In this document: positions 1 through 64,000 of the stretch, piece by piece
Numbering within the stretch: position 1 is the stretch's first letter
Layout of the letters: every line of letters starts with the position of its first letter
Source: Mycolicibacterium cosmeticum
Lineage (GTDB): Bacteria; Actinomycetota; Actinomycetes; Mycobacteriales; Mycobacteriaceae
DNA length: 64,000 bases
Direction of reading: 5' to 3'
Assembly: GCF_000613185.1 (NCBI RefSeq)
Contig: NZ_CCBB010000001.1
Span: forward strand, 1,612,001-1,676,000
Program-made: the position numbers and the translations under genes
Notes under the pieces: generated by a model
Database searches by the model: none
Told to the model about the DNA's origin: nothing
What the model saw: only the letters and a program-made list of their open reading frames with translations

Positions 1-609
1 GCGCCCCGCCGGCGGCGCGTTGGTGCGCAACGGCGGGCGTCCCGGCGCCGCCGGCGGTACGCGCCCGGATTCGCTGTCACGCACCAGCTCTCGCTGCGCC
101 CGGACCGCCTGAACGGTGCGCCACGGCAGCGACAGCGGGGCGGCACGCGGCGGCAGCACCGGCGGCACCGCGCCGGGCCGGCCGAACATCAGAGCCGCCG
201 GCGCATTGGTGCGCCCGGCACCGCCGAGGGTATGGGTGATCTGCAAGACGGCCACCGTCCCCGGCCCGGCCGCGCCGGGGACACCGTCGATATCGGTGAA
301 CACGTGCAGCCGCCAGGGTGTCACCTGCGGATCGAGCTGGTCGTCGACCAAGCCGTTGACCACGGAAAGGCAACCGTCCCAGGTTCGCTCGCCGGGTTCG
401 CGGACCAGGAACCGGGACCGGTCGGGCGGGCACGGCGCCCAGCGCGGGTACCGCAGGCGCGACGAGTCGTCGATGCGCTGCGACAGGTCCGGGCTGGTGC
501 GGGCCCGCTCGAGCAGCTCGTCGAGCGCCCGGTCCAGGTCGCCGGGCACCCCGTCGAACCCGAACACCATGAAGGTGTCGTTGGGAATCTTGGCCGACAT
601 CCAGAACAT
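1..609 (-). CDS. WS/DGAT-like acyltransferase, N-terminal part (runs off the window)
   Basis: About 200 residues are visible before the window edge. The protein resembles wax ester synthase/diacylglycerol acyltransferases: an N-terminal LAPVDAQ-like segment, a WRLH segment typical of the family, and the region of the HHxxxDG active site. Here that site reads ITHTLGGAG: the second His is kept, but the first His is Thr and the Asp-Gly is lost, so activity is doubtful. The first ATG is at 609, but the family N-terminus continues upstream in frame to an ATA at 637-639, two bases after the stop of the preceding gene; the true start may be there. It is the last visible gene of the mce operon, so it is probably co-transcribed with it. 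Confidence 0.6.
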   Translation of the reverse strand, partial: MFWMSAKIPNDTFMVFGFDGVPGDLDRALDELLERARTSPDLSQRIDDSSRLRYPRWAPCPPDRSRFLVREPGERTWDGCLSVVNGLVDDQLDPQVTPWRLHVFTDIDGVPGAAGPGTVAVLQITHTLGGAGRTNAPAALMFGRPGAVPPVLPPRAAPLSLPWRTVQAVRAQRELVRDSESGRVPPAAPGRPPLRTNAPPAGR

Positions 610-641
610 CTGGGCGTCGACGGGTGCGAGCCGGCTTATGG

Positions 642-1307
642 CTACACCGGGTCGAATTTGGAGATCAGCCAGCGATCGCCGTGCTTTTCCAGCGCCACGC
701 GCACGCTGGATGCGGTGTCGGTGGGCGCGTCGGCGCCGACCACCACGGTCTGGTTGACGAACACCAACACCACGGCCTTGTTGGGGTCGGCCGATACCGA
801 GGCCGCGGCCGGGACGGTCGCCACCGCCGAGATCTGCTTCTGCTTGGCGCCCGGGATGACCACGTCATGGGTCAGCGAGGTGTAGGCGTCCTGGAACTCG
901 CCGGTCAGCAGATCACGCGCGGCATTGAGCTGTTGTTCGACGGTGTCGGGCTTGTAGGACAGCAGCGCGATGGTGCTGTCCTTGGCCACCTGGACGGACT
1001 CGGCGCGAGCCTTATCACCGTCGCGAACCGAGTTGTCCTGCCATTTGAGGAAACCCGCGGCCAGCGCCAACACCAGAGCCAGCCCCGGCAGCACGCCGTA
1101 CGCCACCACACGGGTCCAGTCGACGGACCGTTTCGGCTGCGGGGCGGCCTGGGCCTTGTCGGGGACGGTGGGCGTCGCAGCGGCCTCCGTGGCTTCGGTG
1201 GCCTCCGTGGCTTCGGTAGCTTCAGTGGCTTCGGTGGCCCCGGACTCGGTGATCTCCTGCGCTTCGTCGCTGGGCACGGTGTCGACGTCCTTGTTCGGTT
1301 CGGTCAC
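642..1307 (-). CDS. Mce-associated membrane protein
   Basis: A 221-residue protein of the Mce-associated type found after mceF in mycobacterial mce operons. It has an acidic, low-complexity N-terminus with six Ala-Thr-Glu repeats, one membrane helix around residues 75-95 and an extracytoplasmic C-terminal domain (NTF2-like fold in this family) ending in WLISKFDPV. Such proteins are thought to stabilise or accompany the Mce lipid-import complex. Its ATG overlaps the stop of the preceding paralogue by 4 bp, so translation is coupled. The function is inferred only from family and position. Confidence 0.8.
   Translation of the reverse strand: MTEPNKDVDTVPSDEAQEITESGATEATEATEATEATEATEAAATPTVPDKAQAAPQPKRSVDWTRVVAYGVLPGLALVLALAAGFLKWQDNSVRDGDKARAESVQVAKDSTIALLSYKPDTVEQQLNAARDLLTGEFQDAYTSLTHDVVIPGAKQKQISAVATVPAAASVSADPNKAVVLVFVNQTVVVGADAPTDTASSVRVALEKHGDRWLISKFDPV
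1185..1238 (-). repeat. Six tandem Ala-Thr-Glu codon triplets (9-nt repeat)
   Basis: Codons 24-41 of the Mce-associated gene are six copies of a 9-nt unit encoding Ala-Thr-Glu, with silent differences between copies. Short in-frame tandem repeats like this often vary in copy number between strains. Confidence 0.8.
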
Positions 1308-1969
1308 GGCACAAACTCCACGTTGGACACCTTCACGTCGTCACCCATCTTCTGCACGGTGATGCGCATCCGCCACAGCCGCGGCTGTTGCTCGGCGGCA
1401 CCGGCATTGGAGGTCTGCACCGTCACCGCCACCAGCACCTGCGCCCCGGTGTCGGTGTCGGATTCCAGACCGGCCTCGGTCACGGTGCCGACCGACTTGG
1501 ACTTCGCCTGCTTGACCACCTCGACGAACGGCCCGGCCCGCTTCTGGAAGTCGTCGTAGAACGTGCCGGTGGCCGAATCGAGGATGCGCTGCACGTCGGC
1601 GTCGGCGTGCTCGAAGTCGATGGTGGTCAGGTTGATCGCGCCCTGGCGCCCCACCTGAAGGAACACCTTGCGCTGATCGTCGAGTTGTTTGGACTGGTAG
1701 GCCCGGACGCCCAGCCAGCCGGTGAGCCCGCCGAGGGCGAGCACCAGCACCAGGCCGGCGATCAGGGCCAGTGTGACATGCGAACGCTCCGGGGCCGCGG
1801 TACCGGCATCCGGCTCGACGGCGTCGACCTCCGCACCGTCCTCGACCGCCGCGGCTTCGGCGGTCTCGGTGGCTTCACTGGTCTCGGTGGCGGCTTCGGT
1901 TTTGCCGTCGGCTGTCTGGTCTGCGGACTCGCTTACCGCCCCTTCGGGGGTAGCAGCATCGTCTGCCAT
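1304..1969 (-). CDS. Mce-associated membrane protein
   Basis: A 221-residue paralogue of the next gene. It begins at ATG 1969 with a GAGGAG ribosome-binding site just upstream, and its first 37 bases overlap the 3' end of mceF. The N-terminal 60 residues are acidic and rich in Ala, Glu and Thr; one membrane helix follows (LIAGLVLVLALGGLTGWLG), then an extracytoplasmic domain of about 120 residues. The arrangement mceF plus two Mce-associated genes is the standard end of mycobacterial mce operons. A role in assembly or stability of the importer is inferred from the family. Confidence 0.8.
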   Translation of the reverse strand: MADDAATPEGAVSESADQTADGKTEAATETSEATETAEAAAVEDGAEVDAVEPDAGTAAPERSHVTLALIAGLVLVLALGGLTGWLGVRAYQSKQLDDQRKVFLQVGRQGAINLTTIDFEHADADVQRILDSATGTFYDDFQKRAGPFVEVVKQAKSKSVGTVTEAGLESDTDTGAQVLVAVTVQTSNAGAAEQQPRLWRMRITVQKMGDDVKVSNVEFVP

Positions 1970-3408
1970 GTTTGCTCCTCGCTCGCACTGCGGGCCAGAT
2001 TGGACTGGGTGTACACCTGACCGTCGGGTCCAACGTACGTGCCGGTGCTGGGATCGTATTCGGCGGCCGCGATGGGCGGGGGCGGTGGGGCTCCCGACGG
2101 CACCGCGGGTGCGGCCGGCGCGGGCGGGGTACCCGGTGGCAACTGCGGGATGGCCTGCCCGGACAGGGTGGCGTTCGGGTCGCCCTTCCAGTTGTAACCA
2201 TCGTTGAGCGGAATGTAGTTTTCGTTGCTCTCGCACAGCTTGACCGTCGGCGCCCGCTTACCCGGCACCGTCTCGCACGGCAGGTTACGTGCGCCACGCA
2301 CGTTGCCGGCCGCGTCCTGCGGGATGCGGCAGTACAGGTCCCCGGCCGGGCGGTCCGGGTAGTCCACGTCGGCGGCCACCCGCCACTGCTGCGGCGGAAG
2401 GAAGCCCGTGGTGCACGGCGGCGGCAGGTTGAGGTTCAGATTGAGGTCCAGATAGGCGCCCTTGAAATTCTGCTTGGTGTTGCGGTTCGCGGTGCCGACG
2501 GCCTGCGAGGTGGCGGTGCCCTGCGGCAACAGCACCAGCAACTGCTCCAGCGACGGCTGGTAGGTGATGGCCACCTGGTTGATGTTGACCAGGTTGGCCA
2601 GCACCACCGGCAGCGTCGGCTGCAGCCGACCCAGCAGCGCCCGCACCTCGTCGGCGGCACCCGGTCCCTGTCTGAGCACGCCGCGCACGGCCTGATCCTG
2701 CGACTGCAGCTGCCCGGTGATGGTGGCCAGGTGGGAGGCCCAGGCCTGGATGGATCCCGACGTATCGGTCTGGGTGTCCAGCACCGGCTTGGACTGGTCG
2801 ATCAACGCGGTCAGGGGGTCGAGGTTGGCGCGCGCATCGATGGCCAGCGCCGTGGAGCCCTTCACCAGACGGGACAGATCCGGTCCCAGCCCGCCGACGG
2901 CCTGGTAGGCCTCGTCGACGGCGGTCTGCAGGTTCTCCCGGGGAATGGCGTCCAACCCGCGGTTGGTCGCGTCGAGCAGGGCGTTGACGTCCGGCGGCAC
3001 GGTGGCCCGGTCGGCGGCGATGACGTCCCCGTTGCGCAGGTACGGGCCGCCGTCGGCGCGGGGCAGCAGCTCGACGAACAATTCACCGATCGCGGTCTGG
3101 CTGTGCACCTGCGCGTCCAGGTCGGCCGGGATCTTCACGTCGTCGGTGAGCGACAGGACGGCGTTGACGCCGCCGTGCTCGTCGAGGCCGACGCTCTCCA
3201 CCCGGCCCACCTGGGTGCCGCGGTAGGTGACATTGCTGCGCGGGTACAGTCCGCCGGTCTCGGGCAGCTGCAGCGTCACCTTGTAATGCCCTGCGCCCCA
3301 CAGCAAGTTGGGCAGGTTCATGTAGCCGAACACCATGATGCCGATGGCGATGGCCGCGATGAAGGTGAACACCGCGAACTGCAGCAGGATACGTCTGGTC
3401 AACACCAT
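1933..3408 (-). CDS. mceF: Mce family protein MceF
   Basis: A 491-residue substrate-binding subunit of an Mce lipid importer. It has an N-terminal membrane anchor (residues 8-28), an MCE/MlaD beta-barrel domain (about residues 36-120, with the typical GLYPRSNVTYRGTQVGRV segment), a long alpha-helical needle region, and a Pro-rich C-terminal tail with several Cys residues. The start at 3408 was chosen because the membrane anchor follows directly and it lies two bases after the mceE stop. MceA-F are known to form a hexameric tunnel that carries lipids across the envelope to the YrbE permease. The substrate of this operon cannot be told from sequence. Confidence 0.9.
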   Translation of the reverse strand: MVLTRRILLQFAVFTFIAAIAIGIMVFGYMNLPNLLWGAGHYKVTLQLPETGGLYPRSNVTYRGTQVGRVESVGLDEHGGVNAVLSLTDDVKIPADLDAQVHSQTAIGELFVELLPRADGGPYLRNGDVIAADRATVPPDVNALLDATNRGLDAIPRENLQTAVDEAYQAVGGLGPDLSRLVKGSTALAIDARANLDPLTALIDQSKPVLDTQTDTSGSIQAWASHLATITGQLQSQDQAVRGVLRQGPGAADEVRALLGRLQPTLPVVLANLVNINQVAITYQPSLEQLLVLLPQGTATSQAVGTANRNTKQNFKGAYLDLNLNLNLPPPCTTGFLPPQQWRVAADVDYPDRPAGDLYCRIPQDAAGNVRGARNLPCETVPGKRAPTVKLCESNENYIPLNDGYNWKGDPNATLSGQAIPQLPPGTPPAPAAPAVPSGAPPPPPIAAAEYDPSTGTYVGPDGQVYTQSNLARSASEEQTWQTMLLPPKGR

Positions 3409-3410
3409 GG

Positions 3411-4523
3411 TTACGGCCCCTGATCCCAGCGGTACGGCACCACGAGCGGATTCACCGCGGTGTAGGGGCTGGGCAGCTGGCCGATGGTGCGGCCCCACTG
3501 CATCTCCAGCTCGGTGAGATCGCCCTCCCAGCGCGTTCCGGTGAACACACCCTGGTCCAGCCGGCTCAGCGTCAGGTCGACCACCAGGGTGAGGTTGGCG
3601 TAGTCACCACGCATCCAGTTGGCCAGCGTCTCCTTGGGGAACGGGTAGGTGGTGAAGAAGCTCAGCGACCGGGTCAGCGCCGGCCCGGCATTGGCCAGTT
3701 GTTCCAGCGTCGGGCCGAGCGATTTCAGCTCCGCCACCAGCGCCTCACGGGTCTGGTTGGCCGAATCCGCCGCCAGCGCACTGAATTTGCCCAGCTGGGT
3801 CACCGCCTCGGCGAGCTGGTTGCGCTGATCCTTGAGCACCGCCAACGCGTCGGGCACCGTCTTGAGCGCCTTGTCCACCACCGGTTTCTGCGCGGCGACC
3901 TGCCCGACCAGATCGTTGAGGCTGGCCGCCGCGTCGATGATGTCGTCCTTCTGGTCATTGGTGTTGGCGATGAAGATGTTCAGCTGGTCGATGAGGCTGC
4001 GCAGGTCGGCCTCGCGGCCGGTGAACGCCTGGCTGAACGCCGCGGTGATGTCCTGCACGTTGCCCAGGCCACCGCCGTTGAGCAGCAACGAGATGGCCGC
4101 CAGCGTCTGCTCGGTGGTCGGGTAACCGCCGCTGCTGGTCAACGGAATCAGTGAGCCGTCGTGCAGCCGGCCTTGCGGTGCAATGTCTTTGGGCGGCGCG
4201 AGTTCGATGTGTTGGGAACCCAGCAGGCTGGTTTGGCCGATCTTGGCGGTCGCATTGGCCGGTAGCACCACATCGGCGTTGAGCTTCATCGTGATCAGCG
4301 CATGCCAGCCCTGCCGCTGGATATCGGTGACGTTGCCGACGGTGACGTCACCGACCCGGACCCGCGAATTGCGGTCCAGGTTGTCCACATCGGGCATCTC
4401 GGCCTTGACCGTGTAGGCGCCCGGCCCCTGCCCCTCGACGCCGGGCAACGGCACCGAGTTCAGGCCCTGCCAAGAGCATCCGCCCAACGCCAGGCAGGCC
4501 AGTGCAAGGATCAGCCGTTTCAT
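3411..4523 (-). CDS. mceE: Mce family lipoprotein MceE
   Basis: A 370-residue MceE-type subunit. It opens with a lipoprotein signal peptide with lipobox LALGGC (Cys20), which is the hallmark of MceE (LprK/LprN group) among the six Mce proteins. An MCE domain (about residues 40-125) and a helical region follow. The start ATG overlaps the mceD stop by 4 bp. It ends without the long Pro-rich tail seen in mceC, mceD and mceF. Confidence 0.9.
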   Translation of the reverse strand: MKRLILALACLALGGCSWQGLNSVPLPGVEGQGPGAYTVKAEMPDVDNLDRNSRVRVGDVTVGNVTDIQRQGWHALITMKLNADVVLPANATAKIGQTSLLGSQHIELAPPKDIAPQGRLHDGSLIPLTSSGGYPTTEQTLAAISLLLNGGGLGNVQDITAAFSQAFTGREADLRSLIDQLNIFIANTNDQKDDIIDAAASLNDLVGQVAAQKPVVDKALKTVPDALAVLKDQRNQLAEAVTQLGKFSALAADSANQTREALVAELKSLGPTLEQLANAGPALTRSLSFFTTYPFPKETLANWMRGDYANLTLVVDLTLSRLDQGVFTGTRWEGDLTELEMQWGRTIGQLPSPYTAVNPLVVPYRWDQGP

Positions 4524-5845
4524 GAGCCACCGCCGCTGTGCACCATCAGGCCGGGCAGGCCGGCGTTCGGATCGGTCACCTGGGGTGCCTCCGCCGGCAG
4601 CGGCGGGGCCGCGGGATCGGCCACCGGCGGCGGCAGGATCGCCGGCGCGGGGCCCGGTGGCGGGATGTAATCCGGCCGCATCCATTCCTCGCTGTAGGTG
4701 ATCTCGTTGGGCCGGGCCTGCGCGCCGACCAACTGGTTCAACCCGAGGGGCAGGAAGTTGTACTGGCGGTTCTTCACGATCGGCGCCAGGTACTGCACGC
4801 ACAACTTGGCCGATTGCTCGGCGCCCATCCGGGAGGCCGCCTGAATACCGCCGCACAGGAACGAGATCGGGTCGGCGAAGTTGCTGATCGCCGGCACGGC
4901 GGCGACCGCACCCACCGCCGGTTGGTAGATGTTGACGTAGTTCTGGAACGCCGACGGCGCGACGTGCAGGAACTGTTTGACGTCGTCGAGGCTGTCGTTG
5001 AGGGTTTGCGTCACCCCGGCCAGTTTGTCCGACGTGGTGCCCAACGCCTCCCGGTTGTCGGCCACGAACGCCTGCACCTGCCCGACGGTGTCGGACAGAT
5101 CCTTGACGGCATTGCCGACCTCGTTCGGGTTGTCGGCGAGCAGCCCGGTCACCGAGGCCAGGTTCTGGTTGAGCTGGCGCATCACCGTGGTGCTGTCTTG
5201 CAGCGCCGACACCAGGATGGAGAGGTTCTTGACGGTGCTGAAGATGTCGGTGCTGTGGTCACCGAGCGCCGAAAAGGCCTGGGACAGCTTGGTCAGCGCG
5301 TCGCGGATGCTGGCGCCCTGGCCGCGCAGGTTGTCGGCGGTGGTGTTGATGAACGAGCCGAGGGTGCTGACGCCGCCGGGCTCGGTCGGCTGCAGGGTTT
5401 CGGTCAGGCGCTGCAACTGCTTGCGGAAATCGTCGTATTCGACCGGCACGACGGTACGTTCCCGCGGGATGACGGCGTCGTTCTTGAGCACCGCCCCGCC
5501 CGAGTAGGCGGGTGTGAGCTGGATGGCGCGCGAGGTGACCAGCATCGGCGACAGGATCGCCGCCTTCACGTCGGCCGGCACCTTGTAGCGGTCGTCGTAG
5601 TGGAACGTGACCTTCACCTGCTGCGGTTCCGGCTCGATCTTGTCGATCCGGCCGACGGGCACCCCGAGGATCACCACGTCGTCACCGACGAAGATGCCGT
5701 TGCTGTTCTCGAAGTACGCGACGACGTTCGTCCGGTTGAGGGTGTCGCTGGCCCGTGTCACCAGGTACACCCCGGCGCCCAGCATGAGCACCAGGGCCAG
5801 TGCCAGACCGATGCGGGCGTTGCGCACGTTCAGGTTCGAATTCAC
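4520..5845 (-). CDS. mceD: Mce family protein MceD
   Basis: A 441-residue Mce subunit with an N-terminal membrane anchor (residues 12-30), an MCE domain (about 40-120, including GDDVVILGVPVGRIDKI), the helical needle region and a Pro-rich tail. It overlaps mceC and mceE by 4 bp on each side, so the six mce genes are translationally coupled. It is expected to act at the cell envelope as part of the hetero-hexameric lipid channel. Confidence 0.9.
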   Translation of the reverse strand: MNSNLNVRNARIGLALALVLMLGAGVYLVTRASDTLNRTNVVAYFENSNGIFVGDDVVILGVPVGRIDKIEPEPQQVKVTFHYDDRYKVPADVKAAILSPMLVTSRAIQLTPAYSGGAVLKNDAVIPRERTVVPVEYDDFRKQLQRLTETLQPTEPGGVSTLGSFINTTADNLRGQGASIRDALTKLSQAFSALGDHSTDIFSTVKNLSILVSALQDSTTVMRQLNQNLASVTGLLADNPNEVGNAVKDLSDTVGQVQAFVADNREALGTTSDKLAGVTQTLNDSLDDVKQFLHVAPSAFQNYVNIYQPAVGAVAAVPAISNFADPISFLCGGIQAASRMGAEQSAKLCVQYLAPIVKNRQYNFLPLGLNQLVGAQARPNEITYSEEWMRPDYIPPPGPAPAILPPPVADPAAPPLPAEAPQVTDPNAGLPGLMVHSGGGS

Positions 5846-7215
5846 TGGCCCGCCCCTGAATTCGGAGCAGCGGGGTCACCGGCAGGTGCCGGCTCACCCG
5901 GCGCCGGGACCAACACCGGACTGGGGAACGGCGTCGGGGTGGAAGCGATTCCCGGCGGCGCGATCGCCGGCGGTCCCGGCGGCGGACCACCGGGCGGGCC
6001 CGGCGGAATGGGCTCGCGGTACGGGTAGCAACCGGTGGGCCCGGGCAGCGGCAGACCGGGCGGCCCGCAGCCCTGGTCACCGGGATTACCGGTGATCGCA
6101 TCGGGCAGGTTCATCCGCGGCTCGCCACCCTGACCGGTCCGCGGGAACGGAACCGGCATGGCCGGGGTGCCGGGCTGACCCAGTTGCGGGTCGGTGCGCT
6201 GCGAGGGCAGCAGCACGTTCGGATCCAGGCCCAGGTCGGAGAACGCGGCGTCGACGAAGGGCTGGATGAACTGCCCGGGAAGCAGATTGACGATGTAGGT
6301 CTTGAAGAACGGCCCCGAGCTGACCGACTCACCCAGCGACATCGCGTAGGAGTTCAGCAGCGGCAGGGCTTTACGCAACCTGTCCTTGCGGTTGTCCAGG
6401 ATGGTCAGCACCCCGTTGAGCTTGTCCAGAGCCGGCCGCAGGGTGGTCTTGTTCTCCGCGATCAACCCCTGCACCTGCTGGCTCAGCGCCGAGATGTTGC
6501 CCGAAAGACTGTCCAGCGCAGCGCTTTGCCCCTGCAGTTCGGCCAGCAGCGCGTTGGTGTTGCGGACCAGACCGACGATCTGGTCGCTGCGCTCGGCCAG
6601 CACGGTGGTGGCGGTGTTGGCGTTACTGAGCAGGCCGCGCAGCTGGGCGTCGCGCTCATTGAGGGTCTGGGAGAACCGGGCCACACCGTCGACCGCGACC
6701 TTGAGTTCGGGCGGGGTGTCGGCGAAGGTCTCCGACAGCACCCGCAACGAGTCCGAGAGCTGGTCGGTGTTCAGCCCGCTGATGGTGGCGGCCAGATCGC
6801 CCAACGCATCCGGCAACTGGTAAGCGGGCGTGGTGCGCTCGAGCGGGATGGTGGCCTGCAGCGTCCCCTGACCCCGCGGGGACACTTCCAGGATCTTGGT
6901 GCCCAGCAGGCTCTTGGTCTTCACCGCGGCCTCGCTGCGGTCACCGATGCGCACCCCGTCGTCGACCTTGAACTTGACCAGCACCCGCTGGCCGTCCAGT
7001 TCCACGGCCGTCACGTGCCCGACGCGCATGCCGGAAACCTGAACGGCCGCACCGCTGCGCAGGCCGCCGGCTTCGGCGAAGTAGGCCGAGTAGTCCTTGC
7101 CACGGTCCAGGAAGGGCACCTTGTCGTAGTTGAGGGCGCCGACGATGATGGCGGCGATCACGAGCAGACCGACGGCGCCGACGATCAGCTGGTTGCGTTC
7201 GGAGAAGGACTTCAT
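5842..7215 (-). CDS. mceC: Mce family protein MceC
   Basis: A 457-residue Mce subunit. The start at ATG 7215 (KSFSERNQLIVGAVGLL) places a membrane anchor at residues 10-28, followed by the MCE domain (about 38-115, GLRSGAAVQVSGMRVGHV) and long amphipathic helices. The last 90 residues are very rich in Pro and Gly. It overlaps mceB by 4 bp. It is a structural part of the predicted lipid importer. Confidence 0.9.
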   Translation of the reverse strand: MKSFSERNQLIVGAVGLLVIAAIIVGALNYDKVPFLDRGKDYSAYFAEAGGLRSGAAVQVSGMRVGHVTAVELDGQRVLVKFKVDDGVRIGDRSEAAVKTKSLLGTKILEVSPRGQGTLQATIPLERTTPAYQLPDALGDLAATISGLNTDQLSDSLRVLSETFADTPPELKVAVDGVARFSQTLNERDAQLRGLLSNANTATTVLAERSDQIVGLVRNTNALLAELQGQSAALDSLSGNISALSQQVQGLIAENKTTLRPALDKLNGVLTILDNRKDRLRKALPLLNSYAMSLGESVSSGPFFKTYIVNLLPGQFIQPFVDAAFSDLGLDPNVLLPSQRTDPQLGQPGTPAMPVPFPRTGQGGEPRMNLPDAITGNPGDQGCGPPGLPLPGPTGCYPYREPIPPGPPGGPPPGPPAIAPPGIASTPTPFPSPVLVPAPGEPAPAGDPAAPNSGAGQ

Positions 7216-8243
7216 CGCGGCGTGCACCGCCCGCTGTCCTGCCCGGCCGCCTTCACGTACACCGGCTGACCGCCCTTGCCGTTGAGCTTGAGGATGATGT
7301 CGCACAGGTAGAAGCTGAAGAAGTCACCGTAGATGCCCTGGCGCGCCAGGATCTGATACGAGTCCGGCAGCGTGTTGAGCAGGTTGTCGAAGTAGTCGTG
7401 GTCGGCGACGACGATGCCTGCGGCACGGTCGGTTTCGTGCACCGTCTTGACCAGCGGCGGACGTGCCTGCTCGAGCAGATCGGCGATGCTGCCGGCCGCG
7501 GCGCTGGCATAGGCGACGCCGTTGGCGATGTCGGTGCGGCGCTGGGCCAGCGTGTCCATCAGTTGTGCCAGCCCGTCGATGCCCTTGGCGAACTGCTTGT
7601 TCTGGTCGCCGAGTGAGCCCATCACGGTGTTCAGGTTGACGATCACCTCACCGATCAGCTGATCCCGGTCGGCCAGCGTGTTGGTCAGGGCGGCGGTCTG
7701 GCTGAGGAACGACCCGATGGTGGCACCCTGCCCCTGCAGCGCGCTGATCAGCTGGCCGGACAGCGCATTGACCTGGTTGGGATCCAGCGCGCGGAACAGC
7801 GGCCGGAACCCGCCGATCAACGCGTCCAGGTCCAGCGCCGGTGAGGTGCGGGCCAGCGGGATGGTGTCACCGGGCTTGAGCTTCTTGGTGTTTCCCACGC
7901 CTTCCTGCAGGGCCAGGTACCGACCGCCGATCAGGTCGTCGTAGCGGATCACCGCGCGGCTGCCCTCGGTCAGCACCACCGAATCGTCGGCGGTGAACTC
8001 GGCCAGCACCGTGCCGTCGTCCTGGATGCGCATCGCGCCGACCTTGCCCACCTCGACACCGGCGATTCGCACGAAATCGCCTTCCTCCATGCCCGAAGCG
8101 TTGGCGAACAACGCCCGGTAGGTGTGGGTGGACTCGCCGAGCCGCAGCTGCGCGAAGATCGCGAACAAACCGAAGACACCCAGCAGGCAGACGGCCAGGA
8201 AGATGGCAAGGCGCCAAATCGCGCCTACCAGATTGTCTTTCAT
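7212..8243 (-). CDS. mceB: Mce family protein MceB
   Basis: A 343-residue MceB, the length usual for this subunit. The start ATG 8243 has AAGGA upstream. A membrane anchor (residues 10-30) precedes the MCE domain (about 38-120; EGDFVRIAGVEVGKVGAM) and a helical C-terminal half with the LCDIILKLNG segment near the end. A 46-bp gap separates it from mceA, the only real gap inside the mceA-F run. Confidence 0.9.
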   Translation of the reverse strand: MKDNLVGAIWRLAIFLAVCLLGVFGLFAIFAQLRLGESTHTYRALFANASGMEEGDFVRIAGVEVGKVGAMRIQDDGTVLAEFTADDSVVLTEGSRAVIRYDDLIGGRYLALQEGVGNTKKLKPGDTIPLARTSPALDLDALIGGFRPLFRALDPNQVNALSGQLISALQGQGATIGSFLSQTAALTNTLADRDQLIGEVIVNLNTVMGSLGDQNKQFAKGIDGLAQLMDTLAQRRTDIANGVAYASAAAGSIADLLEQARPPLVKTVHETDRAAGIVVADHDYFDNLLNTLPDSYQILARQGIYGDFFSFYLCDIILKLNGKGGQPVYVKAAGQDSGRCTPR

Positions 8244-8289
8244 GGCTCGTTCCTTCTCGTGCTGCTGAGTTCGGGTGTGCTCGTTGCGT

Positions 8290-9756
8290 CTACGGTGCCG
8301 GGGCGGCCTCCTCGGGCAGGGGTACCGGCGGCAGCGGTGTCGGCTGCACACCGGGTGCGGGCACCACGAACGGTTCGGAGCCCGGCGTGCGGCCGGGATC
8401 GCGCGGGGCGCCCGGCGGTGGAGCCGGCGGCAGACCCGGCCACAACGGTGTGCCGTCCGGCGCGTACAGCGGCGCACCGTAGGCCGGTGCCCCGGGATAC
8501 GGGATCGGTCCGGGCGCCGGACCACCGAAGGTGTTGCGGATGCTGGGCGGTTCGGGCACCGCACGGGTCACCGGCAGGTAGTTGCCGTACATCGGGAAGG
8601 CGATGCCCGGGTTGGGGCGCCAGTCCAGGCCGGTACCGAAACCGGTGTTGGTGATGAGCTGGCGCACCGGCCAGTTCTGGTCGACGATCGGCAGCGAGCC
8701 GCAGCCCGGCTTGCCGCCCGGCCCGCCCTTGGCGCCGATGATCGGCAGGTTCTGCGGGAACTTGTACGGGTCGTTGCCCGGCCGGATGCCGGCGTCCAGG
8801 ATGAACGACTTGCCGTTGCCACCGGTGGCCTCGTAACCACCATGGTCCAGAAGGTATTTGGCGCCGACGAGCATGCAGGTGTATTCGGGGTCGTACTTGG
8901 CGAGCAGATCGGTAGTGGGCCGCAGCGTGTTGATCGCGGTGATCAGGTTGCCCTGGTTGGGCGCCAGCAACTCGATGCCCTTGTTGGACAGCCCGGTGGT
9001 GGCCAGCAGCAGTGCGTCCAGCTGCTGGGCATGACCGGCGATCGTGACGGCGGTGGTGCTCGCCGCGTTCAGCGTGGACAGGATGTCTTGTGCCGCACCG
9101 GCGTAGGCGTCGCTGAAGCCTTGCAGCGATTGCCAGTCGGCCCGGATGGTCTCACTGCGCGGGTTGATGGCCAGCAGCACCTGGTTGGCGTCGGTGGTGG
9201 CCTGGCCGATGCGCTCGCCCTGTCCGCGGACGCCCTCGGCCAGCGCCGAGAGCACCGCGTTGAGTTTGGCGGTGTCGATCTTGTCCAGCACGCCCACCAG
9301 GTTCTGGAAGACGGTGTTCACCTCGGTGGTGACGTTGAGCGACGTGAGCACCTGGCCGGGTTCCAGCCGTTGCGGGCTGGGGTCGTCCGGGTACACCAGG
9401 TCGACGAATTTGGCGCCGAAGATGGTGGTGGCCCGGATCCTGGCCTCCACATTGGCCGGGATGTAGCGGATCTGGTCGGGGTCGATGTCCAGGCGCAACT
9501 TCACCGGGGCCGCGCTGTCGGTATCGCCGCCGGAGATGGCCGCCACCTTGCCGACCTGCACGCCGCGCATCTTCACCTTGGCGTTGGTCTCCATCACCAG
9601 ACCCGAGCGATCCGAGGTGAGGGTGACCGGCACGGAGGATTTCAGGTTGCCGGTGAACAGCGAATACGACAGCCATACCGAGCCGACGATGAACAGCACC
9701 AGGATCAGCGTCCACCAGCCCGGCGCCAGCCCCTTGTCGCGAGAGAAATGGTCCAT
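8290..9756 (-). CDS. mceA: Mce family protein MceA
   Basis: A 488-residue MceA, first of the six tunnel subunits. It has a membrane anchor at residues 15-36, an MCE domain (about 42-125; ATTIFGAKFVDLVYP at its end is typical of MceA) and a helical region. The C-terminal 100 residues are extremely rich in Pro, Gly and Ala. The gene starts five bases after the yrbEB stop. Which of the mycobacterial mce types this operon belongs to was not resolved. Confidence 0.9.
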   Translation of the reverse strand: MDHFSRDKGLAPGWWTLILVLFIVGSVWLSYSLFTGNLKSSVPVTLTSDRSGLVMETNAKVKMRGVQVGKVAAISGGDTDSAAPVKLRLDIDPDQIRYIPANVEARIRATTIFGAKFVDLVYPDDPSPQRLEPGQVLTSLNVTTEVNTVFQNLVGVLDKIDTAKLNAVLSALAEGVRGQGERIGQATTDANQVLLAINPRSETIRADWQSLQGFSDAYAGAAQDILSTLNAASTTAVTIAGHAQQLDALLLATTGLSNKGIELLAPNQGNLITAINTLRPTTDLLAKYDPEYTCMLVGAKYLLDHGGYEATGGNGKSFILDAGIRPGNDPYKFPQNLPIIGAKGGPGGKPGCGSLPIVDQNWPVRQLITNTGFGTGLDWRPNPGIAFPMYGNYLPVTRAVPEPPSIRNTFGGPAPGPIPYPGAPAYGAPLYAPDGTPLWPGLPPAPPPGAPRDPGRTPGSEPFVVPAPGVQPTPLPPVPLPEEAAPAP

Positions 9757-9761
9757 GTGCG

Positions 9762-10604
9762 TCAGCCGGCCAGGTTGAAGTTGCCCGATTGCCCGTACAC
9801 GGCCAGCGAGATCATCACGACGACGAACGCGGAGATGACCAGCGAGGTGCGCACCGCGCGGCCCACCGCCTCGCCGACGCCGGCCGGCCCACCGCTGGCG
9901 GTGAAGCCGTAGAAGGTGTGCACCAGCATGATCACGATGGCCATGGCGATGGACTGCACGAACGACCAGATCAGGTCGACGGGGTTGAGGAACGTGTCGA
10001 AGTAGTGGTCGTAGACGCCGATGGACTGCCCGTAGATGGCGGTGGTGCCGAGTTTGGCCGCCCAGAACGACATCAGCACGCCGACGCAGTACAGCGGGAT
10101 CACCACCACCACACCGGCGATGACGCGGGTGGACGCCAGGTAGGCGACGCTGCGGATGCCGATCACCTCGAGGGCATCGATCTCCTCGTTGATGCGCATG
10201 GCGCCCAGCTGGGCGGTGGCACCGGCGCCGATGGTGGCCGACAACGCGACGGCGGTGGTGCCCGGCGCGATGAGGCGGACGTTGAAGAAGGCCGAGGCGA
10301 AACCGGTGAGCGCTTCGACGCCGATCTCGGCGAACTGGTTGTAGCCCTGCACGGCGACCAGGGCGCCGGTGCTGATGGTGAGGAAGCCGACGATGGCGAC
10401 GGTGCCGCCGATGATGGCCAATGCGCCCGTGCCCAGCCCCATCTGGGCGATGAGCCGGATCAGTTCCTTGGGGTAGTTGATGAAGACGTCGGGTATCGAA
10501 CGCAGGGTGCGGCCGAAGAATTTGGTCTGCACGCCGACCTGGTTCCAGCTGTCGACGACACCGCCGACACCGCGCTTCAGACGGTGCCCCAGCGCGCCGC
10601 TCAC
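9762..10604 (-). CDS. yrbEB: YrbE-type permease subunit B of the Mce importer
   Basis: A 280-residue integral membrane protein of the MlaE/YrbE family. It has five or six hydrophobic segments and the conserved EIDALEVIGI motif (residues 148-157) that marks the coupling helix contacting the ATPase (MceG, normally encoded elsewhere). It starts with GTG overlapping the yrbEA stop (GTGA). With yrbEA it forms the inner-membrane permease through which the Mce tunnel delivers lipid. Confidence 0.92.
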   Translation of the reverse strand: MSGALGHRLKRGVGGVVDSWNQVGVQTKFFGRTLRSIPDVFINYPKELIRLIAQMGLGTGALAIIGGTVAIVGFLTISTGALVAVQGYNQFAEIGVEALTGFASAFFNVRLIAPGTTAVALSATIGAGATAQLGAMRINEEIDALEVIGIRSVAYLASTRVIAGVVVVIPLYCVGVLMSFWAAKLGTTAIYGQSIGVYDHYFDTFLNPVDLIWSFVQSIAMAIVIMLVHTFYGFTASGGPAGVGEAVGRAVRTSLVISAFVVVMISLAVYGQSGNFNLAG

Positions 10605-11404
10605 ATCGTGGCCTTCACACCGACCGCCGTCGCGACGACGTTGATGGCGAACAGCGTCATGAACGTGAACACCACCGTCTCGTTCACGGCGTTACCGACA
10701 CCGGCGGGACCACCACCCACCGAAATGCCCTTGTAGCAGGCGATCAGGCCGGCCGCGAGGCCGAACAGCGCGGCCTTGGCCAGCGCGATGACCACGTCGG
10801 CCGGACCGGTCACCAGGGTGAGGCCGGCGACGAAGGCGCCCGGCGATACGTGCTGGATGTACACGCAGAAGAAGTACGCCCCCGTCAGGCCCACCAGCAC
10901 CACCGTGGCCGACAGCGCCAGCGATACCGTCGTCGCCGCGAGCACGCGCGGAATCACCAGTGCCTGAATGGGATTGATGCCCATGACGCGCAGGGCGTCC
11001 AGCTCGTCGCGGATCGTGCGCGCGCCCAGGTCGGCACACATGGCGGTGGCGCCGGCGCCGGCGATCACCAGCACGGTGACGATCGGTCCGATCTGGCTGA
11101 CGGTGCCCAGGGCGGCGCCCGTCCCGGAGAAGTCGGCCGCGCCGAATTCGGTGAGCAGGATGTTGAAGGTGAAGGTCAGCAGCACCGTGTACGGGATGGT
11201 GAGCATCAGCGTCGGCAGGATCGACACCCGCGCGACGAACCAGGCCTGCAGGATGAATTCACGCCAGGCGAACGGCGGCCGCCACATCAGCACGAAGACG
11301 TCCAGCGTCATCGAGAAGAAGCCGCCGAACGCGCGCACGGGTTTTGCGACGACGTCGGGCACCGCGTCGGAGGAGGCCATTAACGACGCCGTCCCGAGCT
11401 GCAC
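10601..11404 (-). CDS. yrbEA: YrbE-type permease subunit A of the Mce importer
   Basis: A 267-residue MlaE/YrbE-family permease, the first gene of the mce operon. It has the conserved DELDALRVMGINP coupling motif in its middle and five to six membrane segments. A GTG at 11404 preceded by GGAAGAG is used here; an in-frame ATG at 11380 is possible. A 179-bp intergenic stretch separates it from the TetR gene and should contain the operon promoter, but no clear -35/-10 pair stood out to me. Confidence 0.9.
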   Translation of the reverse strand: MQLGTASLMASSDAVPDVVAKPVRAFGGFFSMTLDVFVLMWRPPFAWREFILQAWFVARVSILPTLMLTIPYTVLLTFTFNILLTEFGAADFSGTGAALGTVSQIGPIVTVLVIAGAGATAMCADLGARTIRDELDALRVMGINPIQALVIPRVLAATTVSLALSATVVLVGLTGAYFFCVYIQHVSPGAFVAGLTLVTGPADVVIALAKAALFGLAAGLIACYKGISVGGGPAGVGNAVNETVVFTFMTLFAINVVATAVGVKATM

Positions 11405-11583
11405 CTCTTCCGCATTACCTGCTGTTTCCCTTCCCCGCGCCCCGACGAAGCCGTGTCACACGAATCTGACCACAGGCACCACCATGGACGGGCAAGAACG
11501 TACATAACGATTTTCCCGCCAGCAACATCTACCGCCAGGCGCCGCGCCGGTCACCACAGATCTACAACTCCGGAGGCTACACA

Positions 11584-12183
11584 TCATAATTTGCCAGCAC
11601 CGAGCGCGCGCATGGCGAAACCGAGCACTCGCCGCTCGGCGACGTCGACCGACGCCGGATCGACCGGGACCGGCACCGTGAGCTGTCTGCTGACCAACGC
11701 GTTGATCGCGACGGCGTCAACCTCGGGTTCGGCCAGCGGAAATGAGCCATCCTGAACGCCGCGGCGCAGAATTTCGGCCAGTGACCGTTCCCGATCGGTG
11801 CGCGCGAGTTCGCGGACGTACGGATAGCCCTTGGCGGACCGCATCTCGTCGGATTCCATCACCGCGAGATAGCTGGAGACCAACGGTTCGGTCGCCAGAG
11901 CAAACATTTGGCCGATCCAGGCGCGCAGCTGCTCGGCCGGCGTGCCTGGCCCGCGCGCGATGTCGTCCAGCCAGCCCGACAGCGCCGCCGTCAGGTTCTG
12001 CAGCATCGCCAGGAACAACTCGTCCTTGGACTCGAAATGCCGGTAGAACGCTCGGCTGGACACGCCTGCCCTGGCCAGGATCGCCGCCACCGGTACCGGG
12101 CCCTCGTGGGGCTCCAACAGGCACTCGTAGGTGGCGTCGATGATGCGGCCGCGTTCCTCGTCGAGGGAACATTCTGGCGGCAC
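11584..12183 (-). CDS. TetR-family transcriptional regulator
   Basis: A 199-residue regulator with an N-terminal DNA-binding domain (helix-turn-helix around VAAILARAGVSSRAFYRHFE) and an alpha-helical ligand domain. GTG 12183 was chosen as start because a TAGAAT box lies exactly 7 nt upstream, the leaderless layout, and because it leaves a normal-length TetR N-terminus. The gene lies directly upstream of yrbEA on the same strand, so it may control the mce operon, the divergent hydrolase, or both. The ligand is unknown. Confidence 0.85.
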   Translation of the reverse strand: MPPECSLDEERGRIIDATYECLLEPHEGPVPVAAILARAGVSSRAFYRHFESKDELFLAMLQNLTAALSGWLDDIARGPGTPAEQLRAWIGQMFALATEPLVSSYLAVMESDEMRSAKGYPYVRELARTDRERSLAEILRRGVQDGSFPLAEPEVDAVAINALVSRQLTVPVPVDPASVDVAERRVLGFAMRALGAGKL

Positions 12184-12190
12184 AGGCGTG

Positions 12191-12196
12191 ATTCTA
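12191..12196 (-). promoter_or_regulatory. -10 box (TAGAAT) of the TetR gene, leaderless
   Basis: TAGAAT followed by 7 nt and the GTG start; transcription would begin at or next to the start codon. Confidence 0.55.
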
Positions 12197-12278
12197 GGGA
12201 CGGCCGCACGGGCGGACCGGCCATTTGCGGTATCGGGCGCCTCGGTAACGTGATCGCCGGGTCGGCGAGAGGATGCCC

Positions 12279-13151
12279 GTGAGCACAGCAGACAGCGCAC
12301 CGCAGACGGTCACGTTCCGTGGTGTCGACGACCTGACCCTGGTGGCCGACGAATGGAACGCCGGCATCGAGACCGACCTGCCAACCGTCCTGCTGCTGCA
12401 CGGGGGCGGCCAGAACCGGCACTCGTGGAAGAACACCGGGCAGATCCTGGCCCTGGGTCCGGGAAAACACGCAGGCATGCACGTGGTGGCGCTGGACAGC
12501 CGCGGGCACGGCGACAGTGACCGGTCCCCCACCGCCAACTACTCCGTCGAGACGCTGTGCGCCGACACCTTGCAGGTGCTCTACCAGATCGGCAGGCCGG
12601 TGGTGCTCATCGGCGCCAGCATGGGCGGGCTGACCGGCATCCTGGCCGCCCACGAAGCCGGCCCCAACCTGGTGACCAAGCTGGTGCTCGTCGACGTGGT
12701 GCCGCGGTTCGAAAAGGACGGCAGTGCCCGCATCCGCGATTTCATGTTCAACCACGTGCACGGCTTCGACTCGCTGGAGCAGGCCGCCGACGCGGTGGCC
12801 GAGTATCTGCCGCATCGGCCGAAACCCCGTAGCGCCGAAGGGTTGAAGAAGAACCTGCGGCTGCGCAACGGCCGGTGGTACTGGCATTGGGATCCGGCGT
12901 TTCTCACCAAGCCCGGCGATGACCCGTTCGCCCGGGTGGACAAGCTGGAGCAGGCGGCGATGAACCTCACCGTGCCGATCCTGCTGATCCGCGGCCGGCT
13001 CTCCGATGTGGTGTCCGAGGAGGGGGTCCGCGACTTCCTGGCCAAGGTGCCGGCCGCCGAGTTCGTCGAGTTGTCCGATGCCGGGCACACCGCCGCCGGC
13101 GACGACAACGACGCCTTCACCAACGTCGTGGTGGACTTCGTCACCCGGTGA
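12279..13151 (+). CDS. Alpha/beta hydrolase
   Basis: A 290-residue alpha/beta-hydrolase. Visible elements are the oxyanion segment LLLHGGGQNRHSW, the nucleophile elbow GASMGG (Ser), a likely acid in RGRLSDVV and the catalytic His in SDAGHTAAGDD. GTG 12279 is preferred because AGAGG lies 6 nt upstream; the ATG at 12273 would have no spacer from that site. It is divergent from the TetR gene with about 95 bp between the starts, so co-regulation is likely. The substrate is unknown; an ester or epoxide is typical of the family. Confidence 0.85.
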   Translation: MSTADSAPQTVTFRGVDDLTLVADEWNAGIETDLPTVLLLHGGGQNRHSWKNTGQILALGPGKHAGMHVVALDSRGHGDSDRSPTANYSVETLCADTLQVLYQIGRPVVLIGASMGGLTGILAAHEAGPNLVTKLVLVDVVPRFEKDGSARIRDFMFNHVHGFDSLEQAADAVAEYLPHRPKPRSAEGLKKNLRLRNGRWYWHWDPAFLTKPGDDPFARVDKLEQAAMNLTVPILLIRGRLSDVVSEEGVRDFLAKVPAAEFVELSDAGHTAAGDDNDAFTNVVVDFVTR

Positions 13152-13162
13152 CCGTCTTTTCC

Positions 13163-13222
13163 GCGAGCGGCCGCGTCTGCTCACCGACACGCCGCAACCA
13201 GTGGCATTCCGGGGCCGCTCGC
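13163..13222. repeat. Inverted repeat between convergent genes
   Basis: Perfect 10-bp arms (GCGAGCGGCC at 13163-13172 and its complement at 13213-13222) flank 40 bases. It sits between the hydrolase stop and the end of the next minus-strand gene, so it may work as a two-way terminator. GC-rich palindromes of this kind are often dispersed in mycolicibacterial genomes; a genome search would tell. Confidence 0.45.
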
Positions 13223-13228
13223 TAGGCG

Positions 13229-13390
13229 TCAACCGGTCCGGTTGGCCTCGTCGAGGCGCTGATGCAGCCGGGCCCGGATGTCGTCGGGGGTGTAGGCCTT
13301 ACGCTTGCGCTGATCCCGCGCGACCAGCACCCCGCCGGCCACCACCCCGGCGACCCCGGCCAACCCGACCCATTTCCAGATGCTTCGCAT
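13229..13390 (-). CDS. Small single-pass membrane protein
   Basis: A 53-residue protein (MRSIWKWVGLAG...) with one membrane helix (residues 6-24) followed by a basic RDQRKRKAY stretch and an amphipathic C-terminus (DIRARLHQRLDEANRTG). It faces away from the next gene, with 29 bp between the two starts. Conserved-looking but of no known function; it may be too small for some annotation pipelines. Confidence 0.6.
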   Translation of the reverse strand: MRSIWKWVGLAGVAGVVAGGVLVARDQRKRKAYTPDDIRARLHQRLDEANRTG

Positions 13391-13407
13391 CAGGCGATTG
13401 TGCTGCA

Positions 13408-13413
13408 TAGGCT
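13408..13413 (+). promoter_or_regulatory. -10 box (TAGGCT), leaderless
   Basis: TAGGCT followed by 6 nt and the GTG start at 13420. Confidence 0.5.
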
Positions 13414-13419
13414 GCCGGG

Positions 13420-14127
13420 GTGAACGCACACACGGTGGCACTGGACCGCGCGCTGCACGAGACCCGCACGGGCGATATCTGGCTGTTCCGCGGCGGATCC
13501 GGTCCGGACCGGGCCATCCAGACACTGACCAACGCGCCGGTCAATCACGTCGGTATGACGGTGGCCATCGACGACCTGCCGCCCCTGATCTGGCACGCCG
13601 AACTGGGGCAGAAGCTGCTGGACCTGTGGACCGGCACGCATCACCGCGGTGTCCAGCTCAACGATGCGCGCGAGGTCGTCGAGCAGTGGGTGCACGGTTA
13701 CGGGCAGCGCTGCTGGTTGCGTCAGTTGTCTCCGTATGCGACCCGCGAGCAGGAGGACCGGATGCTGCGGGTGATCGCCCGGATGAACGGCACGGCGTTC
13801 CCGACGACGGCCAGACTGACCGGGCGGTGGTTGCGTGGGCGGTTGCCCATCGTCAGCGACTTCACCCGCGGGCTGCCGTTCGTGCACAAGTTGGTGCGCG
13901 AATCCGCCGAGCGCAGCAAGTCGCGGCGACGCGCCGTCGGCCTGGAGACGGCCTACTGCGCGGAGACGGTCGCCATCACCTATGAGGACATGGGCCTGCT
14001 GCAGACCGAGAAGCAGGAGAACTACTTCGATCCGGGCAAGTTCTGGAGCGGTGACTCGCTGTCGCTGGCACCCGGATACACCCTGGGGGACGAGATCGCC
14101 GTCGACGTTCCCGCACCCCTGGCATAA
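13420..14127 (+). CDS. Permuted papain-fold (YiiX/NlpC-P60-like) protein
   Basis: A 235-residue protein. It resembles the circularly permuted NlpC/P60 (YiiX-type) group: a GDIWLFRG start of the domain, a conserved His in NHVGMTV (about residue 42) and a later Cys in AYCAETVA (about residue 187), the His-before-Cys order of permuted enzymes. Such proteins are amidases or acyl-hydrolases of lipids or peptides. No signal peptide is visible, so it is probably cytoplasmic or membrane-attached. The assignment rests on motif order only. A hairpin terminator follows. Confidence 0.6.
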   Translation: MNAHTVALDRALHETRTGDIWLFRGGSGPDRAIQTLTNAPVNHVGMTVAIDDLPPLIWHAELGQKLLDLWTGTHHRGVQLNDAREVVEQWVHGYGQRCWLRQLSPYATREQEDRMLRVIARMNGTAFPTTARLTGRWLRGRLPIVSDFTRGLPFVHKLVRESAERSKSRRRAVGLETAYCAETVAITYEDMGLLQTEKQENYFDPGKFWSGDSLSLAPGYTLGDEIAVDVPAPLA

Positions 14128-14155
14128 CTACGGGCATCGAAGCGTTATACCGTGC

Positions 14156-14199
14156 AGACCGAACCGTCGATACTACCCCCGAGGTCGACGGTTCGGTCT
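14156..14199 (+). terminator. Perfect 15-bp hairpin terminator without U-tract
   Basis: Arms 14156-14170 and 14185-14199 are perfectly complementary with a 14-nt loop, 29 nt after the stop of the preceding gene. No T-run follows, as is common for mycobacterial terminators. Confidence 0.7.
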
Positions 14200-14230
14200 C
14201 CGAAACTCCTTGGACGGCATGATTTTTAGT

Positions 14231-14236
14231 TAAGCT
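14231..14236 (+). promoter_or_regulatory. -10 box (TAAGCT) of the propeller gene, leaderless
   Basis: TAAGCT followed by 6 nt and the GTG start; a possible -35 TTGGAC lies at 14210-14215 with a 15-bp spacer. Confidence 0.6.
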
Positions 14237-14242
14237 CGTCGA

Positions 14243-15163
14243 GTGACCGCCATCACGGTATTGGGCAGCCCGGAACTGGACGCACCGTCGGGATTGATCC
14301 ACGCGTTCGGCGATATCTGGTTCACCAGTATCGGCAACCACCGCATCGGCCGCGTGCGCGACGGTGTCGTGCAGACATTCGCCGACGCCGCTATCAAGCT
14401 GCCCGCCAACATCTTTCCCGCATCCGACGGCCGGGTGTGGTTCACCGCCCTGGGCTCGGACGCGCTGGGTGCCGTCGATCCGGAGGCCCCGGATCCGTCG
14501 TCGACCGTCGTCATGTACCCGCTACCCGAGGGCAGTCGGCCGGTGGCCCTGAAGTCCGGTCCCGATGGGCGCCTGTGGTTTTCGCTGCGCGGCCGGGACG
14601 CCGTCGGAGCCCTGGACCCGCGCGCCCCGGCCGGCTCGTTGCAACTGTTCGACGCCCCCAGCATCGCCGGGCCGGCCGCGTTGTTCGTCACCCCCGACGG
14701 CGCGGTGTGGTGGGTGAATTCGTCGTCGGGAACCATCGGCGTACTCGACCCGTCGACCGGCGCGGTGAGCGCGATACCGGTGCCGGGCAGCCCACGCGCG
14801 TGGTGTCAGAGCGCCGACGGCCGGCTCTGGCTGACCACTCGCGACCCGGCGGGTCTGCTGTCGTTGCACCCCGACGGTCCGTTCAACGCCGCGGCACCCG
14901 TGACCGATTCCCGGTTGGTCGCACCGGACGGCGTGTGGGTGGGACGCGACGGCGCGGTGTGGTTGGCCGACACCGGGGCCAACGCGATCGGCCGGTATCT
15001 CCCGGCGACCGACCAATGGTCGTTCCTCGGTGGCCTGCCGCACGTGAACGGCCCCTTCGACATCAAGGACGGCCCGGACGGTGCGCTGTGGTTCACGAAC
15101 AAGGCAGGTAACACCATCGGACGGATAACGCCGCCGGATCCCACGGCGATAGAGACGCCATAG
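14243..15163 (+). CDS. Vgb/SMP-30-like beta-propeller protein
   Basis: A 306-residue protein made of about seven repeats containing D/PDGxxWF or DGxVWW motifs, followed by G-x-IGR or G-x-D segments, as in virginiamycin B lyase-like propellers. No signal peptide is seen. True virginiamycin lyases need specific catalytic residues that I cannot assign here, so the safe call is a propeller protein of unknown substrate, possibly a lactonase or lyase. The GTG start has a leaderless promoter. Confidence 0.7.
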   Translation: MTAITVLGSPELDAPSGLIHAFGDIWFTSIGNHRIGRVRDGVVQTFADAAIKLPANIFPASDGRVWFTALGSDALGAVDPEAPDPSSTVVMYPLPEGSRPVALKSGPDGRLWFSLRGRDAVGALDPRAPAGSLQLFDAPSIAGPAALFVTPDGAVWWVNSSSGTIGVLDPSTGAVSAIPVPGSPRAWCQSADGRLWLTTRDPAGLLSLHPDGPFNAAAPVTDSRLVAPDGVWVGRDGAVWLADTGANAIGRYLPATDQWSFLGGLPHVNGPFDIKDGPDGALWFTNKAGNTIGRITPPDPTAIETP

Positions 15164-15253
15164 GCGCCATTTGGGATCGGTAGCGGCCCCGCGCGGCGTC
15201 TACTGGATGCCATGACGCGTCCGGACAGCGGCGCCTGACGGAAGGACCGAGAG

Positions 15254-15667
15254 ATGAACCGGATTGCGCGGATGGCGGCCACGGCCGTCCTGTCCGGCGG
15301 GCTGGGATTGGCCGCCCTGGCCGGCGCCGCCGGCACCGCATACGCCGACGGCCCCAGCTACCAGGGTGGCAACTGTCCCGGTGGCCTCACCTGCACCCAT
15401 TGGTGCCCGGGTGACCCGTTGATCCCCGGGGCCGAGTTCGGGGTGATCACCTGGGACTGGAACATCTGCCACGACTGGTATTGGACCTCCGAGGGCACCG
15501 TGGACATCGCGACCAACACCGTCTACCCGTGGCGGGGCACGCCGCATCAGGCGGCACCCGTGCCGCCCGCGCCACCGCCCCCGCCGCCCACCGAGCCCCA
15601 GCCCCTGCCGGCGGACTGCCCGCCGTGGTCACCGTTCCTGGCCCCGTCCAGGTGCGGTGGACTCTGA
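15254..15667 (+). CDS. Secreted Cys- and Pro-rich protein
   Basis: A 137-residue protein with a clear signal peptide (hydrophobic stretch residues 9-28, cleavage likely at AYA-DG). The mature part has six Cys and many Trp residues in its first 60 residues, then a Pro-rich linker and a final PPWSPFLAP...RCGGL. GAAGGACCGAGAG upstream of the ATG gives a ribosome-binding site. It looks like the small exported proteins common in mycobacteria; the function is unknown. Confidence 0.75.
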   Translation: MNRIARMAATAVLSGGLGLAALAGAAGTAYADGPSYQGGNCPGGLTCTHWCPGDPLIPGAEFGVITWDWNICHDWYWTSEGTVDIATNTVYPWRGTPHQAAPVPPAPPPPPPTEPQPLPADCPPWSPFLAPSRCGGL

Positions 15668-15767
15668 GGCGTCAGTGCCGTTCTGGGGCAGTGCCTTTGA
15701 CGCCAAGAATCCGTCAAGTTGTCGGTCCTAGCGTGGTGGCACCTGATACCACGAAAGGACTCACCGC

Positions 15768-16367
15768 ATGAAGATCGTCGCTCGGTCGCTGCCCGTGGTG
15801 GCGATCGCCCTGCTTGCCGGATGCACCGCCCAGCAGTCGCCGACCGCTCCGACGGTCACGGTCACCGCGACGCCGGCCGCCAGCCCCACGCCCACCGCGA
15901 CACCGGTACCCGTTCCTCCCGTGACGCCCGTGACCGTCACGGTCGCGCCGTCACAGGCACCCCCTGAGCCACCGCAGCAGGTCGGGCCGTGTTCCGACGA
16001 TGCGCTCGAAGTGACCAACGGAGCAATGGAATCCGCCAACACGCAACGGCGGGTGGTGGTGTCGTTCCGGAACGCGTCGCAGCAGGCCTGCACCATGGTG
16101 GGTTATCCGGGTGCAGATCTGGTGACACCGGCCGGCGGGGTGCTGATCAACATCCCGCGACGGCCGGCCAACGCAGCGCCGCGTCTGACGTTGCAGCCCG
16201 GTGAGGTCGGCAGCGCCGACGTGCTCACCTCGATGATCGACACCGAAACCGGGAACTCGTGCGCCCGCTGGGGTCAACTGGTGGTCACCCCGCCCAACGA
16301 CGTCGTCGCGCGCACCCTGCCGATCGACCTGCCGATCTGCGGCGCCAGCATCAGTTCGGTGGGCTGA
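15768..16367 (+). CDS. DUF4232 lipoprotein
   Basis: A 199-residue lipoprotein. The signal peptide ends in a lipobox (LLAGC, Cys19). A Thr/Pro-rich linker of about 50 residues follows, then a DUF4232 domain (about residues 75-195) with its NxSxxxCxMxGYPG pattern and paired Cys residues. GAAAGGA precedes the ATG. It is likely anchored on the outer face of the cytoplasmic membrane; the domain's role is not known. Its last 17 bases overlap the convergent VOC gene. Confidence 0.85.
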   Translation: MKIVARSLPVVAIALLAGCTAQQSPTAPTVTVTATPAASPTPTATPVPVPPVTPVTVTVAPSQAPPEPPQQVGPCSDDALEVTNGAMESANTQRRVVVSFRNASQQACTMVGYPGADLVTPAGGVLINIPRRPANAAPRLTLQPGEVGSADVLTSMIDTETGNSCARWGQLVVTPPNDVVARTLPIDLPICGASISSVG

Positions 16368-16764
16368 CGACCCCGAACTTGGCCCGCGCCGCGTCGGCCA
16401 CCGGGGTGAACAGGTTGACGAGATTGCCGTCGGGGTCGCGGAAAAGCAGCGCCCGGTTGCCCCACGGCATTGTCGTGGGCTCGGTGACCACCTCGCCGAC
16501 GCTGCCCCGCAACCGCTCATATTCGGCGTCCACGTCGTCGACGATGAACTCGATGATCGCGCTGCGGTTGGCGGCCGCTTCCGCGGATCCCGCGCCGAAC
16601 AACGGCACCGTTTTGTCGCTGCCGATGGCCAGGGTGCCGACCGGTGTCGGGATCTCGGCGAACAACTCGTTGGCCCATACCGCTGCGACCCCGGTGACCT
16701 GCTCGTAGAACGCGACCAGCCGGCCGACGTCGGCGGTGATGAGGCGCGTCGACACAAATTTCAT
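16351..16764 (-). CDS. VOC (glyoxalase/bleomycin resistance) family protein
   Basis: A 137-residue two-module VOC protein. The first module opens with KFVSTRLITADV and contains an AFYEQVTG helix; the second ends in FRDPDGNLVNLF, the usual metal-ligand strand region. ATG 16764 is chosen over an upstream start because a TAGCAT box sits 7 nt before it. VOC proteins bind metals and act as lyases, dioxygenases or drug-binding proteins; the substrate cannot be predicted. Confidence 0.8.
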   Translation of the reverse strand: MKFVSTRLITADVGRLVAFYEQVTGVAAVWANELFAEIPTPVGTLAIGSDKTVPLFGAGSAEAAANRSAIIEFIVDDVDAEYERLRGSVGEVVTEPTTMPWGNRALLFRDPDGNLVNLFTPVADAARAKFGVVSPPN

Positions 16765-16771
16765 GACCCGG

Positions 16772-16777
16772 ATGCTA
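16772..16777 (-). promoter_or_regulatory. -10 box (TAGCAT) of the VOC gene, leaderless
   Basis: TAGCAT followed by 7 nt and the ATG start. Confidence 0.55.
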
Positions 16778-16820
16778 GGGGGCACCACCGACAAGCCCGG
16801 TGGCAGCGGTTGGCGCTTCG

Positions 16821-17594
16821 CTACAACAGCTGCGCGCCCGCACCCGGCCCGACAGCGACACCCCGCGACGTGTCCTTGAGCGCCACCCCGGAGCGTCCGA
16901 GTTGCCGCGCGCCGGCCACCAGACTGACCGCCACACGAGCGGCCTCCTGGTACCCCAACCCGTCAGGTGGATGGATGTTGGAGATGCAGTTGCGATCCGC
17001 ATCAGTGCACCCCGGGCGGGGCCGATGCGTCAGGTAGATGCCCAGGCTGTCCGAGACGGACAGGCCGGGCCGCTCCCCGATGATGACCAACAGCGTCCCG
17101 TAGCCACCCCGGGCGGCGATGTGATCACCGAGGGCCACCCGCGCCTGTGTGGCGATCACCGGCGGCGCCAACGAATACGTCTGCCCGAGTTGGGTCACCA
17201 GTTCCCGCAGCAGCGGGACGCCGTGGTGCATCACCGCGGTCGGTGACAGTCCGTCGGCGAGTACGAAACCGATGTCGGTCGGGCTCTCGGGCACCGCCGA
17301 CAGGTCGGCCGGGCTACGGCCGAGGTCGGGCCGGCGCAGATACTCACCCCGCGATGTCGCTTGACTGGTGACGGTCGCCGGCGTGCCGATGCCGATCTCA
17401 CCGACGCTCGCGGCCAGCTGCTCGACCTCCAAGGGCAGATGCACGGCGTCCCGGGCGGCGGCGTGGGCAGCGTTGAGCGCCAGCACCTCTCGGGTCGGCA
17501 GTCCGTTTCCGGCGCGGCCCAGCCCGATCCGGGCCTGGGTGGTGGTGCGCAGCTCGTCCCAGAATTGCTGCCGGGCCAATTCGTCGGAGCTCAT
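16821..17594 (-). CDS. eutC: Ethanolamine ammonia-lyase small subunit EutC
   Basis: A 257-residue EutC. Recognisable stretches are ARIGLGRAGNGLPT near the N-terminus, FVLADGLSPTAV, GERPGLSVSDSLGIYLT and DRNCISNIHPPDGLGY. With EutB it forms the adenosylcobalamin-dependent lyase that splits ethanolamine into acetaldehyde and ammonia. Its ATG overlaps the eutB stop by 4 bp. No eutA reactivase or microcompartment shell gene is nearby, so this is the simple, soluble form of the pathway. Confidence 0.95.
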   Translation of the reverse strand: MSSDELARQQFWDELRTTTQARIGLGRAGNGLPTREVLALNAAHAAARDAVHLPLEVEQLAASVGEIGIGTPATVTSQATSRGEYLRRPDLGRSPADLSAVPESPTDIGFVLADGLSPTAVMHHGVPLLRELVTQLGQTYSLAPPVIATQARVALGDHIAARGGYGTLLVIIGERPGLSVSDSLGIYLTHRPRPGCTDADRNCISNIHPPDGLGYQEAARVAVSLVAGARQLGRSGVALKDTSRGVAVGPGAGAQLL

Positions 17595-19006
17595 AACGCC
17601 CCCGCCGAGGTCAGTGATCGCAGCGGCGACTGGGTGACGTCGAACGGCGTCAGTCGGCCGGCCGCGTCGATCATGCCGATACCGCGTAGCCAGTCCTCGA
17701 ATTCCGGTGCGGGGCGCAACCCGAGGGTCCGCCGGGTGGCCAGCACGTCGTGGAAGGACAGGCTCTGGTAGCCGAGCATGACGTCATCGGCGCCGGGCAC
17801 GGTGATGACGAAGGCAACCCCGGCAGCGGCCAGCAGCGTCAGCAGGTTGTCCATGTCGTTCTGGTCGGCTTCGGCGTGGTTGGTGTAGCAGACGTCGACC
17901 CCCATCGGCAGGCCGAGCAGCTTGCCGCAGAAATGATCTTCCAGGCCGGCCCGGATGATCTGCTTCCCGTCATAGAGGTATTCGGGACCGATGAAACCGA
18001 CCACGGTGTTGACCAGCAGCGGCCGCAGGTCGCGGGCGACGGCGTAGGCCCGGGTCTCCAGCGTCTGCTGGTCGACGGGCTTGCCGCCGACACCGAGATG
18101 CGCACCGGAACTCAGCGCCGAACCCTGACCGGTTTCCAGGTACATCACGTTGTCGCCGACCGTGCCGCGGCGCAACGACCGCGCCGCGGCGTTGCCTTCG
18201 CGCAGCAGGTCGATGTTCACCCCGAACGCGGTGTTGGCCCCTTCGGTGCCGGCGATCGACTGGAACACCAGATCGACCGGCACGCCCTCCTCGATCAGCC
18301 CGATGGTGGTGGTGATGTGCGACAGCACGCACGATTGTGCGGGAATGTCGTAGCGGGACCGGATCGAATCCAGCAGATACAGCAGATCGGCTGTGGCGTG
18401 CGGCGAATCGGTGGCCGGGTTGATGCCGATGACCGCGTCACCGCAGCCGAGCAGCAGTCCGTCGAGCACCGCCGCGGCGATTCCCCGCGGGTCGTCGGTC
18501 GGATGGTTCGGCTGCAGCCGGGTGGCCAACGTCCCCGGCAGTCCGACCGTCGTCCGGAACGCGGCGGTGACCTGGGTGGCGGCCGCGACCGCGATCAGAT
18601 CCTGGTTGCGCATGATCTTGCTGACCGCGGCCGCCATCTCGGGGGTGACACCAGGACCGACGGCCGCGATGCGCCGCGCTCCGTCGTCGCGAGACGCATT
18701 GTCCAGCAGCCAGTCCCGGAACCCACCGACGGTCAGATGCGAGATGTCGGCGAAGGCGCCGCGGTCGTGGGTGTCGAAGATCAGCCGGGTCACTTCGTCG
18801 TCGTCGTACGGCACGACCTCTTCGTCGAGGAACGTCTGCAACGGGAGATCAGCCAATGTCCATGCCGCCGCCGCTCTTTCGGCATCGGAGGAGGCCGCGC
18901 ATCCGGCCAGCTGATCACCCGACCGCAGCGGTGTGGCCTTCGCCAGCACCTCGACCAGGCCGTCGAAGCGGTAACCGACACCGCCGATTTGCTGCCGGTA
19001 GATCAC
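17591..19006 (-). CDS. eutB: Ethanolamine ammonia-lyase large subunit EutB
   Basis: A 471-residue EutB, normal length, a TIM-barrel enzyme carrying the substrate site of the B12-dependent lyase. Diagnostic stretches include DVCYTNHAEADQNDMDNLL, GEGVPVDLVFQSIAGTEG-like context and the AFVITVPGADDVMLGYQS segment. The GTG start overlaps the permease stop by 4 bp. It requires adenosylcobalamin and is translationally coupled to the permease and eutC. Confidence 0.95.
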   Translation of the reverse strand: MIYRQQIGGVGYRFDGLVEVLAKATPLRSGDQLAGCAASSDAERAAAAWTLADLPLQTFLDEEVVPYDDDEVTRLIFDTHDRGAFADISHLTVGGFRDWLLDNASRDDGARRIAAVGPGVTPEMAAAVSKIMRNQDLIAVAAATQVTAAFRTTVGLPGTLATRLQPNHPTDDPRGIAAAVLDGLLLGCGDAVIGINPATDSPHATADLLYLLDSIRSRYDIPAQSCVLSHITTTIGLIEEGVPVDLVFQSIAGTEGANTAFGVNIDLLREGNAAARSLRRGTVGDNVMYLETGQGSALSSGAHLGVGGKPVDQQTLETRAYAVARDLRPLLVNTVVGFIGPEYLYDGKQIIRAGLEDHFCGKLLGLPMGVDVCYTNHAEADQNDMDNLLTLLAAAGVAFVITVPGADDVMLGYQSLSFHDVLATRRTLGLRPAPEFEDWLRGIGMIDAAGRLTPFDVTQSPLRSLTSAGAL

Positions 19007-20427
19007 TTGAGTTCGCTCTCCGCCTCGGCCAGCATCGCGAATTCCTCGTCGGGGGAATTGGCGATCAGGCGGTGCCGGCTGTACAGGGCGAAGTACGCCA
19101 TGAACGCGGCGAACACCACCAAGCAGGACAGCGCGGCGACGCTGTCCACCAGGAAGGTCGCGATGACCGCGAGAACGGCGATGACGAGGGCGAACCCGGT
19201 AGTGATGGCACCGCCGGGGGTGCGGTAGGGCCGACGCATCTCGGGCTCGCGCCAGCGCAGCACAATGTGGCTGACCATCATCAGTACGTAGCTCAGCGCG
19301 GCACCGAAGACGGCCATGTTCAGCAGCAGCGCGCCCTTTCCGGTGAGCGACAGCAGGAAGCCGACGACGCCGGGAACGATCAGGGCCAGGGTGGGCGCCT
19401 TGCGAGAGTTGGTGAGCGACAGCCGGGTTGGCAGATACCCCGCGCGTGACAGCGCGAACAGCTGCCGAGAATAGGCGTAGATGATCGAGAAGAAGCTGGC
19501 GATCAGGCCGGCCAGACCGATGTAGTTGACCACCTTGGCGGCCGTGCCGTTACCGAGTGCCTCGACCAGCGGGTTGCCCGATGACGACATCTGTTCGGCG
19601 CCGCCTGCGCCGGTGGTGAGGATCAGCACGCCGGCACACGTGATCAGCAGCACGGTGATCGCCGCGATGATGCCGCGGGGCACATTGCGTTCCGGGTTGG
19701 CGGTCTCCTCGGCGGCGAGCGGAACCCCTTCGATGGCCAGGAAGAACCAGATCGCGAACGGGATGGCTGCCCAGATGCCCAGGTAGCCGTGCGGCAGGAA
19801 CGTCGAGGCCCCCGCGGCGTCGGCGTCGACGGGGATGTTGGTCAGGTTGGTGGCGTCGAAGTGCCCGGCGGCGAAGGCGGCGAAGATGACCAGCCCGACC
19901 AGTGCGATGGCGGTGATGACGAACATGACCTTGAGCGCTTCACCGACGCCGGAGAGATGGATTCCGATGAACAGGACGTAGGCGGCCAGGTAGACCCACC
20001 ACCCGTCGGTGATGCCGAACAGCCCGAGGGATTCGACGTAGGCGCCGATGAACGTGGCGATGGCGGCCGGCGCGATGGCGTACTCGATGAGAATGGCTGT
20101 GCCGGTGGCGAATCCGCCCCAGGGTCCGAGGGCACGGCGGGCGAAGGTGTAGCCGCCGCCCGCGGCGGGCAAGGCCGAGGACAGTTCCGCCATGCCCAGG
20201 ACCAGAGCCAGGTACATGCCGGCGATCACCACCGCGGCGATGGCCAGACCGCCGAATCCGCCTTGTGCCAGACCGAAATTCCAGCCGGAGTAGTCACCCG
20301 ACACCACATAGCTGACGCCCAGTCCGGCCAGCAGGATCCAGCCGGCACTGCCGGATTTGAGCTGCCGCTTCTGCAGATAGCCGGCGCTCTCGAGGTGTTC
20401 CTCCACCGCGCCGTGACTTGTCGTCAC
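19003..20427 (-). CDS. APC-family ethanolamine permease
   Basis: A 474-residue transporter with about 12 membrane segments and the GDYSGWNFG and AGGGYTFARRALGPWGG motifs typical of ethanolamine permeases in the APC superfamily. GTG 20427 is taken as the start: GAGGGAG lies 6-8 nt upstream, whereas longer versions would add residues unrelated to the family. As the first gene of the permease-eutB-eutC operon, it brings the substrate into the cytoplasm. Confidence 0.88.
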   Translation of the reverse strand: MTTSHGAVEEHLESAGYLQKRQLKSGSAGWILLAGLGVSYVVSGDYSGWNFGLAQGGFGGLAIAAVVIAGMYLALVLGMAELSSALPAAGGGYTFARRALGPWGGFATGTAILIEYAIAPAAIATFIGAYVESLGLFGITDGWWVYLAAYVLFIGIHLSGVGEALKVMFVITAIALVGLVIFAAFAAGHFDATNLTNIPVDADAAGASTFLPHGYLGIWAAIPFAIWFFLAIEGVPLAAEETANPERNVPRGIIAAITVLLITCAGVLILTTGAGGAEQMSSSGNPLVEALGNGTAAKVVNYIGLAGLIASFFSIIYAYSRQLFALSRAGYLPTRLSLTNSRKAPTLALIVPGVVGFLLSLTGKGALLLNMAVFGAALSYVLMMVSHIVLRWREPEMRRPYRTPGGAITTGFALVIAVLAVIATFLVDSVAALSCLVVFAAFMAYFALYSRHRLIANSPDEEFAMLAEAESELK

Positions 20428-20455
20428 TTCCAACTCCCTCGATTGATTCCACGTC

Positions 20456-20481
20456 TTAAAGGTAGTTTTTCCAACCTTTAA
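20456..20481. promoter_or_regulatory. Operator-like inverted repeat and -10 region of the eut operon
   Basis: Arms TTAAAGGT (20456-20463) and ACCTTTAA (20474-20481) flank 10 bases, 29 bp before the permease start. Read on the minus strand, the element contains GGTTG and then AAACTACCTT, which also appears upstream of the aldehyde dehydrogenase gene. TACCTT fits a -10 box. Confidence 0.5.
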
Positions 20482-20520
20482 AAGAGTGTGACCGATACCG
20501 CGCTTCTTGTCTACCCATGA

Positions 20521-20563
20521 CACAGGTCACGCCCCGAGCCGACGGCCCGGGGCGTGACCTGTG
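20521..20563 (-). terminator. Perfect 16-bp hairpin after the aldehyde dehydrogenase gene
   Basis: Arms 20521-20536 and 20548-20563 pair perfectly around an 11-nt loop, starting 10 nt after the stop codon. It isolates the dehydrogenase transcript from the eut operon. No U-tract. Confidence 0.75.
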
Positions 20564-20573
20564 AAGCTGTTCT

Positions 20574-22097
20574 TTAGAAGAAGCCGGCGGCGGTTTCGCT
20601 GTAGCTGACCAGCAGGTTCTTGGTCTGCTGGTAGTGATCGAGCATCATATGGTGGTTTTCCCGACCAATACCGGACTGCTTGTACCCACCGAACGCGGCA
20701 TGGGCGGGGTACTGGTGATAGCAGTTCGTCCACACCCGACCGGCCTTGATATCACGCCCGGCCCGATACGCGGTGTTACCGTTGCGGCTCCACACCCCGG
20801 CCCCCAACCCGTACAGGGTGTCATTGGCCAACGAGATCGCATCCTCATAATCGGTGAACGACGTCACCGCCACCACCGGCCCGAAAATCTCCTCCTGGAA
20901 AATCCGCATCTTGTTGTTCCCGGTGAAAATCGTCGGCGCCACATAATAACCACCATTGAGATCCCCACCGAGCTGCGCGCGCTCACCCCCGGTCACCACC
21001 TGAGCACCCTCACTCTTGCCGATCTCGATATAGGACAGAATCTTCTCCAACTGATCATTGGAGGCCTGCGCCCCGATCATCGTCTCGGTATCCAACGGAT
21101 CCCCCTGCCGCACCGCCTTCGTCCGCACCGCGGCCAGTGCGAGGAATTCGTCGTAGATATCAGCCTGAATCAGACTGCGCGACGGGCACGTGCACACCTC
21201 ACCCTGATTCAGGGCGAACATCGTGAACCCCTCCAACGCCTTGTCCTGATACGCATCATTCTCGGCCAACACATCGTTGAAGAAAATATTCGGCGACTTA
21301 CCCCCCAACTCCAACGTCACCGGGATCAGGTTCTGGCTGGCGTACTGCATGATCAACCGGCCCGTGGTCGTCTCCCCGGTGAACGCGATCTTGGCGATCC
21401 GGTTCGAGGACGCCAACGGTTTACCGGCCTCCACCCCGAACCCGTTGACAATGTTGACCACCCCCGCCGGCAACAAATCCCCGATCAACTCGAACAAATA
21501 CAGAATCGAAGCCGGGGTCTGCTCGGCCGGCTTGAGCACCACCGCGTTCCCGGCCGCCAACGCCGGCGCCAACTTCCACACCGCCATCAAAATCGGGAAA
21601 TTCCACGGAATGATCTGCCCCACCACCCCCAACGGCTCATGGAAGTGATACGCCACCGTGTCCTCATCGATCTCCGACAACGTGCCCTCCTGAGCACGGA
21701 TCGCCCCCGCGAAATACCGGAAATGATCGATCGCCAACGGAATATCGGCGTTCAACGTCTCCCGGATCGGCTTACCGTTATCCCAGGACTCCGCCAACGC
21801 GATCGACTCCAGATTCTCCTCGATCCGATCAGCGATCTTGTTCAACAACACCGCCCGCTGCGCCGGACTGGACTTACCCCACCCCGGCGCCGCCGCATGC
21901 GCAGCATCCAACGCCGCCTCCACATCGGCCTCATCCGAACGCGGAATCTCACAAAACACCTGCCCCGTCACCGGCGTCCGATTCTCGAAATACCGGCCCG
22001 AAGCAGGCGCCACCCACTGCCCCCCGATGAAATTCTCATAACGAGACTTGAAAGACATCAAAGCGCCCTCAGCGCCCGGGCGTGCATAAACAGTCAC
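20574..22097 (-). CDS. Aldehyde dehydrogenase (ExaC-type, probably acetaldehyde)
   Basis: A 507-residue NAD-dependent aldehyde dehydrogenase. It shows [11 protein letters not shown] (cofactor loop), [11 protein letters not shown] (general base Glu) and [11 protein letters not shown] with the catalytic Cys. GTG 22097 is the start because AGGAGAT lies 6 nt upstream. The close match to the ExaC/acetaldehyde group and the position beside the eut operon suggest it oxidises the acetaldehyde made by EutBC to acetate. The codon choice looks strongly biased, as in a highly expressed gene. Other short aldehydes are possible substrates. Confidence 0.9.
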
Positions 22098-22138
22098 GGT
22101 TGATCTCCTGCCCTATGAATGACTGTGTCGGTCGTCAC

Positions 22139-22197
22139 TCAAGGTAGTTTGCAACCCGTTGCAGCACGGTTGGGAAAAATCGCAACGTTGGTGCAAC
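22139..22197. promoter_or_regulatory. Repeated GCAAC half-sites in the aldehyde dehydrogenase promoter
   Basis: GCAAC occurs at 22151-22155, 22182-22186 and 22193-22197, and its complement GTTGC at 22158-22162 (a 12-bp palindrome with the first site). Minus-strand TACCTT at about 22141-22146 fits a -10 box, inside an AAACTACCTT stretch shared with the eut promoter. The sites end at the stop of the regulator gene, so that regulator is the likely binder. Confidence 0.5.
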
Positions 22198-22198
22198 G

Positions 22199-23470
22199 TC
22201 AGGACAAGGCGGTGTCCAGCGCGGTCAGGTGCCCACGGGTCTGGGCCCGGGTCAGTTCGTCGGCGCCGCGGTGATCATGCAAGGCCTGCCAGCCGTGGCG
22301 GTCATCGCGCGCCTCGGGCAGGTCCAGCCATCGGCGCAGAACGTGCACGTCACCGGCCGAACTGGCGGCCAGCACCGCGCCGCGCACGCTGGCGCTCAAT
22401 TCGGTGCGCAGCCGCGCGACGGCCGGTGAGCCCGACCGCGGCAGCAGCTGTCCGCGGTAGCTGTCCAGCGCGGCGTTGACGTCGCCGCGGCGCAGCGCCG
22501 CGAAGACCTCCCCCATATCGCTGTCCATCGGGCCGAGCAGCCGATACGGCCGGGAGCCGATCATGTCGGCGCCGACGATGCGGCGCAGCCGCGACAGTTC
22601 CGCTCGGATGGTGACGGCGTCCAGTTCACGTTCGTCGAGAAGCATGGCGAGGTGGTCACCGCTGAGCCCCTCGGAATGCTGCAGCAGCAGCACGAGAATC
22701 TCGGCGTGCCGGCCGGAGAGCTGCTGGGCGCGGGCGCGTCCCTGCTCATCGACGGTGTGCCAGCTCGGCCGGTCCGGGCCGAGCACCGTCAGACGGCCCG
22801 GCGACACAACCGGAGTCGGCGGAATATGGCTGTAGGACAAAGCAAGTCGGTGCTCGACGGCCACGGCGGTGGCGCGGACCAGAGCCAGCGTCTGGGCCGA
22901 GGCGATCGAGGAGCCACCGGTGAGGTCGATGCTGCCCACCACCAGACCGGTCATCGGATCGTGCACCGGCACTGCCGTGCAGGTCCATGGCCGGACCAGC
23001 CGGGAGAAGTGCTCGTGCCCGTTGATCTGCACCTCGCGGTCCAGCGCCAGTGCGGTGCCGGGGGCGTTGGTGCCCGCGCCCTGTTCGCTCCAATCGGCGC
23101 CGGGGACGAAGTTCATCGCGGCCACCTTGCGGCACGCTTCCGGATCGCCTTCCACCCACAGCATGGTGCCGTCGGCGGCGGTGACGGCCACGACGACGCC
23201 GGAGTCGACGGCGTAGTCCACCAGCAGTTTGCGGATCACCGGCAAGGTGGCGGCCAGCGGATGGCTGTTGCGCAGTTCCGACAGCCGGGCCGCCTGGGCG
23301 GCTTCCCGGGCTCCGCTGTCGGGGTCGACACCGATCGCCAGGCTGCGCTGCCAACTCTCCGCGACGAAGCGGCGCAACGGTGTTTGCCCCGCGACGATCA
23401 CGTCGGGAGTAGGGCGTGCAGCATCGGGCGGCGGCTTCACCGACCTCGTCTCATCTGCCACGACGTTCAC
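22199..23470 (-). CDS. GAF-domain transcriptional regulator with C-terminal winged helix
   Basis: A 423-residue regulator. Residues about 60-215 form an AcoR-like sensory region with a GAF domain (MLWVEGDP, GADWSEQGAGTNAPGTAL, HEHFSRLVRPWTCTAVPVHD). Residues about 255-320 look like a winged helix (ILVLLLQHSEGLS...AVTIRAELSRLRRIVG...SRPYRLL). There is no AAA+ sigma-54 activation domain, so it must act with ordinary RNA polymerase. It is encoded just upstream of, and on the same strand as, the aldehyde dehydrogenase, so it probably activates that gene and perhaps eut in response to a small effector. Confidence 0.8.
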   Translation of the reverse strand: MNVVADETRSVKPPPDAARPTPDVIVAGQTPLRRFVAESWQRSLAIGVDPDSGAREAAQAARLSELRNSHPLAATLPVIRKLLVDYAVDSGVVVAVTAADGTMLWVEGDPEACRKVAAMNFVPGADWSEQGAGTNAPGTALALDREVQINGHEHFSRLVRPWTCTAVPVHDPMTGLVVGSIDLTGGSSIASAQTLALVRATAVAVEHRLALSYSHIPPTPVVSPGRLTVLGPDRPSWHTVDEQGRARAQQLSGRHAEILVLLLQHSEGLSGDHLAMLLDERELDAVTIRAELSRLRRIVGADMIGSRPYRLLGPMDSDMGEVFAALRRGDVNAALDSYRGQLLPRSGSPAVARLRTELSASVRGAVLAASSAGDVHVLRRWLDLPEARDDRHGWQALHDHRGADELTRAQTRGHLTALDTALS

Positions 23471-23575
23471 GCTCCTGACGCCAGTGTCAACTACTCGCTG
23501 GCCATCGGGCCTTCCGGCCAGAATACCCGCACGTCAGGGTAGCCGCGGCAAATCCTGCCCGGCCGGTCAGGCGGC

Positions 23576-23944
23576 TTACGAGGGAGGGGTGCCGTCCATA
23601 CGCCGCCGGGTCTCGGCGACGGCCCGCCGAATTTCGGCGTTGTCCCTACGTTCGGCGGCGGCCTCCCGGTCGGCCCGGTCCTCCAGACGCTGTAGCCGGG
23701 CGTGCTCGCGCTGTTCGGTGGCGCCCTCGCGTTCGTCGGCCGCCTGCTCACGTTCGTCGGCGGCCTGTTCGCGCTCGTCGGCGATCCGGTCCCGCTCGTC
23801 GGCCACGCGGTCTCGCTCGTCGGCGACCCAGTCGCGCCGGGTCATCTCGGCTTCGTGGCGCGCGACCGTGTGTTCGCGCTGTTCCAAGTCGGCCATCCGC
23901 CGATCCAGTTCGTCCGGCGGGACGGCCCGTTCGTCATTGACCAC
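23576..23944 (-). CDS. Coiled-coil protein with ADERxxx heptad repeats
   Basis: A 122-residue, highly charged protein. Five consecutive heptads (VADERDR, VADERDR, IADEREQ, AADEREQ, AADEREG) between residues 40 and 75 form an almost perfect coiled coil, and the rest is also helical (EQREHARLQRLEDRADREAAAERRDN). No membrane segment is seen. GTG 23944 is preceded by TACGGT five bases upstream. The function is unknown; it could be a scaffold or a DNA- or membrane-associated rod. Confidence 0.65.
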   Translation of the reverse strand: MVNDERAVPPDELDRRMADLEQREHTVARHEAEMTRRDWVADERDRVADERDRIADEREQAADEREQAADEREGATEQREHARLQRLEDRADREAAAERRDNAEIRRAVAETRRRMDGTPPS

Positions 23945-24091
23945 ACCTCACCGTAACGCCAGGTGGGGCCGAAATGCACTGCCTGTGTGACGCCGAAAGC
24001 CTGCGCGCGCTCCGAGCGACGAGTGTGGGCCATATGCACGAAAATCGCACCATCGGCGTGCATAGCCCCCACGCTCGGCAACGCGGGCACG

Positions 24092-24120
24092 CTAGACGTT
24101 GAACCGGAACTCCACCACAT
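24092..24120 (-). repeat. ychF 3'-end remnant, outermost copy (original terminus)
   Basis: Read on the minus strand, it encodes NVVEFRFNV-stop, the usual YchF carboxy terminus. The 16-nt core 24105-24120 is identical to 28504-28519 inside the intact ychF gene. The sequence upstream of the core is unrelated to ychF, so this is a displaced 3' end. Confidence 0.75.
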
Positions 24121-24137
24121 TGCGCAGCCCAACAACG

Positions 24138-24506
24138 TCACTCATCGAACAGTGGGATGCCCACTTCGCTGGAGGCAGCTTTCAACCGCTTGTCCCTGGT
24201 CCATAGGAGCGCACCCTCGACCACGGAGACTGAAGCCATCAGATGGGCATCAGCAGGGCTCAGTCCACGCCCCCAGAGTCGCCGCCGATCAACGAGATAG
24301 AGGATCTCGTCATGCCGCGCGACCGGAAACTGCCACAGGTTCGCCAGCAGATCGAGCACAGTCTCCCGACGGGTGATCGAGCCAAGCGCCAATTCCTCGA
24401 CAACCAATGGATGGCAGCCGACTCCATCCAACTGCAAGTGTTCGACCAGTCCGGGCTCCGCAGCGTGCAGATGATCAATCCACACCGCGGTGTCGACCAG
24501 GATCAC
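24138..24506 (-). CDS. vapC: VapC-type PIN-domain toxin
   Basis: A 122-residue PIN-domain ribonuclease. Acidic metal ligands are visible in MILVDTAVWID (Asp5), VVEELALG (Glu) and SPADAHLMA (Asp), with a final TRDKRL segment. It overlaps vapB by 4 bp, the normal antitoxin-toxin order. In M. tuberculosis ychF is also followed by a vapBC pair (vapBC32), so this is probably the oldest cargo at the site. Such toxins cut specific tRNA or rRNA; the target here is unknown. Confidence 0.9.
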   Translation of the reverse strand: MILVDTAVWIDHLHAAEPGLVEHLQLDGVGCHPLVVEELALGSITRRETVLDLLANLWQFPVARHDEILYLVDRRRLWGRGLSPADAHLMASVSVVEGALLWTRDKRLKAASSEVGIPLFDE

Positions 24507-24700
24507 TCCGAAGTGCTCCGCCGCCGCGGCGCGGCCTTCGCCTGGGAATCGGATCCGCCCAGCGCGGCGAGACGGCGGGCACTCTCCACCCGGATGAGTG
24601 TCTGCAAACCCTGCTTGAGCAGTGCCACACTTTCGTGCACACCGGTCAACTCGGCGGCCTTGGCGAGCAACTCATCGTCGATGGTGACCGTTGTTCTCAC
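24503..24700 (-). CDS. vapB: VapB-type ribbon-helix-helix antitoxin
   Basis: A 65-residue antitoxin. The start GTG 24700 has GGAGGTG six bases upstream and gives VRTTVTIDDELLAKAAELTG, a ribbon-helix-helix DNA-binding strand and helix. The C-terminal half, ending in basic Ala/Arg/Ser-rich sequence, should neutralise VapC. It probably represses its own operon. Confidence 0.88.
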   Translation of the reverse strand: MRTTVTIDDELLAKAAELTGVHESVALLKQGLQTLIRVESARRLAALGGSDSQAKAAPRRRSTSE

Positions 24701-24760
24701 TACGACACCTCCATGCGCATCATTGATGCAGTCCATGATGCCACGGGGGCGGTGGTCCGC

Positions 24761-24789
24761 CTACAACGCGAACCGGAACTCCACCACGT
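24761..24789 (-). repeat. ychF 3'-end remnant, second copy
   Basis: Minus strand encodes [14 protein letters not shown]. The core 24774-24789 differs from the ychF core at one base, and it shares 18 bases with the outermost copy. It marks the boundary between the vapBC module and the middle module. Confidence 0.7.
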
Positions 24790-24801
24790 CCCCCCTTGGT
24801 G

Positions 24802-25077
24802 TTACGACTCCTCGGATAACTGCTCGTGAATCGTCTCCTTGACGATCACCGACCAGACTTCGACGATCTGCCGATTATCGGAGGCGTAGAAAACATGCTC
24901 CGGAAACGAGACCCGTCCGCCGGTGGGCTAAAAACCCGGAAACGCTTGCTGTGGAGTGCACTGAAAGAAGAGCCTGCACGACACCACGCGGTCGTCGCCG
25001 AGCAAGATACCCGGGATGAACTCGAGGTCGGGTATCGCGTCGGTGTCGGTCTGAAGCATCGCCAGATAGCCGCTCAC
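24802..25077 (-). pseudogene. Hypothetical protein with in-frame stop
   Basis: One reading frame from GTG 25077 encodes SGYLAMLQTDTDAIPDLEF... up to a TAG at 24928-24930, then continues in the same frame through PTGGRVSFPEHVFYASDN to a TAA at 24802. The protein-like composition on both sides of the TAG suggests a 90-residue gene broken by one nonsense mutation. I do not recognise the family. Either half could be a short gene in its own right. Confidence 0.4.
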
Positions 25078-25235
25078 ACTATGACGCGACAGGTTGGTGG
25101 CCGGTGAGCTGCCAAGGGCGCGCCGACATCCTGCGCCAGCCCGCCGTCGGGTGGTCAGCTCGCGATTCAGGGCCCGGGCAAACTACGCTCGCAGATGACC
25201 GCGGCGGGCGAGACGACCGGCTGCCCCTGCGATGA

Positions 25236-25379
25236 ATGCTCCCCGCACTTCCGCTCACCGATCTGAAGGCCCACACCGCGCTGCGGCACGTGAGCAAGCC
25301 GAAGCCGTGTTCTTCGGCCGTGGCCAGTCTGGTCAGCCACTACGACTGCCCCAAGTGCGGCGGTTGGGTGCCAACTTGA
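25236..25379 (+). CDS. Possible small zinc-ribbon protein
   Basis: A 47-residue reading frame ending in SHYDCPKCGGWVPT-stop; the CPKC pair suggests half of a zinc ribbon, possibly the 3' scrap of a larger lost gene. It is on the strand opposite to the rest of the island and has no clear ribosome-binding site. The rest of 25.08-25.43 kb shows nothing else convincing. Confidence 0.25.
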   Translation: MLPALPLTDLKAHTALRHVSKPKPCSSAVASLVSHYDCPKCGGWVPT

Positions 25380-25434
25380 CAACAAGTCAGTAGGACTAAA
25401 AGTGCGGACTAGTGGCGGCTTGACTGCCGGTCAC

Positions 25435-25704
25435 TTAGCCGCGGTCAACGGTGTTATAGCGTCCTTGCCGTACCCCTGCCACGGTCTCCAACAGGCGGTG
25501 CGCCATCGACTCAGCCTCCTCCACCGACATCATGACTATGGCGGGCTGATGCGCCGGATTTCCCGCCCGTAAACGCGGCTCGAAATGGCCAAATGGCCAC
25601 AATGAAATAGATACGTCCGTCACATTTCCGTACTGATCAACCGTGGCCGAGGACTCGACATGGGGGTTTACATCAAATTCCGTGAAGCTCATGCTCACAT
25701 GCAC
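25435..25704 (-). CDS. Hypothetical protein in the HNH operon
   Basis: An 89-residue protein, starting at GTG 25704 with a strong GGAGGT site 7 nt upstream. It contains a short beta-rich part (ATVDQYGNVTDVSISLWPFG) and a C-terminal helix (SVEEAESMAHRLLETVAGV). It lies 42 bp after the HNH gene on the same strand, so it could be a partner or immunity protein. No family was recognised. Confidence 0.55.
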   Translation of the reverse strand: MHVSMSFTEFDVNPHVESSATVDQYGNVTDVSISLWPFGHFEPRLRAGNPAHQPAIVMMSVEEAESMAHRLLETVAGVRQGRYNTVDRG

Positions 25705-25746
25705 GCAAAATACCTCCGGGTAGTGCGACTTTTCCTGTCGGCAGAA

Positions 25747-26691
25747 TCAAGCAGACGCGACCTTGTTCGACTTGGTGCGGTTACACTTCCAGCAAAGAGT
25801 CTGCAAATTCTCCGGAGTCGACAGACCGCCCCGCGAGACAGGGACTATATGGTCAACCTCCAGTAGGAGGTGTGGCTCTGCGGCGAGCGATACCGAGCAA
25901 TACCGGCAGGTGTGATTGTCGCGGGACTTGATCGAGTTGCGGAGCCTGGAGGTCATTAACGCGCGTTGGCCTGCAGCAGTCTTCCTCCAACGGATCTTCT
26001 GAGAGAGAGTCTCGATCAAGGCGTCGATGGTCGGCGTGTCGAATGTGACCGTCGCGCGCTGCGAGCTGTTCCCACCTGCGCTGACGTACTCGAATACGTA
26101 TATCGGGTAGGGAACAGTAATAGGCGATAATTGGACTCCGATATGCTCCATGAACTCGCCTGCGTAATGCTTCAAGATGAAGGCGGGCGGATTAATCGCT
26201 TGGGTGATACTCGCCTCACGCTGCTGAAGGTTGTAAACGGCATCCTGGAGCCGGGCGATATCGTCGCCGAGATTCTCAACGTCGGCAAGATGAGCCTCGT
26301 CAGCCTTAATGTTGAAGTACTTCATGACGTACTTCAACGGGTCTCCGCTGGCGTTCCGGACCACCTGCAACGAACAGTTATGAACATTGGGTGCGTGGTA
26401 GCTAGCTACGTTCCGGTCCCTGCGATAGTTCCAGTTGCTCGTGTTCTGGAACGATGCCAGATGGGCCTGCGATCCGGTATACGACGCACCGAGCTCAAAC
26501 GTCCCGCGACTCCGGATCTCCGAAATGTAGTGTGCAAGCTCGTTGTGCTCACGCACGAACGAAGCGATTCGATTCTTATGAGCCAAGAACTCTTCGCTGG
26601 CGAAGTACCGCTCTTTGAGAATGTACCGGCCGATCCGGTATGCGCCCCAGCCCGCAAGAGCGACGATGCCGATCAGTAGGAGAGCTTCCAT
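25747..26691 (-). CDS. Membrane-anchored HNH endonuclease
   Basis: A 314-residue protein. A membrane helix occupies residues 1-22 (EALLLIGIVALAGWGAYRIG). A middle region of about 220 residues includes a coiled-coil stretch (residues about 145-175). The C-terminal 60 residues form an HNH nuclease with two CxxC pairs (CRYC, CWKC), the DHIVPVSRGG core and the later Asn. ATG 26691 is used; a GTG at 26718 would add nine residues. A membrane-tethered nuclease in a cargo island suggests action on incoming DNA, but that is inference. The gene is A/T-rich compared with its surroundings. Confidence 0.7.
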   Translation of the reverse strand: MEALLLIGIVALAGWGAYRIGRYILKERYFASEEFLAHKNRIASFVREHNELAHYISEIRSRGTFELGASYTGSQAHLASFQNTSNWNYRRDRNVASYHAPNVHNCSLQVVRNASGDPLKYVMKYFNIKADEAHLADVENLGDDIARLQDAVYNLQQREASITQAINPPAFILKHYAGEFMEHIGVQLSPITVPYPIYVFEYVSAGGNSSQRATVTFDTPTIDALIETLSQKIRWRKTAAGQRALMTSRLRNSIKSRDNHTCRYCSVSLAAEPHLLLEVDHIVPVSRGGLSTPENLQTLCWKCNRTKSNKVASA

Positions 26692-27004
26692 ATTGTCAGA
26701 GGTCCTTTGCCCGTTCACCTGTCAAGCGAACGGACTCTAACAAGGAGCAACGACAAGCTTCTTCGAAAAGCTGAAATCAGTGGAGTCAGGTTCGGACGGG
26801 CCTCGCCTCTCGGACCCGGCCGTTTACGTCGGTCCAAGTGACAGCAAACGAGCAGTCGGTGCAACGTGCCCTCAGCCCCCTTCGCTAAGTCGCGCTACTT
26901 CGGGCAACGTCCTGCGGGGTGACGATGAGGTCACGGCGGTCCGAGAGCCCACGGGCGAGGCGCGCCGGTTCGCCGGCGAATAGATATGACTGACCGCGAA
27001 GCGC
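26692..27004. other. Intergenic region, no gene recognised
   Basis: 313 bases between the HNH gene and the HTH gene. A TTGACA hexamer lies just before the HNH start on the minus strand (about 26719-26724), but no matching -10 box was convincing. Short open frames here have no protein-like features. Confidence 0.5.
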
Positions 27005-27415
27005 TCACCTGTCGGACAGCGCCCTTACGTCCTCCGGCAGGAACGCGCAGACACCGGGCGTACCGGTCGGCTTCGCTTCGATGCGGCCACTGCGAACAGC
27101 GTCCATGAACGCCGCGGGGCCGAGACCCGACTGTTGCTGGGCGTCGTCGGCGGGCACCATGCCTCCCGGCACCACGTCACGGCGAGCGACCGCCCTCCGG
27201 TTTGCCCTGGCAACGTGCGGCTGGTTCATGTCACTGACCAGACCGCCAATCTCTTTCTGGGACAGACCGGCGCGGATCGCGTTGACGATCAGCCCGTCGC
27301 GAATCACCAGAGCGATGTAGTCCTGGGTGCGGGCGCTTTGGTACTCGTGCTCGGCCTCAGCCAGAGCGGTGCGGATCGCTTCTTGGCGCGCGTGTACCTC
27401 TTCTGTAGTCAACAT
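27005..27415 (-). CDS. HTH-domain protein, possible regulator or antitoxin
   Basis: A 136-residue protein from ATG 27415. A charged N-terminal helix (LTTEEVHARQEAIRTALAEA) is followed by a helix-turn-helix (IRAGLSQKEIGGLVSDMNQ, about residues 47-65) and a C-terminal segment ending in FLPEDVRALSDR that resembles a small second HTH-like unit. The start codon is embedded in a direct repeat that looks like an operator, so self-regulation is likely. It may control the downstream HNH module. Confidence 0.6.
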   Translation of the reverse strand: MLTTEEVHARQEAIRTALAEAEHEYQSARTQDYIALVIRDGLIVNAIRAGLSQKEIGGLVSDMNQPHVARANRRAVARRDVVPGGMVPADDAQQQSGLGPAAFMDAVRSGRIEAKPTGTPGVCAFLPEDVRALSDR

Positions 27416-27416
27416 A

Positions 27417-27439
27417 TATACCAGGCTGGCATATACCAG
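27417..27439. promoter_or_regulatory. Direct repeat TATACCAG x2 at the HTH gene start
   Basis: TATACCAG occurs at about 27418-27425 and 27433-27440, 15 bp apart, directly before the ATG at 27415. A related GGTATGC follows. This spacing and position suit an autoregulatory operator. Confidence 0.45.
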
Positions 27440-27485
27440 AGTGGGTATGCAACCACTTCTCGGAGCGAGCACGAAATATGCTTGT

Positions 27486-27532
27486 TCAGGTTGACCAGAC
27501 CCATTGCTGGAAACGGAAGTCCACTACCTCGC
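27486..27532 (-). repeat. ychF 3'-end remnant, third (most diverged) copy
   Basis: Minus strand encodes REVVDFRFQQWVWST-stop. The core 27514-27529 has three mismatches to the ychF core. The stop codon of the proteasome-like gene falls inside it. It marks the boundary between the middle and the innermost module. Confidence 0.55.
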
Positions 27533-28456
27533 GGTCGGTGCGTCCGGAGTCACCCCGGGGCCCAAACGCCCCGTCGGCCGACGCGGATCGGTTCCGCTGG
27601 AGGGCGGAGCATCTGGTCCGACCGACTGATCGGACATGGAAATCTTGAGGTAGCCGTCGGCGTATGTTGCGATCCGTCGATCGAACCGCTCGCCATCATT
27701 TATTGGCCGTCCTCCGAAGTGATCGACGCCCTCGGCAGTCCGCCACACGAAGCTCTCGGTTTCGCCGTACTGATATATGCGCAGGAGCTGCGGCACTCCT
27801 CCCACAGTTCGAACGGTGACGTCTCCGATGAGATCCATGAGCACTTCCAACGGCTCCCAGTCGAGGTTGGCGTCTCGGGCCATGTCTTCCGCCTCCGGGT
27901 GCCCCGCAATCGGAACTGGGAGACCGCGCACTTCTTTGAGACGGTGCAGCCGGGCCCGGGCCTCGCTGCTGGCATCCCCGGCGAAGTAGATGCCATAGGC
28001 ACGCTCTGGGTATAGCTCAGGCAGAGGGTGCATTCTGAGAACCCCGGAACCGTCGTATCTGTACGAATACGCCTCGAACCGCAGCCGCCGCCACGACCAT
28101 CCCATCAACACCACGTCGAGTTCGGGTACGTCCGGTTCAGTAGCCCCTGAGTGCAGGTCGCTAACACCCGCACGGCTGTCCGCGTATACATCTGCGAGCT
28201 TGCGCGCCAGGTATCCGATATCAGTCCGCCCAGAACGATTGCCGTCGAGCAGCAAACAGAGGTTAGTCGCCTGAATCAAGAACGCGTACGCGGCGGTCGC
28301 CTCGCCCGACATCGCGATTGCCGTCGCGGGGCGAGGCAGCGGCATCAGCTTGGGGCACTTGTCCCACGACTCCCCTCCGCTGAGACGCGAGTCCGCGACC
28401 GCAACGAGTTCCCGGAGTGTCTCGTTCTGGCGGACCCAGACCGCCACGAGTGTCAT
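27524..28456 (-). CDS. Proteasome-like Ntn-hydrolase (HslV/proteasome-beta fold), island cargo
   Basis: A 310-residue protein. The N-terminus (MTLVAVWV...ELVAVADSRLSGG...CPKLMPL...AIAMSGEATAAYAF) follows the proteasome/HslV pattern: Thr2 would be the nucleophile after Met removal, with Asp22 and Lys36 near the expected Asp17 and Lys33. Later FEAYSYRYDGSG and AYGIYFAGDASSEARARL fit the second half of the fold. The C-terminal 100 residues are extra. The gene starts 10 bp after the ychF stop, so it is probably transcribed with ychF. It is not the housekeeping proteasome beta subunit, which is encoded with prcA and pup. The fold call is from motif order only. Confidence 0.55.
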   Translation of the reverse strand: MTLVAVWVRQNETLRELVAVADSRLSGGESWDKCPKLMPLPRPATAIAMSGEATAAYAFLIQATNLCLLLDGNRSGRTDIGYLARKLADVYADSRAGVSDLHSGATEPDVPELDVVLMGWSWRRLRFEAYSYRYDGSGVLRMHPLPELYPERAYGIYFAGDASSEARARLHRLKEVRGLPVPIAGHPEAEDMARDANLDWEPLEVLMDLIGDVTVRTVGGVPQLLRIYQYGETESFVWRTAEGVDHFGGRPINDGERFDRRIATYADGYLKISMSDQSVGPDAPPSSGTDPRRPTGRLGPGVTPDAPTAR

Positions 28457-28466
28457 ATGAGCGCGC

Positions 28467-29564
28467 CTAGACCTTGCTCTTCGAGGTAGACGTTGTTCCA
28501 AAGCGGAACTCCACCACATCCCCGTCGGCCATCACGTAATCCTTGCCCTCCATCCGGACCTTGCCGGCGGCCTTGGCGGCGGCCATCGAGCCGGCCTCCA
28601 TCAGGTCCTCGAAGGACACGATCTCGGCCTTGATGAAGCCCTTCTCGAAGTCGCTGTGGATCACCCCGGCGGCCTTCGGCGCGGTGTCGCCGCGGTGAAT
28701 CGTCCAGGCGCGCGCCTCTTTCGGGCCCGCGGTCAGATACGTCTGCAGGTTCAGCGTGTGAAAACCGGCGCGCGCCAACGCATCCAGGCCGCGTTCGGTC
28801 TGGCCGATGGACTCCAGCAGCTCGGCGGCCGACTCGTCGTCGAGCTCCTGCAGTTCGGCCTCGATCTTGGCGTCCAGGAACACCGCGTCGGCCGGGGCCA
28901 CCAGCTCGCGCAGCTCCGCGACGCGAGCCGCGTCGGTCAGCACCGACTCGTCGGCGTTGAACACGTACAGGAACGGTTTGGTGGTGAGCAGGTTCAGCTC
29001 GCGTAGCACCGACCAGTCCTGCCCGGTCGAAAACAGGGTCTTACCGCTGTCGAACACGGCCTGGGCCGCCAGCGCCGCCTCCAGCACCGGCTTGCGGTCC
29101 TTGTTGTTGCGGGCTTCCTTCTCCAGCCGCGGCACCGCCTTCTCCAGCGTCTGCATATCGGCCAGGATCAGCTCGGTCTCGATCACCTCGATATCGGAGC
29201 GTGGGTCCACCCGGCCGTCCACGTGCACCACGTCGTCGTCGGCGAACACCCGCACCACCTGACAGATGGCGTCACACTCGCGGATGTTGGCCAGGAACTT
29301 GTTGCCCAGCCCGGCGCCCTCGGAGGCACCCTTGACGATGCCGGCGATATCGACGAAGGTCACCGGCGCCGGCACGGTCTTCTCCGAGCCGAACACCTTG
29401 GCCAGCGCGTCCAGCCGCGGATCGGGCAGCGCGACCACGCCCTCGTTGGGTTCGATCGTCGCGAACGGGTAGTTGGCCGCCAGCACGTCGTTCCGGGTCA
29501 ACGCGTTGAAGAGCGTCGACTTGCCCACGTTCGGTAATCCGACGATTCCCAGGTTCAAGCTCAC
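28467..29564 (-). CDS. ychF: Redox-regulated ATPase/GTPase YchF with replaced C-terminus
   Basis: A 365-residue Obg-family P-loop NTPase that binds ATP and associates with ribosomes. Visible are the P-loop GLPNVGKST, the [17 protein letters not shown] switch, FNADES (the NxxE variant that favours ATP) and the C-terminal TGS-like domain. Family members end in ...FNV; here the end is VVEFRF followed by [10 protein letters not shown], an altered ten-residue tail brought by the inserted island. GTG 29564 is preceded by GGAG and by a TAGACT box nine bases upstream. The protein should still be functional. Confidence 0.93.
28504..28519 (-). repeat. ychF 3'-end core, copy inside the intact gene
   Basis: The 16-nt core within ychF (codons for D-VVEFR). 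Identical to 24105-24120; presumed insertion site of the cargo modules. Confidence 0.7.
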
Positions 29565-29663
29565 GGACTCCAGAGTCTAGAAGAAAGAACATGCGGGCCT
29601 TGCCACAGAACCACCGAGCGGCTCGCCACAGCGTGCTGGGCGGACGCTCGCAGCAGAAGCCGG

Positions 29664-29669
29664 TACGGT
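29664..29669 (+). promoter_or_regulatory. -10 box (TACGGT), leaderless
   Basis: TACGGT followed by 6 nt and the GTG start at 29676. Confidence 0.55.
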
Positions 29670-29675
29670 CAACAT

Positions 29676-30743
29676 GTGTCAGCTCAGCCCGCAGAGCAGG
29701 CGGACGCGGTGATCGACCGCTCCGCGCTCCCCCGTATCCCGGGGTTGCCGTGGTGGAGCGCCGTGGTAATCGCGGTGGTCTTCACCGCGATCGGATTCGC
29801 CTTCGACGCCGGTTCAGGCCACAAGGAGCTCGGCGCGGTCTTCGCGACGTGCTACGTGCTGGGGTGCGTGCTGGCGGTCCTGGCCGTTCGCCAATCCGCG
29901 GTGTTCACCGCCGTCATCCAGCCGCCGCTCATCCTGTTCGTCGCCGTCCCTGGCGCCTATTTCATGTTCCACAGCGCCGAGATCGGCGGCATCAAGGACA
30001 TCCTGATCAATTGCGGATATCCGCTGATCGAGCGGTTCCCGCTGATGTTCTTCACCGCGGCCGCGGTGCTGATCATCGGCATGGTGCGCTGGTACATCGG
30101 GGCGTCGAACAAGCGGCTGTGGCCTGACAAGCCGGCGGCGCACGTCTCCGCGGCGGCTGCGGCGGAAGCGCCGGCCCGGCGGGTGGCGCGGCGTTTCGCC
30201 CAGAAGTCGGCGGCCGCCGCGGGCACAGCGGACACCGGTGACACCGCCGATGACCAGGCCCCGCCCGCCCCCCCGCGTCGCAGGCCGGCCCGTCGGCCGA
30301 ACCCGGACGCGGCCCCCTCCGCGGCCCGCCGCGCCCGCTCGGGCGAGCCGTCCCGCGCCCGGCACACCCGGCCACCGGAGAACGACATCGCCGCATCGGC
30401 GGCGGCCGCCGACCGCCGCGAGCGGATGGCCGCGCGGGAACGGCAGGCCCGCAGCCGCCGCGACGCCGAGCCGCCGATCGACCCGGCCCGGCAGCCGCGC
30501 CGGCCCCGGCCCTCCACCCGCGAGCCACGCCGGCCCGCCCCGGGTGGGTATGAACCGGCGGACTACTACGAGCGGCCCCGCCGCCCGAAGAGCCCGGACG
30601 CCTACGGGCGCGAACCGCGCTACGACGAGCGGCAGCGCCCGCCGGCCGGCACCGACCACCACCCGGTATCCCGGGTGCGTTATCGCAGCAGCGATGAGGA
30701 CCACCGGCCGCGCACCACGCGCCGGTTCGACGAGGAGAGCTAG
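29676..30743 (+). CDS. DUF6542-type membrane protein with long Arg/Pro-rich tail
   Basis: A 355-residue protein. The first 145 residues carry four membrane helices (the domain found in the Rv1111c family). The remaining 210 residues are a hydrophilic, Arg/Pro/Ala-rich cytoplasmic tail with many RRP and ERPRR blocks. The gene sits between ychF and ispH as in M. tuberculosis. The function is unknown; similar tails in mycobacteria occur on proteins of the growing pole and the division site, but that link is speculative here. Confidence 0.8.
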   Translation: MSAQPAEQADAVIDRSALPRIPGLPWWSAVVIAVVFTAIGFAFDAGSGHKELGAVFATCYVLGCVLAVLAVRQSAVFTAVIQPPLILFVAVPGAYFMFHSAEIGGIKDILINCGYPLIERFPLMFFTAAAVLIIGMVRWYIGASNKRLWPDKPAAHVSAAAAAEAPARRVARRFAQKSAAAAGTADTGDTADDQAPPAPPRRRPARRPNPDAAPSAARRARSGEPSRARHTRPPENDIAASAAAADRRERMAARERQARSRRDAEPPIDPARQPRRPRPSTREPRRPAPGGYEPADYYERPRRPKSPDAYGREPRYDERQRPPAGTDHHPVSRVRYRSSDEDHRPRTTRRFDEES

Positions 30744-30747
30744 CCGC

Positions 30748-31749
30748 TCACCCGCGCGGCGGACGGATCTCGCGCGGCAGGGCGAACACCAACGTCTCGT
30801 TCGCGGTGGTGACCGGCTGCACCGTGTCGTAGCCGTACTCCGCCAGGCGCTCCAGTACGCCGCGCACCAGGATCTCGGGGACCGAGGCGCCCGAGGTGAC
30901 ACCGATGGTCGTCACCCCGGAGAACCAGGCCGGGTCGATATCGTCGGCGTAATCCACCAGGTAGGCGTGCTGCGATCCGGCGTTCAGCGCCACCTCGACC
31001 AGGCGCACCGAGTTCGACGAGTTCTTCGAGCCGACCACGATCACCAGCTCGCACTCCGGTGCCATGGCCTTGACCGCGACCTGGCGGTTCTGGGTGGCGT
31101 AGCAGATGTCGTCGCTGGGCGGGTCCTGCAGCGTCGGGAACTTCTCCCGCAACCGGCGCACGGTCTCCATGGTTTCGTCCACGCTCAGCGTGGTCTGGGA
31201 CAGCCAGATGACCTTGTTGGGGTCACGGACGGTCACCTTGTCCACGGCGTCGGGATTGTCGACGACCTGTACGTGCTCGGGTGCCTCACCGGCGGTGCCG
31301 ACCACCTCTTCGTGTCCCTCGTGCCCGACGAGCAGGATGTCGTAGTCGTCGCGGGCGAACCGCTTGGCCTCGTTGTGCACCTTGGTGACCAGCGGGCAGG
31401 TGGCGTCGATGGTCCGCAGGTTGCGGGCCGCGGCCTCCTCGTGCACGGTCGGGGCGACGCCGTGCGCGGAGAACACCACTATGGCGCCCTCGGGCACCTC
31501 GTCGGTCTGCTCGACGAACACCGCGCCGGCCTTGGCCAGGGTGTCGACGACGTAGCGGTTGTGCACGATCTCGTGCCGGACGTAGATCGGGGCGCCGTGC
31601 TTCTCCAGTGCGCGTTCGACGGTCTCGACGGCGCGGTCCACACCGGCGCAGTATCCGCGCGGTTCGGCGAGCAGCACACGTTTGCCGGCCACCCCCGAAC
31701 TCACCGAGCTCGAGGCGCCCGGAATACCCATGTTGACGGTTGGTGGCAT
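30748..31749 (-). CDS. ispH: 4-hydroxy-3-methylbut-2-enyl diphosphate reductase IspH
   Basis: A 333-residue IspH, the last enzyme of the MEP pathway, making IPP and DMAPP with a [4Fe-4S] cluster. The three cluster Cys residues are in [17 protein letters not shown] and [15 protein letters not shown] contexts, and the His in SAHGVAPTV and the THEE-like region VHEEAAARN are present. ATG 31749 is chosen because a TACCCT box lies 7 nt upstream. It is divergent from the next gene by 54 bp. Confidence 0.95.
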
Positions 31750-31756
31750 GCCTTCC

Positions 31757-31762
31757 AGGGTA
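31757..31762 (-). promoter_or_regulatory. -10 box (TACCCT) of ispH, leaderless
   Basis: TACCCT followed by 7 nt and the ATG start. Confidence 0.5.
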
Positions 31763-31790
31763 CTTACCTGCCCCCGCAGCGGGCCAGCCG

Positions 31791-31796
31791 TAGGCT
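31791..31796 (+). promoter_or_regulatory. -10 box (TAGGCT), leaderless
   Basis: TAGGCT followed by 7 nt and the ATG at 31804; only 28 bp separate it from the divergent ispH box. Confidence 0.55.
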
Positions 31797-31803
31797 GGCA
31801 ACC

Positions 31804-32361
31804 ATGTCGACAGCACCGTACGGAGTCCGACTGCTGGTGGGTGTCGCGGTGACCGCCCTGGACGAGACCCGCAAGCTCCCGCAGACCATCCTCGCCTACC
31901 CGATGACGGTCGCCAGTCAGGTCGCGCATCTGGTGATGAAGGTCCAGCAGGACGTGGCCGACCTGGTGATCCGTGGTGACGAAACGCTGGAGAGCCTGTT
32001 CCCGCCGAAGGACGAGCAGCCCGAGTGGGCGACGTTCGACGAGGACCTGCCCGCCGACGAGGGTGACGCGGTCGACATCCCGGTCACACGCACCAACGAA
32101 GGCCGCTTCGCGCTCTACAGCGAAGGTGAACCGGACCGCCCGGCCGAGGACAAGCCGGCGCCGCGCACCAACGGTTCGGCCCCGGCCGTGGTCGCCGACC
32201 TGGGGTACGACGCGCTGACGCTGGCCCAGCTGCGCGCCCGGATGACCTCCCTGAAAGTGGACGAGCTCGAGGCCCTGCTGGCCTACGAGGAGGCCACCAA
32301 GGCCCGCGCGCCGTTCCAGACCCTGCTCGCCAACAGGATCACCCGCGCGACGGCGAAGTGA
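31804..32361 (+). CDS. Lipid-droplet-associated-type protein (Rv1109c family)
   Basis: A 185-residue protein. The N-terminal 60 residues form an amphipathic/hydrophobic helical region ([34 protein letters not shown]) like those that coat lipid droplets. An acidic linker follows, and the C-terminal 45 residues ([34 protein letters not shown]) are a helical hairpin. It overlaps xseA by 4 bp (GTGA). The lipid-droplet role is from the family name used for this group, not from anything decisive in the sequence. Confidence 0.7.
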
Positions 32362-33593
32362 GCGATCCCGGCCAGTCACCGGAGAACCCCTGGCCGGTCA
32401 GGGCGGTGGCCACCCGGGTGGCCAAGTGGATCGACCGGCTGGGCACCGTCTGGGTGGAGGGTCAGATCGCCCAGCTGACCATGCGGCCGGGCTGGGGCAC
32501 CGTGTTCATGGTGTTGCGCGACCCGGCCGCCGACATGTCGCTGACCATCACCTGCGTCCGGGACCTGGTGGTGAACGCCCCGGTGAAGCTGGCCGAGGGC
32601 ACCCAGGTGATCGTGTACGGCAAACCGGTCTTCTACACCGGCCGTGGCACGTTCTCGCTGCGGGTCACCGACATCCGCGCGGTCGGCATCGGTGAACTGC
32701 TGGCTCGGATCGAGCGCCTGCGCCGGTTGCTGGATGCCGAAGGGTTGTTCGATCCGCGGCTGAAGCGTCCGATTCCGTTCCTGCCCAGCACCATCGGGCT
32801 GATCACCGGGCGCGCGTCGGCCGCCGAGCACGATGTCGTCGCCGTGGCGTCGGCCCGCTGGCCGGCGGTGCGGTTCGCCGTCCGCAACACCGTGGTGCAG
32901 GGACCGAATGCGGTACCGCAGATCGTCGACGAGCTGCGCGCCTTGGACGCCGACCCCGAGGTGGACGTGATCGTGCTGGCCCGCGGCGGCGGCAGCGTCG
33001 AGGACCTGCTGCCGTTCTCCGACGAGACACTGTGCCGCGCCATCGCCGCCTGCACCACCCCGGTGATCAGCGCCGTCGGGCACGAGCCGGACAACCCACT
33101 GTGTGACCTGGTGGCCGATCTGCGCGCCGCCACCCCGACCGATGCCGCCAAACGCCTGGTGCCCGACGCGGCCGCCGAACAGGCCATGGTGACCGATCTG
33201 CGCCGGCGCGCCGCGCACGCGCTGCGGCACTGGGTGCACCGCGAGGAACGCCTGATCGACCAATTGCGCACCCGGCCGGTGCTGGCCCAGCCGCTGCTGG
33301 CACTGAATGCCCGCGCCGACGAGGTGCAGCGGGCCCGGGCCGCGGCGCGCCGCGACATCAACCGGCTGATCGCCGGCGAGAGCGACCGGTTGGAACACCT
33401 GACGGCCCGGTTGTCCACGTTGGGCCCGGCCGCCACCCTGGCCAGGGGTTACGCCGTCGTGCAGGTTTTGGACGGCGCCGAGGCAGCCGTCCTGCGGTCC
33501 GTCACCGAAGCCCCGGCGGGCACCCGGCTTCGGGTCCGCGTCGCCGACGGCGCCGTCATCACCACGAGCGAGGGATCAGATGAAGCCCATTAG
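32358..33593 (+). CDS. xseA: Exodeoxyribonuclease VII large subunit
   Basis: A 411-residue XseA. It has an N-terminal OB-fold ([24 protein letters not shown]), the central catalytic domain with [34 protein letters not shown] and [14 protein letters not shown], and a coiled-coil C-terminus. With XseB it degrades single-stranded DNA in both directions. It starts with GTG overlapping the upstream gene and overlaps xseB by 14 bp. Confidence 0.95.
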
Positions 33594-33792
33594 TCAATTG
33601 GGGTACGAAGAGGCACGCGACGAGCTGGTCGAGGTGGTGCGCACCCTGGAGCAGGGCGGCCTGGACCTGGACGCCTCGCTGAAGCTCTGGGAACGGGGTG
33701 AAGAGCTGGCCAAACGGTGTGAAGAACACCTGGCCGGGGCGCGTAAACGGGTCGAGGACGCCCTGGGTGCCGCCGACGTCGAGGACGATTGA
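33580..33792 (+). CDS. xseB: Exodeoxyribonuclease VII small subunit
   Basis: A 70-residue XseB ([37 protein letters not shown] pattern, here in pieces), normal length for the family. It binds the coiled coil of XseA. The ATG lies inside the xseA 3' end, so translation is coupled. Confidence 0.95.
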
Positions 33793-33836
33793 TCGCACAA
33801 CCGGCGTGGGCCGACTTCATCGCCGGCCTTTAAAAT

Positions 33837-33850
33837 TAGAACACGTTTCA
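33837..33850. promoter_or_regulatory. KstR operator upstream of the 3beta-HSD gene
   Basis: TAGAACACGTTTCA matches the KstR consensus TNNAACNNGTTNNA at every fixed position. It ends two bases before a TATGCT -10 box (33853-33858) that is 6 nt from the ATG, so a bound repressor would block RNA polymerase. KstR is the cholesterol-catabolism repressor of mycobacteria. Confidence 0.8.
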
Positions 33851-33864
33851 TTTATGCTCTGGGC

Positions 33865-34950
33865 ATGGGTGACGCAGCACTGACAACCGACCTTGGCCAC
33901 GTCCTGGTGACCGGAGGCTCCGGATTCGTCGGCGCCAACCTGGTCACCACGCTGCTGGAACGCGGCCACCAGGTGCGCTCCTTCGACCGGGTCCCGTCTC
34001 CCCTGCCGGATCACCCGAAGCTGCAGACCGTCGTCGGAGACATCACCGACACCGCCGACGTCGCCAAGGCCGTCGACGGGATCGACACCGTCTTCCACAC
34101 CGCGGCGATCATCGACCTGATGGGCGGGGCGTCGGTCACCGAGGAGTACCGCAAGCGCAGCTTCTCGGTGAACGTCGAGGGCACCAAGAACCTGGTGCGC
34201 GCCGGCCAGGCGGCCGGCGTACAGCGCTTTGTCTACACCGCGTCCAACAGCGTGGTGATGGGCGGCCAGGACATCGCCGACGGTGACGAAACCCTGCCGT
34301 ACACCAACCGGTTCAACGACCTCTACACCGAAACCAAGGTGGTGGCCGAGAAGTTCGTGCTGACCGAAAACGGCGAGCGGGGCATGCTCACCTGCTCCAT
34401 CCGGCCCAGCGGCATCTGGGGCCGCGGCGATCAGACGATGTTCCGCAAGGTGTTCGAGAACGTGCTCGCCGGACACGTCAAGGTGCTGGTCGGCAGCAAG
34501 GACATCAAGCTGGACAACTCATACGTGCACAACCTGATTCACGGTTTCATCCTGGCCGCCCAGCACCTGGTGCCCGGCGGCAGCGCACCCGGCCAGGCGT
34601 ACTTCATCAACGACGCCGAGCCCGTCAACATGTTCGAGTTCGCCCGCCCGGTGCTCGCCGCATGCGACCGTCCGCTGCCCACCTTCCGGGTGTCCGGCCG
34701 GCTGGTGCACAAGGCGATGATGGCCTGGCAGTGGCTGCACTTCAAGTTCGGGATTCCCGAGCCGTTGATCGAACCCCTTGCGGTGGAACGGCTTTACCTG
34801 AACAACTACTTCTCGGTGGCCAAGGCCGAGCGCGATCTGGGGTACCGGCCGCTGTTCACCACCGAACAGGCCATGGCCGAATGCCTGCCGTACTACACAG
34901 ACCTGTTCCACCAGATGGCGAGCAAGACCGGCCAACCCGCCGGCGTGTGA
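33865..34950 (+). CDS. 3beta-hydroxysteroid dehydrogenase/isomerase family protein
   Basis: A 361-residue extended SDR. It has the NAD-binding VTGGSGFVGANLV, the Ser/Thr of YTASNSVVMGG and the catalytic LYTETK (YxxxK). The C-terminal part fits the 3beta-HSD group, and the position after xseB matches Rv1106c, the mycobacterial enzyme that converts cholesterol to cholestenone. The KstR operator directly upstream supports a sterol role. Confidence 0.9.
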   Translation: MGDAALTTDLGHVLVTGGSGFVGANLVTTLLERGHQVRSFDRVPSPLPDHPKLQTVVGDITDTADVAKAVDGIDTVFHTAAIIDLMGGASVTEEYRKRSFSVNVEGTKNLVRAGQAAGVQRFVYTASNSVVMGGQDIADGDETLPYTNRFNDLYTETKVVAEKFVLTENGERGMLTCSIRPSGIWGRGDQTMFRKVFENVLAGHVKVLVGSKDIKLDNSYVHNLIHGFILAAQHLVPGGSAPGQAYFINDAEPVNMFEFARPVLAACDRPLPTFRVSGRLVHKAMMAWQWLHFKFGIPEPLIEPLAVERLYLNNYFSVAKAERDLGYRPLFTTEQAMAECLPYYTDLFHQMASKTGQPAGV

Positions 34951-34977
34951 CTGCCGGCCCGCCGGCGGTGTGACCGT

Positions 34978-35253
34978 TCAGCGGTACAGGTAGGCCGGCT
35001 GCCGCGTCGACTGCTCGATCCGTGCCGAGGCCTCCACGAGCAGGTCGGTGCCCAGGGCGATGAGCGCCCGGGCCGCGGCGATCTCCTCACCGATCATCGG
35101 CAGGTTGGGGTCCATCGGATTGCGGTAGGCGTCACCGGTGGTGGCGAAATCGTCGCCGCGTAGCCGGGCCCGCGCCGAGGCGTGCGTATGGATGTCGTCC
35201 TCGACGAACTCGATGTCGACATGCCACTTGTTGGTCAGATCTTGGTCGTACAT
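34978..35253 (-). CDS. DUF1876 protein (Rv2632c/Rv1738 family)
   Basis: A 91-residue protein. The conserved pattern HVDIEFVEDDIHTHASARAR...GDAYRNPMDPNLPMIGEE and the final IEQSTRQPAYLYR fit the family of Rv2632c and the dormancy protein Rv1738, which resemble ribosome-hibernation factors. ATG 35253 has AAGGTGAT upstream. I see no clear DosR box ahead of it. It lies downstream of a DUF5994 gene on the same strand. Confidence 0.85.
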   Translation of the reverse strand: MYDQDLTNKWHVDIEFVEDDIHTHASARARLRGDDFATTGDAYRNPMDPNLPMIGEEIAAARALIALGTDLLVEASARIEQSTRQPAYLYR

Positions 35254-35330
35254 TTCGATCACCTTCCACCTCCAGCGTGCGCCGTGCGGCGCGCAGAATC
35301 CAGTGGCAGTCGGGCTCAGAAGATGGACGA

Positions 35331-35357
35331 GGCCGGCGGTGCTGTAGCACCCCGGCC
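35331..35357 (-). terminator. Hairpin between the DUF5994 and DUF1876 genes
   Basis: Arms GGCCGG(C)GGTGCT and AGCACCCCGGCC pair with a single bulged C around a GT loop. It may end the DUF5994 transcript, or form part of the 5' leader of the DUF1876 gene. Confidence 0.5.
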
Positions 35358-35441
35358 TCTGGTTTCTCGCTCGGCGTCTACAGTGCCGGGGAAACTTGAG
35401 GTCCAGGATACGGCACCCGCGGAGCACCGACCAAACCGTTG

Positions 35442-35870
35442 CTAACGCGCGCGGCCCCGACCACTCAGGATCGCCCGCAGCATCGGCACGCTCAGCGGGT
35501 TGGCCGCGGCCGCGACGGCGGTCAGCACCCGGTACGCATCGAGCTGGGTGGCGCCGGGCGGCACGATGTACAGCAACGAATGCCGGTTGTGCGTGCCCAT
35601 CAGGTAGATGGTGTCGCGGGCGATCATGGAGTACGCGTCGATGGCCACCGTGCTGGATCCGCGCACGACGCGCGCCGGTGCACTGTCCCACTGGGCAGGG
35701 TCGTACAGCACCCGCCGCACCGGGCCGATCCGCAGCCCGAGGACAGCCACCAGATCGGCAAGTCCGGTACCCAGCTGGCGGTCGGGTGGCCACCATGCGC
35801 CGGCGACGGTGCCTTGCAGGCCCGGGCAGTTCGACAAAGCCAGTCGGGTGGTGAACGCGTCATCGACCAT
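35442..35870 (-). CDS. DUF5994 family protein
   Basis: A 142-residue protein. The GAWWPPDRQLGTGLADLVAVL, RRVLYDPAQWDSAPAR and LLYIVPPGATQ patterns fit DUF5994, a group common in mycobacteria and found beside stress genes. The start ATG 35870 has no strong ribosome-binding site. The function is unknown. Confidence 0.7.
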   Translation of the reverse strand: MVDDAFTTRLALSNCPGLQGTVAGAWWPPDRQLGTGLADLVAVLGLRIGPVRRVLYDPAQWDSAPARVVRGSSTVAIDAYSMIARDTIYLMGTHNRHSLLYIVPPGATQLDAYRVLTAVAAAANPLSVPMLRAILSGRGRAR

Positions 35871-35979
35871 CGACGATCTTCCCGTCTACGGGTAATCCGC
35901 AGATGGTGTCCGACGACCGGCACTCGACAAACCTACGATGCCGCCAGCCTAGCAAACTCACAGGGTGTCGCGTAAGACC

Positions 35980-36126
35980 GTGTCACCAAACAACATTCAT
36001 CGATCGGCCGCTGAGAAGCGGTGTCGGAAGCTGACAGAAGCGCCGATCACGCGAGGCAAGGCCCATACCGCCGACAGGAGTGACCGGGCTATCGAGAAAC
36101 TCGACGAGTTTCTCGCGAAGGACTGA
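35980..36126 (+). CDS. Possible 48-residue protein upstream of the sulfatase
   Basis: A reading frame from GTG 35980 encodes SPNNIHRSAAEKRCRKLTEA... and ends in a helix-like DRAIEKLDEFLAKD. The rest of the 346-base gap between the DUF5994 gene and the sulfatase has no other frame of interest. Its 3' end contains a perfect palindrome, so the frame could be accidental. Weak support only. Confidence 0.25.
   Translation: MSPNNIHRSAAEKRCRKLTEAPITRGKAHTADRSDRAIEKLDEFLAKD
36093..36115. repeat. Perfect palindrome CGAGAAACTC/GAGTTTCTCG
   Basis: 10-bp arms separated by GAC, about 100 bp before the sulfatase start. Could be an operator for a dimeric regulator or part of a decayed terminator. Confidence 0.6.
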
Positions 36127-36142
36127 AAGACGCGGGAACGCA

Positions 36143-36185
36143 GCGGTTCCGCACCGGAACGTCTAGCGTTTCGGTGCGGAACCGC
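36143..36185. repeat. Long inverted repeat directly upstream of the sulfatase gene
   Basis: 18-nt arms (36143-36160, 36168-36185) with one mismatch around a 7-nt spacer, ending 31 bp before the sulfatase ATG. As RNA it would form a very stable hairpin. Possible roles are operator, attenuator, or terminator for whatever lies upstream. Confidence 0.6.
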
Positions 36186-36216
36186 ACGCATCCCTCCCAG
36201 GAAAGGCTGAGCACCC

Positions 36217-37770
36217 ATGCCTGACGGAAAACCGAACATCCTCGTCATCTGGGGTGATGACATCGGCATCTCCAATCTCAGCTGCTACAGCCGGGGCATG
36301 ATGGGCTACTTCACGCCCAATATCGACCGGATCGCCGACGAGGGAATGCTGTTCACCGATTCCTACGGCGAACAAAGCTGCACCGCCGGCCGGTCGTCAT
36401 TCATCACCGGGCAGAGCGTCTATCGCACCGGGATGAGCAAGGTCGGCATGCCCGGGGTGGACGTCGGCCTGCAGGCCGGCGACCCCACGATCGCCGAGCT
36501 GCTCAAGCCGCTGGGGTACGCCACCGGTCAGTTCGGCAAGAACCACCTTGGCGACCTGAACAAGTATCTGCCGACCGCGCACGGCTTCGACGAGTTCTTC
36601 GGCAACCTCTACCACCTCAACGCCGAGGAAGAACCCGAGCACGAGGACTACCCCACCGAAGAGGAAGCACCGCTGCTGCGCAAGGCCCTGCTGCCGCGCG
36701 GTGTCATCCACTCGTGGGCCACCGAGGAAGACAGCGGCGAGGTCGACGAGCGGTACGGACCCGTGGGCAAGCAGCGCATCGAGGACACCGGCCCGCTGAC
36801 GAAGCTGCGCATGGAGACGATCGACGACGAGACCACCGAGGCCTGTGCCGACTTCATCCGCCGGCAGCACGCCGAGCAGACCCCGTTCTTCGTGTGGATG
36901 AACATGACGCACATGCACTTCCGGACGCACACCAAACCGGAGAGCCGCGGCCAGGCCGGCCGCTGGCAGTCGCCGTACCACGACACGATGATCGACCACG
37001 ACCGCAACGTCGGCACCCTGCTCGACCTGGTCGACGAGCTCGGGATCACCGAGGACACCATCGTCATCTACTCCACCGACAACGGTCCGCACGCCAACAG
37101 CTGGCCCGACGGCGCCACCACCCCGTTCCGCAGCGAGAAGGCCACCAACTGGGAGGGTGCGTTCCGCATCCCGGAGATGATCCGCTGGCCCGGAAAGATC
37201 AAGCCGCGCAGCGTGTCCAACGAGATCATCCAGCACCACGACTGGCTGCCGACGTTCCTGGCCGCCGCGGGCGATCCCGACATCGTCGAGAAACTCAAGA
37301 GCGGCCACAAGGCGGGAGCCGACGGGCAGACCGAGTACAAGGTGCACATCGACGGGTACAACCTGCTCCCCTATCTGACCGGGGAGGTGGACGAGAGCCC
37401 GCGGCGCGGGATGATCTACTTCTCCGACGACGGTGATGTGCTCGGCATCCGATTCGACAACTGGAAGATCGTCTTCATGGAGCAGCGCTGCCAGGGCACG
37501 CTGCAGGTGTGGTTCGAACCGTTCACCAAGCTGCGCGCACCCAAGCTGTTCAACCTGCGCACGGATCCCTTCGAGAACGCCGACATCACCTCGAACACCT
37601 ACTGGGACTGGCTGATCGACCGGCTGTATCTGATGTTCTACGGATCCGCACTGGTCAACCGGTTCCTGGAGACGTTCAAGGAATTCCCGCCCCGGCAGGA
37701 ACCGGCATCGTTCACCATCAACCATGCGGTCGAGGAACTGGAGAAGTTCCTCGCCACCCGCGGCGGATGA
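36217..37770 (+). CDS. Arylsulfatase-type sulfatase
   Basis: A 517-residue sulfatase of the alkaline-phosphatase fold. PNILVIWGDDIG carries the metal-binding Asp pair. SCTAGRSSFITG contains the C-x-A-x-R type formylglycine signature (Cys to be converted). GKNHLGD and YSTDNGPHANSWPDG fit the other metal and sulfate contacts. No signal peptide is present, so it is probably cytoplasmic. AGGAAAG lies upstream of the ATG. It overlaps the HAD gene by 4 bp, and the third gene of the operon encodes the enzyme that makes its formylglycine. The substrate is unknown. Confidence 0.92.
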   Translation: MPDGKPNILVIWGDDIGISNLSCYSRGMMGYFTPNIDRIADEGMLFTDSYGEQSCTAGRSSFITGQSVYRTGMSKVGMPGVDVGLQAGDPTIAELLKPLGYATGQFGKNHLGDLNKYLPTAHGFDEFFGNLYHLNAEEEPEHEDYPTEEEAPLLRKALLPRGVIHSWATEEDSGEVDERYGPVGKQRIEDTGPLTKLRMETIDDETTEACADFIRRQHAEQTPFFVWMNMTHMHFRTHTKPESRGQAGRWQSPYHDTMIDHDRNVGTLLDLVDELGITEDTIVIYSTDNGPHANSWPDGATTPFRSEKATNWEGAFRIPEMIRWPGKIKPRSVSNEIIQHHDWLPTFLAAAGDPDIVEKLKSGHKAGADGQTEYKVHIDGYNLLPYLTGEVDESPRRGMIYFSDDGDVLGIRFDNWKIVFMEQRCQGTLQVWFEPFTKLRAPKLFNLRTDPFENADITSNTYWDWLIDRLYLMFYGSALVNRFLETFKEFPPRQEPASFTINHAVEELEKFLATRGG

Positions 37771-38648
37771 GCCTTCCCTCCTGGACCGACGGACCCACGA
37801 AGTCGGCGATCGTCGACTTCGTGGGCCGGACGGTCGACCACATCCCACCCGAGGAGCGGGTGGCCGTGTTCGACAACGACGGCACGCTGTGGTGCGAGAA
37901 GCCGGCCTACATCCAGCTCGATTTCCTGGTGCGCTGGATGGCCGCGCAGGTGGCCGCCGACCCGGCCCTGGCGCAGCGCCAGCCGTACACCGCGGCGGCC
38001 GCCGGTGACCTGGCCTGGTTCGGTGATGCCGTCACCAAGCATTACAACGGTGACGACAGTGACCTCAAAGTGCTTGCGGTCGGCATCCTTTCGGCCAACA
38101 CGGCACTGACCACCGAGGAGCACGCCGCCCGGGTGAGCGCGTTCTTCGCCGAGGCCAGCCACCCCACCCTGGGCCGGCCCTACACCAGCTGCGGGTACCA
38201 GCCGATGGTGGAGTTGCTGCGCTACCTGGAGGACAACGGGTTCACCTGCTACATCGTGTCCGGTGGCGGCCGGGATTTCATGCGGCCGATCACCGAGGCC
38301 ATGTACGGCATCCCACCGGAGCGTGTGGTGGGCAGTTCGGTGGGGCTCGAGTTCCGCGACGGGAACCTCGTCACCACCGCACAACCGGAGTTCCTCAACG
38401 ACGGGCCGGTCAAACCCGCCCGGATCTGGGGCCGGGTGGGCCGAAGGCCCATCTTCGCCGCCGGGAACTCCAACGGTGACATCGAAATGCTGCAGTACAC
38501 CAACGGCTTTCGCCTGCTGGTCGCACACGACGACGCCGACCGGGAATTCCACTACACCGCCGGCGCCGAGAAGGCCCTCGGCCTGGCGGCGGCCGACGGC
38601 TGGACCGTCGCCAGCATCAAACACGACTGGACCCATGTCTTCCCCTGA
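37767..38648 (+). CDS. HAD-superfamily phosphatase
   Basis: A 293-residue HAD hydrolase of the SerB-like class: FDNDGTLW (nucleophile Asp and DxDGT), VSGGGRDFM (motif II) and GNSNGDIEM (motif IV, GNSxxD). A four-helix cap lies between about residues 45 and 140. Its ATG overlaps the sulfatase stop, and its end overlaps the next gene by 14 bp, so the three genes form one operon. It may dephosphorylate a product related to the sulfatase substrate. Confidence 0.88.
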   Translation: MSLPSWTDGPTKSAIVDFVGRTVDHIPPEERVAVFDNDGTLWCEKPAYIQLDFLVRWMAAQVAADPALAQRQPYTAAAAGDLAWFGDAVTKHYNGDDSDLKVLAVGILSANTALTTEEHAARVSAFFAEASHPTLGRPYTSCGYQPMVELLRYLEDNGFTCYIVSGGGRDFMRPITEAMYGIPPERVVGSSVGLEFRDGNLVTTAQPEFLNDGPVKPARIWGRVGRRPIFAAGNSNGDIEMLQYTNGFRLLVAHDDADREFHYTAGAEKALGLAAADGWTVASIKHDWTHVFP

Positions 38649-39579
38649 TTCGCCCAGATGCACAAACGGGCCGGAAAGTGCAAGTGATTCCGGCCGGAAC
38701 GTCGATCTCGGCGAGGACATGGTGTGGATTCCGCCGCAGACGGCGCTGCTGGGCTCCGATGGCTTCGAACGCGAGGAAGGCCCGGCCCGCGAGGTCGAGA
38801 CGACCGGGTTCTGGATCCAGCGCCACCAGGTGACCAACGCGCAGTACGCCGAATTCGTCGCCGACACCGGCTATGTCACGGTGGCCGAGCGCCCGGTGAA
38901 TCCCGCCGACTTCCCCGGTGCCCCGCCGGAGAACCTGGTGCCGGGGTCCATGGTGTTCCGGCGCACGCCCGGTCCGGTGGACCTGCGCCACCTGTCCCAG
39001 TGGTGGGTGTGGACCCCCGGGGCGTGCTGGGACCATCCGCGCGGCCCGCGGTCCTCGTTCGCAGGCCGCGAGCGGCATCCGGTGGTGCACATCGCCTTCG
39101 AGGACGCCCAGGCCTACGCGGACTGGGCGGGGCTGGCGTTGCCCACCGAGGCGCAGTGGGAGACCGCGGCCCGGGGCGGCCTGCGCGCGGCCACCTACAC
39201 CTGGGGCGACGAACCGGAGCGCCCCGGTCAACGACTGGCCAACTATTGGCACGGCGAGTTCCCCTATCTCCCCGAGACCGGTTATGGCACAACGCAACCG
39301 GTCGGAAGTTTCGCGCCCAACGGCTACGGCCTGTTCGACATGGCCGGTAACGTCTGGGAGTGGACCACCGACTGGTACGGGCCCGACCGCGACAGCACAC
39401 CGTGCTGCGCAACCGACAGCCGCGACCCCCGGTTCGGCATCCCCCGCAAGGTGATCAAGGGCGGCTCGTTCCTGTGCGCGGACAGCTATTGCATGCGCTA
39501 CCGCCCGGCCGCCCGCCGCCCGCAACAGGTCGACACCGGCATGAGCCATATCGGGTTCCGCTGCGTCAGAAACCCTTAA
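38635..39579 (+). CDS. Formylglycine-generating enzyme (sulfatase-modifying factor)
   Basis: A 314-residue FGE/SUMF1 enzyme. It starts the domain with MVWIPPQTALLGSDGFE, has HPVVHIAFEDAQAYADWAG, LPTEAQWETAARGG, NVWEWTTDWY and the active-site pair in GGSFLCADSYCMRYRPA (C-x4-C). It oxidises the sulfatase Cys to formylglycine using copper and oxygen. The ATG at 38635 lies within the end of the HAD gene. Its TAA overlaps the stop of the convergent TetR gene. Confidence 0.93.
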   Translation: MSSPDSPRCTNGPESASDSGRNVDLGEDMVWIPPQTALLGSDGFEREEGPAREVETTGFWIQRHQVTNAQYAEFVADTGYVTVAERPVNPADFPGAPPENLVPGSMVFRRTPGPVDLRHLSQWWVWTPGACWDHPRGPRSSFAGRERHPVVHIAFEDAQAYADWAGLALPTEAQWETAARGGLRAATYTWGDEPERPGQRLANYWHGEFPYLPETGYGTTQPVGSFAPNGYGLFDMAGNVWEWTTDWYGPDRDSTPCCATDSRDPRFGIPRKVIKGGSFLCADSYCMRYRPAARRPQQVDTGMSHIGFRCVRNP

Positions 39580-40139
39580 CCGAAGCCCGGCGCCACGAAC
39601 CGCTGCAGCAGGCGCGCCTCCACGTCGGCGCCGGGTGCCGGCCAGAACAACAACGCCAGCACCACCCGCACGATCCACTGCGCGGCCTCCGGATCGTCGT
39701 CGGCCACACCGGCGAATTCGGTGGCGTACGCCATCACCGCGTCCGACGAGGTGAGTGACCGCGCCCCGGGCGCCCCCACCACGGTGGCGGCCAGCGGATC
39801 GGCCCGAATCTCGCGCAGCGCCACCGCAATCGCGGTCAGCACCCGGTCGGTGCCGGTGCGCTCGTGCACCGCGGCGCGCACCGTCTCGACGATCCGGGCC
39901 GCCGACCTGGCCAGCACGGCGTCGCGGATCTGCGCCTTGGTGCCGGCGTGCCGGTACACGGTGGCGCGCGAACAGTGCACGGCGGCGGCCAGTGCGTCGA
40001 TATCGATATCGCCGAAGCCGCCGCGCCCCATCATGTCGGCGGCCGCGGCATAGATGCGTTCGGCGGCCGCCTCCCGGCGGTCACCACCCAGCAGCCAATC
40101 CGCACGGCCCGGCGACATGCAACCATGTTTATCGCACAT
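39576..40139 (-). CDS. TetR-family transcriptional regulator
   Basis: A 187-residue TetR protein. The N-terminal HTH is in IDALAAAVHCSRATVYRHAGTKAQI, followed by a helical ligand domain. A second ATG at 40118 could be the start. It is divergent from the P450 gene, with 72 bp between the two, and is the likely regulator of that gene and perhaps of the dehydrogenases beyond it. Confidence 0.85.
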   Translation of the reverse strand: MCDKHGCMSPGRADWLLGGDRREAAAERIYAAAADMMGRGGFGDIDIDALAAAVHCSRATVYRHAGTKAQIRDAVLARSAARIVETVRAAVHERTGTDRVLTAIAVALREIRADPLAATVVGAPGARSLTSSDAVMAYATEFAGVADDDPEAAQWIVRVVLALLFWPAPGADVEARLLQRFVAPGFG

Positions 40140-40211
40140 TGAGACAAAAGCACAACATCATCTCACCGAATCGGCACGTCACGTCGCCACCGTGAGACGC
40201 CGCCATCGACG

Positions 40212-41489
40212 GTGCCGGCGCCCCCCGTATCAACTTTCCCCGATCCCGTTGACGAGGACACCTCCGCGCCCGAGTCTGGGAAAGTGATTGCGCCTCAAGA
40301 CTTCTTCGCACCCGACGCGCTCGACGACCCGTACCCGCTGTACGACATGCTGCGGGACCGACCGGTGCAGCAGGTCGGCGACAGCGACTTCTTCGTGGTC
40401 TCGACGTGGGATGCGGTCAGCGAGGCCACCAACCGCCCCGACGATTTCTCGTCCAACCTCACCGCCACCATGGTGTACCGGCCCGACGGCAGCGTCACCC
40501 CGTTCGGCATGGACGGTCTCGGCGGGCCGTCCCACGTGCTGGCCACCGCCGACGAACCGCGGCACGCCGCGCATCGCAAACCGGTGCTGCTCAAACTCGC
40601 CGCCAAGCGGCTGTTCGCGCTGGAACCGGTGATCACGGCCATCTTCGACGACCTGTGGACCGACGCCGACCAGGACTGGATGGCCGCGGTGGCCAACCGG
40701 CTGCCGATGACGGTGGTGGCCGAACTGCTCGGCCTGCCCCGGGCCGATGTCGACGACCTGATCCGGCGCGCCTACGCCAGCACCCAGCTGCTGGACGGAC
40801 CGCTGGCCGACGAGGACCTGGCCGCCTCGGCGGTGGCGGCGATGCAACTCGGCGCCTACCTGATCGACAAGTTCACCGCGGCGGCGGCCACACCGGGTGA
40901 CGACCTGATGGATCAACTCGCGATCACCTGTGCCGCAGGCGAACTGGACTCCACCAACGCCGGGATGATCCTGATCCAACTGGTCGCGGCGGGCGCGGAG
41001 TCGACGGCCTCGTTGCTGGGCAGCGCGGTGTGGGTGCTCGGTTCCCGCCCGGCGGTGCAACGGCAGGTGCGCGCGGACCCGGCGCTGCTGCCGGTGTTCA
41101 TCGAGGAGGTGTTGCGCTACGAGTCGCCGTTCCGCGGCCACTACCGGCATGTCACCACCGACACCACGCTGGCCGGCACCGACCTGCCCGCCGGTGCGCA
41201 CCTGTTGTTGCTGTGGGGCGCGGCCAACCGGGATCCGCTCCGGTTCGACGTCCCCGACGAATTCCGGCTCGACCGCCCCGATGCGCGCTCGCACCTGGCC
41301 TTCGGCAAGGGGCTGCACTTCTGTGTGGGCGCGGCGCTGGCCCGGCTGGAAGCACGGGTCGTGCTGCGCCGGCTCCTGGACCGCACCACCTGGCTGGAGG
41401 CACCGCAGCGGCCGGCCTGGCTGCGCAGCGTCCTGGTGCGCCGGCCCGCGCGACTCGAACTGCAAATGCGGTGCGCACCCGTTCGCTAG
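40212..41489 (+). CDS. Cytochrome P450
   Basis: A 425-residue P450. The I-helix shows AAGAESTAS (Ser in place of the usual Thr-preceding Thr position), the ExxR is EEVLRYE, and the heme loop is FGKGLHFCVGAALA with the Cys ligand. GTG 40212 is used; a GTG at 40284, nearer the conserved start IAPQDFFAPDALDDPYPLYD, is also possible. A ferredoxin and reductase are not encoded nearby. The next two genes are oxidoreductases, and a KstR operator lies right after the stop, so a steroid or lipid substrate is plausible. Confidence 0.9.
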   Translation: MPAPPVSTFPDPVDEDTSAPESGKVIAPQDFFAPDALDDPYPLYDMLRDRPVQQVGDSDFFVVSTWDAVSEATNRPDDFSSNLTATMVYRPDGSVTPFGMDGLGGPSHVLATADEPRHAAHRKPVLLKLAAKRLFALEPVITAIFDDLWTDADQDWMAAVANRLPMTVVAELLGLPRADVDDLIRRAYASTQLLDGPLADEDLAASAVAAMQLGAYLIDKFTAAAATPGDDLMDQLAITCAAGELDSTNAGMILIQLVAAGAESTASLLGSAVWVLGSRPAVQRQVRADPALLPVFIEEVLRYESPFRGHYRHVTTDTTLAGTDLPAGAHLLLLWGAANRDPLRFDVPDEFRLDRPDARSHLAFGKGLHFCVGAALARLEARVVLRRLLDRTTWLEAPQRPAWLRSVLVRRPARLELQMRCAPVR

Positions 41490-41492
41490 GGT

Positions 41493-41506
41493 TGGAACAC
41501 GTTCTA
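41493..41506. promoter_or_regulatory. KstR operator between the P450 and dehydrogenase genes
   Basis: TGGAACACGTTCTA matches TNNAACNNGTTNNA at all fixed positions and is nearly palindromic. It lies 20 bp before the ATG of the NAD-dependent epimerase/dehydratase gene. Confidence 0.8.
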
Positions 41507-41525
41507 ATCCCCCGACGGAGGGTCC

Positions 41526-42596
41526 ATGACCGACACCGTGCTGGTAACCGGCGCCTTCGGGCTGGTCGGGTCGGCCACCGTGCACCGGCTGACCGCAGAC
41601 GGCCGCCGGGTGGTGGCCACCGATCTCGGTACCCCCGCCAACCGCAAGGCGGCGGCCGCGCTCCCCGTCGGTGTGACGGTGCGCTGGGCCGATCTCACCG
41701 ACCCGGCCGCCGTCGGCGCGCTGGTGGCCGAGACGGAGCCGTCGGCCATCGTCCACCTGGCCGCGGTCATCCCGCCGTTCATCTACCAGCGCCGCGGCCT
41801 GGCCGAGAAGGTCAACGTCGGCGCCACCGGCACCCTGCTGGCCGCGGCCGAAAAGCTTTCCACCCCACCGCGATTCGTCCTGGCTTCGAGCATCGCGGTG
41901 TACGGCTCGCGCAATCCGCACACCCAGACCGGGCTGCTCACCTCGGACACCCCGGTCAATCCGGCCGACATCTACGGCGACCACAAGGTCAAGGCCGAGG
42001 CGCTGGTGCGGTCGTCCGCACTGGACTGGGTGATCCTGCGGCTCGGCGGTGTCCTGACCGCCAACCCCGGTTCCTACGTGAACATCGACAACTTCTACTT
42101 CGAGGGCATGCTGCCCACCGACGGCCGGCTGCAGACCGTCGACGTGCGCGATGTCGCCTCCGCGTTCGCCGCCGCCACCACCGCCGACGCCGTTGGGGAA
42201 ACCCTGCTGATCGGCGGCGACGACGGCACCCACCGACTGCTGCAGGGTGAGGTGGCCCCGGCGATGGCCGCCGCCCTGGGCCTGGTCGGCGGACTGCCCA
42301 CCGGACTCAAGGGCGACCCGGACAACGACGACGGCTGGTTCGCCACCGATTGGATGGACACCACCCGGGCGCAGGAAGTGCTTGGTTTCCAACATCATTC
42401 CTGGCCCCAGATGCTCATCGAGACCGCCGAGAACGCCGGTATCAAACGTCCGCTGCTGCGCTTGATCGCCCCGCTGGCCCGGCAGATCCTGCAGCGCCGC
42501 ACGGCGTATCACGGCACCGGCCGCCGGTACGCCGACCCGTGGGAGGCGATCAAGGCCACGTGGGGCGATCCACGCCCGGACGGGAGCACGACATGA
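41526..42596 (+). CDS. NAD-dependent epimerase/dehydratase (extended SDR)
   Basis: A 356-residue extended SDR with VTGAFGLVGSATV (NAD binding), SSIAVYGSRN, and IYGDHKVKAEALV (catalytic YxxxK). GGAGGG precedes the ATG by 5 nt. Its stop overlaps the start of the next gene (ATGA). The KstR operator in front of it puts the gene pair under sterol control; a hydroxysteroid or side-chain intermediate is a reasonable guess for the substrate. Confidence 0.87.
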   Translation: MTDTVLVTGAFGLVGSATVHRLTADGRRVVATDLGTPANRKAAAALPVGVTVRWADLTDPAAVGALVAETEPSAIVHLAAVIPPFIYQRRGLAEKVNVGATGTLLAAAEKLSTPPRFVLASSIAVYGSRNPHTQTGLLTSDTPVNPADIYGDHKVKAEALVRSSALDWVILRLGGVLTANPGSYVNIDNFYFEGMLPTDGRLQTVDVRDVASAFAAATTADAVGETLLIGGDDGTHRLLQGEVAPAMAAALGLVGGLPTGLKGDPDNDDGWFATDWMDTTRAQEVLGFQHHSWPQMLIETAENAGIKRPLLRLIAPLARQILQRRTAYHGTGRRYADPWEAIKATWGDPRPDGSTT

Positions 42597-43345
42597 GCAA
42601 GACTGCCGTCGTCGTCGGCGGTGCCTCGGGCATCGGGTGGGCGTCGGCCCGGGCGCTGGCCGCCGACGGGTACCGCGTCGTCATCGCCGACCGCAACGCC
42701 GACGGCGCGCAGGCCCGCGCCGCCGAACTCGGCGCACCCCACACCGGCGTCGTCGCCGATGTCACCGACGAAGCCTCCATCGCAACACTTTTCGAGAACT
42801 GCGCGGATGTCGCGGCCGTGGTGAACTGTGCGGGCTTCTCCAATATCGGCCTCATCGTCGACATGCCGGCCCAGGAGTTCCGCGCCGTCGTCGACGTGTG
42901 CCTCAACGGGGCGTTCATCGTGGCCAAGCACGCCGGCCGGCACCTCGTGGACGGTGGCTCGCTGGTGTCGGTCTCCTCGCTGAACGGGCGTCAGCCGGCG
43001 GCGGGCATGAGCGCCTACTGCGCGGCCAAGGCCGGGCTGTCCATGCTGACGCAGGTGGCCGCACTGGAATTCGCAGCCCGCGGGGTCCGGGTCAACGCCG
43101 TCGCCCCCGGATTCGTGCACACGCCGCTCACCGAAGGCGCCGCCCTGGTGCCCGGTGTGGTCGAGGAATACGTGGAGAACACCCCGCTGGGCCGGGCCGG
43201 CACCCCCGAGGACGTCGCCGAGGCCGTGCTGTTCCTCACCGCGGCGTCCTGGCTCACCGGTGAGGTGCTCGACCTCAACGGCGGGGCCCATCTCCGGCGC
43301 TACCCCGATCTGCTCGGGCACATCCAGAAACTCGCGGCGCAGTGA
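42593..43345 (+). CDS. SDR-family oxidoreductase
   Basis: A 250-residue classical SDR: GGASGIGWASA (cofactor), NCAGFSN, catalytic Ser in SVSSLNG, and YCAAK (YxxxK). It ends in LTGEVLDLNGGAHLRRYPDLL. Coupled to the preceding gene by a 4-bp overlap. Probably a hydroxy-steroid or 3-hydroxyacyl type dehydrogenase; the exact substrate is unknown. Confidence 0.9.
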   Translation: MSKTAVVVGGASGIGWASARALAADGYRVVIADRNADGAQARAAELGAPHTGVVADVTDEASIATLFENCADVAAVVNCAGFSNIGLIVDMPAQEFRAVVDVCLNGAFIVAKHAGRHLVDGGSLVSVSSLNGRQPAAGMSAYCAAKAGLSMLTQVAALEFAARGVRVNAVAPGFVHTPLTEGAALVPGVVEEYVENTPLGRAGTPEDVAEAVLFLTAASWLTGEVLDLNGGAHLRRYPDLLGHIQKLAAQ

Positions 43346-43366
43346 CCGATCCGGTGAGATAGCCCT

Positions 43367-44572
43367 GTGGATACCGAGTTCACCCTCACCCAGAAGCGCG
43401 CGCTGGCCATCGCGACCGTGGTCGCCATCGCCTTCGGGGCGTACTTCCTGCGGGGCTTCTTCATCCTGATCGTGGTGGCCGCCGTGGTCGCGTATCTGTT
43501 CGATCCGCTCTACACCCGGTTGAACAAGCGACTGGGCAGCGGGCTGTCCGCGACGCTGACCCTGTTCGCCGCGCTGGCCATGGTGATCGTCCCGATCGCG
43601 GGCGCGGTGGCCATCGGCGTCGTGCAGATCAGCGTGATGGTCCGCAGCGTCAGCGACTGGGTGGGCAAGACCGACCTGAGCTCGCTCGGCGATCGGGGAC
43701 TGCGGATGGTCAACGAACTGCTGGACCGGGTGCCGTTCCTTCAGGGCACCGACGTCACCCCCGAAGAGCTGCAGAAATGGGTGGCGACGTTCGCCCAGCG
43801 CGCCGGACAGTGGGGTCTGGAGTTCCTGCAGAGCGCCGCGGGTGGGTTGCTCGGCGGCGTGACCGCCGCCGTCATCTTCCTCTACGTCTTCATCTCGATG
43901 TTGGTCAAGGGCGACGAGTTACGGCTACTGATCCGCCGGCTCAACCCGCTGGGCGAGGAAGTCACCGACCTGTACCTGGCCAAGATGGCGGCCATGGTCC
44001 GCGGCACCGTGCAGGGCCAGTTCGTCATCGCCCTGGCCCAAGGCGTGGCGGGCGCCATCTCCATCTACATCGCCGGATTTCACGACGGTTTCTTCATCTT
44101 CGCCCTGCTGTTGTCGGCACTGTCGGTCATCCCGCTCGGCGGTGGCATCGTGACCATCCCGTTCGGGATCGGGATGGCGGTGTTCGGCAATATCGGCGGC
44201 GGCATCTTCGTGGTGGTGTTCCACCTGTTGGTGGTCACCAATATCGACAATGTGCTGCGGCCGATCCTGGTGCCCAAGGAGGCCAAGCTGGATTCGGCGC
44301 TGATGCTGCTGTCGGTGTTCGCCGGAATCACCATGTTCGGGTTTCTCGGCATCGTCATCGGGCCGGTGGTGATGATCGTCATCGTCACCACCATCAGCGT
44401 GTACCTGTGGGTGTACAAGGGCGTGCCGATGGAGGTGGGCACCGAGGACGACGACGAGCCGAAACGGCCGGGCCGGCTCAAACGCCTGATCGCCTACGCC
44501 CGGCTGGCCGCCCGGCGGACCCGGCCGGGTATCCCGGCACCGGCGAGTTCACCGCCGGTCGCCGGAGACTAG
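43367..44572 (+). CDS. AI-2E/PerM-family membrane protein
   Basis: A 401-residue protein with about eight membrane segments of the AI-2 exporter/PerM family (GISIY-like segment AGAISIYIAGFHDGFFIFALLL, then PLGGGIVTIPFG and DNVLRPILVPKEAKLDSALMLL). It corresponds in position to Rv1101c. Members are thought to transport small solutes or act as Na+/H+ antiporters; the role in mycobacteria is not known. Its TAG overlaps the stop of the convergent gene within a single CTAG. Confidence 0.87.
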   Translation: MDTEFTLTQKRALAIATVVAIAFGAYFLRGFFILIVVAAVVAYLFDPLYTRLNKRLGSGLSATLTLFAALAMVIVPIAGAVAIGVVQISVMVRSVSDWVGKTDLSSLGDRGLRMVNELLDRVPFLQGTDVTPEELQKWVATFAQRAGQWGLEFLQSAAGGLLGGVTAAVIFLYVFISMLVKGDELRLLIRRLNPLGEEVTDLYLAKMAAMVRGTVQGQFVIALAQGVAGAISIYIAGFHDGFFIFALLLSALSVIPLGGGIVTIPFGIGMAVFGNIGGGIFVVVFHLLVVTNIDNVLRPILVPKEAKLDSALMLLSVFAGITMFGFLGIVIGPVVMIVIVTTISVYLWVYKGVPMEVGTEDDDEPKRPGRLKRLIAYARLAARRTRPGIPAPASSPPVAGD

Positions 44573-45216
44573 GCCGGCAGCGGGTGAGCGGTCTGCACCG
44601 CCTTGGCCAGCACCCGGAATTCGTCGGCACTGCCGGCGCCGGTGACGGCCAGCTGCGCACCATCCCCCAGCCGCGTCGTCCACACCGGCTCACCCTCACC
44701 GGCCTCGTAGACCACCCACTTCACGCCGTCGACATCCTGCGCGCCGGTGGGCACCAGGTCGGTGTTGATCGAGGCGACCAGCGCGTCCTCGTCGGCGTTG
44801 CTCTGCGTCAGCGCCAGGTACATCCCGCTCGGCGCCAGGTAGCCCACCCGCGAGGTCACCGCGCGGGTCTTCTGCCCGGTCACCGCGTCCACGCGGCCGC
44901 CGTCGATACCGCCGCGACCACCGGAGTTCGCCGTCCAGCCCTGGGGCAGCACCGGCAACCGGACCGGGATCTTCAGCGCCACGGCGTCGGCCTTCAACGC
45001 CGCCGGCGCGTCGTAGTTCGGGGCGGGCCCGGCGCCCGGACCGCTGGGCTGGAACGAGCACATCCCCAGAATCCCCGCCAGCACCACGCAGGCCAGCACC
45101 AACGGCGCCATCGACCAGAACATGTCGCGGCCGTCCTGCAACAGCCGATTCTTGGCGGGCGCGGGCACCGGCACCACGATCGGCGTGTCGGTCTCCGGGT
45201 CCCGCGGGCTGCTCAT
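44569..45216 (-). CDS. DUF4245 membrane-anchored protein
   Basis: A 215-residue protein (Rv1100 position). Residues 1-30 are cytoplasmic and Pro-rich, a membrane helix follows (about 34-54), and the rest is an extracytoplasmic DUF4245 domain with [27 protein letters not shown] and [20 protein letters not shown] lies upstream of ATG 45216. It is divergent from glpX. Unknown function. Confidence 0.85.
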
Positions 45217-45337
45217 GCTGCCGCCTCGCAGGCTCGGCCGCAGCGTGGCGGCCGATGATTCGCTCCGCAAGCGTCGCTCATGCGTGCCAGTATCCCAGTT
45301 CCCAAACGAAGAGCCGCTAATGGGACAATCTGCAGCT

Positions 45338-46366
45338 ATGACGCCTACGCGCCGGGAAGCGCCGGACCGCAACCTTGCCCTCGAACTCGTCCGTGTCACC
45401 GAGGCCGGTGCCATGGCCGCCGGCCGCTGGGTAGGCCGCGGCGACAAGGAAGGCGGTGACGGCGCCGCCGTCGACGCCATGCGCGAGCTGGTGAACTCCG
45501 TCTCGATGCGCGGTGTGGTGGTCATCGGCGAAGGCGAGAAGGACAACGCCCCGATGCTCTACAACGGCGAAGAGGTCGGCAACGGCGACGGCCCGGACTG
45601 CGATTTCGCCGTCGACCCGGTCGACGGCACCACCCTGATGAGCAAGGGCATGCCCAACGCCATCTCGGTGCTGGCGGTGGCCGAGCGCGGCGCCATGTTC
45701 GACCCGTCGGCGGTGTTCTACATGAACAAGATCGCCGGTGGACCGGATGTCGCCGACTTCATCGACATCACCTCCCCGATCGCGGCCAACATCCAGCGCA
45801 TCGCCAAGGTCCGCAAGGCGTCGGTCTCCGACATCACCGTCTGCATCCTGGACCGGCCCCGGCACACCAAGCTGATGGCCGAGGTTCGCGAGGCCGGGGC
45901 GCGGATCCGGCTGATCTCCGACGGCGACGTCGCCGGTGCGATCTCGGCCTGCCGGCCGGATTCCGGAACCGACCTGCTGGCCGGTATCGGCGGCACGCCG
46001 GAGGGCATCATCACCGCCGCCGCGATCCGCTGCATGGGCGGCGAGATCCAGGCCACCCTCGCGCCGACCGACGACGAGGAACGCCAGAAGGCCATCGACC
46101 GCGGCCACGACCTGGACCGGGTGCTGACCACCAAGGACCTGGTGTCCGGCGAGAACGTCTTCTTCTGCGCCACCGGCGTCACCGACGGCGACCTGCTCAA
46201 GGGTGTCCGGTACTTCGGTGGCGGCTGCACCACCCAGTCGATCGTGATGCGGTCGAAGTCCGGCACCGTCCGGATGATCGACGCCTACCACCGGCTCTCC
46301 AAGCTCAACGAGTACTCCGCGGTGGACTTCACCGGGGACAAGTCCGCGGCCTATCCGCTTCCCTAA
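45338..46366 (+). CDS. glpX: Class II fructose-1,6-bisphosphatase GlpX
   Basis: A 342-residue GlpX, the only FBPase type in mycobacteria and essential for gluconeogenesis. Motifs: [29 protein letters not shown], and [17 protein letters not shown] (the DPxDGTT metal/phosphate site). ATG 45338 is preferred; an in-frame ATG at 45320 would add six residues, and a CAATCT stretch six bases before 45338 may be its -10 box. fum follows 12 bp later on the same strand. Confidence 0.95.
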
Positions 46367-46378
46367 GAAAGGCAATTG

Positions 46379-47791
46379 ATGACCGACAGCGCAGTCGACG
46401 CCGAGTACCGTATCGAGCACGACACCATGGGCGAGGTCCGGGTTCCGGCCAAGGCCCTGTGGCGGGCCCAGACGCAGCGGGCGGTGGAGAACTTCCCGAT
46501 TTCGTTCCGCGGCCTGGAGCGCACCCAGATCCGTGCACTGGGCCTGCTCAAAGGCGCCTGCGCACAGGTGAACAAGGATCTCGGTCTGCTGGCCCCGGAG
46601 AAGGCCGACGCCATCATCGCCGCGGCCGGTGAGATCGCCGACGGGCTGCACGACGACCAGTTCCCCATCGACGTGTTCCAGACCGGTTCGGGCACCAGCT
46701 CGAACATGAACGCCAACGAGGTGATCGCCTCCATCGCGGCGGCCAACGGCGTGACGGTGCACCCCAACGACGACGTCAACATGTCGCAGAGCTCCAACGA
46801 CACCTTCCCCACCGCGACCCACATCGCGGCCACCGAAGCCGCCGTGCGCCACCTCATCCCGGCGCTGGAGATCCTGCACGAGTCGCTGGCGGCCAAGGCC
46901 AAGCAGTGGCGCACCGTGGTGAAGTCCGGGCGCACCCACCTGATGGACGCCGTCCCGGTGACCCTGGGCCAGGAGTTCGGTGGCTACGCCCGCCAGATCG
47001 AGGCCGGTATCGAGCGGGTCAAGGCGACCCTGCCCCGGCTCGGCGAGCTGGCCATCGGTGGCACCGCCGTCGGCACCGGCCTGAACGCTCCGGACGGGTT
47101 CGGCGCCAAGGTGGTCGAGGTGCTGGTGGCTCAGACCGGTATCGCCGAATTGCGCACCGCCAAGGACTCTTTCGAGGCGCAAGCGGCCCGCGACGGGCTG
47201 GTCGAGGCGTCCGGCGCACTGAAGACGATCGCGGCGTCGCTGACCAAGATCGCCAACGATGTGCGCTGGATGGGTTCCGGCCCGCTGACCGGCCTCGGCG
47301 AGATCGCACTGCCGGACCTGCAGCCGGGCAGCTCGATCATGCCGGGCAAGGTGAATCCCGTTCTGCCCGAGGCGGTTACCCAGGTGGCCGCCCAGGTCAT
47401 CGGCAACGACGCCGCCGTCACCGTCGGCGGCCTGTCCGGCGCCTTCGAGCTGAACGTCTACATCCCGATGATGGCGCGCAATGTGCTGGAGTCGTTCACC
47501 CTGTTGTCGAACGTGTCGAAGTTGTTCGCCACCAAGTGCATCGACGGCCTGGTGGCCAACGAGGCGCACCTGCGCGAGCTGGCCGAGTCGTCGCCGTCCA
47601 TCGTGACGCCGCTGAACTCGGCGATCGGCTACGAGGAAGCCGCCAAGGTGGCCAAGCAGGCGCTGAAGGAGAAGAAGACGATCCGCCAGACCGTGATCGA
47701 CCGCGGCCTGATCGGCGACAAGCTCTCCGAGGCCGAGCTGGACAAGCGCCTCGACGTGCTGGCCATGGCCAAGGTGAAGCCGGGCGAGTAA
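46379..47791 (+). CDS. fum: Class II fumarate hydratase
   Basis: A 470-residue fumarase of the FumC/class II type. It has [28 protein letters not shown] and the signature [15 protein letters not shown] 46379 has AAAGG 6 nt upstream. It converts fumarate to malate in the TCA cycle. Probably co-transcribed with glpX, as in M. tuberculosis (Rv1099c-Rv1098c). Confidence 0.95.
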
Positions 47792-47804
47792 CGGATTTGC
47801 GCCA

Positions 47805-47845
47805 GGTGTGAACGTCGCGGCGATTACTGCCGCGACGTTCGCACC
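47805..47845. terminator. Bidirectional hairpin between fum and the antiporter
   Basis: 17-nt arms (47805-47821, 47829-47845) pair except for one G-T wobble around a 7-nt loop. The second arm lies in the last codons of the antiporter gene. Confidence 0.65.
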
Positions 47846-49035
47846 AGCCGGTCGGGTGCGACGAAGGTGATTCCCGGCCAGGCCGTCAGGCTGTGCAGCA
47901 GCAGGCTCAACGTCACGGTGATCACCACCGCTTCGGTGATGACGGCGGCGTTCTGGATCCCGCCATGGCCGAGCACCAACAGGCCCAGCACCAGGGTGCC
48001 GATGCCGCGCGGGCCGAACCACCCGATGAACAGCCGGCTGCGCATCGGCACGTCGGTGCCGATCAGCGCCAGCTGCACCGCCACCGGGCGCACCAACACC
48101 AGCGCCGCCACGCAGAACAGCACGGTGCGCCAATCGATCTCGCGCCAGCCCAGGAACACCGCGTAGCCGCCGAAGATGGCGAACACCACCAGCTCGAGCA
48201 CCTGCCCGGCGGCGTCGGACACCTGGGTGGGCACCGAGGTCTGCGCATGCCGGGCCACCGCGGCGAAACCCAGGCCGCCGACGAACGCGGCGACGAAGCC
48301 ACTGGAATGCACCCGCTCAGCCACCCCGAAGCACACCAAAGCCATTGCGACGGTGGCCAATTGAGCCCACGTGCCGTTCATCCAGCCGCGCCGCCATGAC
48401 GCCACCACGACCACGCCGCCGACCAGCCCGATGACCGCCCCGAGCGCCACCGCGACCAACTCGGTGTGCACCAGATACCAACTCCAGTGGGTCACATCGC
48501 GGTCGGCGTGTTCGGAGGCCAGCGCCAGCGCCGCGAGCGCTGCGGCCAAGGCGAACCCGTCATAGCAGCCGCTTTCCACCGACAGCGCGTGCCGGACCCG
48601 CTCCGGGATGCGCTGGTCCTCCAGCAGGGCGTCGATCAGGGCCACCTCGGTCGGCGCCATGACGGCGGCCAGGCACACCGCCTCCCACAGCGGCAGCACG
48701 GGCAGCAACACCACTGCCGTCAGCGTTCCGAGCAGCAACGCCAACGGGATACCGACGATGAGCAGCCGGAAGGTGGCATGGCCGCGGCGTACCGCGGCGG
48801 CCAGGTCCAGCGACGCCGCCTGATTGAACAGGATGACGGTCAGCGCCAACTGGGCCAGGATGTTGAAGGTCCGGGTGTCATCGGCGGCGATGACGTCGAA
48901 CCCGAAGGGCCCGAGCATCATGCCCATGAGCACGAACACCAACCCGGGCGCCAGGTACCAGCGACTGACCAGACCCGAGATCACGGCATAGAGCAACACC
49001 AGCAGCGTGAGGGCGAGCGCGGTACCGGTGTGCAC
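47824..49035 (-). CDS. Cation:proton antiporter (CPA/NhaP-like)
   Basis: A 403-residue membrane protein with about 11-12 helices of the Na+/H+ exchanger superfamily: LGPFGFDVIAADDTRTFN, an unwound-helix region around MAPTEVALIDALLEDQRIPERVRHALSVESG, and FIGWFGPRGIGTLVLGLLVL near the end. It probably exchanges Na+ or K+ for protons. The GTG start has a leaderless promoter. This gene is not part of the ychF-mca order I remember from M. tuberculosis. Confidence 0.85.
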   Translation of the reverse strand: MHTGTALALTLLVLLYAVISGLVSRWYLAPGLVFVLMGMMLGPFGFDVIAADDTRTFNILAQLALTVILFNQAASLDLAAAVRRGHATFRLLIVGIPLALLLGTLTAVVLLPVLPLWEAVCLAAVMAPTEVALIDALLEDQRIPERVRHALSVESGCYDGFALAAALAALALASEHADRDVTHWSWYLVHTELVAVALGAVIGLVGGVVVVASWRRGWMNGTWAQLATVAMALVCFGVAERVHSSGFVAAFVGGLGFAAVARHAQTSVPTQVSDAAGQVLELVVFAIFGGYAVFLGWREIDWRTVLFCVAALVLVRPVAVQLALIGTDVPMRSRLFIGWFGPRGIGTLVLGLLVLGHGGIQNAAVITEAVVITVTLSLLLHSLTAWPGITFVAPDRLVRTSRQ

Positions 49036-49043
49036 ACCGCGAG

Positions 49044-49049
49044 ATCCTA
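49044..49049 (-). promoter_or_regulatory. -10 box (TAGGAT) of the antiporter, leaderless
   Basis: TAGGAT followed by 8 nt and the GTG start; it lies at the very 3' end of the upstream PRC-barrel region. Confidence 0.5.
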
Positions 49050-49052
49050 GTT

Positions 49053-49499
49053 TTACCGGCCCCGATCCGCCGGAGGCGGGCGGTGCGCGGCGGTGTTGAA
49101 GGCGATACCGCCGATACCGGCCGCGGCCGTCGCGATGTCGATGCCGGCACTGTTGGGGCCACGCTCGGGCGGCGCCGGGGCGGGCTGCGGCGCGGCAGGC
49201 AGGTGGTAGTGCCGGGCCAGCCGGTGCTCCTCCTCGGGGGTGATACCGGCCCGAACCCGCAGCGTCGGCGCCTGTTTGATGGTGCCCTTGTCGACGGCGA
49301 CGGTGACGGTGTTGCGGTCACAATGCGCGCCGGCCAGGGGAACGAACGCCGACGACAAGCCGAACAGTCCGGTGCCCACCGTCACCCATTTCGGTTCGCG
49401 GGTGTCCGCGTCAACGAAGATCTGGTGGATCTTGCCGATCTTGTGGCCGGTGACGTCGTACGCGGTCGCACCGACGAACTGCTGCACCGAGCTCGTCAT
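49053..49499 (-). CDS. PRC-barrel domain protein
   Basis: A 148-residue protein. Residues 1-75 are a PRC-barrel (VGATAYDVTGHKIGKIHQIFVDADTREPKWVTV split into its strands). A helix with TPEEEHRLARHYHL and a Pro-rich tail follow. A strong GGAGGAAAG ribosome-binding site precedes ATG 49499. Such stand-alone PRC proteins are common stress-related proteins in mycobacteria. No partner is evident. Confidence 0.82.
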   Translation of the reverse strand: MTSSVQQFVGATAYDVTGHKIGKIHQIFVDADTREPKWVTVGTGLFGLSSAFVPLAGAHCDRNTVTVAVDKGTIKQAPTLRVRAGITPEEEHRLARHYHLPAAPQPAPAPPERGPNSAGIDIATAAAGIGGIAFNTAAHRPPPADRGR

Positions 49500-49563
49500 G
49501 TTCTTTCCTCCGTTTTCGGGGACATCCCGCAACGGGTAGCCGGATCGCCCCGGCCGCTAAACA

Positions 49564-50427
49564 TCAGGCCCCGTTGTTCGGACCGCCCGAGTTGGCGCCG
49601 GGGATGTCGGTGATCGGGAAGTTCGGCATCGGCGGCGGTGACGGGGTGGCGGGCAGCGACGGGATCTCCGCGGCCGGGATATCGGTGAGATCGTTTACCG
49701 GCGGACCGTTCTCGCGACTGCCGTAACTGGTCCCGGGTTTGCGCTCGCCGAGCATGTGGGTGACGGTCACCAGGTGGTACCCGTTGGCCTTGAGCACCGG
49801 GATGAACTGGTACACCAGATCCACGGTGGAGGAATAGGTGTCATGAAAAAGGACGACAGCACCAGGCTTGATCTGGGTCATCAGCATGTACCGGGTGGCG
49901 GCGGTGTTGGCGTCGTTGAACCAGTCGAACGGGATGACGTCCCAGTTGATATCGGCCAGGCCCTGCTTGCCGGCCTCGGCCAGCACCGCGTCGTTGATCA
50001 GGCCGCCCGCGGTGCGCAGCAGTTTCGGCCGCTGACCGGTGGCCGACTCGATGGCGTCGCTGGCCTTGCTGAGCTGGGCGGGGATCGCCTCCGGCGGGAT
50101 GGTGGTCATGTTGGGGTGTTCCCAGGTGTGGCTGCCGACCTCCATGCCGGCCTCGGCGACGCGTTTGGCGCCCGCGGGATTGGCCGCGACCTTGTTGCCG
50201 ATCAGGAAGAAGGTCGCCTTGGAGTCGGTGTCGGCCAGGATCTTGAGCAGCCGGTCGGTGTAGGGGCCGGGTCCGTCGTCGAACGTCAGCGCCACGCATT
50301 TGACCTTGGCGCAGTCCACCACGTCGGGATCGTCGCGGCGGATATGGCCGGACAGCCCCCCGATGATCAGCACCGCGACGGCGGCGACGACGCCGACGAC
50401 GGTCCACAGCCAGGCATGTCGTGACAC
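49564..50427 (-). CDS. Polysaccharide deacetylase (NodB family, Rv1096-like)
   Basis: A 287-residue protein with an N-terminal membrane anchor (residues 6-25) and a NodB domain: motif 1 TFDDGPGP, motif 2 HTWEHP, motif 5 LFHDTYSST. Motif 3 reads LLRTAGG where relatives have a Pro (RPxGG), so its activity should be checked. Such enzymes remove acetyl groups from peptidoglycan or related sugars at the cell surface. The C-terminus is a Pro-rich tail. The GTG start has a leaderless promoter. Confidence 0.88.
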   Translation of the reverse strand: MSRHAWLWTVVGVVAAVAVLIIGGLSGHIRRDDPDVVDCAKVKCVALTFDDGPGPYTDRLLKILADTDSKATFFLIGNKVAANPAGAKRVAEAGMEVGSHTWEHPNMTTIPPEAIPAQLSKASDAIESATGQRPKLLRTAGGLINDAVLAEAGKQGLADINWDVIPFDWFNDANTAATRYMLMTQIKPGAVVLFHDTYSSTVDLVYQFIPVLKANGYHLVTVTHMLGERKPGTSYGSRENGPPVNDLTDIPAAEIPSLPATPSPPPMPNFPITDIPGANSGGPNNGA

Positions 50428-50433
50428 CTCAGC

Positions 50434-50439
50434 AGCCTA
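50434..50439 (-). promoter_or_regulatory. -10 box (TAGGCT) of the deacetylase, leaderless
   Basis: TAGGCT followed by 6 nt and the GTG start. Confidence 0.55.
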
Positions 50440-50451
50440 CCGGCTGGCGAT

Positions 50452-50494
50452 TTGTGGAGCCGCAGCCGTAATGGTTACGGCTGCGGCTCCACAA
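50452..50494 (-). terminator. Perfect 20-bp hairpin after phoH2
   Basis: Arms 50452-50471 and 50475-50494 are perfectly complementary with a TGG loop, 7 nt after the phoH2 stop. No U-tract; likely terminator of the phoAT-phoH2 operon. Confidence 0.8.
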
Positions 50495-50501
50495 CTCACT
50501 C

Positions 50502-51815
50502 TCAGGGCAGGGCTTCGGGGCTGATCTCCTCGAGCATCTCGGTGACCAGCGCCGCGATCGGCGAGCGCTCGCTGCGCATCAGGGTGATGTGCGCGAACAA
50601 CGGGTGGCCCTTGAGCTTCTCGATGACCGCGGCAACGCCGTCGTGCCGGCCCACCCGCAGGTTGTCGCGCTGGGCGACGTCGTGGGTGAGCACCACCCGC
50701 GATCCGGCGCCCAGCCGGGACAGCACGGTCAGCAACACGTTGCGTTCCAGCGATTGCGCCTCGTCGACGATGACGAACGAGTCGTGCAGTGAGCGGCCGC
50801 GAATGTGGGTGAGCGGCAACACTTCCAGCATGCCGCGGGACAGCACCTCTTCCAGCACCGCCGGGCTGGCGAGGCCTTCCAAGGTGTCGAAGACGGCCTG
50901 CGCCCACGGCCCCATCTTCTCGCTCTCACTGCCGGGCAGGTAGCCCAGGTCCTGGCCGCCGACGGCGTACAGCGGACGGAACACCACCACCTTGCGCTGA
51001 GTGCGGCGCTCCAGCACCGCCTCCAGCCCGGCGCACAGTGCCAGCGCCGACTTGCCGGTGCCGGCCTTGCCGCCGAGGGACACGATGCCGACCGACTCGT
51101 CGAGCAGCAGATCGAGGGCGACGCGTTGTTCGGCTGACCTTCCCCGGAGGCCGAACACTTCGCGATCACCGCGGACCAGCTGCACCCGCTTGTCGGCGTT
51201 GACCCGTCCCAGCGCCGAGGAGGTGCCGCCCAGCAGACGAACGCCGGTGTGGCAGGGCAGATCCCGCGCGGTGGCCAGGTCCAGCTCGCCGTCGGCGAAC
51301 AGGGTGTCGATCTCCTCGGCACTGACGTCGAGCTCGGTCATCCCGGTCCAGCCCGAGGTGACGACGTCCTGGGCGTGGTACTCGTCGGCGGTCAGGCCGA
51401 CCGCGCCGGCCTTGACGCGCAGCGGGATGTCCTTGCTGACCAGGGTGACGTGCTTGCCCTCGGCGGCCAGGTTGGCCGCGCAGGTCAGGATGCGGGCGTC
51501 GTTGGTGTCGGTGCGGAAGCCCACCGGCAGCACCGTCGGATCGCTGTGGTTGAGCTCGATGTGCAGCCGCCCGCCCAGGGTGCCGACGGGAATCGGCTGG
51601 TCCAGCCGGCCGTGCTCCAGGCGCAGGTCGTCGAACAGGCGCAGGGCTTGTCGGGCGAACCAGCCCAGTTCGTGATGATGCCGTTTGGCTTCCAGTTCGC
51701 TGATGACCACGAGCGGCACCACGACTTCGTGTTCTGCGAAGCGGGTGCACGCCCAGGGATCGGACAGCAACACGGAAGTGTCGAGCACATAAGTCCTGAT
51801 CGGCGAATCACTCAC
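50502..51815 (-). CDS. phoH2: PhoH2: PIN domain fused to PhoH ATPase
   Basis: A 437-residue fusion. Residues 1-140 are a PIN-type ribonuclease domain ([55 protein letters not shown]). Residues about 225-437 are the PhoH P-loop ATPase ([25 protein letters not shown]). Mycobacterial PhoH2 is reported to unwind and cut RNA, with a small upstream antitoxin, PhoAT. The GTG start has GAGGAG 6 nt upstream and overlaps the phoAT stop. Confidence 0.95.
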
Positions 51816-51946
51816 GAGGCGCTCCTCAGCCCGCGCGGCCCCGCGAAGGCAGTTCGGCGGGCGCTGCGGCACCAGGACCGGGGCCGGTCCCGTTCTCGTC
51901 GAAACGTTCGGGTACCGCCCGGACAGCAAAGCATGTCGCTAGCCAT
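51812..51946 (-). CDS. phoAT: PhoAT-like antitoxin upstream of phoH2
   Basis: A 44-residue reading frame from ATG 51946 whose TGA overlaps the phoH2 GTG by 4 bp, the arrangement described for mycobacterial phoAT-phoH2. The peptide is rich in Arg and Ser ([16 protein letters not shown]) and has two adjacent Cys. A TAGCGT box 8 nt upstream supports this start as a leaderless mRNA. The identification is by position and size, since such short peptides carry no clear motif. Confidence 0.6.
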
Positions 51947-51954
51947 CACCTGCG

Positions 51955-51960
51955 ACGCTA
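51955..51960 (-). promoter_or_regulatory. -10 box (TAGCGT) of phoAT-phoH2, leaderless
   Basis: TAGCGT followed by 8 nt and the ATG of phoAT (five to an in-frame GTG just before it). Confidence 0.5.
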
Positions 51961-52015
51961 CTCCCGGTGCGCACGCTGTGCGCGTCAGGCGCGCCGCGCC
52001 AACCGGCACAACGGG

Positions 52016-52843
52016 TTACACGCGCGTGAACTCTCGTAACTCTGGTTCCTCGGCGAGCCCCCACCCGGCGATCCGGTCGGCGACCACGGCGCGCGATGCG
52101 GCCTCGTCGAAGATGCCGGCGCCGGCGACGGTGGCGATCTTGTCGGCGTAGGCGTCGATATCGCCGCCGACGACGCCGAGCTCGCGGGCGCGGGCCGCGA
52201 TGGCCGCGATGGTCTCGTCACGCTTGGTTTCCAGGCAGTGCGCGACCAGGTTGGCGAAGAACACCTCGTGCCGCTCCTCGTCGGTGGCGATCTTGCCGAT
52301 CAGCCCCTTGAGGATGGGCTCGTCGATCTGGGCTTCCAGGTTGCGGCAGAACACCGCGTGCTGGCGTTCGAAGAACGCCATGAAGACCAGGGTCTCGATC
52401 TGGCTGAGGCGATCGGCGCGGTAGCCCTTCATGACGTGTTCGACGCGGACGTCCTCGTTGGCCGTCGGGTCGATCTCCCGGGTCACCACCAGGTAGTTGC
52501 GCAGCGCGATGGCGTGCAGGTGCTCCTCGGCGGTCCAGCGGCCCAACCAGCGGCCCCACTTATCCTCCAGGATGAAGTGTTCGACCAGTTCACGGTGGTA
52601 GCCGGCCAGGTTGTCCTTGGTGATGAGCAGGATCTCGCAGGCGTCGGTCACCGGCTTGGGCAGGGTGACCTGGGACGGATCCCAGTCCTTGCCGCCGAGG
52701 AACGCGAAGTTCTCGCCCTGGTCGAACGGAACGTAGTCGTGGCCGTACCACAACTGTTCCGTCGCGAGATGGCGAGACAGGTTCTCCTCGACGACCGGCT
52801 CGAGTTCGAGGGTCAGCGCATTGGGAACAGGTTTCTGTGCCAT
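52016..52843 (-). CDS. desA2: Acyl-ACP desaturase family protein DesA2
   Basis: A 275-residue protein, the same length as M. tuberculosis DesA2. Ferritin-like metal motifs are EEHLHAIALRNYL (ExxH) and DEERHEVFF (ExxH), with ELVEHFILEDKWGRW between helices. DesA2 is needed for mycolic acid synthesis in mycobacteria. ATG 52843 is chosen because TACAGT lies 6 nt upstream. The position next to glyA matches M. tuberculosis. Confidence 0.92.
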   Translation of the reverse strand: MAQKPVPNALTLELEPVVEENLSRHLATEQLWYGHDYVPFDQGENFAFLGGKDWDPSQVTLPKPVTDACEILLITKDNLAGYHRELVEHFILEDKWGRWLGRWTAEEHLHAIALRNYLVVTREIDPTANEDVRVEHVMKGYRADRLSQIETLVFMAFFERQHAVFCRNLEAQIDEPILKGLIGKIATDEERHEVFFANLVAHCLETKRDETIAAIAARARELGVVGGDIDAYADKIATVAGAGIFDEAASRAVVADRIAGWGLAEEPELREFTRV

Positions 52844-52849
52844 GCAGTA

Positions 52850-52855
52850 ACTGTA
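52850..52855 (-). promoter_or_regulatory. -10 box (TACAGT) of desA2, leaderless
   Basis: TACAGT followed by 6 nt and the ATG start. Confidence 0.55.
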
Positions 52856-52897
52856 ACCCTCATACACATGTTCTTGAAAATCGACGCGCCCCGCGCG

Positions 52898-54352
52898 TCA
52901 GAGCGTCAGCCCCGGGTACAGCGGGTTGGCCGCCAGCAGCTCCGCCGACGCGGCGTGCACCCGGTCGGCGGTGCCGTCGGCCAGCGTGTACTTGGCCTTG
53001 GAGCTGCCTTCCGGCTGGGTGTTCTTCAGCACCTCGACCACCAGCTCGGCCACCCGGTCGAAGTCGGCGGCGCCGAACCCGCGGGTGGTCAGCGCGGGCG
53101 TGCCGAACCGGATGCCGCTGGTGTACCAGGCCCCGTTGGGATCGTTGGGGATGGCGTTGCGGTTGGTGACGACCCCGGCGTCCAGCAGCGCCGACTCGGC
53201 CTGCCGGCCGGTCAGCCCGAACGAGGTGACGTCCAGCAGCACCAGGTGGTTGTCGGTGCCGCCGGTGACCAGGCGGGCGCCGCGCTTGAGGAAACCGTCG
53301 GCCAGCGCCTTGGCGTTGTCGGCGATGGCTTGTGCGTAGTCGCGGAAGGCGGGCTGGCGCGCCTCGGCCAGTGCCACCGCCTTGGCCGCCATCACATGCG
53401 AGAGCGGACCGCCCAGCACCATCGGGCAGCCCTTGTCGACGGCCGGCGCGTACTCCTCGGTGGCCAGCACCAGGCCGCCGCGCGGGCCGCGCAACGACTT
53501 GTGCGTCGTGGTGGTGGTGACGTGCGCGTGCGGCACCGGATCCTCGTCACCGGTGAACACCTTCCCGGCGACCAGGCCGGCGAAGTGCGCCATGTCGACC
53601 ATCAGGGTGGCGCCCACCTCGTCGGCGATCTCGCGCATCTTGGCGAAGTTGATCCGGCGCGGGTAGGCCGAGTAGCCCGCCACCAGGATCAGCGGCTTGA
53701 ACTCGCGGGCGGCGGCGGCGACGGCGTCGTAGTCGATCAGCCCGGTCTGGGCGTCGGTGCCGTAGCTGCGCTGGTGGAACATCTTGCCCGAGATGTTGGG
53801 CCGGAAGCCGTGCGTCAGATGGCCGCCGGTGTCCAGCGACATGCCCAGCAGGCGCTGGTTGCCCAGCTTGTTGCGCAAGGTCTCCCAGTCCTGCTCGGAC
53901 AGGTCGTTGACGTGCTTGGCGCCCAGGGCCGCGAGCTCCGGGGCCTCCACGCGGGTGGCCAGGATGGCCCAGAACGCGACCAGGTTGGCGTCGATACCGG
54001 AGTGCGGCTGGGCGTAGGCGTAGGGGGCGCCGAACAGTTCGCGGGCGTGCTCGGCGGCCAGCGCCTCCACGGTGTCGACGTTCTGGCAGGCCGCGTAGAA
54101 GCGGTGGCCGATGGTGCCCTCGGCGTACTTGTCGGAGAACCAGGTGCCCATGGTCAGCAGCACCGCCGGGGACGCGTAGTTCTCGCTGGCGATCAGCTTC
54201 AGCGAATCCCGTTGATCGGCAAGCTCTTTGCGGGTGGCCGCGGCCACCCGCGGTTCGACCTGCTCGATGACCTGCAGGGCGGCCTGGTAGGCCTCGCTGG
54301 CGGTGGCGGCGTAGTCCGCACCCAGGGCACTGACGGTCGAGTCTGCAGTCAT
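52898..54352 (-). CDS. glyA: Serine hydroxymethyltransferase (long form)
   Basis: A 484-residue SHMT. The PLP lysine is in [15 protein letters not shown], and [26 protein letters not shown] and the [15 protein letters not shown] end are diagnostic. It interconverts serine and glycine with folate one-carbon units. It is about 60 residues longer than the common bacterial enzyme; the extra part lies at about residues 128-190 ([17 protein letters not shown]...). The family contains such long actinobacterial forms. Confidence 0.94.
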
Positions 54353-54359
54353 GACCTAC

Positions 54360-54365
54360 AGCCTA
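54360..54365 (-). promoter_or_regulatory. -10 box (TAGGCT) of glyA, leaderless
   Basis: TAGGCT followed by 7 nt and the ATG start. Confidence 0.6.
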
Positions 54366-54396
54366 TCGCCCGCCGACGACGCCGTTTACCAGGTGA

Positions 54397-55608
54397 TCAG
54401 ACCACCCGCAGCGCCGAGGGGATCAGCGGCTCGTCGAGCAGCCGCCCGAACCGTTCGGTGAGCGACACCTCGGCCGGGCGGGCGTCCAGCCAGCCCCGCA
54501 GCAGCCGGTAGCCCTCGACATAGGTGCTGGTGTAGGCGCGCCACAGCGGCGAGGACAGGAACTTCAGCATCTGCCGGGCCCGGCTCTCCGAGGTCAGCAG
54601 CCAGGTGGACAGGTAGGACACCACCTCGTCGACGTCGCGGTGTTCGTCGTGCAGCATGAGCGCCGCGTCCTGCCGGACGTCGGCCAGCGCGGCCGACGCC
54701 TCGGCCACCGCCACGGCCCGCTCCCCGTCGAAGCGCAGGCCGAGGTCGGCGTAGATCTCTTGTGCCCACTGACCCCAATGGGAGCCCTGTACCGCGTACA
54801 GGGCCAGATCGGCCAGCCCCTCGGCCATCAGGCACTGCGGGGTGTTGACCAGGAAGATGGTCTGCTCAGCCTGGCCCTGGCCCTCGACCAGCCCGGCCTC
54901 TTTGCGGCAGTGCTCGGTGTGATGGCCGGGATAGGACTCGTGGGCCACCAGCCGCGGCAGATTCGACATCTGCTGCTTGAGGTCGGCGTTGACCGCGACG
55001 GTGGACTTGTAGTCGCCCAGGTAGTAGTTGAACCCCGACCACGGCTTGTCGGTGACCACCTCGTAGGTGATGGTCTCGCGCTCCGGCAGCGGGAAGGTGG
55101 CCCGGACCCGGTCTCGCAGCGCCGACGAGAAGGCGTGGATGGCCTCCTCCAGGCGCTGCGGCGGGATCTCCTCGGCGCTGCGGTAGGCCTGCATCCGCTC
55201 GGCCAACGAGCCGGTGCCGCCGACGACCTCGTCGAGCTTGCGGTGTGCGTCGCGGTAGCGCTGCGGGTCGCCCTTGGTGATGTCGACGTCGAAGTACTCG
55301 CGCACCTCCTCGACGAACCCGACCTGTTCGCCGGCGAACTTGCGACCCGCACAGGCCAACGCCTTCAGGTGCGCCGAGAGATAGTCCGCGCGTGCCGGTT
55401 CCAGACCACTGCCCGGCACCTGCGCCAGCAGTCGCTGCGCCTGACGGGTCAGGTCGGCGGGATCCGGTGCCGGTTCGGCGGCCACCTGGCGGCGCAGCTG
55501 CGGGTCACCGGTGAAGGAGTCGACGTAGCCCTCCTCCAGGCGGTCGAAGCGCAGACCGAGAAGCAGATAGTCGCGAATCAGGGACTCTGAATCCGTACCG
55601 GCGTCCAT
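54397..55608 (-). CDS. DUF885 family metallopeptidase-like protein
   Basis: A 403-residue protein. The zinc-site motif is [11 protein letters not shown] (H-E-S-x-P-G-H-H) near residue 220, with downstream AEGLADLAL supplying a likely third ligand Glu. No signal peptide is present, unlike many DUF885 members. ATG 55608 is supported by a TACGGT box 7 nt upstream. A peptidase role is expected from the family. It is divergent from coaA, with 30 bp between starts. Confidence 0.85.
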
Positions 55609-55615
55609 GCCCACA

Positions 55616-55621
55616 ACCGTA
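55616..55621 (-). promoter_or_regulatory. -10 box (TACGGT) of the DUF885 gene, leaderless
   Basis: TACGGT followed by 7 nt and the ATG start, inside the 30-bp divergent gap with coaA. Confidence 0.5.
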
Positions 55622-55638
55622 GATGCAAGACTGACCGC

Positions 55639-56571
55639 ATGCCGCGGCCGAGTGAGCCGAGCCCATATGTGGAGTTCGACAGAGCGCAGTGGCGCGCGCT
55701 GCGCATGGCGACCCCGTTGAAACTGTCCGAGGCCGAACTGCGCGGGTTGCGCGGCCTGGGTGAGCAGATCGACCTGCTGGAGGTCGAAGAGGTCTACCTG
55801 CCGCTGGCCCGGTTGATCCACCTGCAGGTGGCCGCCCATCAGCGGTTGTTCGCCGCCACCTCCGAGTTCCTGGGCGAGCAGACACCCGATACCCCGGTGC
55901 CGTTCATCATCGGGGTGGCGGGCAGTGTGGCGGTGGGCAAGTCGACCACCGCCCGGGTGCTCAAGGCGCTGCTGGCCCGGTGGGAACACCACCCCCGCGT
56001 GGACCTGGTGACCACCGACGGGTTCCTCTACCCCAATGCCGAGCTGGGCCGGCGGAACATCATGCACCGCAAGGGCTTTCCGGAGAGCTACGACCGCAGG
56101 GCGCTGATGCGCTTTGTCACGGCGGTCAAGTCCGGCGCCGAAGCCGTTTCCGCGCCGGTGTATTCGCATCTGCTGTACGACATCGTGCCCGGTGAACACC
56201 AGATCATCCGCCAGCCCGACATCCTCATCCTGGAGGGTCTCAACGTGCTGCAGACCGGGCCGGCGCTGATGGTCTCGGACCTGTTCGACTTCTCGCTGTA
56301 CGTCGACGCCCGCATCGAGGACATCGAGCAGTGGTACATCTCGCGGTTCCTGTCGATGCGGGCCGGTGCCTTCGCCGACCCGGCGTCACACTTCCACCAC
56401 TACTCCACGCTGACCGACGATCAGGCGATCTTCGCCGCCCGCGACATCTGGCATTCGATCAACCGGCCCAACCTGATCGACAACATCCTGCCGACCCGGC
56501 CGCGCGCAACCCTGGTGTTGCGCAAGGATTCCGACCACTCCATCAACCGTTTGCGGCTGCGTAAGCTCTGA
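55639..56571 (+). CDS. coaA: Type I pantothenate kinase
   Basis: A 310-residue CoaA. It has the P-loop [35 protein letters not shown] and [11 protein letters not shown]. It catalyses the first step of CoA synthesis and is feedback-inhibited by CoA in this family. The ATG is 6 nt after an AAGACT box, which could be a weak leaderless promoter. The last 29 bases overlap the convergent membrane-protein gene. Confidence 0.95.
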
Positions 56572-56950
56572 GCCCGGCGTACTGCACGCCGCCGATCACC
56601 GCGGTGTACAGCGCACCGCCCAGCAGCAGCGCCACGCCCCACCCGGTCAGCGGCCAGATCCCGGCCACCTCGGCGGCGACGAAGCCGACGGTGAACAAGG
56701 CGTTGGCGGTGATGGTGGCGATCGCGCCGGGGCGCACCCGTTCGCGGCCGGCCAGCCAGTACACCGTCGGGCCGTAGGCCAGGAAGAAGATCCCGAGCCC
56801 CAGTTCGACGCCGGTGGGCATGCCGGTCAGCGACGCCAACCAGCCCGGCGCGACGACGAACGGGATACCGGTGATCCCGACCAGCACGGCGTCCAGGCGC
56901 ATGGCGTAGCGCAGCAGTCCGCTGCCGGAACGGGTGGTGATTGCGGTCAT
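56543..56950 (-). CDS. Four-helix membrane protein (paralogue 1)
   Basis: A 135-residue protein with four membrane helices. It begins MTAITTRSG...[12 protein letters not shown] and resembles the next gene in length, helix spacing and N-terminus, so the two are tandem paralogues. AAAGGAC lies upstream of ATG 56950. No known family or function; its end overlaps coaA by 29 bp. Confidence 0.75.
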
Positions 56951-57043
56951 CGAAACAGTCCTTTCGGTGGAGGTGACGAGGGACCGGTGCGGGGACATCA
57001 CCACAACCTCTATGGGGACGGCCCCGCACCGGGTGGGCGGGAG

Positions 57044-57454
57044 TCACGCCAGCCGGCGCACTCCGAGGTACTGCAACCACGCGCAGCCGAGCGTGGCGGC
57101 GACGACCGCCAGCGTGAGCGTGATACCCGCGGTGGTGAGTGGCAGGACGCCGGCGATCAGCACGGCGACCGTCGTGACCGCGATGAGCACATTGGCGGTG
57201 ACGACGCCGATCCCGATGCGCCGCAACGCCGGGGCGGCGGCGAGCAGATAGAGCACGGCGCCGTAGGTCACCAGGGCCGCCCCGATGATCCATTCGCCGG
57301 CCGCCGAGAGGCCGGACAGCCGGGACAGCGGATCGGCCGCCATCGCCACGAGCAGGCCGGTGCCCGCGCACACCGTGGCGTCGGCACGCATGACGAACCG
57401 CAGCAGGGAATCCGTACTGTCGGACAGCGGTGGTCGGGTCAGGATGGCGGTCAT
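57044..57454 (-). CDS. Four-helix membrane protein (paralogue 2)
   Basis: A 136-residue protein with four membrane helices, beginning MTAILTRPP...LLRFVMRADATV. ATG 57454 has GAGGAG upstream. The 93-bp gap to its paralogue carries a separate ribosome-binding site, so the pair may form a short operon, possibly with the DUF-type membrane gene upstream. Confidence 0.75.
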   Translation of the reverse strand: MTAILTRPPLSDSTDSLLRFVMRADATVCAGTGLLVAMAADPLSRLSGLSAAGEWIIGAALVTYGAVLYLLAAAPALRRIGIGVVTANVLIAVTTVAVLIAGVLPLTTAGITLTLAVVAATLGCAWLQYLGVRRLA

Positions 57455-57554
57455 GTCAGCTCCTCGTCGTTGAGGTGTGTCGGACATGCCCAACACTGCG
57501 GAAAAGCCGCTGCCAGGTCTGCACGCGTCGCTGCCAGACACTGCCAAGACCAGC

Positions 57555-58913
57555 TCAGCCGGTGTTGACCGCCTGTCCGGCGCGCAGGTCCGCCGCGATC
57601 ACCCGGGCTGCCGCGTTCTGCCAGTTGTGCAGCGAGCGCTGCGGCACCTCGGTGGCCAGCCACTGCCAGGCCCGCCGGGCGACGGGATCGAGCCCGGCGG
57701 CGGTGGCGTTCTGGGCGTAGGCCCGCACCCCCGCGACGTACGGGAAGTACAGCGCGTTGTAGTGCCGCCACTGCTCACTGGTGCCGAAGTCGCCGCCGTC
57801 GCGTGGCTTGAGCGCGGCGATGCGGTCGGCCAGCAGCGCCTTGAGTTCGTTGGCCCGTTCCAGCGGCTGATCCGGCGCGCCCCGAGATGCGAGCCGGGCG
57901 TCGATGACCGGTAGCGCGGTCAGCGGGCTGGCCACCAACTTGGACAGGTCACCGTAGTGGCCGAGGGCACGCCGGGTCAGCCGGGCGAACGTCTCGTCGT
58001 CGATCTGGTCCAGCGGGCTGTCCTTGCGCAGCGGCAGGGCGGCCTCGGTGCGGCGCAACGCGGCGCGATCGGCGCGCAGCACCGGAGAGCGGGAGAACGT
58101 CACCCGGTCCAACAGCCCGGCCAGCGGATCGGCGAGCACGTTGATGGTGACGGCCACCGCGATGCTGGTGAACAGCAACACCGTCAACGGCAGTTCCGCG
58201 GACGGGCCCGTCACCGCCAGCCCGATCAGCACCTGTGCACCGAACAACAGCGCCACCACCGCCGTCGCCGCGAACGACCGAAGCATGTCGGCGCGTAACG
58301 CCTGCCCCTCGTCGAACGCGTCCGACAGCGCGACGGCGATGCCCAGCAGCGCCACGTCGAACCCGGTGGAGGCCAAGGCAAGCCAACTCGGCACGAGCTC
58401 CAGCGGGATCACCAGGATGGCGTTGCCGAGTGCGAAGAACAGGGTGGCCACCAGCACGAAACGCCGCACCGGCGTCGGCTGGGCGGGGCGCAGCGTCGTC
58501 GCGGCCATCGCCCCGAGCGCCGATACCGACACCGCGCCGAACATCAGCCAGTGCCCGGCGCGCAGCGGCCCCGCCACGCTGCCGGCCAGCGCCGCGCCGG
58601 TGAACCCCACCGCGGCCACCACGGCGATCGCGGCGGACTCCCGGACCCGGCGGGGTGGGTTGTCCTGGGGCCGGGCCAGTTCCAGCAGCACCGCGAACCA
58701 GAACACGCCGGGCAGCACCACCAGATAGACCTCGACCCGCCCGAGTGCGGTGGAATCTGTGGTCACCCGCACCGCGTCGAGGGCGACGACGACCGCGAAG
58801 CTCGTCAGCCCCGCCGCGGCCAACGCCAGCACGGGCTTACGCGGATTGCGCGCGAGCAGGTACAACCCGAGCCACCAGCTGAGTGCGAAGACGACCGCCG
58901 ACAGCCCGGCCAT
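57555..58913 (-). CDS. Multi-pass membrane protein of unknown function
   Basis: A 452-residue protein. The N-terminal 270 residues contain about eight membrane helices; the C-terminal 170 residues are soluble and helical (RRTEAALPLRKDSPLDQID, EQWRHYNALYFPYVAGVRAY, WLATEVPQRSLHNWQN). It starts six bases after the stop of the isoprenyl synthase gene, so the two are probably co-transcribed. The soluble tail suggests a regulatory or sensory role, but no family was recognised. Confidence 0.7.
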   Translation of the reverse strand: MAGLSAVVFALSWWLGLYLLARNPRKPVLALAAAGLTSFAVVVALDAVRVTTDSTALGRVEVYLVVLPGVFWFAVLLELARPQDNPPRRVRESAAIAVVAAVGFTGAALAGSVAGPLRAGHWLMFGAVSVSALGAMAATTLRPAQPTPVRRFVLVATLFFALGNAILVIPLELVPSWLALASTGFDVALLGIAVALSDAFDEGQALRADMLRSFAATAVVALLFGAQVLIGLAVTGPSAELPLTVLLFTSIAVAVTINVLADPLAGLLDRVTFSRSPVLRADRAALRRTEAALPLRKDSPLDQIDDETFARLTRRALGHYGDLSKLVASPLTALPVIDARLASRGAPDQPLERANELKALLADRIAALKPRDGGDFGTSEQWRHYNALYFPYVAGVRAYAQNATAAGLDPVARRAWQWLATEVPQRSLHNWQNAAARVIAADLRAGQAVNTG

Positions 58914-58918
58914 GATGG

Positions 58919-59722
58919 TTACAGGCCGTGGCGCCGGTGGCGCCTGGTGTAGTCGCGCAGCGCCCGCAGGAAGTCGACCCGGCGGAACGCCGGCCAGTGC
59001 GCCTCGGTGAACCACATCTCCGAATATGCGCTCTGCCACAACAGGAATCCGGAGAGGCGTTGCTCACCCGAGGTGCGGATCACCAGGTCCGGGTCGGGCT
59101 GTCCGGACGTGTACAGGTTCTCCGAGATGGCATCGACGGTGACCGATTCGATGAGCTGCTCGGCGGTCGCCCCGTTTGCCACTTCCTTGGCCAGCAGGGC
59201 GCGCACCGCGTCGACGATCTCCTGCCGGCCGCCGTACCCCACCGCCACGTTGACGTGCAGCGAGCCGGGGCCGGCATTCGCCGTTCTCACGGTGCCCTCG
59301 ACGGCCTCCCGCAGCCGCCGGGCCGGCTCCTCACCGAGCAGCTCCAGGTCACCGACGGTGCGCACGCTCCAGCGGTTGGCCGGGTCGCAGATCTCCTCGA
59401 CGACGTCGGTGATGATCTCGATGAGCGAGGACAGCTCCTCGGGATCGCGGCCCAGGTTCTCCGTCGACAGCAGGTACACCGTGGTGAGCTCGATCCCGGC
59501 GGCCTGGCACCAGCGCAGCATCTCGGCGATCTTCGCCGCGCCCTTGCGGTAGCCGTAGCTGACATCGTCATACCCGGCATCGCGTGCCCAGCGGCGATTC
59601 CCGTCGCACAGCACCGCGATATGACGAGGGAGTTCGGATTTCGACCGCTGCAGTTCGTTGCGCAACCGCATCTCGTACAGCCGGTAGGCCGGCTCCTTGA
59701 GACGCGGGGGAATGATCTCCAC
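58919..59722 (-). CDS. Short-chain Z-isoprenyl diphosphate synthase (Rv1086-like)
   Basis: A 267-residue cis-prenyltransferase: [18 protein letters not shown] (diphosphate-binding), [12 protein letters not shown], and [27 protein letters not shown]. It is closest to Rv1086, the Z,E-farnesyl diphosphate synthase that feeds decaprenyl phosphate synthesis for cell-wall assembly. GTG 59722 ([17 protein letters not shown]) is chosen over an upstream ATG because TAGTCT lies 7 nt before it and the length then fits the family. Confidence 0.93.
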
Positions 59723-59729
59723 GAAAATC

Positions 59730-59735
59730 AGACTA
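59730..59735 (-). promoter_or_regulatory. -10 box (TAGTCT) of the Z-isoprenyl synthase gene, leaderless
   Basis: TAGTCT followed by 7 nt and the GTG start. Confidence 0.6.
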
Positions 59736-59784
59736 CTGTGGCGACCAAGATCCCCCATGCCAGTCAGTGGAGGTGACAAGAGAC

Positions 59785-60543
59785 ATGACGACCCCGATCG
59801 ACACCACCAAGCCCTACCGCTCCGCGGCGCGCGTCGTGCCCGGCTACGACGAACCCGGAGACCTGCCCGCCGTCGTCGTCGACGGAGTGGCGCAGTTCCT
59901 CGGCAGGCCGCGGGCCCGGGGCTGGATCCACGTGTACTCCGCCGTGGTCGCGTTCATCGCGGGCGCGGCGCTGGTCTCGGTGTCCTGGTCGCTGCAGGGC
60001 ACCCGGGCCGGGCTGGCCACCCTGCTCTACACCTTCACCATCGTCGCGATGTTCGCCGTCAGCGGCACCTATCACCGGGTGACGTGGAAATCGGCGAACG
60101 CCCGCAAATGGATGAAGCGGGCCGACCACTCGATGATCTTCATCTTCATCGCGGGCAGCTACACCCCGTTCGCGCTGCTGGCCCTGCCGTCGGAAAAGGG
60201 CATGGTGCTGTTCTGGATCGTCTGGGGCGGTGCGATCGCCGGGGTGCTGCTGAAGTCGTTCTGGCCGTCGGCGCCGCGCTGGGTCGGGGTGCCGCTGTAC
60301 ATCCTGTTGGGCTGGGTGGCGGCGTGGTTCATCGGCCCGATCATGGACGGTGCCGGGGTCGCCGCCGTGGTGCTGCTGATCGTCGGCGGTGCGCTGTACA
60401 GCATCGGCGGGGTGCTCTACGGGCTCAAATGGCCCAACCCGTGGCCGACGACGTTCGGGCACCACGAGTTCTTCCACGCCTGCACCGCGGTCGCGGCCAT
60501 CTGCCACTACATCGCGATGTGGTTCGCCGTCTTCAGCGGGTAG
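59785..60543 (+). CDS. Hemolysin III/PAQR-family membrane protein
   Basis: A 252-residue protein with seven membrane helices of the YqfA/hemolysin III group. Conserved metal-site residues are visible in [27 protein letters not shown] and [19 protein letters not shown]. The position matches Rv1085c. PAQR relatives are membrane hydrolases or receptors; haemolytic activity is not implied. ATG 59785 is used, with AGGTGACAAGAG upstream. Confidence 0.9.
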
Positions 60544-60544
60544 C

Positions 60545-60593
60545 GATTTCGGCGCGCTCACCCGCGGTGAGCGCGGCAAAACGCGCCGAAATC
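60545..60593. terminator. Bidirectional hairpin between convergent genes
   Basis: Perfect 12-bp outer arms (60545-60556, 60582-60593) enclose a second small hairpin (CTCAC/GTGAG). It fills the gap between the hemolysin III gene and the isomerase-like gene, and may belong to a dispersed repeat family. Confidence 0.65.
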
Positions 60594-60595
60594 AC

Positions 60596-60970
60596 TCAGT
60601 CGTTGGTGACGTTGTCCGGGCCCCAGTAGGCCTTCATCGACGTGATCTTGGCGTCCGCGTCGAAGGTCATGACGCTGATGATCTCGATGCTCATCCCGGT
60701 GCCGTTGCCGAAATCCAACGACAGCCGCCAGTAGAAGGCGGCCTCGTGGCCGAGCGCGCGCAGGGTGTGGATCTCGGTCTTGCCCTTGACGTTCTCGATG
60801 TTGGCGTAGAAGCCGCGGATGGCCTGCCGGCCGATGTGCACCTCGCCGCCGACCGGGTCCTCGACGGTGGCGTCGGAGGCGTACAGCTCGGCGACCTCGT
60901 CGGCCGCGCCGCCGGCGACCAGCTCGAGGTAGCGGTGGACGGTGGCGGTGATCTGCTCGGGACTGGGCAT
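60596..60970 (-). CDS. Ketosteroid isomerase-like (NTF2-fold) protein
   Basis: A 124-residue NTF2-fold protein. YASDATVEDPVGGEVHIGRQAIRGFYAN matches the start of steroid delta-5-3-ketoisomerases (split here for clarity: YASDATVEDPVGG, then HIGRQAIRGFYAN), including the Asp expected as catalytic base. ATG 60970 has TAGCGT 7 nt upstream. It follows the thioredoxin-domain gene on the same strand. It would act on 3-keto-steroids, in keeping with other sterol genes in the window, but many members of this fold have other substrates. Confidence 0.7.
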   Translation of the reverse strand: MPSPEQITATVHRYLELVAGGAADEVAELYASDATVEDPVGGEVHIGRQAIRGFYANIENVKGKTEIHTLRALGHEAAFYWRLSLDFGNGTGMSIEIISVMTFDADAKITSMKAYWGPDNVTND

Positions 60971-60977
60971 GGGCCGC

Positions 60978-60983
60978 ACGCTA
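60978..60983 (-). promoter_or_regulatory. -10 box (TAGCGT) of the isomerase-like gene, leaderless
   Basis: TAGCGT followed by 7 nt and the ATG start; its TAG is also the stop codon of the upstream thioredoxin-domain gene. Confidence 0.5.
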
Positions 60984-62951
60984 CACGGCCCGGCTCAGCG
61001 CCGCGGCCAGATCCTGCGCCGTCGTCACCGGCAGGTCGCACACCCGGCCCCGGCACACGTACGCGGCGTCGCGCCCACCGACGCGGTCCCGCCCGGCCAG
61101 CAGTTCGGTGCTGTCGGCGCGACCGCCCACCACGATGGCCCCGCCGGGCGCCAATGCCCGTGCCGCGGTGAGCAGTTCGGAGTCGTTCGGGTCGCAGGCG
61201 ACGGCGATCTGGAGGGGTCCGCGCACCGCGGCCTCGGCGACGGCCAGCCAGTGCCCGCCGGAGCGGGCGGCCCTGTCCAGGATGGACGTGGCCGCCGCCA
61301 GGGAGGCCGCGGCGGCCGTCGCGTAGCGCTGCTCGGAGGTCAGGTGCGCGGCCAGCTGCAACGCCTCGGTGACCAGCGCCGCACCGGACGGGGTCGCGCC
61401 GTCCAACGGGTCGGCGGGGCGCAGCACCAACGCCTCGGCGTCGTCGGCGGTGTCGAACCAGCGCCCGTCCGCGTCGGCGAAGTGGTCCAGTGCGGTGTCC
61501 AGCAGGGCGCTCGCCTCGGGCAACCAGTCACCACCGAGCTGGTACAGCGTCAGCAGCCCGGTGGCCAGCGCGGCGTAGTCCTCCAGGATCCCGGCACTGT
61601 CCCCGACGGTCCCGCCCAGGCTGGCCCGGCGCAGCCGGCCGTCCACCAGATGCAGGCCCAGCAGCGCGCGGGCGCATTCCGTTGCCGCGTCCAGGTAGCC
61701 GGGGCGGCCCAGCGCGACGGCGGCCTCGGCGAGCGCGGTGATGGCCAGCCCGTTCCACGCCGTGACGATCTTCGCGTCGCGGCCCGGCTGGACCCGCCGG
61801 GCCCGCGCCGCCAGCAGGGCCTCGCGCACCCCGGCGAACCGCACTGGGTCATCCGGGTCGGCACGCAGCTGTAGCACCGAGGTTCCGTGTTCGAAGGTGC
61901 CCGCCTCGGTCACACCGAAAAGCGAAGCGGCCCAGGCGCCGTCGTCGTCACCGAGCACGTCGCGCAGCTGCGCCGGTGTCCACACGTAGGTCGACCCCTC
62001 GGCCCCGTCGGCGTCGGCATCCAGGGACGAGGCGAACATCCCGCCGTCGCCCAGCTCGTCGATGATGAACCGGGCCGTCTCGTCGGCAACCTTGCGCGCC
62101 AACGGATTTCCGGTCCGCCTCGCCCAATGTGCGTACACCCGCAGCAGTAATGCGTTGTCGTACAGCATCTTCTCGAAATGCGGGACCACCCAGGCGTCGT
62201 CGACGCTGTAGCGGGCGAAGCCGCCGGCCAACTGGTCGTAGATGCCACCGCGGGCCATCGTTTCGCAGGTGCGCTGCACGGCATCCAGTCCGGACCCGGT
62301 GCGCTCGTGGTGTCGCAACAGCGCCTCCAGCAGCGCCGACGGCGGAAATTTCGGCGCCCGGCCGAAGCCGCCGTGCCGGCGGTCCTCGTCGCGCAGCACC
62401 GCGGCCACCGCGTCGTCGCACAACGCGGGTTGCAGTGCCGGCCCGCCGGGCAGTCCACCCGCCATGGCGCGCAGTTCACCGGCGATCCCGTCCGATGCCC
62501 GTTCCACCTCGTCGCGACGCTCCCGCCAGGTCTGCTCGACGGCCGAGAGCAGTTGCAGGAAGGCGTCTTTCGGGTAATAGGTGCCCGCGAAGAACGGCCG
62601 GCCGTCCGGGGTGAGGAAGCACGTCATCGGCCAGCCGCCCTGCCCGGTCAGGCCGACGGTCGCGGCCATGTACACGGCGTCCAGGTCGGGCCGTTCCTCG
62701 CGGTCGACCTTGATGCACACGAAGTGCGCGTTGGCCACCGCGGCGACGTCGGCGGACTCGAAGGATTCGTGCGCCATCACATGGCACCAGTGGCAGGCCG
62801 CGTACCCGACGGACAGCAGGATCGGGACGTCGCGTTCGGCCGCTTCGGCCAGTGCCTGCGCACCCCACTGTTGCCAGTGCACCGGGTTGTCGGCGTGCTG
62901 GCGCAGGTACGGGCTGGTCGCCCCGCCCAGGGTGTTACCCCTTGGGGTCAT
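60981..62951 (-). CDS. Thioredoxin-domain protein (YyaL/SSP411 family)
   Basis: A 656-residue protein. The N-terminal 160 residues are a DUF255 thioredoxin-like domain (SPYLRQHADNPVHWQQW, GYAACHWCHVMAHESF, FVCIKVDREERPDLD). The rest resembles an alpha/alpha-barrel of N-acylglucosamine epimerase type (DQLAGGFARYSVDDAWVVPHFEKM). It matches Rv1084 in position. The role is unknown. ATG 62951 overlaps the end of the next upstream gene by 17 bp. Confidence 0.92.
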   Translation of the reverse strand: MTPRGNTLGGATSPYLRQHADNPVHWQQWGAQALAEAAERDVPILLSVGYAACHWCHVMAHESFESADVAAVANAHFVCIKVDREERPDLDAVYMAATVGLTGQGGWPMTCFLTPDGRPFFAGTYYPKDAFLQLLSAVEQTWRERRDEVERASDGIAGELRAMAGGLPGGPALQPALCDDAVAAVLRDEDRRHGGFGRAPKFPPSALLEALLRHHERTGSGLDAVQRTCETMARGGIYDQLAGGFARYSVDDAWVVPHFEKMLYDNALLLRVYAHWARRTGNPLARKVADETARFIIDELGDGGMFASSLDADADGAEGSTYVWTPAQLRDVLGDDDGAWAASLFGVTEAGTFEHGTSVLQLRADPDDPVRFAGVREALLAARARRVQPGRDAKIVTAWNGLAITALAEAAVALGRPGYLDAATECARALLGLHLVDGRLRRASLGGTVGDSAGILEDYAALATGLLTLYQLGGDWLPEASALLDTALDHFADADGRWFDTADDAEALVLRPADPLDGATPSGAALVTEALQLAAHLTSEQRYATAAAASLAAATSILDRAARSGGHWLAVAEAAVRGPLQIAVACDPNDSELLTAARALAPGGAIVVGGRADSTELLAGRDRVGGRDAAYVCRGRVCDLPVTTAQDLAAALSRAV

Positions 62952-63192
62952 CCTTGACCTCGCCCGCGGTGCCCTCGTCGATGGCCTGATCCGGCTCGGG
63001 ATGATCCGGGTCGAACGACTCCGGCAGCCGCTTGAGGTGCCGGTTCATCGACCACACCAGCGCGAAGGTGCCGATCAGCAGCAGCACCACGATGACCAGG
63101 CCGAGCGGGCTGGCCTTGCCGAAGTCGGGCCCGGTGTCGCGCGGACCGTCCTCGGCCAGCAGGCCGGCGACCAGGAGCAGCGTGTCGGTCAT
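62935..63192 (-). CDS. Small membrane protein between mca and the thioredoxin-domain gene
   Basis: An 85-residue protein with one membrane helix ([18 protein letters not shown], residues about 29-47), an N-terminal short extracytoplasmic part and an acidic C-terminal tail ([15 protein letters not shown]). It overlaps mca by 4 bp. This is the Rv1083 position; the function is unknown, but tight coupling with mca is conserved. Confidence 0.85.
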
Positions 63193-64000
63193 GGTTCGAT
63201 TCCCGCGAAGAGGTCGGTCTCGGGCAGTTGCACCGGCACGCGGGAGCGGGCCAGTTCGAACTCCTCGGTCGGCCACAGCCGCTGCTGCCACTCGATCGGG
63301 GCGTGGAAGAAATCCCCGTTCGGGTCGATCTGGGTGGCGTGGGCGCGCAGGGCGTCGTCCCGCTGGGAGAAGTACTCGGCGCACTCCACCCGGGTGGTGA
63401 CCCGGCCCTCGAACACGTCGAACTCCGGGTCCCAGTGCTCCAGCCACTTGGTGAAGGGGCCGGTGCGGCCGTGCTTGGTGAACTCGTCCTGCAGCATCTG
63501 CATGCGCCGCCGCAGGAAGCCGTGGTTGTAGTACAGCTTGGACACCGCCCACGGCTCGCCCGCGTCCGGGAACCGCAGGTAGTCGGCGGCGGCCTCGTAG
63601 GCGGCGACGCTGACCTCGTGGCACCGGATGTGGTCGGGGTGCGGATACCCGCCGTTCTCGTCGTAGGTGGTCAGCACGTGCGGCCGGAACTCGCGGATCA
63701 CCCGCACCAGCCGCTCGACGGGTTCGGCCAGCGGCACCAGGGCGAAGCACCCCTCGGGCAGCGGCGGCAGGGGGTCACCCTCGGGCAGGCCGGAGTCCAC
63801 GAAGCCCAGCCAGTGATGTTCGACCCCGAGGATCTCCGCGGCCTTGGCCATCTCGTCGCGGCGCACCTCGGCGATCCGGCCGTGCACCTCGGGCAGGTCC
63901 ATGGCCGGGTTGAGGATGTCGCCGCGCTCGCCGCCGGTCAGCGTGACCACCATGACGCGGACCCCTTCGGCCGCGTACTTCGCGGTGGTCGCCGCGCCCT
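63189..64000 (-). CDS. mca: Mycothiol S-conjugate amidase (5' end beyond window)
   Basis: 270 residues are visible; the start lies beyond 64000. Diagnostic stretches are [21 protein letters not shown] (given in two parts: [10 protein letters not shown] and LNPAMDLP), [19 protein letters not shown] with the zinc-site residues, [18 protein letters not shown] and the terminal LFAGIEP. Mca cleaves mycothiol conjugates so that toxins can be exported as mercapturic acids, and it is confined to actinobacteria. Confidence 0.95.

Follow-up and report, generated by a model that had tools for sequence, protein, structure and literature searches.

The 3' end of ychF recurs behind the gene itself in Mycolicibacterium cosmeticum, with other genes lying between the copies. 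This arrangement raises the question of what produced the copies and what brought in the intervening genes. We analysed a stretch of 64,000 nucleotides (contig NZ_CCBB010000001.1, positions 1,612,001 to 1,676,000), here called the window. We conclude, with a probability of roughly 0.88, that the ychF 3' end is the attB used by one clade of large serine integrases (LSRs) carried on phage- or satellite-like elements of about 10 to 17 kb, and that the window holds stacked insertions at this site.

Copies of the ychF end in the window

Using the 17-mer GTGGTGGAGTTCCGGTT with at most 3 mismatches, we found exactly four matches in the window, at 28517, 27527, 24787 and 24118. All were on the minus strand, and the plus strand gave none across the window. 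The four same-strand copies described in the initial annotation were thus confirmed, and the C-termini it had quoted for ychF and the remnants were correct on re-reading. The copy at 27527 is the weakest of the four, with 3 mismatches. The first and last copies share an identical 16-nt core (ATGTGGTGGAGTTCCG, read by eye), as had been claimed. The 15-mer GGTGGAGTTCCGSTT has three exact matches in the window, all at the ychF locus, and 10 when up to 3 mismatches are allowed, compared with 3.66 expected. Across the 6.46-Mb genome, at most 1 mismatch yielded four matches: the three exact copies, all confined to one 4.4-kb stretch of the window, and a single 1-mismatch site elsewhere. The reversed-pattern control gave 3 matches under the same settings. 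The features of the locus are listed in Table 1. The cargo genes of the window are all on the minus strand, like ychF.

Table 1. Features at the ychF locus, in window coordinates
Feature	Coordinates	Strand	Basis
ychF, intact, with a substitute C-terminal tail instead of the usual NV	28467..29564	-	Sequence reading
Putative attL: left half ychF's own (B), right half an attP half (P') whose outer motif CAACGTC lies at +19..+25; crossover axis GG|TGG	28489..28538	-	Half-site classification; LSR elements L054 and L062 share this P' type
Cargo ORF, no family assigned; likely true start 28456 (our reading)	27524..28519	-	No Pfam, PADLOC or PHROGs match
Weak copy with 3 mismatches; by eye, its right half tentatively looks like a QATSGQQ-type P' tail after erosion	27499..27548	-	Pattern search and half-site scoring
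Cargo ORF, 155 aa	27005..27472	-	No Pfam, PADLOC or PHROGs match
Cargo protein with C-terminal HNH endonuclease domain	25747..26718	-	PF01844 2.4e-13; PHROGs HNH
Probable displaced ychF right half (decayed B') before vapBC, lacking a P half that could be recognised; marks where the younger insertion ends	24759..24808	-	Flank matches to G011 and G099
vapB antitoxin	24503..24736	-	PF09957 1.8e-9
vapC PIN toxin; TGA stop (24140-24138) overlaps P half-site TGACGTT	24138..24506	-	PF01850 2.3e-6
Putative attR: P half GACGTTGTT at -25..-17 and native B' half coding EFRFNV; outermost insertion boundary	24090..24139	-	P-B' class; empty-site flank in G154

Half-site anatomy and serine recombinase genes

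The two arms of the implied attPs (n = 8) agree at 0.66 of positions when the axis is unshifted (shift 0), and no other scored shift exceeds 0.34, so that the sites are symmetric about GG|TGG. The outer motif CAACGTC lies at +14 to +20 in B' and at +19 to +25 in P' (right half only); the left half of attB has no clear outer motif. According to the accessible part of PMC3783163, attB has the outer (ZD) motif of LSR sites about 5 bp closer to the centre than attP does, and the 5-bp outward offset of the motif in P' relative to B' agrees with this pattern. Two ends in the window are hybrids, B-P' at 28517 and P-B' at 24118. Judged from their sequence, the odd tail of the window's ychF reads as half of an attP (the attL) and the copy at 24.1 kb as an attR-type hybrid. 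The initial annotation had taken this outer remnant for a copy of the gene end; it does keep the native FNV terminus, but it carries a P half and so appears to be no plain copy. The repeats are attachment sites of LSRs, rather than bare ychF duplicates, a reading which accounts for short repeats that would otherwise resemble chance or decay.

A profile search identified a P-P' site with 8-bp mirrored arms (read by eye) on a viral contig. IMG/VR had given 0 matches in an exact-pattern scan with a single attP consensus whose right half was GxxSTSK-type, and we judged this pattern too strict because the profile search later found the P-P' site. When one LSR was compared with named phages by tblastn, all 1054 records were below 60% identity (best listed, approximately 35%), and none was used to derive an attP.

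Nine other genomes carry an element, about 10 to 17 kb long, whose near end is ychF with a substitute tail (attL) and whose far end has an LSR gene adjoining a second site. A recombinase is therefore present in some versions of the locus, where the initial annotation had proposed to look for one. In eight of the nine this second site is an attR that keeps the native end; in the other (L069) it is a P-P' tandem junction. Similarity searches placed serine recombinase genes of one clade beside the far site in eight elements; the Pfam domains PF00239 and PF07508 are present in both LSRs scanned, and the remaining LSRs were assigned by similarity. The ninth element (G195) was predicted from the LSR search and then verified at ychF. 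All eight genomes of the genus with an LSR match of at least 499 bits, six of them rows of the query alignment, have the LSR 8 to 17 kb from ychF, and the next score was 369 bits. This whole-genome profile search supersedes a comparison of loci in which an LSR was present at 8 of 29 with a substitute tail and 0 of 112 with an FNV end, at unequal depth (an extra 14 to 20 kb for 15 loci, all with a substitute tail). Phage genes were detected in the scanned elements, namely terminase in L054, L058 and L062 and primase-helicase in L062. P-P' junctions occur at L069@16413 and L127@891, as tandem insertion predicts. No att site was seen beside one clade LSR gene (L262).

A tblastn search of the window's 16 kb downstream of ychF with LSR and tyrosine-integrase queries, the latter partly faulty, gave no match, which bears out the earlier remark that no integrase is visible. 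A profile search of the window's whole genome recovered no LSR-clade member at a cut of 1e-60. Its sole PF07508 match is on a different contig, and the PF00589 match nearest to the locus, among those listed, is about 100 kb away. With no LSR gene detected there and no clade member in its genome at that cut, the window can be no more than a relic or a non-autonomous unit relative to the LSR elements. The mechanism had been called unknown; the window does lack an integrase, but the anatomy of its repeats is that of LSR att sites.

Proposed order of insertions behind ychF

We studied 141 ychF loci in detail: the window, 120 others and a further 20, of which 6 came from other families. The 120 were hand-picked rather than random, taken from the listed part of 198 genomes with the most similar YchF first, and some were omitted, mostly where ychF lay near a contig end. 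The ychF tail is a substitute in 29 loci and FNV in 112. We collected 81 remnants in 58 loci: the window's 27527 copy and all matches to the 15-nt core that lay no more than 18.5 kb from ychF and differed at 2 positions or fewer. Some of these are probably chance matches, including perhaps the 10 in which neither half could be classified. The left half is P-type in 31 remnants, 23 of them independent, the other 8 having served to build the P scoring matrix. A B-like left half was seen in 17 (13 B-B', 3 B-? and 1 B-P'), among them the window's 27527 and 24787 copies; the latter has a P score of 0.4 against a cut of 1.4. About 25 nt of ychF-like sequence lie on the left at L098@175 and L093@5707. 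The 50 of 81 remnants lacking a P-type left half count against the LSR explanation, as do the weakness of the 27527 copy and the B-like state of the 24787 copy.

In-register empty sites were observed for 21 of 57 B' remnants, a set without the window's 24787 copy (right half decayed), compared with 30 of 1531 distance-matched control positions (2%). Matching empty sites, which the initial annotation had suggested seeking across mycobacterial genomes, are thus present elsewhere. For the window's attR at 24118, an empty site in G154 matches the flank at 78% over 83 nt from base 1, a short match. The flank at 24787 matches, at 81.6% over 381 nt, the DNA directly after ychF in G011 (L182), where ychF directly adjoins vapBC, an intermediate state. 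The same flank matches, at 85% over 390 nt, the site at 745 in G099 (L100), which has 3 mismatches and lies outside the 81 remnants (P half read by eye). G099 carries the vapBC unit as in the window but different cargo ahead of it, so that cargo differs between matching remnants. Because ychF adjoins vapBC at this point in G011, we read the 24.8-kb copy as ychF's displaced end.

Two insertions are well supported, that of the vapBC unit and a later one between ychF and vapBC; a third may be marked by the 27.5-kb copy. Substitute tails, displaced termini, differing cargo between matching remnants and empty sites support the earlier proposal of successive insertion at the ychF 3' end. That proposal had each of three insertions supply a substitute tail of its own; two events stand, the third is only possible, and insertions that leave ychF with an FNV end occur at other loci. 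In 14 of the 141 loci, window included, ychF is followed by a related vapC, whose patchy spread argues for repeated acquisition over one old shared insertion.

In the mechanism that we propose, the integrase would cross over at the dinucleotide GT in ..GG|TGGAG.. within the VVEFRF codons of ychF. An attP half would be joined onto ychF as the substitute tail, with the reading frame kept, and the native end would be pushed to the element's far edge as attR (P half plus EFRFNV). Repeated rounds at this site would yield stacked insertions. For the window, we infer that the older vapBC unit came first (attR at 24118) and that a younger insertion entered between ychF and vapBC, with its attL at 28517 and the displaced end at 24787. 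The gene for the integrase may have been lost later or may never have been in the unit, leaving cargo co-oriented with ychF. This mechanism would supply boundaries for the highly variable region behind mycobacterial ychF, and mobile DNA would rewrite the C-terminus of YchF, a conserved GTPase from a widespread bacterial gene. It also predicts attP/attB pairs for a serine-integrase clade with one conserved actinobacterial target, which are possible integration tools.

Small units, alternatives and related systems

A P-type remnant lies downstream of a native-tailed ychF in 16 of the 112 FNV loci, and plain attB x attP integration is therefore no explanation for these. Many remnants follow single genes or toxin-antitoxin (TA) pairs. 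We tentatively suggest that ychF may be the head of an integron-like array, in which non-autonomous cassettes of about 0.2 to 1 kb, often one TA operon with its stop codon in the attP half-site, would move between species, relying in trans on LSR-bearing phage satellites. Each cassette would have a P-B' hybrid as its site, so that docking would leave the FNV end of ychF and a free site. Such a process would offer TA pairs a route to spread as near-minimal units. Integrons show a gene-site-gene-site order at one locus, often co-oriented and including TA genes. The order behind ychF is similar, often co-oriented and with TA genes, but its sites are LSR-type half-sites. A tblastn search found no tyrosine integrase (the class of IntI) beside the small-unit sites, a weak result since some queries were in the wrong frame.

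The small units may instead be leftovers of full LSR elements after internal deletion, with nothing cassette-like moving, and we put this not far short of even odds. Deletion is common in islands, and decay does occur here, the LSR of L120 reading as two ORFs. In complete elements, however, the LSR gene sits just inside the far site, yet a co-oriented ORF ends 10 to 40 nt before the axis at 32 of the 73 remnants outside complete elements (control positions, 153 of 2137). Moreover, the only LSR sequence that tblastn detected among the 141 loci was in the complete elements, and one and the same vapC family precedes flanks without in-register similarity in five genomes.

A tyrosine integrase with a longer core, acting alongside the LSR elements, seems an unlikely source of the B-B' repeats and perhaps of the vapBC unit. 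Tyrosine integrases usually restore the gene's 3' end, which the 13 B-B' remnants and the FNV ychF genes with downstream repeats resemble. Against this, tblastn with ORFs from tyrosine-integrase loci of the window's genome matched only 2 of the 141 loci (L101 and L120), both of them LSR elements, although this evidence is weak because the queries L203 and L206 were in the wrong frame and others are doubtful. Least credible, and very improbable, is that the repeats arose as ychF-end duplications through homologous recombination, slippage or gene conversion, with cargo added by ordinary illegitimate recombination: the B-like left halves, including those at 24787 and 27527, and the ychF-like left sequence at two loci would fit, but the foreign P halves (8 of which define the scoring matrix), the LSR genes adjoining repeats, the attP symmetry and the sharp in-register empty sites do not.

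LSR accretion at gene 3' ends, the reading that we prefer, is already known from SCC and the ssrA islands. The accessible text of PMC6243372 and PMC10581047 describes SCC/SCCmec at the orfX (rlmH) 3' end in staphylococci, with Ccr serine recombinases, direct repeats, tandem composite islands and pseudo-elements without a recombinase. As far as those texts go, the ychF locus shares the serine recombinase, the conserved gene's 3' end and tandem elements with gene-end repeats, some without a recombinase. It differs in host gene and phylum and in its elements, which are phage- or satellite-like (about 10 to 17 kb) or small TA units; in addition, orfX is said to stay intact, whereas the ychF tail is replaced by an attP-coded one. 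We regard the ychF elements as SCC-like by arrangement without filing them as SCC. The Dehalococcoides ssrA islands (DsiB, a CcrB homologue), in the accessible part of PMC3146451, are tandem, lie downstream of one single-copy gene and have 20-bp repeats; 15 lack an integration module, and they were read as accretion with cis-mobilizable elements. They resemble the ychF locus in their tandem, repeat-bounded units behind one gene, some without an integration module, and differ in targeting a tmRNA rather than a protein tail and in their cargo, with no single-operon TA units described in that part. For mycobacteria, the accessible main text of PMC10654092 describes prophages and candidate PICIs, small phage-gene elements of which some have serine integrases whose att sites are hard to predict, with no mention of ychF or Rv1112. 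The likeness lies in the shared genus and in small elements with phage genes, such as the terminase in the ychF elements L054, L058 and L062. The open-access literature gave no account of ychF together with vapBC in mycobacteria and, as far as it was searched, the ychF site, the tail swapping and the cassette-sized units look new. Among pneumococcal prophages, the accessible part of the source lists an attB between a DUF951 gene and ychF.

Copies of the ychF end and their half-sites

A pattern search recovered the four same-strand copies of the ychF end claimed in the initial annotation, all on the minus strand, and no further match on either strand of the window (17 nt, at most 3 mismatches); the 27.5-kb copy was the weakest. 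Across the whole 6.46-Mb genome, a 15-nt core had three exact copies, all at this locus, and one 1-mismatch copy elsewhere; the reversed 15-nt pattern, used as a control, gave 3 matches. The recurrence of the gene's end is thus borne out by both the window and the whole-genome searches.

We read the ychF 3' end as the attB (halves B and B') of a clade of large serine integrases (LSRs). The implied attP (halves P and P') was assembled from two pieces, the left half found at the far site (the outer end of an element) and the right half at ychF. When the left half was compared with the reverse-complemented right half, outer-arm identity was 0.66 about GG|TGG; no other scored shift exceeded 0.34. 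The motif CAACGTC lies at +14 to +20 in the native right half and at +19 to +25 in the GxxSTSK-type tail, the same 5-bp offset that separates attB from attP of LSRs according to Rutherford and colleagues (PMC3783163). By these half-site rules (arm symmetry and CAACGTC position), the window's ychF end is B-P' (attL) and its 24118 copy P-B' (attR).

A YchF match at E <= 0.001 was present in 196 of 198 same-genus genomes, a few weakly. The region behind ychF was taken from 120 of the 198, from 20 additional genomes (six belonging to other families) and from the window, giving 141 loci. YchF had the native FNV end in 112 of these and a substitute tail in 29, including the window. The substitute tails fall into recurring families (GxxSTSK.., HGATTK.., HGQPSxxK.., QATSGQQ.. 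and QTTSGGK...), and tail state changed at least 25 times on the ychF tree.

Features and coordinates (window positions, locus@position or genome positions)
Feature	Position	Details
ychF end	window 28517 (-)	B-P' (attL)
ychF-end copy	window 27527 (-)	
ychF-end copy	window 24787 (-)	left half B-like, not P; right half decayed
ychF-end copy	window 24118 (-)	P-B' (attR); empty site in G154 (L071), 78% over 83 nt, from first base
122-aa protein	window 23576-23944 (-)	rich in ADERDR repeats (cluster c31)
Remnant with empty site	L034@1086	L185, 88.5% over 400 nt
Remnant with empty site	L035@1395	L108, 84% over 403 nt
Remnant with empty site	L050@744	L036, 82% over 395 nt
LSR match, G195	2383444 (start)	native-type core at 2383408, just outside LSR
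ychF, G195	2393152-2394234	tail HGATTKSK
Clade LSR, L262 (M. neoaurum)	10001-11359	partial ychF in locus
PF07508 match, window's genome	G000:C2:453010-453393	~26% identity to ychF clade

Complete elements and their integrase clade

Eight loci (L054, L058, L120, L062, L117, L069, L101 and L199) held a complete element from substitute tail to far site, 10.2 to 17.0 kb long. All eight have, next to the far site, a serine recombinase gene from a single clade; both recombinases scanned (two of the eight) had Resolvase and Recombinase domains, and pairwise identity was 43-66% among the pairs seen. The far site was P-B' with a native VEFRF-type end in seven elements and a P-P' junction in L069, with more att-like sites beyond. 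Terminase genes in L054, L058 and L062, joined in L062 by a primase-helicase, make at least these three phage- or satellite-like. The LSR of L120 reads as two ORFs and may be starting to decay. Behind ychF in L069/L215 (16.4-18.4 kb), a complete LSR element is followed by three further att-like sites, a whole stack in a single genome.

A profile of seven element LSRs, searched against the 198 genomes, scored at least 499 bits in eight; the next best score was 369 bits. Six of the eight genomes were rows of the profile, and G045 (L120) and G195 were not. The previously unexamined G195 carried the LSR, the core and a substitute-tailed ychF (Table). From the profile search and this check, the clade LSR lies 8-17 kb from ychF in 8 of 8 genomes that have it (six being profile rows). 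The same search found no member of the clade in the window's genome, where a single PF07508 match was present (Table).

Named genomes gave 28 loci with an LSR match, of which the 14 at 36% identity or above were checked. Of the 11 loci at 48% identity or above, 10 (in Mycobacterium, Lentzea, Asanoa, Nonomuraea and Skermania; two are L054 and L058 again) had a P half with a native ychF end ~25-50 nt upstream of the LSR; none of the three at 36-38% did. In the eleventh, L262 (M. neoaurum), no att site was seen adjoining the clade LSR. Six of 28 viral contigs were checked: three had P-B', one (L232) P-P' with mirrored 8-bp arms, one was ambiguous and one began at the contig edge.

Empty sites and the proposed movement of cargo

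Empty sites in other mycobacterial genomes had been anticipated. We compared the DNA behind each B' remnant with the DNA directly behind ychF elsewhere, and 21 of 57 remnants matched in register, including window 24118 (36 did not), versus 6/1000 random and 30/1531 distance-matched positions.

In G011, vapBC directly follows an FNV-ended ychF, and window DNA from just past the 24787 copy matches this junction at 81.6% over 381 nt. In G099 an FNV-ended ychF is followed by an opposite-strand gene resembling a methyltransferase (identity and strand both by reading), then a P-B' site, vapBC and another P-B' site. This match and this gene order suggest that vapBC arrived earlier and that other cargo entered later between vapBC and ychF, different in the window and G099; differing cargo between matching remnants was one of the checks suggested in the initial annotation. 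The younger window cargo comprises a 331-aa ORF and a 155-aa ORF, both without a family match, and an HNH protein. These three and vapBC are all oriented like ychF, as the initial annotation had stated for intact cargo.

Just outside attR 24118 lies the ADERDR-rich protein. Proteins of similar composition (by eye) end at remnant sites L073@495 and L141@502, so the array may once have extended further.

With the eight LSR-bound sites set aside, 32 of 73 remnants had a co-oriented ORF (70 aa or longer) ending 10-40 nt short of the axis, compared to 153 of 2137 control positions. At 6 of 31 P-type remnants, window vapC included, a TGACGTT-like half-site supplies the gene's TGA stop codon. Twelve of the 32 terminal genes are toxin-like, five by Pfam (VapC/PIN or ParE) and the rest by similarity to those. 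Of the 141 loci, 14 have a vapC related to the window's behind ychF; for the 12 at >60% identity the ychF tree requires 12 changes, equal to the number of carriers, and five of these loci showed no in-register similarity of flanks beyond the repeat. From the terminal ORFs, the patchy vapC and the dissimilar flanks, we interpret the pattern as small units having moved repeatedly; losses and decay could also yield the patchiness.

Remnants outside simple integration, and known parallels

The 81 remnants at 58 loci comprised 25 P-B', 2 P-P', 4 P-?, 13 B-B', 3 B-?, 1 B-P' and 33 with an unclassified left half, the P scoring matrix having been made from eight P-type sites. The P-P' junctions (L069@16413 and L127@891) are as expected if a second element had inserted at the attL of a first. 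A P-type remnant lay downstream of a native-tailed ychF in 16 of 112 FNV loci, an arrangement not produced by ordinary attB x attP integration; in these loci ychF has either had its native end restored or taken that end from a unit with a P-B' site. A second recombinase may act beside the LSR, as these 16 loci and the many B-like or unclassified left halves would allow.

Tandem accretion at a gene 3' end is established for SCC at orfX, driven by serine recombinases (PMC6243372, PMC10581047), and proposed for Dehalococcoides ssrA islands, 15 of them without an integration module (PMC3146451). Mycobacterial satellites with serine integrases have been described (PMC10654092); ychF is absent from the main text of that report and of a large LSR survey (PMC10083194). 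This kind of accretion is known; what appears new, within the open-access literature searched, is its location at ychF, the exchange of tails and the cassette-sized scale.

Four loci (L135, L140, L147 and L189) have substitute tails, yet neither a far site (at most 2 mismatches) nor a clade LSR was found in ~34 kb; these tails seem to have outlived their elements.
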